A stretch of DNA of 43,302 nucleotides from contig CACDIK010000009.1 in assembly GCA_902553005.1 (NCBI GenBank), positions 1-43,302 of the forward strand. Reading direction: 5' to 3'. The notes beneath the pieces were generated by a model. That model did no database searches and was not told the DNA's origin. It worked only from the letters and a program-made list of their open reading frames with translations. Position 1 is the stretch's first letter. Each line of letters starts with the position of its first letter. The position numbers and the translations under genes are program-made. Below, in pieces: positions 1 through 43,302 of the stretch. The DNA comes from an uncultured Alphaproteobacteria bacterium. GTDB lineage: Bacteria; Pseudomonadota; Alphaproteobacteria; HIMB59; GCA-002718135.

Positions 1-384
1 TTTTTTATGTCTTATTTTTTAATGAGCAGACAATTAAGGCCTCTTAAAAGGTTGGCTATAATTGCCGAAACCTTTGGAAGAGGTTTAGATGCACCAGATA
101 TTAAGACTGCAGGAGCATATGAAATAAGACAAACAGCTAATGCTTTTAATCAGATGAGAACAAGAATTAAAAGATTTTTAAAACAAAGAACAGAAATGCT
201 TGCAGGAGTTAGTCATGACCTTAGAACGCCATTAACAAGAATGAAACTTCAAATTTCATTGATGAAAGATGAAAAGGCAAAATCTGAACTCGAAGCAGAT
301 GTTAATGAAATGACGTCAATGTTGGATAGCTATGTTAGTAATGATTGTTTCAGGAATATCTTTTTCTGCATAAAATATATTTAA
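1..384 (+). CDS. Sensor histidine kinase fragment (EnvZ-like), open at the left edge and truncated at its 3' end
   Basis: Cytoplasmic linker and dimerisation part of a two-component sensor kinase. Counting from the ATG at 7, the product starts with the end of a membrane segment (YFLMSRQL), followed by a HAMP-like linker (about 10-55) and a HisKA H-box, GVSHDLRTPLTRMK, with the phosphoacceptor at His70. The frame is open to base 1, so the true start lies outside the window. The match to a kinase ends near residue 108 (about base 330-340). After that come about 17 unrelated residues and a stop, and the whole ATP-binding domain (N, G1, F, G2 boxes) is missing. The break falls where the truncated uvrC on the other strand also ends. 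As it stands the product cannot phosphorylate itself. The cause could be a deletion or an assembly joint. Confidence 0.75.
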   Translation, partial: FFMSYFLMSRQLRPLKRLAIIAETFGRGLDAPDIKTAGAYEIRQTANAFNQMRTRIKRFLKQRTEMLAGVSHDLRTPLTRMKLQISLMKDEKAKSELEADVNEMTSMLDSYVSNDCFRNIFFCIKYI

Positions 385-1293
385 GAAACCTAACATTATT
401 TCTTCGTGATCCAATAAGTTATCATGATCTGGGTAGAAAGCTTTACCACCATAAGAAGTATTATTTCTAAAAAAACTTCCATAAATGCATGTTTTACCCT
501 CATTTGATGTTATTGCAAAAATGTCAGCATTTTTAATATCTTTAATCTTAATTGAATTATTTTGCTCAATATGTTTTAAAGCTTTAAGTCTATCTCTTAG
601 AGATGCTGCTAATTCAAAATTATTTATTTTTGAAGCCTTGTACATTTGATCTGTAAAATTTTTTTGTATTTTTTGAGAGTTACCACTACTTAGAAAATCG
701 TCTGCTGCCTCTATTAATTTTGAATAGGCTTCTTTTGTAATTTTTCCTCCGCAAGGACCAGAACATCTTTTAAGATAATAATTGAAGCACAATTTATTTC
801 CTGCATTAACCTCTTTATCTGTGCATGATCTTAATAGAAATATGCGTTGTATTGTATTAATAGTTCTATTTACTGCATCTGGACTTGCAAATGGTCCATA
901 ATATCTTCCCTTTTTCGTTTGTGGACCACGATGTTTTTCAATTCTAGGAAAATCATGTTCTGAAGAAATAAATATATAAGGGAATGATTTATCATCTCTT
1001 AACAGCACATTAAATCTTGGCTTATGTTTTTTAATTAAATTACATTCAAGGATGATTGCTTCTAATTCTGTATTTGTAACAAAAAAGTTCATTGATTTAG
1101 TTAGACTAATCATTCTTTGAATTCTTCTGGTTAGGTTATTTAGAGATAGATAATTCTTTACCCTATTTGATAATACTTTTGCTTTTCCAATATATAAAAT
1201 ATTACCTTTATCATCCTGCATTTGGTAAACACCAGGTTGATTTGGTAAAGTTTTAGATGTAGCCTTAATAATCTCTTGTCCAAGAAGCGTCAT
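316..1293 (-). CDS. uvrC: UvrC, N-terminal half only (excinuclease ABC subunit C, truncated)
   Basis: Nucleotide excision repair nuclease that makes the dual incision with UvrB. Residues about 15-95 form the GIY-YIG nuclease domain that cuts 3' of the lesion (PGVYQM, then ILYIGKAK). A cysteine cluster follows (LCFNYYLKRCSGPCGG, about 170-185), then a UVR motif for UvrB contact (about 205-245, FELAASLRDRLKAL). UvrC is normally about 600 residues. This copy stops at 325, so the RNase H-like nuclease domain for the 5' cut and the helix-hairpin-helix region are absent. The last few residues (IAIQH) do not look like UvrC and are read from the kinase gene on the other strand. It cannot be a complete repair enzyme. 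The start at 1293 agrees with the family's usual N terminus. Confidence 0.9.
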   Translation of the reverse strand: MTLLGQEIIKATSKTLPNQPGVYQMQDDKGNILYIGKAKVLSNRVKNYLSLNNLTRRIQRMISLTKSMNFFVTNTELEAIILECNLIKKHKPRFNVLLRDDKSFPYIFISSEHDFPRIEKHRGPQTKKGRYYGPFASPDAVNRTINTIQRIFLLRSCTDKEVNAGNKLCFNYYLKRCSGPCGGKITKEAYSKLIEAADDFLSSGNSQKIQKNFTDQMYKASKINNFELAASLRDRLKALKHIEQNNSIKIKDIKNADIFAITSNEGKTCIYGSFFRNNTSYGGKAFYPDHDNLLDHEEIMLGFLNIFYAEKDIPETIITNIAIQH

Positions 1294-1426
1294 TTTATCA
1301 ATCGTAAATAATTAATTTTTCTTTAAATAGGAATTTTATAAAATTAATAAATAACTAACAAGATTATTGTAGTTCATTTAATAATTAATTTAATGTAGGT
1401 AAGAATAATATATTAAGGGTTTTATT

Positions 1427-3196
1427 ATGGTAAAAATGACAACAGAAGAAGCTTTCGTAAAAGTTTTACAGAAACACGGTATTCAGCACGCTTTTGGAAT
1501 AATTGGATCTGCATTTATGCCGATATCTGATCTTTTTCCTAAAGCTGGAATAACATTTTGGGATGTTGCTCATGAGTCAAACGGTGGAATTATGGCTGAT
1601 GGATATACTAGATCAACTGGTAAAATCGCAATGTGTATTGCGCAAAATGGACCTGGTATAACTGGCTTAGTTACACCTATAAAAACTGCTTTTTGGAATC
1701 ATACTCCAATGCTCTTAGTTACTCCACAAGCAGCTAACAAAACTATTGGTCAAGGGGGCTTCCAAGAAGTTGAGCAAATGAATTTATTTAAAGATATGGT
1801 TTGTTATCAAGAAGAGGTAAGAGATCCAGCTAGAGTAGCAGAAGTTTTAAATAGAGTTATTTCAAAAGCTATTAAAGGATCTGCTCCTGCTCAATTAAAT
1901 ATACCAAGAGATTTTTGGACTCAAGTTGTTGATATTGATCTGCCACCAATTATAAAATTTGAAAGACCTTCTGGTGGAATTGAAGCAATTAAGGAAGCCG
2001 CCAATCTTTTATCTAATGCAAAATTCCCCGTTATTTTATCTGGTGCTGGAGTAATTTTAGCTGATGCTATAGATGATTGTAAAAAACTTGCAGAAAAATT
2101 AAGCGCTCCAGTTGCTTGCGGATATCAACATAATGATAGTTTTCCGGGCAAACATCCTCTTGCGGTTGGTCCTTTAGGATACAATGGATCTAAAGCAGCA
2201 ATGGAAATAATTTCCAAGGCAGATGTAGTTCTCGCACTTGGTACAAGATTAAATCCTTTCTCAACTTTACCAGGTTATGGAATAGATTATTGGCCAAAAA
2301 ATGCAGATGTCATTCAAGTTGAAATCAATTCTGATCGTATTGGTTTAACTAAAAAAATTAGTGTTGGTATTTGTGGAGACGCAAAACTTGTTGCGAAGCA
2401 AATTTTAGAAAATCTTGCTACAAATGCAGGTGATCAAGATCGAAAAGAACGAGAAGAGTTAATTCATAAGACAAAGTCAGCTTGGCTACAAACATTAACT
2501 GGCCTTGATCATGAAGAAGATGATCCTGGCACATCTTGGAATAAAGACTCACGAGATAGAGAACCAGAGAAAATGTCACCAAGAATGGCATGGAGAGCTA
2601 TTCAAGCAGGTTTGCCTGAAGATGCAATTATATCAAGTGATATAGGAAATAATTGTGCAATCGGTAACGCTTACCCAACATTTGAGAATGGTAGAAAGTA
2701 TTTAGCACCTGGTTTATTTGGACCATGTGGTTATGGTTTTCCATCTGTAATTGGAGCAAAAATAGGCTGTCCTGATACACCAGTTGTAGGCTTTGCAGGT
2801 GATGGCGCATTTGGAATTAGTATGAGTGAAATGACTTCTTGCAATAGAGATGGATGGCCAAATATTACAATGATAATTTTTAGAAATTATCAATGGGGAG
2901 CGGAGAAAAGAAATACTACACTTTGGTATAATAACAATTTTGTTGGAACTGAACTTGATCCTAAATTAAGCTATGCAAAAATAGCAGAGGCTTGTGGTTT
3001 TAAGGGGATTAAAGTCAATTCTCAAGAGGAACTAACAGAGGCTTTACAACAATCTTGTAAGGATCAGATGCAAGGAATAACAACCTTCATTGAAGTGATG
3101 CTTAACCAAGAATTAGGTGAACCATTTAGAAGAGACGCAATGAAAGCTCCAGTAGAAGTAGCTGGAATTGATCCTAAAGATACAGTAGTTCAATAA
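1427..3196 (+). CDS. xsc: Sulfoacetaldehyde acetyltransferase
   Basis: Thiamine-diphosphate enzyme that converts sulfoacetaldehyde and phosphate to acetyl phosphate and sulfite. It is the desulfonation step of taurine, isethionate and some C3-sulfonate routes. At 589 residues it has the usual Xsc length. The N-terminal pyrimidine-binding domain contains the conserved Glu50 (DVAHESNGG); a central domain lies near 190-340; the C-terminal pyrophosphate domain has the ThDP motif starting GDGAFG at 458 and ending in the RNYQWGAEK region. The start is MTTEEAFVKVLQKHGI preceded by three residues, with AAGGG about 7 bases upstream; the ATG at 1436 is an alternative. No transaminase, phosphotransacetylase or sulfite exporter is adjacent, so the supply of sulfoacetaldehyde must be encoded elsewhere. 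The stop codon abuts that of the convergent GMC gene. Confidence 0.93.
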   Translation: MVKMTTEEAFVKVLQKHGIQHAFGIIGSAFMPISDLFPKAGITFWDVAHESNGGIMADGYTRSTGKIAMCIAQNGPGITGLVTPIKTAFWNHTPMLLVTPQAANKTIGQGGFQEVEQMNLFKDMVCYQEEVRDPARVAEVLNRVISKAIKGSAPAQLNIPRDFWTQVVDIDLPPIIKFERPSGGIEAIKEAANLLSNAKFPVILSGAGVILADAIDDCKKLAEKLSAPVACGYQHNDSFPGKHPLAVGPLGYNGSKAAMEIISKADVVLALGTRLNPFSTLPGYGIDYWPKNADVIQVEINSDRIGLTKKISVGICGDAKLVAKQILENLATNAGDQDRKEREELIHKTKSAWLQTLTGLDHEEDDPGTSWNKDSRDREPEKMSPRMAWRAIQAGLPEDAIISSDIGNNCAIGNAYPTFENGRKYLAPGLFGPCGYGFPSVIGAKIGCPDTPVVGFAGDGAFGISMSEMTSCNRDGWPNITMIIFRNYQWGAEKRNTTLWYNNNFVGTELDPKLSYAKIAEACGFKGIKVNSQEELTEALQQSCKDQMQGITTFIEVMLNQELGEPFRRDAMKAPVEVAGIDPKDTVVQ

Positions 3197-4801
3197 TCAT
3201 TTTTGATCTTTAATTATTAGATCAGAACCTTTTTCAGCAATCATCATTGTTGGTGCGTTAGTATTTCCAGATGTAATAGTAGGCATCACAGATGCATCAA
3301 CTACTCTTAAATTTTGTATACCTTTTACTTTGAGATTATCATTTACAACTGAGTTTTCATCATTACCCATTCTACATGTGCTAACTGGATGAAAAATAGT
3401 ATTCGCAAATTTACCTGCTTCTCTTGCTAACGATTCATTATCTTTAAATTCTATTCCAGGCCTGTATTCTTTTGGTTGATATTTATTGTATGCCTTTGAC
3501 TCTAAAACTATTTTTCTAACTATCTTAATTGATTTCGCTGCAATCTCTCTATCTTCGTAAGTAGACAGATAGTTCATTTTTATTTTTGGATAAATTCTTG
3601 TATCAGAAGATTTGATTTCTATAGTTCCTCTACTCGTTGGGCGAACATTTGTAATCGTAGGTGTAAAAGCTGGAAATTTATGTAGTTCAGCTTTACCCAA
3701 TAAATCTGTACTAGCAGGTGAAATATGAAACTGTAAATTAGGATTTTCTAAATAAGAGTCACTTTTAATGAAACCACACAAATAGCTAGCTCCAACTGTT
3801 AATGGGCCTTTTCTGTAAATAAAATAATTTAATCCAGTTAAAAATTTTTTTGTAAAACTGTGATATATATCATTTAATGTTTCTAGATTTTTAATTTTGT
3901 ATACAGGTCTTAACATTAAATGATCAGTCAAATTTTTTCCAACACCATTAATTTCTCTAATGATATTAATATTATTCTTATTTAATAATTCTCCTGGTCC
4001 AACACCTGATGTTTGAAGTATGTGAGGGGAACCTATAGTACCTGCACATAATAATACTTCTCTATTTACAGAATAAATAAATTCTTCATTGCCTCTCCAG
4101 ACATTTACATTTTTTACTTTAAAGTTTTCAAAGGTTAAATTTTTTACATGTGCATTTGTAATGATTTTTAAATTTTTTCTATTTTTTACAGGATTTAAAA
4201 AACCTACAGCAGAACTACATCTAAAACCTCTATCAATTGTCATTGGGAAATATCCCATACCTTCATTATCACCATCATTAAAATCAGAATTTTTTTTGTA
4301 ACCAAATTCTTCCGCAGCATCTAAAAATAAATCTAATAATTTAAATTTTGATCTAATTTGTTCTACTTTGATAGGACCACTGTCCCCATGAAAATCACTT
4401 TTAGAGATTTTATAATTTTCTGATTTTTTAAAATAAGGCAATACATCATCCCAAGACCAACCAATATTTCCTAATTGTCTCCAGTAATTATAGTCATTAG
4501 CATGACCTCTAATATACAGCATACCGTTTATTGACGAACTGCCACCTAGAGTTTTTCCTCTTGGAATAAGCATTTTTCTATTATTACAAAATTCTTCCTC
4601 TTCAGTAGTAAAACACCAATCCGTATTTGGGTTATGCATTGTTTTGAAATATCCTCCAGGAATATGTATCCAAGGATTTATATCCTTACCACCGGCTTCA
4701 ATTAATAAAACTCTAATTTTTTTGTTCTCTGTGAGTCTATTTGCTAAAATACAACCAGCTGTCCCAGCACCAATTATAATATAATCAAATTGTTCATTCA
4801 T
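3197..4801 (-). CDS. GMC-family FAD oxidoreductase (choline dehydrogenase-like)
   Basis: Flavin-dependent alcohol dehydrogenase of the glucose-methanol-choline family. It has the N-terminal FAD dinucleotide motif GAGTAG at about 11-16, the GMC signature around PRGKTLGGSSSINGMLYIRG (about 80-100), the second signature GTIGSPHILQTSGVGP (about 255-270), and a C-terminal catalytic region with His471 in FHPVSTCRMG followed by TSGNTNAPTMMIAEKG. Length 534 is typical. The alcohol substrate cannot be read from sequence: choline, polyethylene glycol and other alcohols are all used by close relatives, and no betaine aldehyde dehydrogenase or choline transporter is next to it. It has its own upstream gap (4802-4873), divergent from the antiporter gene. 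Confidence 0.88.
   Translation of the reverse strand: MNEQFDYIIIGAGTAGCILANRLTENKKIRVLLIEAGGKDINPWIHIPGGYFKTMHNPNTDWCFTTEEEEFCNNRKMLIPRGKTLGGSSSINGMLYIRGHANDYNYWRQLGNIGWSWDDVLPYFKKSENYKISKSDFHGDSGPIKVEQIRSKFKLLDLFLDAAEEFGYKKNSDFNDGDNEGMGYFPMTIDRGFRCSSAVGFLNPVKNRKNLKIITNAHVKNLTFENFKVKNVNVWRGNEEFIYSVNREVLLCAGTIGSPHILQTSGVGPGELLNKNNINIIREINGVGKNLTDHLMLRPVYKIKNLETLNDIYHSFTKKFLTGLNYFIYRKGPLTVGASYLCGFIKSDSYLENPNLQFHISPASTDLLGKAELHKFPAFTPTITNVRPTSRGTIEIKSSDTRIYPKIKMNYLSTYEDREIAAKSIKIVRKIVLESKAYNKYQPKEYRPGIEFKDNESLAREAGKFANTIFHPVSTCRMGNDENSVVNDNLKVKGIQNLRVVDASVMPTITSGNTNAPTMMIAEKGSDLIIKDQK
3204..3224 (+). terminator. Possible hairpin terminator for xsc, inside the 3' end of the GMC gene
   Basis: TGATCT and AGATCA form a perfect 6-base-pair stem with a 9-base loop, starting 8 bases after the xsc stop codon. 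There is a short T-run about 5 bases downstream, after GAACC. Because xsc and the GMC gene meet with no spacer, any terminator must lie inside the opposing gene. The stem is short and AT-rich, so this is only a candidate. Confidence 0.25.
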
Positions 4802-4873
4802 TATTAAGAATTTTTTTTTATTATATACTAATTAAATTAAACATATAACTAACTAAAATAATTAAAATTATTA

Positions 4874-5782
4874 ATGTATATTTTTCTCGCAATAATAGGA
4901 TTGGGTCTTTTAGTATTAGGTGCAGAAATTGTTATTAGGGGTTCAATTAGTTTTGGAAAAAAAATAAATATTTCATTATTTGCTATTGGAGTTGTAATTG
5001 TAGCTGGGGGTACGTCATTGCCTGAGTTGGCAAGCAGCATTAATGCAGTCATAAATAATTATTCTGACCTTGCTTTAGGTGCAGTAGTTGGGAGTAATAT
5101 AGCAAATCTAGTACTTGTTATGGCTGCTACGACAATAATTTTTCCAATTGTAAACATAAATAAGAATCAAATTAATCAAGCATGGATCAATATCTTCTTA
5201 GGCATTGTTTTAATTTTTATGACGTTTTTTTATTTCAATTATATTTTTGGAATAGTAGCTATTCTTACTCTTATTTATTTAATGTACATTCAAATGAAAA
5301 AAGGAGAAATAGATAATACAGAAATAGATAAAAATGATTACTCAACGATAATTTCATTAATATTAATTGTACTAGGTATTATTTTTTTAGTTTTTGGTTC
5401 AGATTTATTAGTTAGTTCAGCAATTGAAATAGCAAAAACATATAATGTTTCTGAGGCAGTTATAGGATTATCATTAATTGCGTTTGGCACATCACTCCCT
5501 GAATTAGTTGTTGGAATTTTATCTGCAATTAAAAAGAAAGTTGATTTTGCTCTAGGGAATATTTTAGGATCAAATATTTATAATGTTCTTGGTGTTCTAG
5601 GTATTAGTTCTTTGTTTGGTAATTTTACATTACCGGAAATATTCTTAAAACAAGATTTATTAATAATGGTTGCTATTACTTCAATAGTTCTAATCTTTAT
5701 GCTCTCAATGAAAAAAATTGGACGAATATATGGAATTTTAGGTTTATCTATCTATGTTTCTTATTTGTACTATATTTTTTAA
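4874..5782 (+). CDS. Calcium/sodium antiporter (CaCA family, YrbG-like)
   Basis: Inner-membrane cation antiporter that probably expels Ca2+ in exchange for Na+ or H+. The 302-residue protein has about ten hydrophobic segments in two homologous halves, each with the alpha-repeat signature of the family: GGTSLPELASS followed by GSNIANL in the first half (about 38-80) and FGTSLPELVVG followed by GSNIYNVLG in the second (about 210-245). Both acidic residues expected in the ion site are present. It stands alone, divergent from the GMC gene and followed by the M24 peptidase in the same direction, and nothing nearby suggests a specialised role. Confidence 0.9.
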   Translation: MYIFLAIIGLGLLVLGAEIVIRGSISFGKKINISLFAIGVVIVAGGTSLPELASSINAVINNYSDLALGAVVGSNIANLVLVMAATTIIFPIVNINKNQINQAWINIFLGIVLIFMTFFYFNYIFGIVAILTLIYLMYIQMKKGEIDNTEIDKNDYSTIISLILIVLGIIFLVFGSDLLVSSAIEIAKTYNVSEAVIGLSLIAFGTSLPELVVGILSAIKKKVDFALGNILGSNIYNVLGVLGISSLFGNFTLPEIFLKQDLLIMVAITSIVLIFMLSMKKIGRIYGILGLSIYVSYLYYIF

Positions 5783-5837
5783 TTTATATTTAAAATTTAG
5801 TTTAAATTTAATTTAAATTGGTTAAATAAAACTTAAT

Positions 5838-6935
5838 ATGTTTATTGATAAATTAGAAAAATTACAACATCAGCTTATTGAAAATAATTTAGATGCATTC
5901 GTAATTATTCCAGGTTCAAACTTTAGGTATTTAACTGGTGGCGATTTTCACTTGATGGAAAGACCAACAGCGTTAATTATTTCCAAAAATCAAAAACCCC
6001 TAGCAATACTTCCAGTACTAGAAGTTGATAGTTTTAGAAAACTGAATATTGATGCTGAAATTTTTCAATGGCAAGATAGTGATGGATATCAAGATGCATT
6101 TAATAAAGCATTTGAAAAAATTAAAAATTGTAAATCTTTAGGTGTTGAGGGCCAAAGGATGAGGGTTTTTGAATATGAAGCTATAAAAAACGCAAATAAA
6201 GATTTAAATATCAGTAATGCTCAAAGAATAATAAGTAATATACGATTACGTAAAAATAGTGATGATTTAGAAAATTTACAAAAAGCTGTCAAAATTGCAG
6301 AAACAACGTTAGCTAATACTATTAACTATGTAGAAATAGGAAAATCGGAAATAGAAATTAAAAATTTTCTACTCCAGCAACTTTATGAAAATGGAGCTGA
6401 AGGTATTGCATTTGATCCTATTGTTTTGGCAGGTGCTAACTCAGCTCTTCCTCATGGTCATTCAAGTAATGATTATTTTTTAAAAGATGGTGATTGTCTC
6501 CTTTTCGATTTTGGAGCAGTAGTGAATGGTTATAATTCAGATATAACGAGAACTTTTTTTGTTGGTTCTGCTTCAGATGAGCAAAAAAATTTTTATGATG
6601 CAGTTTTGAAAGCAAATAAATTGGGATTAAGTATTTCAAAACCTAATTTAACTATGCATAATCTAGATGACAGTGTACTCAATTCTCTAGAAGATTCTGG
6701 TTATAAAGATTATATTGTCCACAAAACCGGACATGGTCTTGGACTAGATGTACATGAAGATCCATATATTATGAGAAAAAATAATGAGCTTCTTGAGGAG
6801 GGCATGGTAATCACTATTGAACCCGGTCTTTATAAACAAGGAGATCTTGGTGTTAGAATTGAAGATGATGTTTTAATTACAAATGATGGATGTAAAAGTT
6901 TAACTACCTTTTCTAAAGAATTAAGAATTATTTAG
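5838..6935 (+). CDS. M24-family metallopeptidase (Xaa-Pro dipeptidase/aminopeptidase type)
   Basis: Cytoplasmic two-metal peptidase expected to cut the bond before proline in di- or oligopeptides. The N-terminal creatinase-like domain covers about 1-135 (with NFRYLTGG), and the pita-bread catalytic domain about 140-360. All five metal ligands can be seen: Asp224 (FDFG), Asp235 (SDITRTF), His299 (TGHGLG), Glu328 (IEPG) and Glu342 (IEDD), plus the conserved His206. Length 365 fits PepQ/YpdF-like enzymes. M24 relatives also include creatinase and the DMSP lyase DddP, but the sequence is closest in layout to an ordinary Xaa-Pro peptidase. The peptide-type transporter on the opposite strand could supply its substrate. 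Its end overlaps the convergent GAF-domain gene by 8 bases. Confidence 0.85.
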   Translation: MFIDKLEKLQHQLIENNLDAFVIIPGSNFRYLTGGDFHLMERPTALIISKNQKPLAILPVLEVDSFRKLNIDAEIFQWQDSDGYQDAFNKAFEKIKNCKSLGVEGQRMRVFEYEAIKNANKDLNISNAQRIISNIRLRKNSDDLENLQKAVKIAETTLANTINYVEIGKSEIEIKNFLLQQLYENGAEGIAFDPIVLAGANSALPHGHSSNDYFLKDGDCLLFDFGAVVNGYNSDITRTFFVGSASDEQKNFYDAVLKANKLGLSISKPNLTMHNLDDSVLNSLEDSGYKDYIVHKTGHGLGLDVHEDPYIMRKNNELLEEGMVITIEPGLYKQGDLGVRIEDDVLITNDGCKSLTTFSKELRII

Positions 6936-7440
6936 TTTTCATATTTTGCTGATGAAATAAAAAATATCCAGATAGTAAACTAGCAAAAGGTTTAGCAAGT
7001 TTTACAGTATCTGAATTATAATAAAACTCTTTATGTAGTATATTCATTGTTCCTAATATTATGTTATTATTGATAACAGGAATATTTATTATAGATCCAC
7101 AACCTAGGCTTGATATCACCTCATGATCAAAAAATAATTTTTTTATTGTCTTCATATCTTTTCCAAGAAAATTTTTTTTATTCAAAACAACTTTTTTTGT
7201 CCACTCATTTTTAGGAATTGGTTTTGTGCCAAGAAGAGGATATGCTTTAATGTTGCTAGAGTATACTCTTTCAACATACTTCAATGATTTATCTACAACC
7301 ATCAGTGTAAATAATTTATGTCCTATAATCTTTTTAACTTTAAAATCTAATTCTTTGAAAAATTTTTTGGAATTTTGAGAATTAGTTTTATTTATTAATT
7401 TTACTAAAATTTTATTATGGTTTTGTTGCATCTTCTTCAT
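6928..7440 (-). CDS. GAF-domain protein at the end of the peptide-transporter operon
   Basis: A 170-residue soluble protein that reads as a single GAF-type sensor domain. A helical start (about 1-35) leads to a strand pair FTLMVVDKSLKYVERVYSS (about 44-62), then YPLLGTKPIP, and a C-terminal part with SLGCGSIINIPVINNNIILGTMNILH (about 110-136), typical of the later GAF strands. No output domain is attached. The gene begins inside the upstream ATPase gene (26-base overlap), so it is translated as part of that operon. A role in sensing the imported compound is possible but unproven. Related GAF proteins in other bacteria sit beside amidase or hydantoinase genes. Its 3' end overlaps the M24 peptidase gene. 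Confidence 0.65.
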   Translation of the reverse strand: MKKMQQNHNKILVKLINKTNSQNSKKFFKELDFKVKKIIGHKLFTLMVVDKSLKYVERVYSSNIKAYPLLGTKPIPKNEWTKKVVLNKKNFLGKDMKTIKKLFFDHEVISSLGCGSIINIPVINNNIILGTMNILHKEFYYNSDTVKLAKPFASLLSGYFLFHQQNMKTK

Positions 7441-8188
7441 CAGTTACGGTTGGTATAGCTCTTATAAGAGTTTTTGTGTATTCACTTTTTGGGTTTTGGA
7501 AAATTTCTATTGTTTCTCCTTTTTCTTCAATTTTGCCTTTATTCATTACAACTACTTTATTAGCAATATTTTTTACAACACTTAAATCATGGGTAATAAA
7601 AATGTATGTAAGATCAAATTTCTTTTTTATGTCTAATAATAAATTTAATACTTTTGATTGAACAATAACGTCCAAAGCTGAAGTCGGCTCATCAAGAATT
7701 AAAACTTTTGGTTCTGTCGCTAAAGCTCTTGCGATTGCAACTCTTTGTTTCTGCCCTCCAGATAATGTATCAGGATATCTATCCATAAAATTACTTTCTA
7801 AACCAACAAAAGATAAGAGTTCTTCAACTTTTTCTTTGTATTTATTATCTTCTACAATTTTATGAATCTTTAATGGCAAGGCTATAGTGCTGTAGATAGT
7901 TTTTTTGGGATTTAATGTCGACATTGGATTTTGCTGAACAAACTGAATAAGTTTCCTAAGTTGAAGGTTCCTTTTTTTAGTTAACTTCTCTTTTTCAAAT
8001 AAAACCTCCCCTTGATCTTGTTGATAGATGCCCAGTATAATATTTGCTAAAGTAGTTTTACCAGAACCAGACTCTCCAACAATTGCAAAACAATCTCTCT
8101 CTAATATCTCTAAGTTTATATTCGATAGTGCTTTCACTATATTATTTTTAATTGTAAATTGTTTTGAAATATCTCGTATCTTGATCAT
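7415..8188 (-). CDS. Peptide-type ABC transporter ATP-binding protein (DppF/OppF-like)
   Basis: One of two ATPases driving the transporter encoded upstream. Walker A is GESGSGKTT (about 38-46), the signature motif LSGGQKQRVAIARAL lies near 142-156, and Walker B is VLILDEPTSALD. The C-terminal end with the EIFQNPKSEYTKTL stretch is typical of the oligopeptide-type ATPases, although the cysteines of an iron-sulfur cluster seen in some DppF proteins are absent and the protein is short at 257 residues. It overlaps the preceding ATPase gene by 4 bases and the following GAF gene by 26, which shows translational coupling. Confidence 0.9.
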   Translation of the reverse strand: MIKIRDISKQFTIKNNIVKALSNINLEILERDCFAIVGESGSGKTTLANIILGIYQQDQGEVLFEKEKLTKKRNLQLRKLIQFVQQNPMSTLNPKKTIYSTIALPLKIHKIVEDNKYKEKVEELLSFVGLESNFMDRYPDTLSGGQKQRVAIARALATEPKVLILDEPTSALDVIVQSKVLNLLLDIKKKFDLTYIFITHDLSVVKNIANKVVVMNKGKIEEKGETIEIFQNPKSEYTKTLIRAIPTVTDEEDATKP

Positions 8189-9057
8189 TTTGGATGAGTA
8201 AATTTTGGAATTTCTGCGTAATTAGGAGCATTGTCATTATGGATTGGGATGCTAGTGCCATTTAATTTTGGAATAGATTGTAATAATGCTTCTGTATAGG
8301 GATGACCTGGATTTTTAAAAACTTGAGACTTAGTTCCCTCTTCTACAATAACACCTCTGTAAATTACATAGACTTTCTCAGCAAATCTTCTTACAACTCC
8401 CATATTATGCGTAATTAAAAGTACAGCTGTGTTCGTTACCTTTGTTAAATCATCCATTAAATCTAATGCCTGATTTTGCACAGTTACATCTAAAGCAGTA
8501 CTAGGTTCATCTGCTAAAAGTAAGTCAGGATTATTAATCATTGCCATTGTAATTACCACTCTTTGTGCCATACCTCCACTTAATTGAAAAGGATATGATT
8601 CCAAAACTCGAACCGGATCACTTATTGAAACATTTAACAATGCTTTAGAAGCTAATTCAATACTTTCTCGTTTACTAATTTTTTTTTTATTTGATAATAC
8701 TTCATAAAATTGTTGCTTAATTTTGAAAACTGGATTTAGAGCAGCTATTGGATCTTGAAATATTATTGATATATTATTTCCTCTTAATTTCTTAAACTCA
8801 CTTTGTGAAATATCTAATAAATTTCTACTATTAAAAAAAATATTTCCTTTTTTTATAACATTTCTCTGATTTAGAAGTCCAAGTATCAATTTAGTAGTTA
8901 CTGATTTGCCTGAACCTGACTCTCCAACAAGTGCTACTTTTTCCCCTTTGTGTAGGTCTAAACTTATTTTTTTTAAAACATTTAAAGTACCTTCGTACAT
9001 TTTAAATGATAATTCTAAATCTTTAATTGACAAAAGTTTATCAGACATCAACATCAA
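8185..9057 (-). CDS. Peptide-type ABC transporter ATP-binding protein (DppD/OppD-like)
   Basis: Second ATPase of the transporter. Walker A is GESGSGKS (about 45-52), followed by the Q-loop IIFQDPIAALNPVF, the signature motif LSGGMAQRVVITMAM and Walker B LLLADEPSTALDVT. The C-terminal HPYTEALLQSIPKL segment is the usual tail of OppD/DppD proteins. At 290 residues it is somewhat shorter than the roughly 320 typical of DppD. The start codon lies 17 bases inside the end of the permease gene. An ATG three codons further in (MSDKLLSI) is an equally good start. With the neighbouring ATPase it forms the heterodimer that powers import. Confidence 0.9.
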   Translation of the reverse strand: MMLMSDKLLSIKDLELSFKMYEGTLNVLKKISLDLHKGEKVALVGESGSGKSVTTKLILGLLNQRNVIKKGNIFFNSRNLLDISQSEFKKLRGNNISIIFQDPIAALNPVFKIKQQFYEVLSNKKKISKRESIELASKALLNVSISDPVRVLESYPFQLSGGMAQRVVITMAMINNPDLLLADEPSTALDVTVQNQALDLMDDLTKVTNTAVLLITHNMGVVRRFAEKVYVIYRGVIVEEGTKSQVFKNPGHPYTEALLQSIPKLNGTSIPIHNDNAPNYAEIPKFTHPK

Positions 9058-9889
9058 ACATATCTTTTAAACCGTCACCTACTAAATTAAATCCTAAAAC
9101 AACAATTAATATTGCAAAACCGGGAAATAATGAAAACCACCATGAGTCTGGCAACAAAGATGCACCTTTTGCAACCATAGTTCCAAGATCAGGTGTTGGT
9201 GGCTGTGCCCCTAATCCTAAAAAACTTAATGAAGATCCTACTAAAATTACAAATCCTAAATCCAAAGTTATTTTTGTCAGTAATGATGGTAAACAGTTTG
9301 GAAGTATTTCTCTAAACATTATATGAAATTTTGAAGCTCCCATTATCTCTGCAGCTGATATATATCCTTCAGTTTTAACAGATCTAGTTATGTTATAAAT
9401 TAATCTTGTGTACCATGGCCACCAGGCCATTGATACTGCAATCATCGTATATAGTAGATTTGGTCTATCGAGTAAGCCAATAATTGAAAGTGCTAAAACA
9501 AGAGCAGGTATTGCTAAAAAAATATCAGTAATCCGCATCAAAATAACTTCAGTTTTTTTTCCAATATATCCTGCGCATAAACCTATAGCTACTCCTAGCG
9601 GTGCAGCAATTGAAAGTACTACAACCCCTAATATTAAAGAAATTCTGTAACCATAAATAACTCTCGTAAATATATCTCTACCGATTTTATCAGTCCCAAA
9701 AATATAAGTTGAATCAGGAGGTTTTGATTTATTTGCAAAATCAGTGAATGGTCCAACATGCTCGGGAAATGGTGTTATAAATGGAGCAAAAATCGCTAAA
9801 AGAATAATCATTGTTACTATTATTAATCCAAATACTGATAATGGATTTCTGCTAAATTTATAAAAATATTTATTTTTAAATAATGACAT
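9041..9889 (-). CDS. Peptide-type ABC transporter permease (DppC/OppC-like)
   Basis: Inner-membrane subunit with about six membrane segments. An N-terminal segment (about 15-38) precedes the periplasmic loop with the family's typical TYIFGTDKIGRDIFTRVIYG. The cytoplasmic EAA loop is around AAEIMGASKFHIMFREILP (about 177-195), which contacts the ATPases, and a conserved region SLSFLGLGAQPPTPDLGTM follows. Length 282 is normal. The start overlaps the stop of the other permease gene by one base. Confidence 0.92.
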   Translation of the reverse strand: MSLFKNKYFYKFSRNPLSVFGLIIVTMIILLAIFAPFITPFPEHVGPFTDFANKSKPPDSTYIFGTDKIGRDIFTRVIYGYRISLILGVVVLSIAAPLGVAIGLCAGYIGKKTEVILMRITDIFLAIPALVLALSIIGLLDRPNLLYTMIAVSMAWWPWYTRLIYNITRSVKTEGYISAAEIMGASKFHIMFREILPNCLPSLLTKITLDLGFVILVGSSLSFLGLGAQPPTPDLGTMVAKGASLLPDSWWFSLFPGFAILIVVLGFNLVGDGLKDMFDVDV

Positions 9890-10917
9890 TAATCTACCGA
9901 AATTATTCTAGGATTTAATAATAGGACAACAAAATCCACTATCATGTTTATAATTAAAAAAAATGTAGTAATAATTAAGCAAGTTGCAATAATTCCATTT
10001 AGATCTTTTGAAAGTATCACTTCCACTCCATATTTTGCCATCCCAGGCCATACAAAAACAGTTTCTACCAAAAATGCATTGCCAAGCATAAATGCAAAAT
10101 CTAATCCAATTATAGTGACTGTTGGAATTGATGCTGGTTTTAAAGCATATTTAGTTGCAATTTTAAATTCACTAATAGAATATGATTTTGCAAATTCGAT
10201 ATATTGTTTTTCATAAGTATCACTTAAATTTGTTCTAGTTAATCTTGAAACATTACCTATTGCGGGCATTGCTATAGCAAGACCAGGTAAGATTAAATGA
10301 GCTAAAGCATCTCTAAAAAAAACAAAATCTCCTTCAATTAATGAGTCTACAAGAAGTAGACCAGTAACTAATGTGGGTGGATCTAATGTTTCACTATATC
10401 TTTCTGAAACTGGAAGTATTGGAAACCAGAATGCGAACACTAACATAAGAATTATTGCCCATAAAAAACTAGGAGTAACAACGCCCAGCAAAGAAATAAT
10501 TCTTGCAATATGATCAATTAAAGTGTCTTTAAATTTTCCTGATAAAATTCCTAAAGGCATACCAATCAAAATCATTAAGATGCCGGAAACAATCACAAGT
10601 TCAAATGTAGCAGGAAAATAAGCAATTAAGTCTACTATTACAGGTCTTTTAGTATAAGTTGATATGCCTAAATCACCCTTAAATAAATTTTCTATGAAAA
10701 TTTTGTATTGAATAAATATAGATTCATTTAAGTGCAAAACTTCTCTCAGTTGTTCAACCATTTCTTGCGTAGCAAATGGCCCAAGTGCAATTCTAGCAGG
10801 ATCTCCTGGTATAAGTCTTGCTAAACAGAATATTACAACAGAAACTCCAAAAAAAACAACAATTGAAATTAAAATTCTTCTTATAAAATAGATTGAAGCA
10901 AACAACTTTATCCTCAC
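9889..10917 (-). CDS. Peptide-type ABC transporter permease (DppB/OppB-like)
   Basis: Inner-membrane subunit with the family's N-terminal pattern RRILISIVVFFGVSVVIF, then LARLIPGDPARIALGP (about 34-49), and a cytoplasmic EAA loop near RTNLSDTYEKQYIEFAKSY. Five to six membrane segments are visible over 342 residues. The longest frame starts at a GTG codon at 10917 without a good ribosome-binding site. The bases GAGGA just inside it are correctly placed for a TTG codon at 10905, which would give MFASIYFIRR as the N terminus and may be the true start. A strong hairpin lies directly upstream. Confidence 0.9.
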   Translation of the reverse strand: MRIKLFASIYFIRRILISIVVFFGVSVVIFCLARLIPGDPARIALGPFATQEMVEQLREVLHLNESIFIQYKIFIENLFKGDLGISTYTKRPVIVDLIAYFPATFELVIVSGILMILIGMPLGILSGKFKDTLIDHIARIISLLGVVTPSFLWAIILMLVFAFWFPILPVSERYSETLDPPTLVTGLLLVDSLIEGDFVFFRDALAHLILPGLAIAMPAIGNVSRLTRTNLSDTYEKQYIEFAKSYSISEFKIATKYALKPASIPTVTIIGLDFAFMLGNAFLVETVFVWPGMAKYGVEVILSKDLNGIIATCLIITTFFLIINMIVDFVVLLLNPRIISVD

Positions 10918-10926
10918 TAAATTTAA

Positions 10927-10950
10927 CAGGTCGGTTATGAAACCGACCTG
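10927..10950 (-). terminator. Hairpin between the binding-protein and permease genes
   Basis: CAGGTCGGTT and AACCGACCTG form a perfect 10-base-pair stem around a 4-base loop, starting 12 bases after the stop codon of the binding-protein gene and ending 9 bases before the permease frame. It is unusually GC-rich for this sequence. Read on the minus strand it is followed by TTAAATTT, not a clean T-run, so it may act as a leaky terminator or as an mRNA 3' end protector. Either would raise binding-protein output relative to the membrane genes. Confidence 0.75.
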
Positions 10951-10962
10951 ATTAATAAAAGA

Positions 10963-12564
10963 TTAGTTTATAACCAATTCTCTAAAAGATAAGTTCCTTC
11001 CCATAGTTCCATAACCAGTTAGAGTATTAACTGTTGTATCATTAGATACTTTTTTGTTAATTGGTTGCATTCCTACGAAATCTGTTATGAAAAGAGTGAT
11101 TGCATTATCTATCATAAGTTGGTTTGCTTTTTGATAGATCTCAATTCTTTTACTTTCATCAGTTTCAGCTCTACCTTTCTCCAGAAGAGCGTCAAGTTCA
11201 GCATCTTGAGCCCATTCCGCTGACATCCAAGTACCACCTCTTGATGAGTGAAATTGAGCATACATTAATCCATCTGGATCAGGCACATTTGCTACAACAG
11301 ATACTACTGTAGCATGAGGAGTATTTTCCCAACTTGTAACTTGCTCAGTAAATTTTGCCCATGGTAAGCCAGTAACAGTTGCATCATAACCTAATTCCAT
11401 AGCGTTTGCTTGAAGTTGTAAAGCCCAAGGTTCCTCATAAGGAACTTCAGCTATCCATGCTAAATCTAAAGTAAAATCACTAGGATTATACTTACACTTT
11501 GCTTGCTCCTCTTTTGCTTTAGCAATGTCTCTCTCAATTGGAGGCTTCATAGGATCGTATCCCAATAAACCAGGTATAAGAGCACCACTTGATTTTTTTC
11601 CAGCAATAAGATTTTCTGTAACAGCAAAAGATTTTTCTAATGAATCATAGTCATAAGCTAATTGAATTGCTCTTCTACAATGAACATCATCAAAAGGTGC
11701 TTTTCTATTATTTAGTTTATTCATCCATGATCCAGGTCTTGGTATAGGAACAATATCTACATTAGGTTCTTTCTCTAAAGCTGCTACAACTTCATTTGGC
11801 AACCACATGCTTGAAATTTCATGTTCATCTCTTACAAGAAGTGTTTTAATTGTTGCAGCTTCAACACTGTATTTAATGATAACCTCGTCAGGAGAGTCTT
11901 GATTATGTCCTTGAAAGTAATCATTATTTTTGGCTAAAACTGTTTTAACATTAGGATCGTGGTCTACAATTTTATAAGCTCCTGTTCCTGCAGAATTTTT
12001 AAGCAGATATGCTTCTCCATAATCACCATTTTCACCATAGTTTCCATCAACTATATTTTCCATAATAGTGTCCTTATCCACTATTCCTAATCTAATCAGA
12101 CTAGCAACCAATGGAGCAAATGGTTCATTTGTGGTAAATTGAACAGTACCCTTATCTAGTGCAGATACATCTTTAACACTTGAAAATAAAAATGAGAAAC
12201 CTTGACCCATATCCATAAGTCTATTGTATGAAAAAACTACGTCTTCAGCTTCAAGAATATTTCCACTATGAAATTTTACACCATCTTTAAGTGTTATCTT
12301 TAATGTAGTTGGGTTAGTATATTCCCAATTACTCGCAAGAAGTGGCATTAATCCACCACCTCCTCCAGGAGATTCATCAACTAAAGCATCATATACGTTA
12401 AACATTAAAACTGAGTCTACATAGTCAGTTGCTTTTGCTGGATCTGCCTCTCCAATAGCAGCTTCATCAGTTCTAAGTACAGTTTTTGCACTAACAAAAG
12501 TAAATGCAAATAAAACAATAATGAATGATGAAATTACAGCTTTAAAAGAATAAAAAATTCTCAT
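10963..12564 (-). CDS. Periplasmic solute-binding protein, family 5 (DppA/OppA-like)
   Basis: Captures the transported compound in the periplasm. The longest frame begins at 12576, but GGAGG (12574-12570) lies inside its first codons and is spaced 5 bases from the ATG at 12564, so that ATG is the likely start. The product then begins MRIFYSFK with a hydrophobic signal core and a cleavage site after VSA near residue 26. Family 5 landmarks follow: an early stretch with VDSVLMFNVYDALV, then LKITLKDGVKFHSGNILEAEDVVFSYNRL, and a later cluster of tryptophans that usually line the pocket. Length is about 533. Family 5 proteins bind peptides, nickel, glutathione or opine-like compounds. The neighbouring hydantoinase-type genes make an amide or lactam compound as likely as a peptide. 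Confidence 0.9.
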   Translation of the reverse strand: MRIFYSFKAVISSFIIVLFAFTFVSAKTVLRTDEAAIGEADPAKATDYVDSVLMFNVYDALVDESPGGGGGLMPLLASNWEYTNPTTLKITLKDGVKFHSGNILEAEDVVFSYNRLMDMGQGFSFLFSSVKDVSALDKGTVQFTTNEPFAPLVASLIRLGIVDKDTIMENIVDGNYGENGDYGEAYLLKNSAGTGAYKIVDHDPNVKTVLAKNNDYFQGHNQDSPDEVIIKYSVEAATIKTLLVRDEHEISSMWLPNEVVAALEKEPNVDIVPIPRPGSWMNKLNNRKAPFDDVHCRRAIQLAYDYDSLEKSFAVTENLIAGKKSSGALIPGLLGYDPMKPPIERDIAKAKEEQAKCKYNPSDFTLDLAWIAEVPYEEPWALQLQANAMELGYDATVTGLPWAKFTEQVTSWENTPHATVVSVVANVPDPDGLMYAQFHSSRGGTWMSAEWAQDAELDALLEKGRAETDESKRIEIYQKANQLMIDNAITLFITDFVGMQPINKKVSNDTTVNTLTGYGTMGRNLSFRELVIN

Positions 12565-12683
12565 AATTTCCTCCATTAAAATAACTTTTAAATATTTATT
12601 AATTAAAAAGTGTATTATATGTTTTTAGCTTAGAGCATATAAATTTAAAATGCAAAATAATTAAAATTAATATTAGAATTTAA

Positions 12684-14396
12684 TTAATAAAATTTGTAAT
12701 TAATAAAATTTTGCTTAATATATTCTTCAGACAAATATCCCTGTTTTAAGTCATTTTTAATTAATTTAGAATCTCTTAATTGAGGATCTCCGTAACCTCC
12801 ACCGCCTCCAGTCATAAAGGTAATTTTATCTCCTTTGTGAAGCTTAAAACCTGAAATTTTTGGAATAAATATTATTTCGCCATTTTTTTTTATTACTTTT
12901 ACATTATTTGCCCTGCCTTCCTTTCCTCCATTTATACCCCATGGAGGAAGCTTAGTTCTCTCTACGACTGTTGTTACAAAAGTATCTTCAAGTAATTCAA
13001 ACTCAATGTCTAATCCTAGACCACCTCTAAATTTACCAGCTCCACATGAATCTTTTACAAGTTCAATTTTTTTAATTAACCATGGATTTTTTGATTCCCA
13101 AATTTCAGAGGGAGACATCCTTGTTCCTGCAGAGTTATGATGCATAGTAGTTATTCCATCACCAGTAGAAAATCCACCTTGTCCAACAGGATGTGGTGCT
13201 CCATCAGCCCAAGGTTCACCATCTTTATTTCTTATTCCCCACCATACTGCTCCAATCAAACATCCTCCACTACTTGCAGGGAAAGCTTCTGGTAATTTAT
13301 CAGATAGTAACTTGTAAATTAATTCAATTACTTGAAGTCCAGGCCACCCATTTAAAAAACATGGGGCAGGTGAAACTGGATTAAACATTGATCCTTTTTT
13401 TGTTTTTACAGTTAAGGGTCTAAAAAAACCTTCGTTAGGTTGTTCTCCATTTCCAGCCATCATACTAAAGGCAACTCTTGCTTTTGATACTGTCGAGGGA
13501 AGAGGACTATTTATAGGACCATTTTGTTGTTTAGGAGCTTCCGTAAAATCTAATATTAGATCTGATCCTTTTACCTCAATTGAGACCTTAAATTTCACTC
13601 TTCCTTCATCTACACCATTACTATCCATTTGACCAAAACCTGAGTATTTTCCATCTGGAATTTTTTCTAAACTTTTCCTAACTAATTTTTCTCCATAATT
13701 ATAAATATCTAAAACTGATGCATAAAATAAATCATAACCATATTTATAAACTATTCTATTTAAAGCTCTCGCACCCACTACTACACCATTTAATTGAGCA
13801 TTTAAGTCACCAATTATAGCTTTGGGTACCCTCGTATTTGCAATAATTAATTTATACACATCTTCAACAAGGACACCTTTAGAATAAAGCTTTAACCCTG
13901 GATAAATTGTACCTTCTTGAAAAACATCTACGGTATCAGTTGAATAAGGCTCTTTTCCCCCCGTATCAAGCCAATGTGCTTTTATTGCTGTATAACCAAT
14001 CAAGTAATCATTATTGTAAACTGGTTTTATAAGAGCTGCATCTTGAGAATGAGATCCTGATCCAAACGGATTATTATAAATTATTATATCTCCATCAAAT
14101 AAATTTTTCTCACCACCAACTTCTTTTACTGCTTCTTCTACGCAGAAACTTAATGTTCCCATAAATCCAGGAAGACTAGGTGATTGAGATAACATACAAA
14201 AATTTTTATCGTAAATAGCACTTGCAAAGTCTAACACTTCATAAATTATAGGAGAAAATGCAGATCTAACTAATGCTCTTTTCATTTGTTCAGCAGCTGA
14301 ATTAAGACTGTTACGAATAATTTCGGAGGTAATTGGATCAGTTTTAATGTCTTTTCTTGTTTTTAATGCTTTAGATTTAAATACTTCAATATTCAT
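12684..14396 (-). CDS. Hydantoinase B/oxoprolinase-family protein (HyuB-like), first copy
   Basis: Subunit of an ATP-dependent amidohydrolase or carboxylase of the hydantoinase/oxoprolinase/acetone-carboxylase group. The family's start DPITSEIIRNSLNSAAEQMK (about 20-39) is followed by the conserved IIYNNPFGSGSHSQDAALI, AIKAHWLDTGG, and near the end GGLGLDIEFELL, TKLPPWGINGG and GGGGGYGDP. Length 570. It is a close paralogue of the HyuB encoded at 16550-18265 (same N-terminal extension and the same QMDSNGVDEG-type block). It has no HyuA partner on its own strand and lies upstream of the binding-protein gene with about 120 bases between, so it is probably co-transcribed with the transporter while its ATPase partner comes from the divergent hyu operon. 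The substrate is unknown. Confidence 0.88.
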   Translation of the reverse strand: MNIEVFKSKALKTRKDIKTDPITSEIIRNSLNSAAEQMKRALVRSAFSPIIYEVLDFASAIYDKNFCMLSQSPSLPGFMGTLSFCVEEAVKEVGGEKNLFDGDIIIYNNPFGSGSHSQDAALIKPVYNNDYLIGYTAIKAHWLDTGGKEPYSTDTVDVFQEGTIYPGLKLYSKGVLVEDVYKLIIANTRVPKAIIGDLNAQLNGVVVGARALNRIVYKYGYDLFYASVLDIYNYGEKLVRKSLEKIPDGKYSGFGQMDSNGVDEGRVKFKVSIEVKGSDLILDFTEAPKQQNGPINSPLPSTVSKARVAFSMMAGNGEQPNEGFFRPLTVKTKKGSMFNPVSPAPCFLNGWPGLQVIELIYKLLSDKLPEAFPASSGGCLIGAVWWGIRNKDGEPWADGAPHPVGQGGFSTGDGITTMHHNSAGTRMSPSEIWESKNPWLIKKIELVKDSCGAGKFRGGLGLDIEFELLEDTFVTTVVERTKLPPWGINGGKEGRANNVKVIKKNGEIIFIPKISGFKLHKGDKITFMTGGGGGYGDPQLRDSKLIKNDLKQGYLSEEYIKQNFINYKFY

Positions 14397-14481
14397 AGTA
14401 TTTTAATAATAAATTTATTTTACTTTTAATAAATAAAATTTCAAATTTAATTATTTATTGTTTATTATTCTTGAATTCCGA

Positions 14482-14495
14482 CTATCATCTGATAG
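14482..14495. promoter_or_regulatory. Perfect 14-base palindrome in the divergent hyu promoter region
   Basis: CTATCA-TC-TGATAG is a perfect inverted repeat lying 13 bases upstream of the first hyuA start and about 85 bases from the divergent hyuB start. Its position suits a repressor operator or a 5' leader hairpin. No regulator gene is adjacent. Confidence 0.4.
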
Positions 14496-14508
14496 CTTAT
14501 AGATTATT

Positions 14509-16545
14509 ATGTCATCAAGAATAGGTGTTGATATCGGAGGTACATTTACAGACTTTATTGTTTATGATGAAAACGACAATAAAGTTATAATTGACAAAAT
14601 ACCTACAACTCCAGCTGATCCAGAAAAAGCTGTAGTTGAAGTAATTAAAAGAAATTTAACTCAAGAACAATTGAGTAAAATTGATTTTTTTTTACATGGC
14701 ACAACAGTTGGTTTAAATGCACTTTTGGAAAGAAAAGGCTCAAAAGTAGGCTTACTATGTACAAAAGGTTTTAGGGATATTATTGAAATTAGAAGAGGTG
14801 ATAGAGATGAAATGTACAATTTATTTTGGCAGCCTCCACCACCATTAGTACCTCGTTATTTAAGATTAGAAATTGAAGAAAGATTATTTGCTAATGGAGA
14901 TATTCATACCAATTTAAACTCAGAAGATGTCAAGAAAGCATGTGAATATTTAAATAAAGAAGGTGTTAATAGTGTTGCTGTTGCTTTTATGAATGCATAT
15001 TCCAATAAACAACATGAGTTGGCAGCAAAAAAAATTTTATTAGAAAATGGTTTTAATGGCGAAGTTTCGTTATCATCTCTTGTTTCGGGTGAGTACAGGG
15101 AATATGAAAGAACTACAACAACTATAATTGATGCCTTCGTTAAAGCCAGAATGTCTAATTACTTAGAGACTCTAAAGAATAATTTAAAAGAAATTGGCTT
15201 CAAAGGTTCTTTTCTTTTAACGCGTTCTGGAAGTGGATCAATGACATTTGATGAAGCAAGTGAAAGACCCTTTGAAACTATAATGTCAGGACCTGTTGCT
15301 GGTGCTGAAGGAGCGGGGGAATTATCAAGAAAACTTAAAAATACAAATATGGTTACAGCTGATGTAGGTGGTACAAGTTTTGATACTTGCTTAATATTGG
15401 ATGGTAGACCACAAATTCAATTTGAAGGTAAAATCGTTGGCTTACCTCTTCAATCTCCTTGGGTTGATGTTCGATCCATTGGTGCAGGTGGAGGATCAAT
15501 TGCTTACTTAGATGAAGGTGGATTGCTTAGATCTGGACCGCAAAGTGCTGGAGCAGTTCCTGGCCCTGCTTGTTATGGAAGAGGAGGCAAAAATCCCACA
15601 ACAACTGATGCAGCTTTTTATTTAGGGATGTTAGGAGAAGGAAAATTAGCTTCAGGACTTCAACTTAATAAAAAACTAGCTGAAAAAGCACTTAATTCAG
15701 TGGGTTCAAAAATAGATTTATCAGAATCTGAGACCGCTAAAGGCATTTTAAAAATAAGTAGTGCAAATATGGCAGATGCAATTAGAGAAATAACAATAGA
15801 ACAAGGAATTGATCCTCGTGAACTGAAACTCTTAGCTTTTGGTGGCGCTGGACCACTAATGTCAAACTTAATTGCTGAAGATCTTGAGATAAAAGAAATA
15901 ATTATACCACCATATTCTGGAAATTTTTCTGCTTGGGGATTACTCGGTGCCGATTTATTACAAATGAACGCAAGAACTAAAATCATACGTTTATCAGATG
16001 CATCTCTAAAAGAATGTAATTTAATTTTAGAAAATTTATTTTCTGAATTAGAAGATAGGCAAAAAATAGATTTTTCTACAAATGAAAAAATTAGAGAAGT
16101 AGCTTTAGATATGCGATGGGCGGGTCAAGAGCATACTATCACACTTAAAATCAATGATCACATAGACGGTAAAATAAATTTAGACGCAGAAAAACTAAAG
16201 CAAGATTTTATGCAAGAATATGAAAAAACATTTGGAAGTAAATTAGATACTGTGGTTGAAATTGTATCAACGAGAGCTTCAGTTAGAGTGGCCCTTCCAA
16301 GAAAATCAGAGTCTGGTAAAATTGAAGAAGATAGTATTGAAATATCATCAAAATCAATAAATTGTTTTTCTTTTAATGCAGATAAAAATATCGATTTCTC
16401 AATTATTGCAAGAAATGAGATTAAATCTGAAATGTCTGGACCTATGATTATTTTAGAAAGCACAGCTGTCACCTATGTTGATCAAAACTATAACATTAAT
16501 ACAGATAAATTAGGAAATCTAATTCTTCAAAATAAGGAGAATTGA
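14509..16545 (+). CDS. Hydantoinase A/oxoprolinase-family protein (HyuA-like), first copy
   Basis: ATP-hydrolysing subunit of a hydantoinase/oxoprolinase-type complex, with the actin-like (ASKHA) fold. The N-terminal phosphate-binding motif GVDIGGTFTDF is at about 6-16. FLHGTTVGLNALLERKG, the GEYREYERTTTTIIDAFV block (about 195-212), the second phosphate motif ADVGGTSFDTCL (about 284-295) and IGAGGGSIAYLD follow, then the C-terminal domain from about 500. Length 678 is normal for HyuA. It is followed after 4 bases by hyuB, as expected for a two-subunit enzyme. The third small subunit of acetone carboxylase is absent, which argues against that activity. 5-Oxoproline, hydantoins and related lactams are possible substrates. 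Confidence 0.9.
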   Translation: MSSRIGVDIGGTFTDFIVYDENDNKVIIDKIPTTPADPEKAVVEVIKRNLTQEQLSKIDFFLHGTTVGLNALLERKGSKVGLLCTKGFRDIIEIRRGDRDEMYNLFWQPPPPLVPRYLRLEIEERLFANGDIHTNLNSEDVKKACEYLNKEGVNSVAVAFMNAYSNKQHELAAKKILLENGFNGEVSLSSLVSGEYREYERTTTTIIDAFVKARMSNYLETLKNNLKEIGFKGSFLLTRSGSGSMTFDEASERPFETIMSGPVAGAEGAGELSRKLKNTNMVTADVGGTSFDTCLILDGRPQIQFEGKIVGLPLQSPWVDVRSIGAGGGSIAYLDEGGLLRSGPQSAGAVPGPACYGRGGKNPTTTDAAFYLGMLGEGKLASGLQLNKKLAEKALNSVGSKIDLSESETAKGILKISSANMADAIREITIEQGIDPRELKLLAFGGAGPLMSNLIAEDLEIKEIIIPPYSGNFSAWGLLGADLLQMNARTKIIRLSDASLKECNLILENLFSELEDRQKIDFSTNEKIREVALDMRWAGQEHTITLKINDHIDGKINLDAEKLKQDFMQEYEKTFGSKLDTVVEIVSTRASVRVALPRKSESGKIEEDSIEISSKSINCFSFNADKNIDFSIIARNEIKSEMSGPMIILESTAVTYVDQNYNINTDKLGNLILQNKEN

Positions 16546-16549
16546 TTAA

Positions 16550-18265
16550 ATGAGTAACGAACTTTATCATTATAAATGTGGTGTAGATAGAAAATCAAAT
16601 AAAGCTGAAGTTGATCCTATCACAACACAGATTGTTAGAAATTCTCTAAATTCCGCTGCTGAACAAATGAAAAGAGCTTTGTGCAGAACTGCAATGTCTC
16701 CAGTAATCTATGATGTATTAGATTTTGCTGGAGCTATTTATGACAATCATATGAGGCTTTTAGCTCAGGCACCAAGCTTACCATTGTTCATGGGAACTTT
16801 AAATTTTTGTATTGAGGAAGCAGTTAAGGGAGTTGGTGGAGAGTCAAAACTCAATGAAGGTGATATAATTATTTATAATTCACCTTACGGGACAGGTTCA
16901 CATCCTCAAGATGCTGCTTTAGTTATGCCAGTTTTCTTTGATGGTGAATTAATAGCATATACTGCTATTAAAGCGCATTGGTTGGATATAGCTGGAAAAG
17001 AACCTTACTCAACGGATACAGTTGATGTTTTTCAAGAAGGGACTGTTTATCCAGGTGTTAAACTTTATAACAAAGGCGAATTAGTTGAAGATATATATAA
17101 GATGTGCATCGCTAATACGCGTGTACCCAATTCTGTTGCGGGTGATATAAATGCTCAAGCAATTGGAGTTAGAGCTGGTGAAAGAGCATTAAAAAAGATT
17201 GTCGCAAAATATGGTTTAAAAAAATTTAGAGATACAACCGAAGCAATCTTTGATGCAGGTGAAATGATAGTTAGAAATTACCTAAAAAAAATTCCAAATG
17301 GTGAATATGTTGGTTCAGGACAGATGGATAGCAACGGTGTCGAAGAAGGAACAGTACCATTTGACTTAAAAGTAATCATTGAGGACGAAAAAGTAATTTT
17401 AGACATGTCCAATGCTCCTCCTCAACAAAATGGACCTATTAATTGCCCTTTACCTTCAACTGTATCAACAGCCCGTGTATCTATGAGTATGTTAGCTGGA
17501 AGTAATGAACCACCTAATGAAGGTTTTTTTAGACCAATAGAAGTTATTACAAAACCTGGAACACTATTTCATCCTATTTCTCCAGCACCATGTTTTTTAT
17601 ATGGTTGGCCAGCACTGCAAGCAATAGAAGTATTTTATAGAGCTCTAGGAACAAAGTTCCCTGAAAATGTTCCAGCAAGTAGTGGTGGTTGTATAAATGG
17701 TATTGTTTGGTGGGGAATCAGAGAAGAGACTGGTGAACCTTGGGCTGATGGAGCTCCACATCCAGTCGGTCAAGGCGCAAGTCATTTTGGAGATGGAGCA
17801 ACATGTCTACATCATGCAGAATCAGCAACTAGATTTGCTCCAGCAGAGGTTTGGGAAAATAGAAACCCTTGGTTGATAAATAAAGTTGAACTAATTCAAG
17901 ACAGTTGTGGAGCCGGAAAAAATAGAGGCGGTTTGGGAGTTAATTTTGAATTTGAAATGTTAGAGGACTCTTTTGCTACCACAGTTTGTGAGAGAAGTAA
18001 GCTTCCTCCTTGGGGGTTAAATGGTGGTCATGAAGCACTTCCTAATAATTGTTTTTTAATGGAGCATGGAAAGACAACTAAAGAAGTTCCAAAAGCTACT
18101 AGAGTTCCAATTAAAAAAGGTAATAAAATATTACTTCAATGTGGAGGCGGCGGAGGATATGGTGATCCTAGAGAAAGAGATCACAATAAAATTATTGATG
18201 ATGTGAAACAGGGTTATTTATCTAAAGAATATGTAAATAAATACTACCCAGATGTTAAATTATAA
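16550..18265 (+). CDS. Hydantoinase B/oxoprolinase-family protein (HyuB-like), second copy
   Basis: Partner subunit of the preceding HyuA. AAGGAG lies about 9 bases upstream of the ATG. Landmarks match the copy at 12684-14396: DPITTQIVRNSLNSAAEQMK (about 23-42), IIIYNSPYGTGSHPQDAALV, AIKAHWLDIAGKEPYSTD, QMDSNGVEEG, GGLGVNFEFEML, SKLPPWGLNGG and GGGGGYGDPRERD. Length 571. The two copies are far closer to each other than to the third copy at 20340-21998 and probably arose by duplication. The gene is 3 bases from the next hyuA, which makes a four-gene transcript. Confidence 0.9.
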   Translation: MSNELYHYKCGVDRKSNKAEVDPITTQIVRNSLNSAAEQMKRALCRTAMSPVIYDVLDFAGAIYDNHMRLLAQAPSLPLFMGTLNFCIEEAVKGVGGESKLNEGDIIIYNSPYGTGSHPQDAALVMPVFFDGELIAYTAIKAHWLDIAGKEPYSTDTVDVFQEGTVYPGVKLYNKGELVEDIYKMCIANTRVPNSVAGDINAQAIGVRAGERALKKIVAKYGLKKFRDTTEAIFDAGEMIVRNYLKKIPNGEYVGSGQMDSNGVEEGTVPFDLKVIIEDEKVILDMSNAPPQQNGPINCPLPSTVSTARVSMSMLAGSNEPPNEGFFRPIEVITKPGTLFHPISPAPCFLYGWPALQAIEVFYRALGTKFPENVPASSGGCINGIVWWGIREETGEPWADGAPHPVGQGASHFGDGATCLHHAESATRFAPAEVWENRNPWLINKVELIQDSCGAGKNRGGLGVNFEFEMLEDSFATTVCERSKLPPWGLNGGHEALPNNCFLMEHGKTTKEVPKATRVPIKKGNKILLQCGGGGGYGDPRERDHNKIIDDVKQGYLSKEYVNKYYPDVKL

Positions 18266-18268
18266 TAA

Positions 18269-20347
18269 ATGTTAAGAGTAGCAACAGATGTAGGCGGCAC
18301 ATTTACAGATTTAGTGTATTTTGAAATTGATGAAAAATCTGGAAAAGCACTTTCTATAAAAACTGCAAAAAGTGACACTACTCCTAGTAGTTATGAAAAG
18401 GGAGTTTTTGATGCAATTGAGAAAGGGAATGTAGATATTGCAAAATCTACTTTTTTTGCACATGGAACAACAGTAGTTATTAATTCGATAACTGAAAGAA
18501 AAGGTGTATTAACAGGATTAGTTACTACTAAAGGTTTTAGAGACAGTCTAGAAATTGCAAGAGGAGATAGACCTGACTTTTTTAATCTCAGATATCAAAA
18601 ACCAAAACCCTTCGTTCCTAGATATTTAAGAGCAGAAGTTCCTGGTAGAATTGATTTCTTAGGAAAAGAATTAACTCCTCTTGATTTATCAGGTTTGGAT
18701 AAAATAATTGAAAAATTCAAAAAACATGATGTGCAATCTATTGCTGTATGCTTAATTCACGGATATGCTAATTCACTGCATGAGCAAAAAGTAATTGATT
18801 ATATAAAAAGTAAGTGGGCAGAAATTGACATTGTTGCTTCCCACCAAATTACAAGAGAATGGAGAGAGTACGAAAGGACTAATACAACTGCATTATGTGC
18901 ATATGTTAAACCCATTGCAAGAAGTTACTTGGACAAACTTAATGACAAATTAATAGCTGCTAACTTTAGTGGCAACCCTTATGTTATGCAATCTAATGGG
19001 GGTATTGATACTTTTGAGTCAACAAAAGCTATCCCTTTAACAATGATAGAATCTGGCCCTACTAGTGGAGTGTTAGGTGCAGCAGAGTTAGGAAAATTAA
19101 TTAAAGAAAATAATTTAATTACTTTAGATGTTGGTGGTACTACAGCTAAGTGTTCACTTATAGAAAATGGTAATGTAAAAATTAACACAAACTATTGGAT
19201 AGAAAAAAATAGACAATCTGCAGGATATCCAGTTATGCTTCCAGTTGTTGACATAGTTGAAATCGGCAATGGAGGAGGAAGTATAGCGTGGGTAGATAAT
19301 TATGATAAATTACATGTTGGTCCACAAAGTGCAGGAGCTGATCCAGGCCCAGTATCATATGGGAAAGGTGGTACATCTATTACTACAACTGATGCGAATT
19401 TGATTACAAATAGGATTAACCAGAATTATTTCTGTGGAGGAGAGATTACGGCTGATATGGATGCTGTAAGTAAAACCATAGAACCTCTTTCTAAAAAATT
19501 AAAATTTACTAATGAAGAAACTGCACGCGGCATCATTCGTATTGCTAATAATAATATGATAAATGCACTCAAACTTGTATCTGTTAATAAGGGCTATGAC
19601 CCAAGAGATTTTAGTCTTGTAGCTTTTGGAGGCGGTGGTGGAATGCATGCTACATCGTTAGCAAAGGAATTAAATATTCCAAAAGTGATTATACCAGTTA
19701 ATTCTTCTGTTTTTTCTGCTTGGGGTATGTTGATGAGTGATTTGAGAAGAGATTATATTCTTACTAAACTTACTACTATGAACGATCAAGCAATTGATAT
19801 TTTGAATAAAACTTTTAGTGAAATGGAAAAACAAGCAGAAGAAAGTTATAAAAAAGAAAATATTTCTAAAGAATTAATATCATTTAAAAGATTTGGAAGT
19901 TTTAGATATTTAGGTCAAGATCATTCTGTTGAAATTCCAATTACAAATTCAAAATTTGATGAAGATTCAATTAAGAAAATTATTGATGATTTTCATACTC
20001 AATATGAAAAAGAATTTACTTATAAATTAGAAAACCAAGTAGATATGATTCAATTTCATCTTGTAGCTTTTGCCAAAATTGAAAAGCCTGAGTTACAAGA
20101 GAGAAAAATTACAAATATTAAAGTTGAAGATACTATAAAAGAGACAAGAGAAGTAGATTTTGATGAAATGGGAGTGCATAAATCAAATATTTATAATTTC
20201 GATCTTCTAGAGCCAGGAATGGAATTTACTGGCCCAGCAATAGTTGAAGATCCAAGCACTACAGTTGTAATTTTTCCTAAACAAAAATGTAAAGTAGATA
20301 AGTTTGCAAATTTACACATCTCAATAGGAGGAGAAAATATTGAATAG
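18269..20347 (+). CDS. Hydantoinase A/oxoprolinase-family protein (HyuA-like), second copy
   Basis: Second ATP-binding subunit, 692 residues. DVGGTFTDLVYFE is at about 7-19. FAHGTTVVINSITERKG, the TREWREYERTNTTALCAYV block, LDVGGTTAKCSLI and IGNGGGSIAWVD follow, then FGGGGGMHA. Key motifs are intact, but the sequence differs clearly from the first HyuA, so the two probably serve different substrates. It ends 8 bases inside the following hyuB gene, so translation of the pair is coupled. Confidence 0.9.
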   Translation: MLRVATDVGGTFTDLVYFEIDEKSGKALSIKTAKSDTTPSSYEKGVFDAIEKGNVDIAKSTFFAHGTTVVINSITERKGVLTGLVTTKGFRDSLEIARGDRPDFFNLRYQKPKPFVPRYLRAEVPGRIDFLGKELTPLDLSGLDKIIEKFKKHDVQSIAVCLIHGYANSLHEQKVIDYIKSKWAEIDIVASHQITREWREYERTNTTALCAYVKPIARSYLDKLNDKLIAANFSGNPYVMQSNGGIDTFESTKAIPLTMIESGPTSGVLGAAELGKLIKENNLITLDVGGTTAKCSLIENGNVKINTNYWIEKNRQSAGYPVMLPVVDIVEIGNGGGSIAWVDNYDKLHVGPQSAGADPGPVSYGKGGTSITTTDANLITNRINQNYFCGGEITADMDAVSKTIEPLSKKLKFTNEETARGIIRIANNNMINALKLVSVNKGYDPRDFSLVAFGGGGGMHATSLAKELNIPKVIIPVNSSVFSAWGMLMSDLRRDYILTKLTTMNDQAIDILNKTFSEMEKQAEESYKKENISKELISFKRFGSFRYLGQDHSVEIPITNSKFDEDSIKKIIDDFHTQYEKEFTYKLENQVDMIQFHLVAFAKIEKPELQERKITNIKVEDTIKETREVDFDEMGVHKSNIYNFDLLEPGMEFTGPAIVEDPSTTVVIFPKQKCKVDKFANLHISIGGENIE
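20326..20333 (+). promoter_or_regulatory. Strong ribosome-binding site that sets a TTG start
   Basis: AGGAGGAG ends 6 bases before the TTG at 20340. It is the best Shine-Dalgarno sequence noticed in the window and supports the TTG start of the third hyuB, which lies inside the end of the preceding hyuA. Confidence 0.7.
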
Positions 20348-21998
20348 TATAAAAAATGATCCAATAACGACTGAGATTATTCAAAGTTCACTACAAGCTG
20401 CTTGCGATGAAATGTTTGTAGCTATGAGAAAAACTGCAATGAGCTCAATTATTTATGAAGTTCTTGATTTTGGAACAGCCGTAACAGATTCTAACGGTAA
20501 CATAGCTGCTTCTGGTGCTGGTATACCTGCATTTATTGCAATGTGTGATAAAGCAGTTCAAGCTGTTATAAAAAAATATGATTCAAATCAAATAAAAGAA
20601 GGTGATGTTTTTGCTACTAATGATCCTTACAATGGAGGAGTAACTCATTTAAATGATGTTATTGTTGTTATGCCAGTTTTTTCACAAGGAGAAAGAATAG
20701 CATGGACAGCAAATATTGCTCATTGGCCTGATTTAGGAGGGATGGCTCCTGGAGGTATTTCAGCTGATGCAAAAGAAATATTTCAAGAAGGTTTACAACT
20801 TCCAGTAATCAAAATGATTGAAAATGGGAAACCAATCCAATCAGTAATAGATATTATAACGGCTAATAGTAGAGTACCAGAATATACACTTGGAGATATG
20901 TGGGCAGCTATAGCTTCAATAAGAGTAGGGGAAAAAAGAATTAAGGATATTGCAAATAAATATGGAACAGAAATATTTAAAAATTCTGTTCAACAATTTA
21001 TGGATTATGGTGAAAGAAATTCTTTGGATGCGTTATCAAGTCTTCCTCATGGAACTTATCATGGAGAAGATTTACTTGATGATGGCAGAAAAATTCAGGT
21101 TGATGTTACTATTAACGATAAAGAATTTATTGTAGATTTAAGAAATAATCCAGAGCAAGATGATGGACCAAATAATGCTTCATATGATGGAACAGTAGTA
21201 TCTGCGCAAATGGCATTTAAAGGGATCACTTCAAGTGATTTCATTTGTAATGCTGGAACGTTTAGACCTTTAAAAGTTTTATGTGATGAAGGATCTATGT
21301 TTAATCCAGTAAGACCCGCTGCTCAAGGTATATACTACGAAACAGATATTAGATCCTATGATTTAATTTGGAAAACTATTTCCCATCTAAATCCAAATAA
21401 ATCATCCGCTGGAAGTTTTGCTTCTATATGTGGTACATTTATGGGTGGTCAACATCCGGATACTGGAGCTACCTTTATCATTATAGAACCACAAGTTGGT
21501 GGTTGGGGAGCAAGTAGCGTAAGTGATGGCTGTAGTGCAAACTTTTCTGCTTTTCACGGTGATACTTTTAATACCCCCGCAGAAATATCTGAAGCTAGAC
21601 ATGGTGTTTATGTAGATCAAATGAGACTTACTGACGAAGATGGTGGTGAAGGTAAATTTAGAGGTGGCAAAGGAATAGTAATGGATTACAGAGTTAGATC
21701 AAAAAATGCATGGGTATCAGTAGCTTATACAAGGTCTAAAAGTTTACCATGGGCATTAGATGGGGGTAATGAAGGTGGATCTAATTATATTGAGGTAATT
21801 CGTAAAAATGGAGATCTAGAAAAATATTCTGTTGTAACTGGATTAACTCTTGAACCAGAAGATGTCGTGAGAATTCATACTGGTAATGGAGGAGGGTGTG
21901 GTAAGCCAGAACTTAGAGACAAGTCTTTGATTGAAGAAGATTTACTGAATGAATACATCACTTTAGATCAAGCTAAAAAATTTTATAAATATAAGTAG
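20340..21998 (+). CDS. Hydantoinase B/oxoprolinase-family protein (HyuB-like), third copy
   Basis: Partner of the second HyuA. It begins with a TTG codon after a strong AGGAGG site. The N terminus NDPITTEIIQSSLQAACDEM (about 6-25) lacks the roughly 15-residue extension of the other two HyuB proteins. Also visible are FATNDPYNGGVTHLNDVIV, NIAHWPDLGG, the glycine-rich GGWGASSVSDG, GGKGIVMDY, SLPWALDGG and the terminal GNGGGCGKPELRD. Length 552. The NDPY and GGGCG blocks differ from the other copies (NSPYG, GGGGG), consistent with a separate HyuAB subfamily. Its stop is one base from the end of the convergent enolase-superfamily gene. Confidence 0.9.
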   Translation: MNSIKNDPITTEIIQSSLQAACDEMFVAMRKTAMSSIIYEVLDFGTAVTDSNGNIAASGAGIPAFIAMCDKAVQAVIKKYDSNQIKEGDVFATNDPYNGGVTHLNDVIVVMPVFSQGERIAWTANIAHWPDLGGMAPGGISADAKEIFQEGLQLPVIKMIENGKPIQSVIDIITANSRVPEYTLGDMWAAIASIRVGEKRIKDIANKYGTEIFKNSVQQFMDYGERNSLDALSSLPHGTYHGEDLLDDGRKIQVDVTINDKEFIVDLRNNPEQDDGPNNASYDGTVVSAQMAFKGITSSDFICNAGTFRPLKVLCDEGSMFNPVRPAAQGIYYETDIRSYDLIWKTISHLNPNKSSAGSFASICGTFMGGQHPDTGATFIIIEPQVGGWGASSVSDGCSANFSAFHGDTFNTPAEISEARHGVYVDQMRLTDEDGGEGKFRGGKGIVMDYRVRSKNAWVSVAYTRSKSLPWALDGGNEGGSNYIEVIRKNGDLEKYSVVTGLTLEPEDVVRIHTGNGGGCGKPELRDKSLIEEDLLNEYITLDQAKKFYKYK

Positions 21999-21999
21999 T

Positions 22000-23109
22000 T
22001 TAAATTTTAAAAACTGGATTTTTTATTTTTTTTGAATTTATTTCAATTCCTAGACCTATATTATTTGATGCCTCAAATTTACCTTTTTTTCTTTGTGGGG
22101 AACCCTCAGAATAACTCAATGTGTTATAACTATTAAAATCAGTTGATGAAAAAAGATATTTCGAAGTTGTACTATGAGCTAAATGTGCAATTGCTGATGT
22201 TGCAATATCACCACCCCATGAGTCTTCAATAGTCATTCCAACTCCTAACTCAACACATAAGTCTCTTAATAATTTACTTTTTGTAATTCCGCCAAGTTTA
22301 CTTATTTTTATATTAATTATATCCATAGCTTTATCTTTATAAGCTCTTAAAAAAGCACTTATAGAATCAATATTTTCATCCAAAATAAATGGGTTACTGC
22401 ATTTATCCCTAACAATTAAATTTTCCTCATAAGTTAAGCAAGGTTGTTCAATATAAATATTTAAATGATTAGTTTCTTTGACTACTTTAAGTGCATCATG
22501 CATCAGCCAACCAGTATTAGCATCAGCAACTAATGTCTCATTATTCTTTAATTTCGATCTAATTAATTTAATTCTTTCAATATCCTCTATTGGGTCCCCA
22601 CCAACTTTAAGTTGAAATTTTTTATATCCCTCTTTTTGATATTTAATAACTTTCTTTGTCATTGCTTTAGGGGACTCTTGAGAAATTGCTCGATATAGAT
22701 CTACATTTTTCCCAAATTTTCCTCCAAGTAATTTCCATAATGGGACTTGCATTACTTTTGATGTTATATCCCAGCAAGCAATATCAATTGGTGATTTAAC
22801 ATAGTTGTGACCCTTTAAGTTTTTATCCATTTCTAAATTAATTTCTTGTAGATCTGTTGGATCTTTATTGATTAGGTATTTACCAATCTGCTTTATGCCC
22901 GTTCTTACACCTTCAGCATAAGCAGGTAAATACGCAGGACCAAGCGTACAAACTTCTCCAAGTCCACTAATTCCAATATTGGTATTTATTTTTACAATTG
23001 TTGAATCAAAAGAGTTTACTGAATTACCATGAGACCAACTATAATTTCCTTCTTTAAGTGGAAGATCTATTTTAAAAACTTCAATTGATTTTATTTTAAT
23101 CATTTTCAT
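22000..23109 (-). CDS. Enolase-superfamily enzyme (mandelate racemase/muconate lactonizing type), resembling hydroxyproline betaine epimerase or cis-3-hydroxyproline dehydratase
   Basis: Mg2+-dependent enzyme that abstracts a proton next to a carboxylate. The metal ligands are Asp196 (VADANTG), Glu221 (IYIEQP) and Asp244 (FILDEN). Candidate catalytic lysines are Lys168 (FQLKVGG) and Lys268 (NIKISKLGG). The patterns LPLKEGNYSW, LYRAISQE, IEQPCLTYEE and MTIEDSWGGDI are, from memory, like those of HpbD (4-hydroxyproline betaine 2-epimerase) and related hydroxyproline enzymes. That assignment is an inference; dipeptide epimerase is another option. The gene starts 14 bases inside the end of putA, so both are translated from one message, which supports a role in feeding a proline-type compound to PutA. 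MKMIK offers a second ATG two codons in. Confidence 0.8.
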   Translation of the reverse strand: MKMIKIKSIEVFKIDLPLKEGNYSWSHGNSVNSFDSTIVKINTNIGISGLGEVCTLGPAYLPAYAEGVRTGIKQIGKYLINKDPTDLQEINLEMDKNLKGHNYVKSPIDIACWDITSKVMQVPLWKLLGGKFGKNVDLYRAISQESPKAMTKKVIKYQKEGYKKFQLKVGGDPIEDIERIKLIRSKLKNNETLVADANTGWLMHDALKVVKETNHLNIYIEQPCLTYEENLIVRDKCSNPFILDENIDSISAFLRAYKDKAMDIINIKISKLGGITKSKLLRDLCVELGVGMTIEDSWGGDIATSAIAHLAHSTTSKYLFSSTDFNSYNTLSYSEGSPQRKKGKFEASNNIGLGIEINSKKIKNPVFKI

Positions 23110-26100
23110 CCGATAGCATTAATAAAGAAGTATTTCCACCTGATGCTGTAATATCATTTGATAATGTTTTTTCATTTAACAGATTAAGCAAATAATTTGG
23201 TCCTCCAGCTTTCGGACCTGTTCCTGACAATCCTCTTCCTCCAAATGGTTGTGATCCCACCACAGCTCCAGTAATGTTTCTATTTATATAAATATTTCCT
23301 ACATTAACATTATTTGAAATAAAATTTATCGTGCTGTCAATTCTACTATGTATTCCTAAAGTTAATCCATAATTTAAATTATTTATTTCATCTACTAAGT
23401 TATCCATTTTATCAGAAGAATATCTTAATATATGAAGTATTGGTCCAAAAACTTCTTCATCAATTTCTTTTAAATCATTTATTTCAATTATTGTAGGCTG
23501 AATAAAAAATCCTTCTAAATTTTTATCTAATTCTGAGTTAAATAAAATTTTTTCTTTAAATCTGTCTAAATGTTTTAATATTTTGTTTTTAGCTTCAACA
23601 TCAATTAAAGGTCCAATATCTGTATCTAATAAATAAGGTAAACCTACCTTTAATTTTTTTGTTGCACCAATTAACATGTTTATAGTTTTGTCGTAAACTT
23701 CATCCTGAATTGCAAGAACTCTAAGTGCAGAACATCTTTGCCCGGCAGAATTAAACGCTGATTCTATTACATCATCAACAACTTGTTCTGTTAATGCAGA
23801 TGAGTCAACAATCATAAAATTCTGCCCCCCTGTTTCAGCAGTTAAAGATATTATTTCTTTTCTTTGGTTAAGATTAAGTTGAATCTTATTCGCTGTTTCA
23901 GAAGAGCCTGTAAATAAAACTCCTTTAATGTGTTTATTTTTAAGAACTTCGTCACCAATACTTTCTCCATCACCTAATACTAATTGCAAAGCCTCTTTAG
24001 GAAGTCCGGCTTCAAATAATATTTTGATTAATTTGTATGCAATAATTGAAGTTTGTTCAGCAGGTTTAGCAATTACTGTATTTCCTGTTAAGAGTGCAGC
24101 AATTATTTGTCCTGTAAATATTGCTATTGGAAAATTCCATGGACTAATACAAAAAAATACACCTTTACTTTCATATTTTAAGATATTTTTTTCACCTGTT
24201 GGTCCAATTAAAATTTCATCCTCCAAAAATATTTTTTTAGATTGATTAGAATAATAATAACAGAAATCTATTGCCTCTCTTAAATCGTCGATAGCATCTT
24301 TTATCGTCTTTCCAGCTTCCTCAACACAAATTCTTATTAGTTCATTTTTGTTAACTTCTAATAAATCAACAAATCTATCTATAATTTTGCATTTATCCTC
24401 AATACTTACTAATTTCCACTTTTTTAGATAGTTATTTGCTGTTTCAATTGCCTCATGAACCAATAAATTATTAGCAAAAGTTACTTTTCCAATCATCTCA
24501 TCTTTTAAAAATGGTGAAAAAATATTTATCTCATTTTTTGTGTTTTTTTCATCTCCATTTATTATAGAATTGGCTAAATATTCTTTTTTGTTTTTATCAA
24601 ATATTTTTTTTATATCTAAAATAGTATTTTCACTTTCTAGATTTATGCCCTTAGAATTTTTTCGTATTGGTAAAAAAATATCCTTGGGTTTAGGAATATA
24701 TGGATTTCCATATTCATTATATTTTTTAATGATATCGATAGGGTCAATGACAAATTCCTCTACTTTAAAATTTTTATCATTTAGTTTGTTAACAAAGGAT
24801 GTATTTGCTCCATTTTCTAATAATCGTCTCATCAGATATGGAAGTAGATCTTCATAATCACCAACTGGAGCATAAATTCTACATTTAGATTTTTCTAGAT
24901 TAGAATTCTTATTAAAATAATTATGTAAGATATCAGCCATTCCATGAATTCGTTGAAATTCAAATTTACTACCTCTTGCTATTTCTTCAATAAAGGCAAT
25001 CGAATAAGCATTGTGTGTAGCAAAAGCAGGAAAAATATTTTTTTGATATTTAATTAATTTTATAGCACAAGCCATCCAAGACAAATCAGTTAGAGGTTTC
25101 CTTGTAAAAACTGAATAGTCATCAAAACCAGATACTTGAGCATATTTTATTTCACTATCCCAATAAGCTCCTTTAACTAAACGCACTGGTATCACTTTAT
25201 TATTTTTATTAGCTAAATTATTCAACCAATCAATAATATAGAAGGCTCTTTTTTGATAAGCTTGTAAAGCTAGACCAAGCCCATTCCAATTTTTAAGTCT
25301 TTCATCATTAATCAATAATTCAAAAATTTTTAACGATAATATTAATCTATTATCTTCTTCCGCATCTATACATAATTGAATATTATATTTTTTTGCCAAC
25401 AATCCTAATTCAATTAGTTTTGGTAGCAGTTCTTTTTTAAGTTGATCAAATTTATGTCTTTCATATCGTGGATGTAATGCTGAAAGTTTAACAGAAACTC
25501 CATTTGAAAGTGTAGGATCTAAGTTGTTTAGTAGTTTTTTCCCAGTAAACTCTATACTTTTTAAATATTCTAAATAATACTTATGTGCATCTTCATCAGT
25601 TCTTGCACCCTCTCCAAGCATATCAAAAGAAAATAAATTTCTTTTATATTTTTCTGAATTTGTAAATTTAACTGCTTCATCCATTTTTGCTTTAAACACA
25701 AACTGCTTTGCTAAAACCATAACAGCTTTTCTTACAACAGTCCTAAATACTGGTTCAGAATTTTTTTTAATAAAACTTTTGTAATTTTCCTCTAATTTAT
25801 TTTCATCTAATTTATTTCTCTTTAAAATATTTCCGGTTAAGAAAAATGCCCAGGATGATGCGTTAACAAAAAGACCTTTATCGAAACCAGTATGCTTTTT
25901 CCAATCAGTCGATGTAAACTTATCTTCTAATAATCTATCAATAGTTTTTTGATCGGGTATTCTTAAAAGTGCTTCAGCCAAACATAGCAGTACAGTCCCT
26001 TCTTCACTATTTAATTGATATTCTTGAAGCAAGTTTTCAATTGGACTTTTTATTATTCCTATTGATTTTCTAGATTCATTTACGATTTGTTCAGCTCTCG

Positions 26101-26230
26101 CTTTAATATCTTTTCTTTTATCAACATAATTTGGTTCAAGATATTTTATTAAATTATCTACAATTATTGATTCATCAAACGATACTACTTGATCAATTTC
26201 AAATAATGTATTTACGGCAATATTTGGCAT
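23096..26230 (-). CDS. putA: Bifunctional proline dehydrogenase / pyrroline-5-carboxylate dehydrogenase
   Basis: Oxidises proline to glutamate in two steps, passing electrons to the quinone pool and then NAD+. The FAD-dependent proline dehydrogenase barrel covers about 180-480 (RLVKGAYWDSEIK, FATHNAYS, FEFQRIHGMAD). The aldehyde dehydrogenase domain covers about 560-1035, with FCISPWNFPIAIFTG, the glutamate region AETGGQNFMIVD, the catalytic Cys833 in NSAGQRCSALRV, and QPFGGRGLSGTGPKAGG. At 1044 residues it is a short PutA without the N-terminal ribbon-helix-helix DNA-binding domain, so it does not regulate its own promoter. It leads a two-gene operon with the overlapping enolase-superfamily gene. 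Confidence 0.95.
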   Translation of the reverse strand: MPNIAVNTLFEIDQVVSFDESIIVDNLIKYLEPNYVDKRKDIKARAEQIVNESRKSIGIIKSPIENLLQEYQLNSEEGTVLLCLAEALLRIPDQKTIDRLLEDKFTSTDWKKHTGFDKGLFVNASSWAFFLTGNILKRNKLDENKLEENYKSFIKKNSEPVFRTVVRKAVMVLAKQFVFKAKMDEAVKFTNSEKYKRNLFSFDMLGEGARTDEDAHKYYLEYLKSIEFTGKKLLNNLDPTLSNGVSVKLSALHPRYERHKFDQLKKELLPKLIELGLLAKKYNIQLCIDAEEDNRLILSLKIFELLINDERLKNWNGLGLALQAYQKRAFYIIDWLNNLANKNNKVIPVRLVKGAYWDSEIKYAQVSGFDDYSVFTRKPLTDLSWMACAIKLIKYQKNIFPAFATHNAYSIAFIEEIARGSKFEFQRIHGMADILHNYFNKNSNLEKSKCRIYAPVGDYEDLLPYLMRRLLENGANTSFVNKLNDKNFKVEEFVIDPIDIIKKYNEYGNPYIPKPKDIFLPIRKNSKGINLESENTILDIKKIFDKNKKEYLANSIINGDEKNTKNEINIFSPFLKDEMIGKVTFANNLLVHEAIETANNYLKKWKLVSIEDKCKIIDRFVDLLEVNKNELIRICVEEAGKTIKDAIDDLREAIDFCYYYSNQSKKIFLEDEILIGPTGEKNILKYESKGVFFCISPWNFPIAIFTGQIIAALLTGNTVIAKPAEQTSIIAYKLIKILFEAGLPKEALQLVLGDGESIGDEVLKNKHIKGVLFTGSSETANKIQLNLNQRKEIISLTAETGGQNFMIVDSSALTEQVVDDVIESAFNSAGQRCSALRVLAIQDEVYDKTINMLIGATKKLKVGLPYLLDTDIGPLIDVEAKNKILKHLDRFKEKILFNSELDKNLEGFFIQPTIIEINDLKEIDEEVFGPILHILRYSSDKMDNLVDEINNLNYGLTLGIHSRIDSTINFISNNVNVGNIYINRNITGAVVGSQPFGGRGLSGTGPKAGGPNYLLNLLNEKTLSNDITASGGNTSLLMLSDEND

Positions 26231-26305
26231 ATTTTAAAATTAATAATTAATGAAATTATCATTTTAATAATATAATCACAATTTGTTTAAATGAATAAGT
26301 AAACC

Positions 26306-27103
26306 ATGAAAATAGATGAAAATACATTACTTCAATTGTGTAATGCAGCTATCACTGCAGGAAATAGGGTTCTAGACTTTTATGAACTTGACACTGAGAT
26401 TATTTATAAAAAAGATGAATCTCCATTAACTAAAGCAGATTTAGATTCTAATAAAATATTACAAAGTAGTATCTCTAAAATTACCCCAAACATACCAATA
26501 TTAAGTGAGGAAGAATTTATTTCATGGAATACAAGAAAAAATTGGAAAAAATATTGGTTAATTGATCCTCTAGACGGTACAAAAGAATTTATAAAAAAAA
26601 ATGGCGAATTTACAATTAACATTGCACTTATCGAATATAATCAACCAGTTCTAGGTATTATTTTTGCCCCAGCGTTAGGGTGTTTATTTTTTTCAAAAAA
26701 AAATAGTGGTTCTTTTAAAATTTATACAAAAAACAATATAGATACATTTAATAAATCAGAAAAAATTTCTGTAAAAAATACAAATAAAGAAAAAATAATA
26801 GTTTTAGGTAGTAGATCACACTCAAACACAACTTTTGACAATTGGGTTAAAAATAAATTTACTAACTATGAAATAATAGAAAAAGGAAGTTCACTCAAAT
26901 TTTGTGAGATCGCTGAAGGCAGAGCAGATATTTATCCAAGGTTTGGACCAACTTCTGAATGGGATATTGCTGCTGGTCATATAATTTTATTAGAAGCAGG
27001 TGGAAAACTTAAAACTATAGATAATAAAGATTTAGTATATAATAAAAAAGAAGATATTCTTAACCCACATTTTTTTGCATATGCCAATGATGCTTTGTTA
27101 TAA
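26306..27103 (+). CDS. cysQ: 3'(2'),5'-bisphosphate nucleotidase
   Basis: Removes the 3' phosphate of PAP or PAPS, recycling the by-product of sulfate transfer. It is an inositol monophosphatase-fold enzyme of 265 residues. The metal-binding acidic pair is in ILSEEE (about 69-74), the signature WLIDPLDGTKEFI at about 92-104, and the C-terminal metal site is SEWDIAAGHIILLEAGG. Its place 5 bases before cysD supports CysQ over other phosphatases of the fold. The product is fairly rich in lysine and asparagine. Confidence 0.9.
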   Translation: MKIDENTLLQLCNAAITAGNRVLDFYELDTEIIYKKDESPLTKADLDSNKILQSSISKITPNIPILSEEEFISWNTRKNWKKYWLIDPLDGTKEFIKKNGEFTINIALIEYNQPVLGIIFAPALGCLFFSKKNSGSFKIYTKNNIDTFNKSEKISVKNTNKEKIIVLGSRSHSNTTFDNWVKNKFTNYEIIEKGSSLKFCEIAEGRADIYPRFGPTSEWDIAAGHIILLEAGGKLKTIDNKDLVYNKKEDILNPHFFAYANDALL

Positions 27104-27108
27104 AATAA

Positions 27109-28008
27109 ATGAAATATTATCATCTTAAAAAACTAGAATCTGAAAGTATTCATATTATTAGAGAAGTTGCAGCAGAGTTTTCAAACCCTGTTATGCTTTA
27201 TTCAATAGGAAAAGATTCCTCAGTTATGCTTCACTTAACAATGAAAGCTTTTTCACCAAATAAAATCCCATTTAAACTTTTACATGTAGATACAACATGG
27301 AAGTTTAAAGAAATGATAAAATTTAGAGATGAAGTTTCTAAAAAATATAACTTAGATTTAATTGTTCATATAAATCAGGAAGGTCTTAAAAAAAATATCG
27401 GTCCAATATCTCATGGATCAAAAACACATACGGACATAATGAAAACGCAGTCTTTAAAACAAGCTTTAAGTAAATTTAAATTTGACGCTGCATTTGGTGG
27501 TGCAAGAAGAGATGAAGAAAAATCCAGAGCTAAAGAAAGAGTTTTTTCTTTTAGAGATGAAAATCATCGTTGGGATCCTAAAAATCAGAGACCTGAATTG
27601 TGGAATCTTTTCAATACAAAAATAGGTAATAATGAGAGTGTAAGAGTATTTCCACTCTCAAATTGGACAGAACTTGATATTTGGCAATATATTTATGAAG
27701 AAAATATTCCAATTGTTCCTCTTTATCTAGCAAAAAAAAGACCGGTAATATTAAGAGATAACATGCTCATAATGGTAGATGATGATAGATTAAAAATTAA
27801 AGAAGAAGAAAAGATAGAAACAAAATTAGTCAGATTTAGAACTTTAGGATGTTACCCATTAACTGCTGCTATTGAATCAAATGCTTCTAGTGTTGAAGAA
27901 ATAATAATAGAATTACTTGAATCCAATAATTCAGAGAGGCAAGGTAGACTTATTGATACAGATCAAATTGGATCTATGGAAATAAAAAAACGAGAAGGTT
28001 ATTTTTAA
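27109..28008 (+). CDS. cysD: Sulfate adenylyltransferase subunit 2
   Basis: Catalytic subunit of ATP sulfurylase, which forms adenosine phosphosulfate from ATP and sulfate. It belongs to the PAPS-reductase-like ATP pyrophosphatase family: the PP-loop is [13 protein letters not shown] (about 32-44), with [13 protein letters not shown] (about 57-69), [17 protein letters not shown] and a C-terminal [12 protein letters not shown]. Length 299 matches CysD, and it lacks the cysteine motif of a PAPS reductase. The stop and the cysNC start overlap by one base (TAATG). Confidence 0.95.
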
Positions 28009-29879
28009 TGGATATAAATACCTTTTTTAAAAAACAGAATACAAAAAATCAGGTTAAAATTCTTACATGTGGATCTGTCGATGATGGTAAATCAACATTA
28101 ATTGGAAGACTGCTATTTGATTCAAAAAGTATTTTTCATGATCAGATTTCGCAAGCTGAATATGAAAGTGAAAAATATGGAACTCAGGGGAAAGATATTG
28201 ACCTTGCATTATTAATTGATGGTTTGCAAGCTGAAAGGGAGCAAGGAATAACAATTGACGTAGCTTATCGATATTTTGAAACACAAAAATGTAAGTTTAT
28301 TATTGCTGATACACCAGGTCATGAAGAATATACAAGAAACATGGCAACAGGAGCATCAAATTCTGATGTAGGGATTGTACTAATTGATTCAACTAAAGGT
28401 ATATTAGATCAAACAAAACGGCACACTTTCATTTTATCACTTTTAGGTATTCGACATATTGTAATAGCAATCAATAAAATGGATCTTGTAAATTATGATG
28501 AAGATATTTTTACAAAAATAACAAAAAAATTTGAAATAATTTCAACAAATTTTGACTTCACTTCGAAAGATTATATCCCAATGTCTGCTCTAAAAGGAGA
28601 TAATGTTTTTAGGGTTTCTAAAAATATGCCATGGTATAAAAAAGAAACTTTAATAAATACATTAGAAAATTTAAAATTAACTAAAGATAATAAAAATGAT
28701 AATTTCTGTATGCCTGTTCAATGGGTTAATAGATCTACTTCCGATTTTAGAGGATATAGTGGAACAGTAGTGTCTGGTTCCATTAATATTAATGATAAAA
28801 TTTATATTACAACTTCAAGTGAAGTCGCAAAAATAAATCATATTATTACTCCAGAAGGAAGTTTGAAAAATGCTACGAACGGGCAAGCAGTTACTCTTAC
28901 TTTGGATAAAGAAATTGATATTTCTAGAGGTGATTTAATTACAAGTAATTTAGATAATATTAAAATTACAGATCAGTTTGCAGCTCATATTATTTGGATG
29001 AATAAAGATAAGATGTTGCCTGAAAGAAATTATATATTTAGATTTACAAACTCATACATAACAGGAAAAATTACTGATTTAGTTCACAAAATAAATATTA
29101 ATTCATATGAAAAAATTGCCTCAAAGTCTTTGAAATTAAACGATATTGGCTATTGCAAAATTGCGTTGAGTAGAAAAACATTTATTCAATCATACAATGA
29201 CAATAATCAACTTGGGAGTTTCGTAATCATTGATCAATTTAATAATTTAACTGTTGGTGCTGGGGTTATTGATTATGAACTAAGAAGAGCAAGTAATATT
29301 TCATGGCATGAAATGTCTGTTGACAAAGTGAAGAGATCAAATATGAATTCTCAAAAACCTTCTGTATTATGGTTCACCGGTCTTTCAGGATCAGGTAAAT
29401 CTACTATTGCTAATATTTTAGAACAGAAATTACATGATCTAAATAAAAGAACATATTTATTAGATGGCGATAATATCAGACATGGTCTTAACAAAGACTT
29501 AGGATTCACAGATGAAGATAGGGTAGAAAATATAAGAAGGGTTTCAGAAGTCGCAAAATTAATGACTGATGCTGGATTAATTACTTTAGTTTCATTTATA
29601 TCCCCTTTTAAATCAGAAAGAAAAATGGCAAGAGATTTATTTGAAGATAATGAGTTTGTTGAAATTTTCGTGGATACACCATTGGAAGAATGTGAGAGTC
29701 GAGATCCAAAAGGATTATATAAAAAAGCTAGATCAGGAATATTAAAAAATTTTACAGGAATAGATTCAGATTATGAGGTACCCTCTGATCCAGAAATTAA
29801 ATTGAAAACACTTTCAAAAAATCCTGAAGAATTAGCTGATGAAGTTTTAGATTTCTTGAAAGTTAATAATATAATTTAA
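28008..29879 (+). CDS. cysNC: Bifunctional sulfate adenylyltransferase subunit 1 / adenylylsulfate kinase
   Basis: A fusion of the regulatory GTPase of ATP sulfurylase with APS kinase, so that with CysD it turns sulfate into PAPS. The GTPase half (about 1-430) has the P-loop CGSVDDGKST at 21-30, DTPGHEEYTRNMATGASN, and NKMDL, followed by two elongation-factor-like beta barrels. The kinase half (about 445-623) has its own P-loop GLSGSGKST at about 458 and the conserved DGDNIRHGLNKDLGF and PKGLYKKAR motifs. Length 623 is typical of CysNC. No cysH, cysI or cysJ is present in the window, so the PAPS may be used for sulfation or for a reductase encoded elsewhere. Confidence 0.95.
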   Translation: MDINTFFKKQNTKNQVKILTCGSVDDGKSTLIGRLLFDSKSIFHDQISQAEYESEKYGTQGKDIDLALLIDGLQAEREQGITIDVAYRYFETQKCKFIIADTPGHEEYTRNMATGASNSDVGIVLIDSTKGILDQTKRHTFILSLLGIRHIVIAINKMDLVNYDEDIFTKITKKFEIISTNFDFTSKDYIPMSALKGDNVFRVSKNMPWYKKETLINTLENLKLTKDNKNDNFCMPVQWVNRSTSDFRGYSGTVVSGSININDKIYITTSSEVAKINHIITPEGSLKNATNGQAVTLTLDKEIDISRGDLITSNLDNIKITDQFAAHIIWMNKDKMLPERNYIFRFTNSYITGKITDLVHKININSYEKIASKSLKLNDIGYCKIALSRKTFIQSYNDNNQLGSFVIIDQFNNLTVGAGVIDYELRRASNISWHEMSVDKVKRSNMNSQKPSVLWFTGLSGSGKSTIANILEQKLHDLNKRTYLLDGDNIRHGLNKDLGFTDEDRVENIRRVSEVAKLMTDAGLITLVSFISPFKSERKMARDLFEDNEFVEIFVDTPLEECESRDPKGLYKKARSGILKNFTGIDSDYEVPSDPEIKLKTLSKNPEELADEVLDFLKVNNII

Positions 29880-29881
29880 TT

Positions 29882-31204
29882 TTAATTTTTAATTTTTGAA
29901 GCAGGTTTACCATACTTTACATTTAAGCCACCATATCTTCTCACTCTAATATTGCATTGTTCTGCGTGACCAATAAATCCCTCAAGATAAGATAGTCTAG
30001 ATCCATATTCTCCAATAAGTTTAGCTGCTTCATCTGTCATAATTTTTTGATAGGTGTGAGTTTTAATAAACTTACCAACCCATAAACCGCCAGTGTATCT
30101 TCCAGCTTTTTTAGTAGGAAGAGTATGATTGGTGCCTATTACTTTATCACCATTAGCAACATTAGTTCTAGCTCCCAAAAATAGAGCTCCATAAGATGTC
30201 ATATTTTCTAAAAACCAATCATCTTTTTTTGTCATTACTTGTACGTGTTCTGATGCTATTTCATTTGCTTTAGATAACATCTCCTCATAGGTGTCACACA
30301 AAATAATTTCCCCGTAATCTTTCCAGCTTGTATTCGCTGTTTCTTTAGTAGGTAATATTTCTAAAATTCTATCAATCTCTTTAAATGTTTCTTCTGCAAG
30401 TTTTCTTGAGTTTGTTATCATAACAGCTGGAGAATTATATCCATGTTCAGCTTGTCCTAATAGATCAGTTGCACATATTTCACCATCAACAGTTTCATCA
30501 GCAATAACCATTGTTTCAGTTGGACCAGCAAATAAATCGATACCAACTCTGCCATACAATTGTCTTTTCGCTTCAGCAACAAATGCATTGCCAGGTCCAA
30601 CAAGCATATCAACTGGTTTAATCGTTTCTGTACCAATAGCCATTGCACCTACTCCTTGCATTCCTCCTAAAACATAAATTTCGTGAGCACCACCCATTTT
30701 CATTGCTGTAACAACTGCTGGATTTGGTTTACCTTTAAAAGGTGGAGTAGTGGCTACAATTCTTGGCACCTTAGCAACAGAAGCAGTAACAACTGACATA
30801 TGTGCAGAAGCCACCATTGGAAATTTACCGGCTGGAACATAGCAACCAACTGCTTGTACAGGTATATTCTTATGACCTAGAATAACACCTGGGTGCGTTT
30901 CTACTTCTAATTCACTTAAAGTTTTTAGTTGTGCTTCAGCAAATGTGCGCACTTGTTTCTGAGCAAATTTAATATCTTCTTTATCATCATCAGATACTTC
31001 ACTGATTAATTGATTAATTTGATCTTCATTTAACCTAAAACTATCTGGTGAATAGTTATCAAATTTTTGAGATAACTCTCTAATGTGTTTATCACCTTCT
31101 GACTCAATTTTACTTAATGTTTCCTCAACAATTTTTTTTACTTTATCATTATCTTCAGTTCTTTGTTTTTCATCTAATCCTTTTTTTAAATATTCAATTG
31201 CCAT
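29882..31204 (-). CDS. Histidinol-dehydrogenase-family enzyme, probably sulfopropanediol 3-dehydrogenase-like (HpsN)
   Basis: Zinc- and NAD-dependent enzyme that oxidises an alcohol to an acid in two steps. The zinc ligands of the HisD fold are retained: Gln251 and His254 (GQAEHG), Asp353 (NGDKVIG) and His413 (IGHAEQ). The catalytic Glu319-His320 pair is in SEHVQVM. The C-terminal block TLPTKKAGRYTGGLWVGKF differs from biosynthetic HisD, which has a VLPTGGAARF-type sequence, and resembles HpsN, which turns 2,3-dihydroxypropane-1-sulfonate into sulfolactate. No histidine biosynthesis gene is nearby. It lies 2 bases after a SnoaL-like gene and shares its promoter, so it is part of the catabolic regulon. 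Oxidation of another polyol is possible. Confidence 0.75.
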   Translation of the reverse strand: MAIEYLKKGLDEKQRTEDNDKVKKIVEETLSKIESEGDKHIRELSQKFDNYSPDSFRLNEDQINQLISEVSDDDKEDIKFAQKQVRTFAEAQLKTLSELEVETHPGVILGHKNIPVQAVGCYVPAGKFPMVASAHMSVVTASVAKVPRIVATTPPFKGKPNPAVVTAMKMGGAHEIYVLGGMQGVGAMAIGTETIKPVDMLVGPGNAFVAEAKRQLYGRVGIDLFAGPTETMVIADETVDGEICATDLLGQAEHGYNSPAVMITNSRKLAEETFKEIDRILEILPTKETANTSWKDYGEIILCDTYEEMLSKANEIASEHVQVMTKKDDWFLENMTSYGALFLGARTNVANGDKVIGTNHTLPTKKAGRYTGGLWVGKFIKTHTYQKIMTDEAAKLIGEYGSRLSYLEGFIGHAEQCNIRVRRYGGLNVKYGKPASKIKN

Positions 31205-31206
31205 AA

Positions 31207-32304
31207 TTATTTTTTATGAATTAATTTAAAGATATCAATACCTATTTGATCGAGTATATGTGCTATATCAATTGGTACCCAATTTTCCCTAATAAGTCCT
31301 TCATGATGTAAATAAAAATCCATTACTCTCATTGTTATTTTTTTATGAGTTGGTTCATACCCTAGCCAATCACTAGATCCATGGATACATTGGATACTAT
31401 GCCAACCCCCAGTCATTGAAAAATTTCCATCCCCAATTTCAATGTAATGACCAATTTTCCAATAATCTCTGTCCTTGAATGTAAGTCTAAATGGGAGTTG
31501 GTGATGATCAACAAAACCATCTAAACCTCTAGCTGTGCCTATACCACTTGGTCCATACCACATCATTTTTGGATGCCAATAATCTTGTTGAGGATGATTA
31601 ATTAATTTTTCTCTTATTTGATCTTTTGTAAGACCTGGTTCAGTCTCGGGTTTAATATTTAAACTTCTTTGCATAGTTAAATCTTGATTTAAAGATTGAA
31701 GAGATAATTCCTTATCTAAATTTTGATTATTTTCTCCATCACCTGTGATAGGAGATGGCCACATACCCTCTACACCAAGAGATTTATTAATGGGCCAATG
31801 ACCAGCCTGACGAATAAAATCTACAGTATCAATCAATGTGTAGGATTTTATTATTTTGTTATTAGTTATTTGATGTGCTTCACAAGTTCGAAGATGAATT
31901 GTTTTGTTTGTTGGTTTAACGCCCAACCATTCATTTGAAAATGTTCCAGTTAAATGACTAACAAATGAAACAAATACTTTATCTCTGAATGCTCCACCAA
32001 TAACTAGATTATTTCTTCTTTCAAGATCAGGAAATGCTTTCTTTAAAGGTATTAAATATTTATTTTTTATTTCTTCAATTCCCTTAATTTCATTAACTGG
32101 ATGAAAGCCATTAAGCTCTGCATCTTCATGATATAAATTTTCAAGATTATCTTCTAAATCTTCAATAGAACATTCAGCAATTTTATTTAATAAATTTTTA
32201 AAATATATTTTGTTTTCGATATTTATTTTTGGATCAAGATCTAAATGAATTATGTTTGAGTTACCTTTTTCACCTGTATCAAAGTTTTGTATTTTATTTG
32301 CCAT
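31207..32304 (-). CDS. SnoaL/NTF2-like protein, two-domain (copy 1)
   Basis: Soluble protein of 365 residues without a signal peptide, made of two halves that each look like a SnoaL-type alpha+beta barrel. The first half (about 40-175) includes NLYHEDAELNGFHPVNEIKG, LKKAFPDLERRNNL and WLGVKPTNKTIHLR. The second half (about 235-365) has KMMWYGPSGIGTARGLDG, WLGYEPTHKKITMRVMDFY and ENWVPIDIAHILDQIGID. The WLG-x-[KE]PT block and the final helix motif repeat between halves. The second half resembles that of the copy at 35504-36508. The fold covers polyketide cyclases, isomerases and hydrolases, so the reaction cannot be named. It is first in a two-gene operon with the HpsN-like gene, behind the shared half-site array. 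Confidence 0.75.
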   Translation of the reverse strand: MANKIQNFDTGEKGNSNIIHLDLDPKINIENKIYFKNLLNKIAECSIEDLEDNLENLYHEDAELNGFHPVNEIKGIEEIKNKYLIPLKKAFPDLERRNNLVIGGAFRDKVFVSFVSHLTGTFSNEWLGVKPTNKTIHLRTCEAHQITNNKIIKSYTLIDTVDFIRQAGHWPINKSLGVEGMWPSPITGDGENNQNLDKELSLQSLNQDLTMQRSLNIKPETEPGLTKDQIREKLINHPQQDYWHPKMMWYGPSGIGTARGLDGFVDHHQLPFRLTFKDRDYWKIGHYIEIGDGNFSMTGGWHSIQCIHGSSDWLGYEPTHKKITMRVMDFYLHHEGLIRENWVPIDIAHILDQIGIDIFKLIHKK

Positions 32305-32342
32305 AATAATTTAATAACACTATTGTTAAATAATAATTGATT

Positions 32343-32380
32343 TATTCATTATTTTGAATAATATTCAAAAAAAATGAATA
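32343..32380. promoter_or_regulatory. Operator array 1: alternating TTCA/TGAA half-sites in the divergent SnoaL/bicupin promoter
   Basis: TATTCA-N6-TGAATA (32343-32360) is followed by TATTCA-N7-TGAATA (32362-32380). The half-sites start at 32345, 32355, 32364 and 32375, about one helical turn apart. The middle forms a perfect 19-base palindrome, with 9-base arms around one base, at 32352-32370. The same arrangement occurs at 36545-36582 and 39192-39229. The likely ligand is the LacI-family regulator encoded at 38173-39171, which is an inference. Confidence 0.7.
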
Positions 32381-32395
32381 AAAGATCATAACAAT

Positions 32396-33367
32396 ATGTC
32401 AATTAATATTACAACTAGATTAGCAAAATTCGATGAACTTATTCCTAGTAATATTCCATTTGTTGAGGGAAAATTAAAAGGTCATCAAGATAGAAAAAAT
32501 TATTCAGTAATAGGCCCTGGTGTCAGTGAAGATGCTAAACAAAACGTTAAAATAGCTGAAGAACATGGTTTTAATATTGGTGCGGTAAGCGCTGCTCCAA
32601 TGAATGGTTCTGGTTTACATAGTCATACAACTGCAGAAGTTTTTATCATTCATTCAGGCGCTTGGCGTTTTTACTGGGGCGTTGATGGCACAGAGGGAGA
32701 AGTAATCCTAAAAAAAGGTGATATTGCTTCTTTTCCTACAAACATGTTCAGAGGTTTTCAAAATGTAAGTGATGAAGAGGCGCTAATGTTTGTTGTGTTA
32801 GGTGAAAATGATCCAGGTGTTATTACTTGGACGCCTAAACTTTTAAAAGATGCAAAAGAATCTGGCATGGTATTAATGAATGATAATTCTTTAATCGACA
32901 CAGAGAAACAGAAAATAACAGATGAGACTAAAATTATTCAACCACTAAAAGATAATGAATTAGAGAGTTTCGACCATTACTCTTCAGAAGACATAGAAAA
33001 ATTTGTTATTCGATTTAATGATAAAGATAAATACTTTGTTGATGATGATCACTATCAATCTAATAAAATTATTAACTATATTGATCAGTTTCAAATTCAT
33101 GATAAATCTTTTACACCAAATATACCGCATTCAACAGGTTTTAGCCTTTCACTTCTGAATGGCAAGAGTGCTCATATACATAAATACATACTAAAGAAAT
33201 CAGAAGTGTATCATTGTTTATCTGGCGAATGGGAAATAGATTGTGATGGAGATAAAGTAGTAATTAAAGAAAAAGATACCTTTTCAGTACCAAAAAATTC
33301 ACTACGTTCAATCAGGCAGATAAGTGATCATGATGGTAATTTATTTATAATACGGCAAACTAATTAA
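32396..33367 (+). CDS. Bicupin protein
   Basis: Two cupin barrels in 323 residues. The first has the metal motif HSHTTAEVFIIHSG with His75, His77 and Glu81. The second has HIHKYILKKSEVYHCLSG with His260, His262 and Glu270. In both domains the usual fourth ligand, a histidine in the second cupin motif, appears replaced by arginine (Arg119 after FPTNMF, Arg304 after VPKNSL). A metal site with three protein ligands per barrel is therefore likely. Bicupins include dioxygenases, isomerases and sugar-binding proteins. The function here is unknown. It is the first gene of a rightward operon with a SnoaL-like gene (11 bases later) and the MetE-like gene. Confidence 0.8.
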   Translation: MSINITTRLAKFDELIPSNIPFVEGKLKGHQDRKNYSVIGPGVSEDAKQNVKIAEEHGFNIGAVSAAPMNGSGLHSHTTAEVFIIHSGAWRFYWGVDGTEGEVILKKGDIASFPTNMFRGFQNVSDEEALMFVVLGENDPGVITWTPKLLKDAKESGMVLMNDNSLIDTEKQKITDETKIIQPLKDNELESFDHYSSEDIEKFVIRFNDKDKYFVDDDHYQSNKIINYIDQFQIHDKSFTPNIPHSTGFSLSLLNGKSAHIHKYILKKSEVYHCLSGEWEIDCDGDKVVIKEKDTFSVPKNSLRSIRQISDHDGNLFIIRQTN

Positions 33368-33378
33368 ATATTAATTAA

Positions 33379-34371
33379 ATGAAAGGATTTGATGCACAAT
33401 TCAAAGATTTTCCTGATTATATTTTAAAGATCACATATCAAATTTGGGAAAACAATGATGTTGAAGCAATAAGAGATTATTATGCTGATATTCCAAATAT
33501 AAGCCTCCCCACACCTACAAGATCTCCATCTGGAGTAATTTATGGTGCAGACCCAGTAATTGAAAGTACCTATGCTAGTAAAAAACTATTTCCCGACAGA
33601 ACACTTTTAGGTGAAGATGTAATTTGGACAGGAAATGATGATGAGGGATATTTTTCATCACATCGCATTTTATCAACCTCTACTCATTCTGTTGATGGGA
33701 TGTATGGGAAAGCGACAGGAAAAAAACTATATTACCGAACTATTGCTGATTGTGCATGCATGAATAATCAAGTTTATGATGAGTGGCTTGTGAGAGATCA
33801 AGGAGCAATTGTGAGACAAATTGGAATTGACCCCAAGAAATTTGCAAGTAATCTAATTAAAGATGAAGGCGGTCCTGAAAAAGCTAGTAAACCCTTTGAT
33901 GAAAATACACCTGTTAAATCAATTTATAAATCTCCTGTATTAGCATCTGGTAACTTTGGAGAATTATATGCAAATATCTTAACTTCTATTATGAACATTA
34001 ATTTAGAGAAAACAATAAATGATAATTTTGACAGAGCCATACAGCAATTTCAACCAGGAGGAAATACTCACTATGGTAGAGATGAGGTAATAAAATTTTG
34101 GAAACAATTAAGAGATGCTTTTCCTAACGCATTGTTCTCAGTCGAGCACATTGCTTTTACTGAAGAAAAATATGAACCTAAAAAAGCTTCAGTTCGTTGG
34201 TCTATGGTAGGTAAACATGAAGGGGATGGTCTTTTTGGGAAAGCCTCTAATTCGAAAATTTATATAATGGGTATTAATCATGTTGAATTTGGAGAAAGAG
34301 GTATTAAAAATGAATGGGTTCTCTATGATGAAACTATGATCTGGAAACAGATTTTATTAAAAACAGGTTAA
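33379..34371 (+). CDS. SnoaL/NTF2-like protein, two-domain (copy 2)
   Basis: A 330-residue cytoplasmic protein with two SnoaL-like halves. The N terminus, MKGFDAQFKDFPDYILKITY, is nearly repeated in the copy at 36616-37755 (MKGFENQYKNIIDYIVRITY). The first half includes YYADIPNISLPTPTRSP and LFPDRTLLGEDVIWTG. The second includes REDV-type helix text YGRDEVIKFWKQLRDAFPNA and SVRWSMVGKHEGDGLFGKAS. Both halves show the acidic Tyr/Asp-rich pocket pattern of the fold, but no known catalytic set can be assigned. It sits between the bicupin and MetE-like genes with gaps of 11 and 4 bases. Confidence 0.75.
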   Translation: MKGFDAQFKDFPDYILKITYQIWENNDVEAIRDYYADIPNISLPTPTRSPSGVIYGADPVIESTYASKKLFPDRTLLGEDVIWTGNDDEGYFSSHRILSTSTHSVDGMYGKATGKKLYYRTIADCACMNNQVYDEWLVRDQGAIVRQIGIDPKKFASNLIKDEGGPEKASKPFDENTPVKSIYKSPVLASGNFGELYANILTSIMNINLEKTINDNFDRAIQQFQPGGNTHYGRDEVIKFWKQLRDAFPNALFSVEHIAFTEEKYEPKKASVRWSMVGKHEGDGLFGKASNSKIYIMGINHVEFGERGIKNEWVLYDETMIWKQILLKTG

Positions 34372-34375
34372 TTTA

Positions 34376-35503
34376 ATGTCTAATATTTTGACAACACATG
34401 TTGGAAGCCTTCCTAGATCAAAAGAACTTTCAGATTTTTTATTTGCAAAAGATAAAGGAGAGAAATTTAGTAAAAGTAGTTTTGATGAAGTATTAAGAAA
34501 TAATGTGGAAAGTGTTGTTAAGAGACAACTTGATGTTGGAATTGATTTTGTCAGTGATGGGGAGATGAGTAAAATTAGCTACGCTACATATATTAAAGAC
34601 AGAATTGATGGATTCTCAGGTGAAAGCGAAAGAAGAGCACCTGCTGACCTTGACGATTTTCCAGAATATAAAGAAAAGATTGCTAAAAGTGGTGGCACAC
34701 CAACTTATACCAGGCCATGTTGCACAAACGAATTAAAAGTAAAAGATGAAACTTCTCTTCTACAGGATATAAATAACTTTAAAAATTCACTTGATAAACT
34801 AAATCACAGACATGCATTTATGAACTCAGCATCACCTGGCGTCATAAATGTTTTTATGCCAAATAAATTTTATAGTACTGAAGATGAATATTTGGATAAA
34901 TTATCTAATATTATGGCTAAAGAATATGAGGTTATAACAAAATCAAATATTCATGTTCAGCTAGATTGCCCAGACCTTGCTTTAGCAAGACACATGAATT
35001 TCAAAAATTTATCTGAGGATGAATTTATTAAACGTGCAGAACTACAAATTGAATGTATGAACTCAGCATTATCTAATGTTGATATTGAACAAACTAGAAT
35101 GCATATATGTTGGGGCAATTATGAAGGACCCCACACACACGATATTGCTCTAGAGAAAATATTACCTATAATTTTGAAATCAAAGATAAAATACTTTCTA
35201 ATTGAGTCTTCTAATCCTAGGCACGCACATGAATGGAAAGTTTTTCAAGATATAAAGTTACCAAAAGATAAAGTCTTAGTACCTGGCGTAATTGATTCAA
35301 CATCTAATTTTGTTGAACATCCAGAAGTTGTAGCAGATAGATTAATTCAGTTTTCTACAGTAATTCCAAAAGATCAATTAATGGCAGGGACAGATTGTGG
35401 TTTTAGTACATTTGCTGGTTTTGGAAAAATTGATGAAAAAATTTGTTATGAAAAGCTTCATGCATTAGTTGAAGGTACTAAACTTGCCTCAAAAGTTATC
35501 TAA
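34376..35503 (+). CDS. MetE-like zinc-dependent methyl/alkyl transferase (C-terminal-domain type)
   Basis: A 375-residue protein matching only the catalytic barrel of cobalamin-independent methionine synthase. The start TTHVGSLPRSKEL (about 6-18) is typical. The zinc ligands are visible as His243 and Cys245 (MHICWGN), Glu277 (LIESSNP) and Cys341 (GTDCGFSTF). The N-terminal barrel of full MetE, needed for the polyglutamyl folate donor, is absent. Relatives of this size include archaeal-type core MetE, epoxyalkane:coenzyme M transferase and poorly known thiol methyltransferases. Its presence in a catabolic operon suggests removal of a methyl or alkyl group from the substrate onto a thiol, which is an inference. 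Its stop abuts that of the convergent SnoaL gene. Confidence 0.85.
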   Translation: MSNILTTHVGSLPRSKELSDFLFAKDKGEKFSKSSFDEVLRNNVESVVKRQLDVGIDFVSDGEMSKISYATYIKDRIDGFSGESERRAPADLDDFPEYKEKIAKSGGTPTYTRPCCTNELKVKDETSLLQDINNFKNSLDKLNHRHAFMNSASPGVINVFMPNKFYSTEDEYLDKLSNIMAKEYEVITKSNIHVQLDCPDLALARHMNFKNLSEDEFIKRAELQIECMNSALSNVDIEQTRMHICWGNYEGPHTHDIALEKILPIILKSKIKYFLIESSNPRHAHEWKVFQDIKLPKDKVLVPGVIDSTSNFVEHPEVVADRLIQFSTVIPKDQLMAGTDCGFSTFAGFGKIDEKICYEKLHALVEGTKLASKVI

Positions 35504-36508
35504 TTACTGATTTAAAAATTTTGCTCTTTCTAAAAGATCCACTCCTAGTTTTTTTAAAAAATGTAAATGATCAATAAAGATCCAGTTTTCAGCTAATTTA
35601 TCTCCATCTCTTCGATATAAATCTACAACTCTCATTTCTGATTCAATATCACTTGCATTTGTTAATCCTAAATATTCTCCTTTAGGTTTCATAATTAAAT
35701 TTGGCCAACCAAACCAACCTCCAAGATCATCTTCAGAGCTACTAAGTATGTGTCCATTGAAACGAACAAACTCTAAACCATCTTGAAATGGTTTTGTGTG
35801 ACCTTTTTGATAGCCATCAATAGTATAAGAAGCTCCTATACCTCCTGGTCCCCACCAAATCATGTCATTATGCCAATCTAATTCTAATTCTTCTTTATAA
35901 GATTGCATTTTGGAACCTTTAACAAGTCGATCGCGCATTCTGTGAATTAAATCTAATGTTTTTTGACTTTCACTTTCATTAGAAATATCAAATTTTAAAC
36001 CTTTATGATTCATTGGTCCAGGTGTTACACAAACAAGACCTGTAGATTCAGGAATTATAGAAAGACCTAGTTGCTGCATTAAATTCATTACATCTAAAAA
36101 AATAGCTCCTTCAGTAATTTTGTTATTTTCCACTTTGTAAAATTCTGCAAATCTTAATAAAATTGATTTATTATTTGGTTTAAGGCCTACAAACGGCTTA
36201 TTGAAAACACCCATGAAATGACCCATACTGGAGATCCATTTCCCTTTATTTTTATCTAGCGAATTTATCCCAGCATAAAATATATCTAATCGACGTTGTA
36301 TAGGTGAAAATGAATCTTTAATTGGTTTCCAAAGATTATTAGCAACAAGATCTATACTACCTAGTTCGTTGAATGGGTGGGTACATTTCATACTAAAATC
36401 TTCTGATGCGTATTTGGATATAACTTCAGATAATGAATCAATGTTACAACTATCTATCTCATTTGAATAATCTAATACTAATTTTTTTTCTGCTTGGAGA
36501 TCAGTCAT
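35504..36508 (-). CDS. SnoaL/NTF2-like protein, two-domain (copy 3)
   Basis: A 334-residue protein with the same layout as copy 1: first half about 15-155 with HPFNELGSIDLVANNLWKPI and FVGLKPNNKSILLRFAEFY, second half about 205-330 with DMIWWGPGGIGASYTIDG, YLGLTNASDIESEMRVVDLY and ENWIFIDHLHFLKKLGVDLL. The MxWxGPxGIG motif is shared with copy 1 and, as MVWHGPPGFG, with the single-domain gene at 37752. It is transcribed alone from the divergent promoter at 36509-36615, which carries operator array 2. No signal peptide or membrane segment is visible. The reaction is unknown. Confidence 0.75.
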   Translation of the reverse strand: MTDLQAEKKLVLDYSNEIDSCNIDSLSEVISKYASEDFSMKCTHPFNELGSIDLVANNLWKPIKDSFSPIQRRLDIFYAGINSLDKNKGKWISSMGHFMGVFNKPFVGLKPNNKSILLRFAEFYKVENNKITEGAIFLDVMNLMQQLGLSIIPESTGLVCVTPGPMNHKGLKFDISNESESQKTLDLIHRMRDRLVKGSKMQSYKEELELDWHNDMIWWGPGGIGASYTIDGYQKGHTKPFQDGLEFVRFNGHILSSSEDDLGGWFGWPNLIMKPKGEYLGLTNASDIESEMRVVDLYRRDGDKLAENWIFIDHLHFLKKLGVDLLERAKFLNQ

Positions 36509-36544
36509 TTCATTTTGATTATATTAATAAACTAAAAAAGACAA

Positions 36545-36582
36545 TATTCATTTTTTTGAATAAAATTTCATTGCTTTGAAAT
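36545..36582. promoter_or_regulatory. Operator array 2: alternating TTCA/TGAA half-sites between two SnoaL-like genes
   Basis: TATTCA-N6-TGAATA (36545-36562) is followed by ATTTCA-N6-TGAAAT (36565-36582). Both are perfect inverted repeats with centres exactly 20 bases apart. The half-sites TTCA, TGAA, TTCA, TGAA begin at 36547, 36557, 36567 and 36577, an exact 10-base period. The site lies 37 bases from the leftward start and 34 from the rightward one, so it can control both genes. Confidence 0.72.
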
Positions 36583-36615
36583 ATTTTTAAATGTATCTCA
36601 TTACAAATACAAATT

Positions 36616-37755
36616 ATGAAATTTAATAAAATTACAGATAAAAGACCAGAAGCCCTTCATGATAATCATATGCCTAAGAGTTATGATATTTCATTAAAAG
36701 AATATGGAGGTGGAGGAACAGCAAAATCATTAAATCCAAAACCAAAAAAACTTAAACATCAATCGATGAAGGGGTTTGAAAATCAGTATAAAAATATAAT
36801 CGATTATATTGTAAGGATTACGTATCAAATCTGGGAAGAAAAAAATATTGGCTACATTTATGACACCTACAGTAAAGATTGCAGAGTTTGGGATGAATTT
36901 GGTTTACAATCTGGATCTGAAAAAATTGTAGCTGATACTATACATACAAACAACGCTTTTCCAGATATTCGATTATTTGCAGATGAAGTTATTTGGGCAG
37001 GAGATGAAAATGTAAGTTTTCATACTTCGCATAGAACAATTATTACTGGAACAAATACTGGATTTAGCAAATTTTCCAAACCAACTGGTAGAAAAGTAAG
37101 ATTATTTTGTATTGCGAATTGTGTAGCCAAAAATAATGAAATTTATTACGAAAATGTTGTCTACGATACAGCAGGTTTAATTAAACAACTCGGATTAGAT
37201 TTAAATCAGGTTGCCAAGCAACTTGTTGATGAAGGAATTGCAGGACCCTATGCCCCTCATTTTAAAAACTCTAAACCAACAAGAAATATTACTAAATTAA
37301 AACCAATTAGTTTTGATATTCCAGATAAAATTACAAATGTAAGAGAGTTTGTTCATGCAGTTTATGATACAATTTGGAATAGACGAAACTTTTCTGCAAT
37401 AAATAAAGCATACTCGAATAAGGTAGAATTTGAAGGTTCAACTGGTCGTAAATTTAAAGGAGTTTTGCAATTAAGAAAATTTATAATTTCACTTTTAGCT
37501 TCGTTTCCTGATCTTGCATTTAGTATTGAAGATTTATACTGGATGGGAAATACAAAAGACGGATATTTAGTATCGGTTCGTTGGGGTGCTTTAGGAACTC
37601 ATAAAGGTAATGGCTCATATGGTCAACCATCTAATAGAGAAGTGTATTTGTGGGGAATCACTCAATGGGAAATTAAAAATAATAAAATTATTAAAGAGTG
37701 GACGGGTTTTAATGAGCTTGCAATACTAATGCAAATTTTAGGAGATAAAAAATGA
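36616..37755 (+). CDS. SnoaL/NTF2-like protein, two-domain with N-terminal extension (copy 4)
   Basis: A 379-residue paralogue of copy 2. Residues from 51 (MKGFENQYKN) align by eye with the start of copy 2, and the C-terminal half shares SVRWGALGTHKGNGSYGQPS. The first 50 residues, basic and glycine-containing (KEYGGGGTAKS), are extra. The ATG at 36766 could be an alternative start but has no evident ribosome-binding site, and the extension reads like real protein, so the upstream start is kept. The second half has REF-type helix text VREFVHAVYDTIWNRRNFSA and a FPDLAFSIEDLYWMG segment typical of SnoaL folds. It overlaps the next gene by 4 bases. Confidence 0.75.
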   Translation: MKFNKITDKRPEALHDNHMPKSYDISLKEYGGGGTAKSLNPKPKKLKHQSMKGFENQYKNIIDYIVRITYQIWEEKNIGYIYDTYSKDCRVWDEFGLQSGSEKIVADTIHTNNAFPDIRLFADEVIWAGDENVSFHTSHRTIITGTNTGFSKFSKPTGRKVRLFCIANCVAKNNEIYYENVVYDTAGLIKQLGLDLNQVAKQLVDEGIAGPYAPHFKNSKPTRNITKLKPISFDIPDKITNVREFVHAVYDTIWNRRNFSAINKAYSNKVEFEGSTGRKFKGVLQLRKFIISLLASFPDLAFSIEDLYWMGNTKDGYLVSVRWGALGTHKGNGSYGQPSNREVYLWGITQWEIKNNKIIKEWTGFNELAILMQILGDKK

Positions 37756-38171
37756 CTTTAGATGAAAGTAAAAAATTATTAGCTAATATGTATGATGCAC
37801 TTAATGCTCAAGATCTAGAAGCACAGCATAAGTACTGGCATGATGATATGGTTTGGCACGGTCCTCCAGGTTTTGGTGATATTCATGGTATAGAAAATTT
37901 TAAATATAAAGTTCTAAAACCTTTTTATGAAGCATTTCCAGATTATCATGTAAAAAATGATATTGTGGTTGCTGAAGGTGAGTGGATTAGTGCAACGGGA
38001 TTTCTTACAGGCACACATAGTGGAACATATCTTGGAGTGGAGCCAACAGGGAAATCTATCAAAATGCAATTTTCAGATTTTTGGACCATTAAAGATGGAA
38101 AATTTTTAGATAATTACGTTATGGTAGATAATCATGGTGTCTTCGAACAGATGGGATTAAAATTTAAGTAA
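37752..38171 (+). CDS. SnoaL/NTF2-like protein, single domain (copy 5)
   Basis: A compact 139-residue SnoaL-type protein (ester cyclase family layout): an N-terminal helix LLANMYDALNAQDLEA, the pocket motif MVWHGPPGFGDIHG (about 34-47), FYEAFPDYHVKNDIVVAEGE, and a last part with GTYLGVEPTGKSIKMQFSDF and a GVFEQMGLKF end. These are the same landmarks seen in the halves of the two-domain copies, so it may represent the ancestral unit. Its ATG overlaps the stop of copy 4 (4 bases), making translation coupled and a complex between the two plausible. Confidence 0.85.
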   Translation: MTLDESKKLLANMYDALNAQDLEAQHKYWHDDMVWHGPPGFGDIHGIENFKYKVLKPFYEAFPDYHVKNDIVVAEGEWISATGFLTGTHSGTYLGVEPTGKSIKMQFSDFWTIKDGKFLDNYVMVDNHGVFEQMGLKFK

Positions 38172-38172
38172 A

Positions 38173-39171
38173 TTATTTTGTAGTTTTTCTTTTTATAAGT
38201 CTTCCCTGTACAATATGATTTATAGGTTCAAAATCTGGATCTTTAATATATTCATTTATTAATTGAGTTGCTATTTTTGACATTTGTCTAATAGGTTGTC
38301 TGACAGTTGTAAGGTTATATGATCCCCAAGCTGACATTGATATATCGTCATAACCAATAATTTCTAATTGTGAAGGTGTTTTTAATGAAGTATTTTTTTT
38401 AATATAATCTAAACATCCGAATGCCATTGTGTCATCAGCACAAAATATTGCACTTATCTTTTTATTGAAAATTTTTTCTGTTGCTTGATATCCACCTTCG
38501 TAAGTAAAAAAACCTTTTTCAATATTTAATTTAATTTTTTTATTATTTTTAAGATAATTTTTAAAACCTTTGCATCGCTCATCACTTACAAAAGATCCTT
38601 TTGGCCCTTCAATCAGGCCAATATTTTTATGATTTTTCTTTGTAAAATATTCTGCAACTAATTCTCCTCCGTTACGATGATCACATGCAACAGAACTTAT
38701 CGTTGGTATATTCCAACTTCTATTATAAGCAATAAATTGTATTCTTTTTTGATTGCAATCTTCGACAAATTTATCAGTAGGTTTTGTTGCTGATATTATT
38801 GCAATGAGTTTTTCTTTTAAGTATGGCAGTATTAATTTTTCATCTAATTCCTCTCCATCATCAGTTGTAATTAATAAAATTCTAAAGCCTCCATTCCTTA
38901 GTGCTTCATGTAACTCTATTAAAACTTCTGGATAATATCTGCTTGTAACGTAAGGTAAAATGACAGCAACTAATCCGCTATCACCATTAGATATTGAATT
39001 AGAAGTTATATTAGGTGCTTTATATTTTAATTTCCTAGCTGCTTCCAAGACTCTCAATTTTGTTCTACTAGAAATGCTAGCACCTTTTGTAAAACATCTA
39101 GAAACAGCTGATTGGGATACTCCTGCTAGTTTTGCTACGTCCTGTGATGTCGCAGTCTTTTTAAAACTCAT
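38173..39171 (-). CDS. LacI-family transcriptional regulator
   Basis: A 332-residue repressor. The N-terminal helix-turn-helix is at about 8-30 (SQDVAKLAGVSQSAVSRCFT), followed by the hinge region ending KLKYKAPN, where the usual hinge alanine and leucine pattern is only partly kept. The periplasmic-binding-protein-like sensor domain runs from about 65 (GLVAVILPYVTSRYYPEVL), with ACDHRNGGELVAEYF, IFCADDTMAFG and EIIGYDDISMSAWGSYNLTTVRQP. Such proteins usually sense a sugar-like effector. It lies divergent from the sugar-type ABC transporter, with operator array 3 in between, and probably controls itself, the transporter and the two other array-bearing promoters. Confidence 0.93.
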   Translation of the reverse strand: MSFKKTATSQDVAKLAGVSQSAVSRCFTKGASISSRTKLRVLEAARKLKYKAPNITSNSISNGDSGLVAVILPYVTSRYYPEVLIELHEALRNGGFRILLITTDDGEELDEKLILPYLKEKLIAIISATKPTDKFVEDCNQKRIQFIAYNRSWNIPTISSVACDHRNGGELVAEYFTKKNHKNIGLIEGPKGSFVSDERCKGFKNYLKNNKKIKLNIEKGFFTYEGGYQATEKIFNKKISAIFCADDTMAFGCLDYIKKNTSLKTPSQLEIIGYDDISMSAWGSYNLTTVRQPIRQMSKIATQLINEYIKDPDFEPINHIVQGRLIKRKTTK

Positions 39172-39191
39172 GAATTATCCCCCCATTTCAA

Positions 39192-39229
39192 TATTCAAAA
39201 TCTTGAATATCAATTCATATTATTGCATT
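39192..39229. promoter_or_regulatory. Operator array 3: half-site array between lacI-type gene and ABC transporter
   Basis: ATATTCAA-N4-TTGAATAT is a perfect 20-base inverted repeat at 39191-39210 (TATTCA-N6-TGAATA at 39192-39209). A weaker copy follows, AATTCA-N6-TGCATT (39212-39229), with its centre 20 bases away. The half-sites begin at 39194, 39204, 39214 and 39224, the last one degenerate (TGCA). The strong copy lies about 20 bases upstream of the regulator start, fitting autoregulation. Confidence 0.7.
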
Positions 39230-39255
39230 ATTTTCTAATACCAATATAAAGGATT

Positions 39256-39278
39256 TATACTTAAATGTGAATTTCACA
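39256..39278 (+). promoter_or_regulatory. Candidate promoter -10 box and overlapping palindrome before the binding-protein gene
   Basis: TATACT (39256-39261) is a good -10 match, though the base run about 17 upstream (TTCTAA) is a weak -35. TGTGAATTTCACA (39266-39278), a perfect 13-base palindrome, would cover the start point of transcription, the classical place for a repressor. Its TGTGA/TCACA ends recall lac-operator or CRP half-sites, but the spacing is only 3 bases. Confidence 0.4.
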
Positions 39279-39300
39279 CTTTATTAATAAGGGGAAATAT

Positions 39301-40536
39301 ATGAAAAAACTATTAATAGCTCTATTGTTCACATTTGTTAGCACAAGTGCATATGCCGGTGGGCACTCACCTTGTGGAGTAACAGATGGATCAATAAAGA
39401 TTCTAGCAAACGAATTTACAACATACAGAATTTTCATGGATGAAGTAAAAAGTTGTGCAGGACCTGATGCAGATTTTTCTGTAACACATTCCGTTGATCA
39501 TAATAAATTACAAGTTGCAGCACTTTCAGCTAACCCAGCTGAATTCTCTGCTAAACTTGTAACTAATGGTTCAATTACAACTTTAATGAATGATAACTTA
39601 ATTCGTCCACTTGATGATTTAGTTGCTAAATACGGAAGTGCATTACAAGACAATCAAAAAATCGTGATTGATGGTAAAATTTATGCAGTAGCATTTATGG
39701 CTAATGCTCAACATCTTTGGTACAGAGAAAGTATTCTTAATGATTTAGGTATTGCAGTTCCTTCAACATATGAAGAGGTAATTGCAGCTGCAGAAAAAAT
39801 TAAAGCTTCTGGTAAAATGGCTAACCCATATGCTGGTGCTTTCAAATCTGGATGGAACTTAGGTCAAGAGTTTGTAAACATGTACCTTGGTCACGGAGGT
39901 GATTTCTTTAAAGCTGGAACAGCTGAAGTTAGTGTAAATAACGCTAAAGGTGTAGCTGCTCTTAACATGCTTAAAAGATTAACTGAAGTAAGTAACCCTG
40001 ATTTCTTAACTCAAGATACAAATGCAGTTAAAGAAGAATGGGAGTCTGGTAATGTAGCATTAATGCACATCTGGAATTCAGGTGCAGCTTCATTGTTAGA
40101 TGATGAAGGTGATCAAGCAATTAAAGCTGATACTAGATTGGCTCCTTCTCCATCCGTAGGTGGTGGAAGTAAACCAGCAACAACTCTATGGTGGGATGGA
40201 TTTGGAATTGCAACAAATACTTCTGATGAAAATGCAGAAGCATCTTTTAGAGCTCTTTTAGGTGCAGCAACTTCAACAGAAATGGCAAATGCTAATCCAA
40301 ATGCAACAATTTGGTTGATTGATGGTTATTCTCCTGGAGATACAGCAGGACCAGTTGTTGACGCTGCTAATAGAGGTGCAACACCTTACCCAAGCTTACC
40401 ATACATGAGTCTATTACATGGTGCTTTGAGTACAGAACTTGTTGAATTCCTTCAAGGAAATGAGTCTGCTGAAAAAGCATTAGCGGATGTAGAAGCTGCT
40501 TATGTAGCAAAAGCTACTGAGCAAGGTTTTCTATAA
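39301..40536 (+). CDS. Sugar-type ABC transporter substrate-binding protein (family 1)
   Basis: Periplasmic protein of 411 residues that captures the substrate for the two permeases downstream. A signal peptide (MKKLLIALLFTFVSTSAYA, cleavage after Ala19) is clear. Family 1 features follow: NPAEFSAKLVTNGSITTLMNDNLIRPLDDLV, IVIDGKIYAVAFMANAQHLWYRESILNDLGIAVPSTYEEVIAAA, and a late WWDGFGIATNTSDENAEA block. Two cysteines in the mature part (Cys25 and Cys56) could pair. The start is preceded by AAGGGG at good distance. The substrate is not identifiable, but sugars, sugar acids, polyols or sulfonated analogues suit the family. Confidence 0.9.
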   Translation: MKKLLIALLFTFVSTSAYAGGHSPCGVTDGSIKILANEFTTYRIFMDEVKSCAGPDADFSVTHSVDHNKLQVAALSANPAEFSAKLVTNGSITTLMNDNLIRPLDDLVAKYGSALQDNQKIVIDGKIYAVAFMANAQHLWYRESILNDLGIAVPSTYEEVIAAAEKIKASGKMANPYAGAFKSGWNLGQEFVNMYLGHGGDFFKAGTAEVSVNNAKGVAALNMLKRLTEVSNPDFLTQDTNAVKEEWESGNVALMHIWNSGAASLLDDEGDQAIKADTRLAPSPSVGGGSKPATTLWWDGFGIATNTSDENAEASFRALLGAATSTEMANANPNATIWLIDGYSPGDTAGPVVDAANRGATPYPSLPYMSLLHGALSTELVEFLQGNESAEKALADVEAAYVAKATEQGFL

Positions 40537-40556
40537 ACCGTATAAATATTTATGAT

Positions 40557-40590
40557 AAAGTGGAACATTATTATGTTCCACTTTTTTTTT
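40557..40590 (+). terminator. Intrinsic terminator between binding-protein and permease genes
   Basis: AAAGTGGAACAT and ATGTTCCACTTT form a perfect 12-base-pair stem with a 4-base loop (TATT), followed by a T-run to 40590. It lies 20 bases after the binding-protein stop and 12 before the permease start, in the same operon. Partial termination here would leave the binding-protein message in excess over the membrane genes. Confidence 0.88.
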
Positions 40591-40602
40591 AGTAAGAAAT
40601 AG

Positions 40603-41631
40603 ATGCCCCACAGAACATTTTTTTGGTTCTTCTTTCCAAGTGGATTGGCAATGCTATTATTTATTGGCCTTCCAATTATTTCTAGTTTTTTTCAATCTCT
40701 TCATATTGAGCCTGAACAAATTTTAATGGAAGTAGAAAAATGTGATCCATTTGGATGTAAAACAGAAACAAAAGTTGATATTGAAGCAACAACAAAATTA
40801 CAAGAAGAACAACCTCTTGGAAGATTTAATGGTTTAGGAACATACGTCGATAGAAACCATTTGGCTTTTGATGAAATTAAAGAAGCTTGGACTAATTCCT
40901 CATCGATACCAGAGTTTACGGATATCTTACTCAATTTACCTTTTTACAAAGCACTTTTATTTACACTTACATTTTGTTTTGCCGTTACACCACCAGTTGT
41001 AGTTTTAGGTTTCATCGTTGCTTTAAGTGTAAATACAATTACAAAAAGTTTAAAAGGTCCAACCATTTTTGGTGTTATACTGCCTATGATTGTAACACCA
41101 TTGATTGGATCTCTGGTTTTATTTTGGATGATAGACGCTAAGGGAATATTAGGTTCATTTATTCAATTCTTATTTGATGATCCAAACCTATCACTAAAGT
41201 CCTCAAGTCAATTGACTTGGATTACTCTTATTATTTATGGGATTTGGCACAATACACCATTTGCTTTTGTTGTCTTTTATGCTGCATTACAAACTGTTCC
41301 TCAAGATCCAATTGAAGCAGCGATCATAGATGGCGCTTCAAGATATGAACGAGTCAGACACATTGTTATTCCACATCTTTATCCGGTAGCAACATTTATT
41401 ATATTAATTTGTCTAATGGATAATTTTAGGGTTCTTGAGCCAATAATTGGGTTCGCTGCTGAAGGAGTTGCTCAATCACTTTCTTGGATGATTTATAACG
41501 ACTTAAGAAGTGAAAACAAAATGTTATTTGGGTCTGCAGGAGCAACATCTATGTTAACTATCATTGGTGTAGCAATTCTACTAACACCAGTACTTATAAG
41601 AACATGGAGAGAATTTAGGACAGAAAGATAA
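40603..41631 (+). CDS. Sugar-type ABC transporter permease (MalF/UgpA-like)
   Basis: Inner-membrane subunit, 342 residues, with about six membrane segments. The first segment (about 12-32) is followed by an unusually long periplasmic loop (about 35-108) that is acidic and contains a close cysteine pair, Cys47 and Cys52. Five more segments follow from about 115. The cytoplasmic EAA loop, DPIEAAIIDGASRYERVRHI (about 231-250), contacts the ATPase. No ATPase gene lies between here and the right edge except possibly beyond it. The next permease starts 1 base after the stop. Confidence 0.92.
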   Translation: MPHRTFFWFFFPSGLAMLLFIGLPIISSFFQSLHIEPEQILMEVEKCDPFGCKTETKVDIEATTKLQEEQPLGRFNGLGTYVDRNHLAFDEIKEAWTNSSSIPEFTDILLNLPFYKALLFTLTFCFAVTPPVVVLGFIVALSVNTITKSLKGPTIFGVILPMIVTPLIGSLVLFWMIDAKGILGSFIQFLFDDPNLSLKSSSQLTWITLIIYGIWHNTPFAFVVFYAALQTVPQDPIEAAIIDGASRYERVRHIVIPHLYPVATFIILICLMDNFRVLEPIIGFAAEGVAQSLSWMIYNDLRSENKMLFGSAGATSMLTIIGVAILLTPVLIRTWREFRTER

Positions 41632-41632
41632 T

Positions 41633-42514
41633 ATGGAATCAAAAATTAATAGATACTCAAAACAACTAATTTTAATAAATAGTTTTTTTATTCTTGCTTG
41701 GTTAATTGTTTCCGTGTTTCCTTTTATTTGGACCTTTTGGGGATCATTTAAAGTAAAAGCTGATTTTTTCTCAAGAGCTGATTGGATGTTTGCAGTCACA
41801 GGAGTTAATACTTTAATTGAAACAGGAGATACTTCTACAGTCAAGGCTTATGTAGAGTCTTGGACTGAAGGTGAATTTTGGAAAGCAACAATGAATACAA
41901 TTATTATTACTGTTTCAGTTGTTACGATCTCTTTATTTTTAGGAACATTAGGTGCTTATGCCTTGTCTAGATCGACATATAAATATACTTTTTGGATTTT
42001 AATAGCTGCCTTGATTTTTAGAGCGATGCCACACATTACATTAGTTTCAGGTTATCTGTTTCCCTTTTTCCAATTGAACGTTTGGGGCATACTTCCAACT
42101 ACCATAATTGTTTTAGTTGCAATCAATCAACCCTTTACATTATGGTTACTTTATTCCTTCTTTAAAACAGTTCCTAAAGAGTTAGATGAAAGCGCACTAA
42201 TTGATGGCTGTTCATATTTTCAAGCGTTTCGATTTGTTATAATGCCTGTTATGTGGCCTGGAGTTGTTACAGCAGGTTTATTCAGTATGATGTTAGCCTA
42301 TAATGATTTTACAGTTACTTCACTTCTTTTAAATCAGCAGAATTATACTATGGTTCCTAAAATTAATGCTTATTTGGGCACAATTGAACATAGTGGAAAT
42401 TATATGTGGGCAGTCTCAAGTGTTGTTTCAGCAACAGCACCACTTTTTATGATAATTATGTTTTTCCAAAGACAATTAATAAGTGGTTTAACTGCTGGAG
42501 CAGTAAAAGGTTAA
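41633..42514 (+). CDS. Sugar-type ABC transporter permease (MalG/UgpE-like)
   Basis: Second inner-membrane subunit, 293 residues. The first membrane segment is at about 14-34, a periplasmic stretch of about 50 residues follows, then five segments. The EAA loop is KELDESALIDGCSYFQAFRF (about 182-201). The conserved FRAMPHITLVSGYLFPFF region and the C-terminal FFQRQLISGLTAGAVKG tail are typical of MalG-type permeases. It pairs with the preceding permease. The ATP-binding subunit is not in the window and is probably encoded just downstream of the right edge. Confidence 0.93.
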   Translation: MESKINRYSKQLILINSFFILAWLIVSVFPFIWTFWGSFKVKADFFSRADWMFAVTGVNTLIETGDTSTVKAYVESWTEGEFWKATMNTIIITVSVVTISLFLGTLGAYALSRSTYKYTFWILIAALIFRAMPHITLVSGYLFPFFQLNVWGILPTTIIVLVAINQPFTLWLLYSFFKTVPKELDESALIDGCSYFQAFRFVIMPVMWPGVVTAGLFSMMLAYNDFTVTSLLLNQQNYTMVPKINAYLGTIEHSGNYMWAVSSVVSATAPLFMIIMFFQRQLISGLTAGAVKG

Positions 42515-42532
42515 TAATAAATTTCTAATCTT

Positions 42533-43192
42533 ATGAAATATAAAGCACTTCTATTTGGATCTATTGGGACACTAATTGAATCTTCTAACATTCAACGTAA
42601 CTCATTTAACGAAGCTTTTAAAGAAGCTGGACTTGATTGGTATTGGGATGAGCAAGACTATAAAATTTTGTTAAAAAAATCTGGTGGGACAAAAAGGGTA
42701 GAAGATTTTGCTGAAAAAAATAATACTAATGTTAACGCTTCACAAATTAGAAATAGAAAAACAGAAATCTTTAGCTCATTCATTATTCAGAACAAACAAA
42801 AATTAAGAAAGAGCGTTGATGAAATAATTAAGTATACAAAAGATAATAATATTAAACTTGCTTTCTCAACTTCTACAACTTTAAATAATGTCGATGCAGT
42901 ATTTGAAAGTCTTTCAGGTCAAATTTCAAAAGAAGAATTTGAATTCATTGGTAATAAATCATTGGTTAAAAATGAAAAACCACATCCAGAAATTTATAAA
43001 GTTACATTAGATAAATTAAATTTACAACCAGAAGATTGTCTTGCAATAGAGGATACTGAAGAAAGTAGTAATTCTGCTGTAAACGCTGGAATTAAATGTA
43101 TTGGGTTTCCAGGTGATTACCACCTAGAAGATAATTTTCAAATGTGCATCAAAAAAATGAATTTATTAGATCAATCTATTTTTTCATTGTAA
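42533..43192 (+). CDS. HAD-like hydrolase family protein lacking the catalytic aspartates
   Basis: A 219-residue protein with the layout of a beta-phosphoglucomutase/phosphoglycolate phosphatase-type HAD enzyme, including an alpha-helical cap (about 15-90). Motif I, normally FDxDGTL with the nucleophile and acid/base aspartates, reads FGSIGTL: Gly9 replaces the nucleophile and Ile11 the second aspartate. The other motifs remain: Ser/Thr in FSTST (motif II), the lysine in KNEKPHPEIY (motif III) and the acidic pair in AIEDTEESSNSAVNAG (motif IV). The codons around the change are clean, with no frameshift. Phosphatase activity by the normal mechanism is therefore unlikely; a binding or regulatory role, or a different chemistry, is possible. 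It lies 18 bases after the permease gene in the same operon. Confidence 0.85.
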   Translation: MKYKALLFGSIGTLIESSNIQRNSFNEAFKEAGLDWYWDEQDYKILLKKSGGTKRVEDFAEKNNTNVNASQIRNRKTEIFSSFIIQNKQKLRKSVDEIIKYTKDNNIKLAFSTSTTLNNVDAVFESLSGQISKEEFEFIGNKSLVKNEKPHPEIYKVTLDKLNLQPEDCLAIEDTEESSNSAVNAGIKCIGFPGDYHLEDNFQMCIKKMNLLDQSIFSL

Positions 43193-43205
43193 ACAATTAT
43201 AATAA

Positions 43206-43302
43206 ATGTTTCTAAAAAATTTTACTGTAAACAACAAAACTGCTCTTGTTACAGGATCAGGTAAAGGCATTGGTAAAGCATGTGCAATAGCGTTAGCAGA
43301 AG
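43206..43302 (+). CDS. Short-chain dehydrogenase/reductase, N-terminal part (runs off the right edge)
   Basis: The last 97 bases encode the first 32 residues of an SDR-family oxidoreductase. After MFLKNFTVNNK comes TALVTGSGKGIGKACAIALA, which has the TGxxxGIG dinucleotide-binding motif of the Rossmann fold at about residues 16-23. The start is 13 bases after the HAD-like gene, so it continues the transporter operon. An NAD(P)-dependent oxidation or reduction of the imported compound is a reasonable guess. The substrate cannot be judged from this fragment. Confidence 0.85.
   Translation, partial: MFLKNFTVNNKTALVTGSGKGIGKACAIALAE

Follow-up and report, generated by a model that had tools for sequence, protein, structure and literature searches.

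A HAD-fold gene with GSIG at motif I lies between ABC permease and SDR genes

The window, by which we refer to the whole stretch of DNA analysed (43,302 nucleotides, an entire contig, C9), ends in a run of ABC transporter genes followed by a gene for a protein of the HAD superfamily and by the start of an SDR dehydrogenase gene (Table 1). The HAD reading frame begins 18 bases past the stop codon of the preceding permease gene, with an ATG at 42533, and its own stop codon ends at 43192; the ATG of the SDR gene lies 13 bases past that end. On the far side of the divergent LacI-type regulator gene, the cluster at 29882-38171 comprises genes for five SnoaL-like proteins, a cupin, a MetE-like protein and an HpsN-like HisD protein, and has relatives in other Alphaproteobacteria. 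The HisD protein resembles a sulfonate-diol dehydrogenase in sequence; the MetE-like protein and the substrate-binding protein of the transporter are only distantly near known solved chains. Pfam assigned no sugar kinase among the reading frames between 29882 and 43192 and the SDR. A hairpin of 12 pairs followed by a T run (40557-40584) is located between the binding-protein and permease genes, and by eye hairpins with other stems occupy the same place in distinct SAR11-type gaps, those of L070 and L072 lacking a clear T run; the hairpin in the window would fit the production of more binding protein than permease.

Table 1. Features of the window around the HAD gene
Feature	Position	Strand	Basis or remark
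HisD-family dehydrogenase	29882-31204	-	nearest solved relative sulfopropanediol 3-dehydrogenase (HpsN)
SnoaL-like protein	31207-32304	-	
Cupin	32396-33367	+	
SnoaL-like protein	33379-34371	+	
MetE-like (Meth_synt_2) protein	34376-35503	+	
SnoaL-like protein	35504-36508	-	
SnoaL-like protein	36616-37755	+	
SnoaL-like protein	37752-38171	+	
LacI-type regulator, divergent	38173-39171	-	
ABC substrate-binding protein, family 1	39301-40536	+	SBP_bac_1
ABC permease 1	40603-41631	+	BPD_transp_1
ABC permease 2, directly upstream of the HAD gene in a presumed operon	41633-42514	+	BPD_transp_1
219-aa HAD-fold protein, candidate pseudo-phosphatase with GSIG in motif I	42533-43192	+	HAD_2, AlphaFold, CbbY 4uar match
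Codons 9-12, Gly-Ser-Ile-Gly replacing Asp-x-Asp-Gly	42557-42568	+	residues invariant in 71 SAR11-type genes, codon changes all synonymous
SDR dehydrogenase, gene start, cut by contig end	43206-43302	+	comparison with L032

Direct translation of the 219-residue frame gives FGSIGTL (F8-G9-S10-I11-G12-T13-L14) at motif I, with both catalytic aspartates gone, as an initial annotation had reported. Its further statements that motifs II-IV are intact and the frame undamaged were equally borne out, as T113 (motif II S/T), K149 (motif III) and E173-D174 (motif IV) are in place and no stop codon interrupts the frame. Of the features by which HAD phosphotransferases and hydrolases are recognised, the motif I DxD with its nucleophilic aspartate is thus replaced by GSIG, and the motif II S/T, the motif III lysine and the motif IV acidic pair are present.

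The protein scores 72.2 bits against Pfam HAD_2 (cut-off 23.8), and among the 21 NCBIfam models listed for it only the general HAD-IA model, TIGR01509, is matched above its cut-off. It is similar to beta-phosphoglucomutase across most of its length (TIGR02009, 79.1 bits), but lacks both motif I aspartates and falls below the curated thresholds of both beta-phosphoglucomutase models (153.35 bits for TIGR02009; 59.4 bits against 189.4 for TIGR01990). An AlphaFold model based on 22 sequences (pLDDT 93.7, pTM 0.89) finds its closest solved structures in Rhodobacter CbbY (4uar/4uat/4uau, Z 28.4-28.6, with 4uar the nearest at 28.6), represented by the apo form and by the D10N mutant with xylulose-1,5-bisphosphate. 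The HAD_2 match and the model, which matches both CbbY and beta-phosphoglucomutase, place the protein in the subfamily I fold with a Rossmann-type core and a helical cap. With the xylulose-1,5-bisphosphate phosphatase CbbY of Rhodobacter sphaeroides (PDB 4UAR/4UAT/4UAU) the model superimposes at 2.3-2.4 Å over 218 residues at 32% identity, and the two have in common the motif II, III and IV residues, the cap Arg and Lys, W36, W38 and GG51-52; D8, D10, E17 and H20 of CbbY, however, correspond to G, I, S and Q in the GSIG protein. None of the loci seen has the GSIG gene in an operon of the Calvin cycle, which is where the CbbY-like gene of Mesorhizobium huakuii stands.

GxxG-type proteins form a single clade within the CbbY-like set

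Among 101 genomes, comprising the window's own and its near relatives, 65 contained a match to the HAD protein at E 1e-20, and motif I was read in part of them. A named-contig search yielded 78 loci from the best 80 of 84 matches, of which 75 were read, leaving out the short partials L107-L109; GSIG stands at motif I in 71 of these 75, far more than chance would give, and DxD in four (L102, L103, L105, L106). Apart from one Rhodobacteraceae MAG (L101), the GSIG loci are SAR11-type (70 loci), a label for which we rely on their relatedness to the genome of the window and on a single record, L087, that bears the name Pelagibacteraceae. The 70 include L080 (NYXO01000073.1), which is deposited under a Euryarchaeota MAG and is probably a mis-binned contig.

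The class sample of 385 genomes contained matches at E 1e-15 in 37, and motif I was read in 36: eight carry GSIG (G000, G260, G062, G063, G203, G208, G312, G351) and 28 carry DxD, typically in the form FDVDGTLAETEE, the same as in CbbY. G408 (locus L284) was left out of motif I typing, as the N-terminal part of its related HAD match is unreadable in every frame. At E 1e-30, 99 of the 299 genomes of the phylum sample matched, and the typed subset of 29 loci (L204-L232) consists of 26 DxD and three GxIG loci, all three from family f24. We infer that f24 is Rhodobacteraceae-like from locus L249, which opens with the same letters as the solved Rhodobacter sphaeroides CbbY. For this family 248 genomes were sampled. 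Their matches listed at E 1e-30, 67 in number and spread over 58 genomes, were all typed, resulting in 38 DxD proteins, one NADG protein and 28 proteins that we refer to as GxxG-type (20 with G[SA][IV]G, the rest with GSLQ, GSLG, GGIG, GGMG or AGIG); the GxxG-type genes occur in 23 of the 248 genomes. The GSIG clade also includes WP_187432052.1 from plasmid pROLI81 of Roseobacter litoralis (42.8% identity to the window protein), which is annotated as a HAD-IA family hydrolase and whose gene adjoins a TrkH-family gene outside the SnoaL/MetE-like cluster. On viral contigs, none of 12 pattern matches was confirmed as a relative.

For the phylogenetic tree, 94 rows were chosen for spread (51 GxxG-type, 43 DxD or NADG), and two versions were made, one with motif I removed and one with columns 9-12, 18, 21 and 80 removed. 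In both versions the 51 GxxG-type rows fall on one side of one branch, which has support 100/99 in the careful tree with the seven columns removed and is also present in 100% of 200 bootstrap trees of a bootstrap that was not fully settled. GxxG-type proteins are therefore one clade apart from the DxD proteins and are accounted for by one change, which makes repeated independent loss of the aspartates superfluous for the sampled rows. Taking L105 and L106 as outsiders, the clade falls inside the CbbY-like set. From these sequences we judge it to be an old family that marine Alphaproteobacteria actively maintain and that branched off from sugar-bisphosphate phosphatases of the CbbY type. The SAR11-type rows make up a set of 15, and the next supported set holds 16 rows (95/83, seven columns removed). 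The sixteenth row, as seen in the tree with motif I removed, is a Roseobacter litoralis plasmid copy (L151), and because it joins the SAR11-type rows it hints at a transfer between Rhodobacterales and SAR11 in either direction. The NADG protein (L319, G891; FNADG at motif I), in which the nucleophile is lost and the second Asp retained, groups with the DxD proteins on a long branch.

Residues for chemistry are switched and predicted binding residues are kept

We defined switch positions as those at which each clade conserves a letter of its own that differs from the other's, taking S and T as one letter. There are six (9, 10, 11, 18, 21 and 80), and they comprise both aspartates, the residue between them, the equivalents of CbbY E17 and H20, and a Tyr/Phe. 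In CbbY we take D8 to be the nucleophile, D10 the acid/base, and E17 and H20 to belong to the active-site loop; by homology with beta-phosphoglucomutase and CbbY, the lost residues presumably form and protonate the phospho-aspartate, and the kept residues presumably hold phosphate and metal. In the main GxxG-type clade (44 rows, median identity 36%) the positions of E17 and H20 are occupied by the new residues S18 (44/44) and Q21 (42/44). Retained in the same rows are the motif II S/T (43/44), the motif III Lys (K149, 43/44), the motif IV Glu (E173, 43/44) and Asp (D174, 44/44), the cap Arg (R55, 43/44) and the cap Lys (K76, 42/44). When the 219 columns are ranked by conservation, the top 31 include every one of these six ligand-shell residues, which were picked from knowledge of the HAD fold (p 5e-6). 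Since the chemistry residues have been switched and the binding-shell residues retained, the loss of phospho-aspartate chemistry is, judged by sequence, close to certain, and anion binding is probably preserved. The retained cap Arg and Lys together with the motif III Lys fit phosphate or another anion, for example sulfonate or carboxylate. They would thus suit the sensor of a phosphorylated intermediate that the initial annotation gave as an example, a candidate role against which we set the lack of a sugar kinase gene in the window's cluster and the position of nearly all fetched Rhodobacteraceae-like copies outside the cluster.

A subclade of seven rows with GGIG, GGMG or AGIG (L281, L282, L283, L312, L313, L314, L318) diverges from this pattern: the Lys, the Glu, the cap Arg and the cap Lys are also gone, and the motif IV Asp is found in six of seven. 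One of its members, L312, has a LysE-type gene upstream and a gene for an ScfR-type regulator downstream.

The conservation of S18 and Q21 would also suit an enzyme of other chemistry. The HAD pocket would then have become that of, say, an isomerase or a non-hydrolytic lyase, working with the Lys, the Glu-Asp pair and the new Ser18/Gln21. S18 may be a candidate catalytic group, K149, E173 and D174 have been retained, and in SAR11 the gene resides in a catabolic gene cluster. Against this, the switch positions have brought in no new conserved acid, Cys or His, and the Ser of GSIG gives way to Ala in 6 of the 44 main-clade rows and to Gly in the seven-row subclade, so that it is not a conserved nucleophile; Ser10 as a new nucleophile is ruled out on these grounds. 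We consider a change of chemistry unlikely.

Among the 71 SAR11-type genes, the window's included, dN/dS, computed over the 1494 pairs whose dS is 0.1-1, has a median of 0.095 and a maximum of 0.195, and all variation in the codons of G9, S10, I11 and G12 is synonymous. A decaying or passenger gene could be suspected from the loss of the catalytic residues and from the presence of the cluster without the HAD in other genomes. For the SAR11-type genes, however, a dN/dS of about 0.1 and the codon conservation, with GSIG invariant under free synonymous change and the frames intact, rule out decay, and the single clade with its conserved pocket residues contributes to making this explanation extremely improbable. 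The single clade and the purifying selection on the SAR11-type genes lend good support to the selected non-phosphatase function that the initial annotation had proposed, as does the loss of both aspartates and two partner residues from a protein that retains its binding shell. Because the chemistry residues are lost in a maintained family, the hydrolase names given to GxxG-type proteins in databases are probably wrong.

The HAD-SDR pair is constant in SAR11-type loci and the tie to the cluster is loose elsewhere

In all 70 SAR11-type loci the SDR gene lies directly 3' of the HAD gene. The upstream binding protein, where present in the fetched DNA, is 39-100% identical to that of the window; the HAD-SDR pair is therefore constant and the transporter cassette variable. 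Two or more of the SnoaL, HisD, cupin and MetE types are encoded within 8.5 kb in 59 of the 71 GSIG loci. In the other 12 the locus ends no more than about 4.3 kb from the HAD gene, and each of them has two or more genes of the wider cluster set. A homologue with normal DxD in the same context, named in the initial annotation as evidence that would speak against its proposal, takes the place of the GSIG protein in none of the 71 loci. The one DxD HAD seen in such a SAR11-type cluster (L104:2079-2738) adjoins the MetE-like gene and is a different HAD, standing beside the GSIG gene of that cluster.

Six order-level loci were fetched. The HAD gene is beside SDR-HisD-SnoaL-cupin-MetE in L144, L146 and L148 and beside the SDR gene near the contig end in L147; in L143 and L145 it is away from the cluster, adjoining a GDPD gene. 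The SDR thus adjoins the HAD gene in four of the six, which, together with its constancy in SAR11, could mean that the HAD protein serves another protein, such as the SDR, as its structural or allosteric partner and keeps its own pocket for fold stability only. That the GGIG/GGMG/AGIG subclade tolerates the loss of binding residues agrees with such a role, but the retention of six ligand-shell residues at the low median identity of the main clade is hard to explain by stability alone, and nearly all Rhodobacteraceae-like loci fetched have no SDR relative beside the HAD. We therefore regard a purely structural role as improbable.

Neighbouring genes in the wider set of loci were named by reading sequences (RND, EamA, SRPBCC, mnmE, pccB) or, for RraA, alpha/beta hydrolase, carB, aspS, GDPD, LysE, ScfR and DUF2461, by checking one protein each. 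Wide flanks were fetched for 27 f24 loci (L261-L283, L285, L312-L314). The HAD gene is inside the cluster in one of them, L273; in L277 and L279, where the HAD was not placed by the script, no cluster gene was seen beside it. It lies near carB and/or aspS in eight f24 loci (L262, L264, L267, L270, L271, L272, L278, L285) and near an RND-type gene in L142, L263 and L277, with a DUF2461 gene also in L142 and L263. Within family f110, the HAD gene belongs to the cluster in L141 but not in L140; in locus L139 too it stands apart.

To relate the HAD to the cluster at the level of genomes, we used the MetE-like gene. It is present (E 1e-60) in 71 of the 385 class genomes, including all eight with GSIG, four of which belong to the window's own taxonomic order. 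In f24 (E 1e-100) it occurs in 20 of 23 GxxG-type genomes, in 7 of 37 DxD genomes and in 97 of 248 overall, a co-occurrence with the GxxG-type HAD of p about 1e-6, uncorrected for kinship. From the class sample 20 MetE regions were fetched, in addition to those of the window, G063 and G208, in which the HAD is in the cluster; 13 of the 20 contain the cluster, and none of the 20 has a HAD beside it. Adding the three, the cluster is found in 16 of 23 regions and the HAD in the cluster in 3 of 23, and nine of the 16 cluster regions come from genomes without an identified GxxG-type HAD (the untyped G408 among them). The GxxG-type protein goes with the cluster, and the cluster does not need the GxxG-type protein. 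The tie between the two is loose, because nearly all Rhodobacteraceae-like copies fetched lie outside the cluster and nine of 16 clusters stem from genomes in which no GxxG-type HAD was identified.

Discussion

HAD pseudo-phosphatases, which have lost the nucleophile and kept the fold, are known as a kind; in a search of the open-licence literature, covering titles and the starts of abstracts, this bacterial clade and its gene cluster were not named. The reading we favour, at a probability of roughly 60%, is that the GxxG-type protein is such a pseudo-phosphatase, having lost the chemical machinery and kept the fold and the residues predicted to hold an anion, for which a binding role would be the most economical hypothesis. 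Its ancestor would have been a CbbY-type sugar-bisphosphate phosphatase of the HAD superfamily, from which the GxxG-type clade split off with loss of the nucleophile D8, the acid/base D10 and the accompanying E17 and H20 (CbbY numbering). The remaining fold, with the motif II S/T, the motif III Lys, the motif IV Glu-Asp and the cap Arg and Lys, should hold an anionic ligand, and the protein would still bind a small molecule bearing a phosphate (or a sulfonate or carboxylate) group. In SAR11, ligand binding may serve the uptake and catabolic genes next to it; most likely the protein would signal, or pass the ligand on, to a partner, for instance the SDR encoded beside it. We count against this pseudo-phosphatase reading the loose tie to the cluster, the seven-row subclade without most of the binding residues and the window cluster without a sugar kinase.

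Going further, the former CbbY phosphatases of SAR11 and Rhodobacterales, as a widespread and old family, might act as soluble metabolite receptors: a compound carrying phosphate or sulfonate would occupy the dead site, and its presence would be reported to the enzymes of uptake and catabolism, in SAR11 via the SDR. We put this forward as a tentative proposal, which may well not hold; to our knowledge, a metabolite-receptor role has been described for none of the proteins on this HAD branch.

One protein of the GxxG-type clade is publicly named a hydrolase even though it is without the residue on which the mechanism rests. With its chemistry residues switched and its ligand residues kept, the family offers a ready test of how a phosphatase may turn into a binding protein, and the GxxG-type clade would provide a handle on the SnoaL/MetE-like/HpsN-like catabolic cluster.
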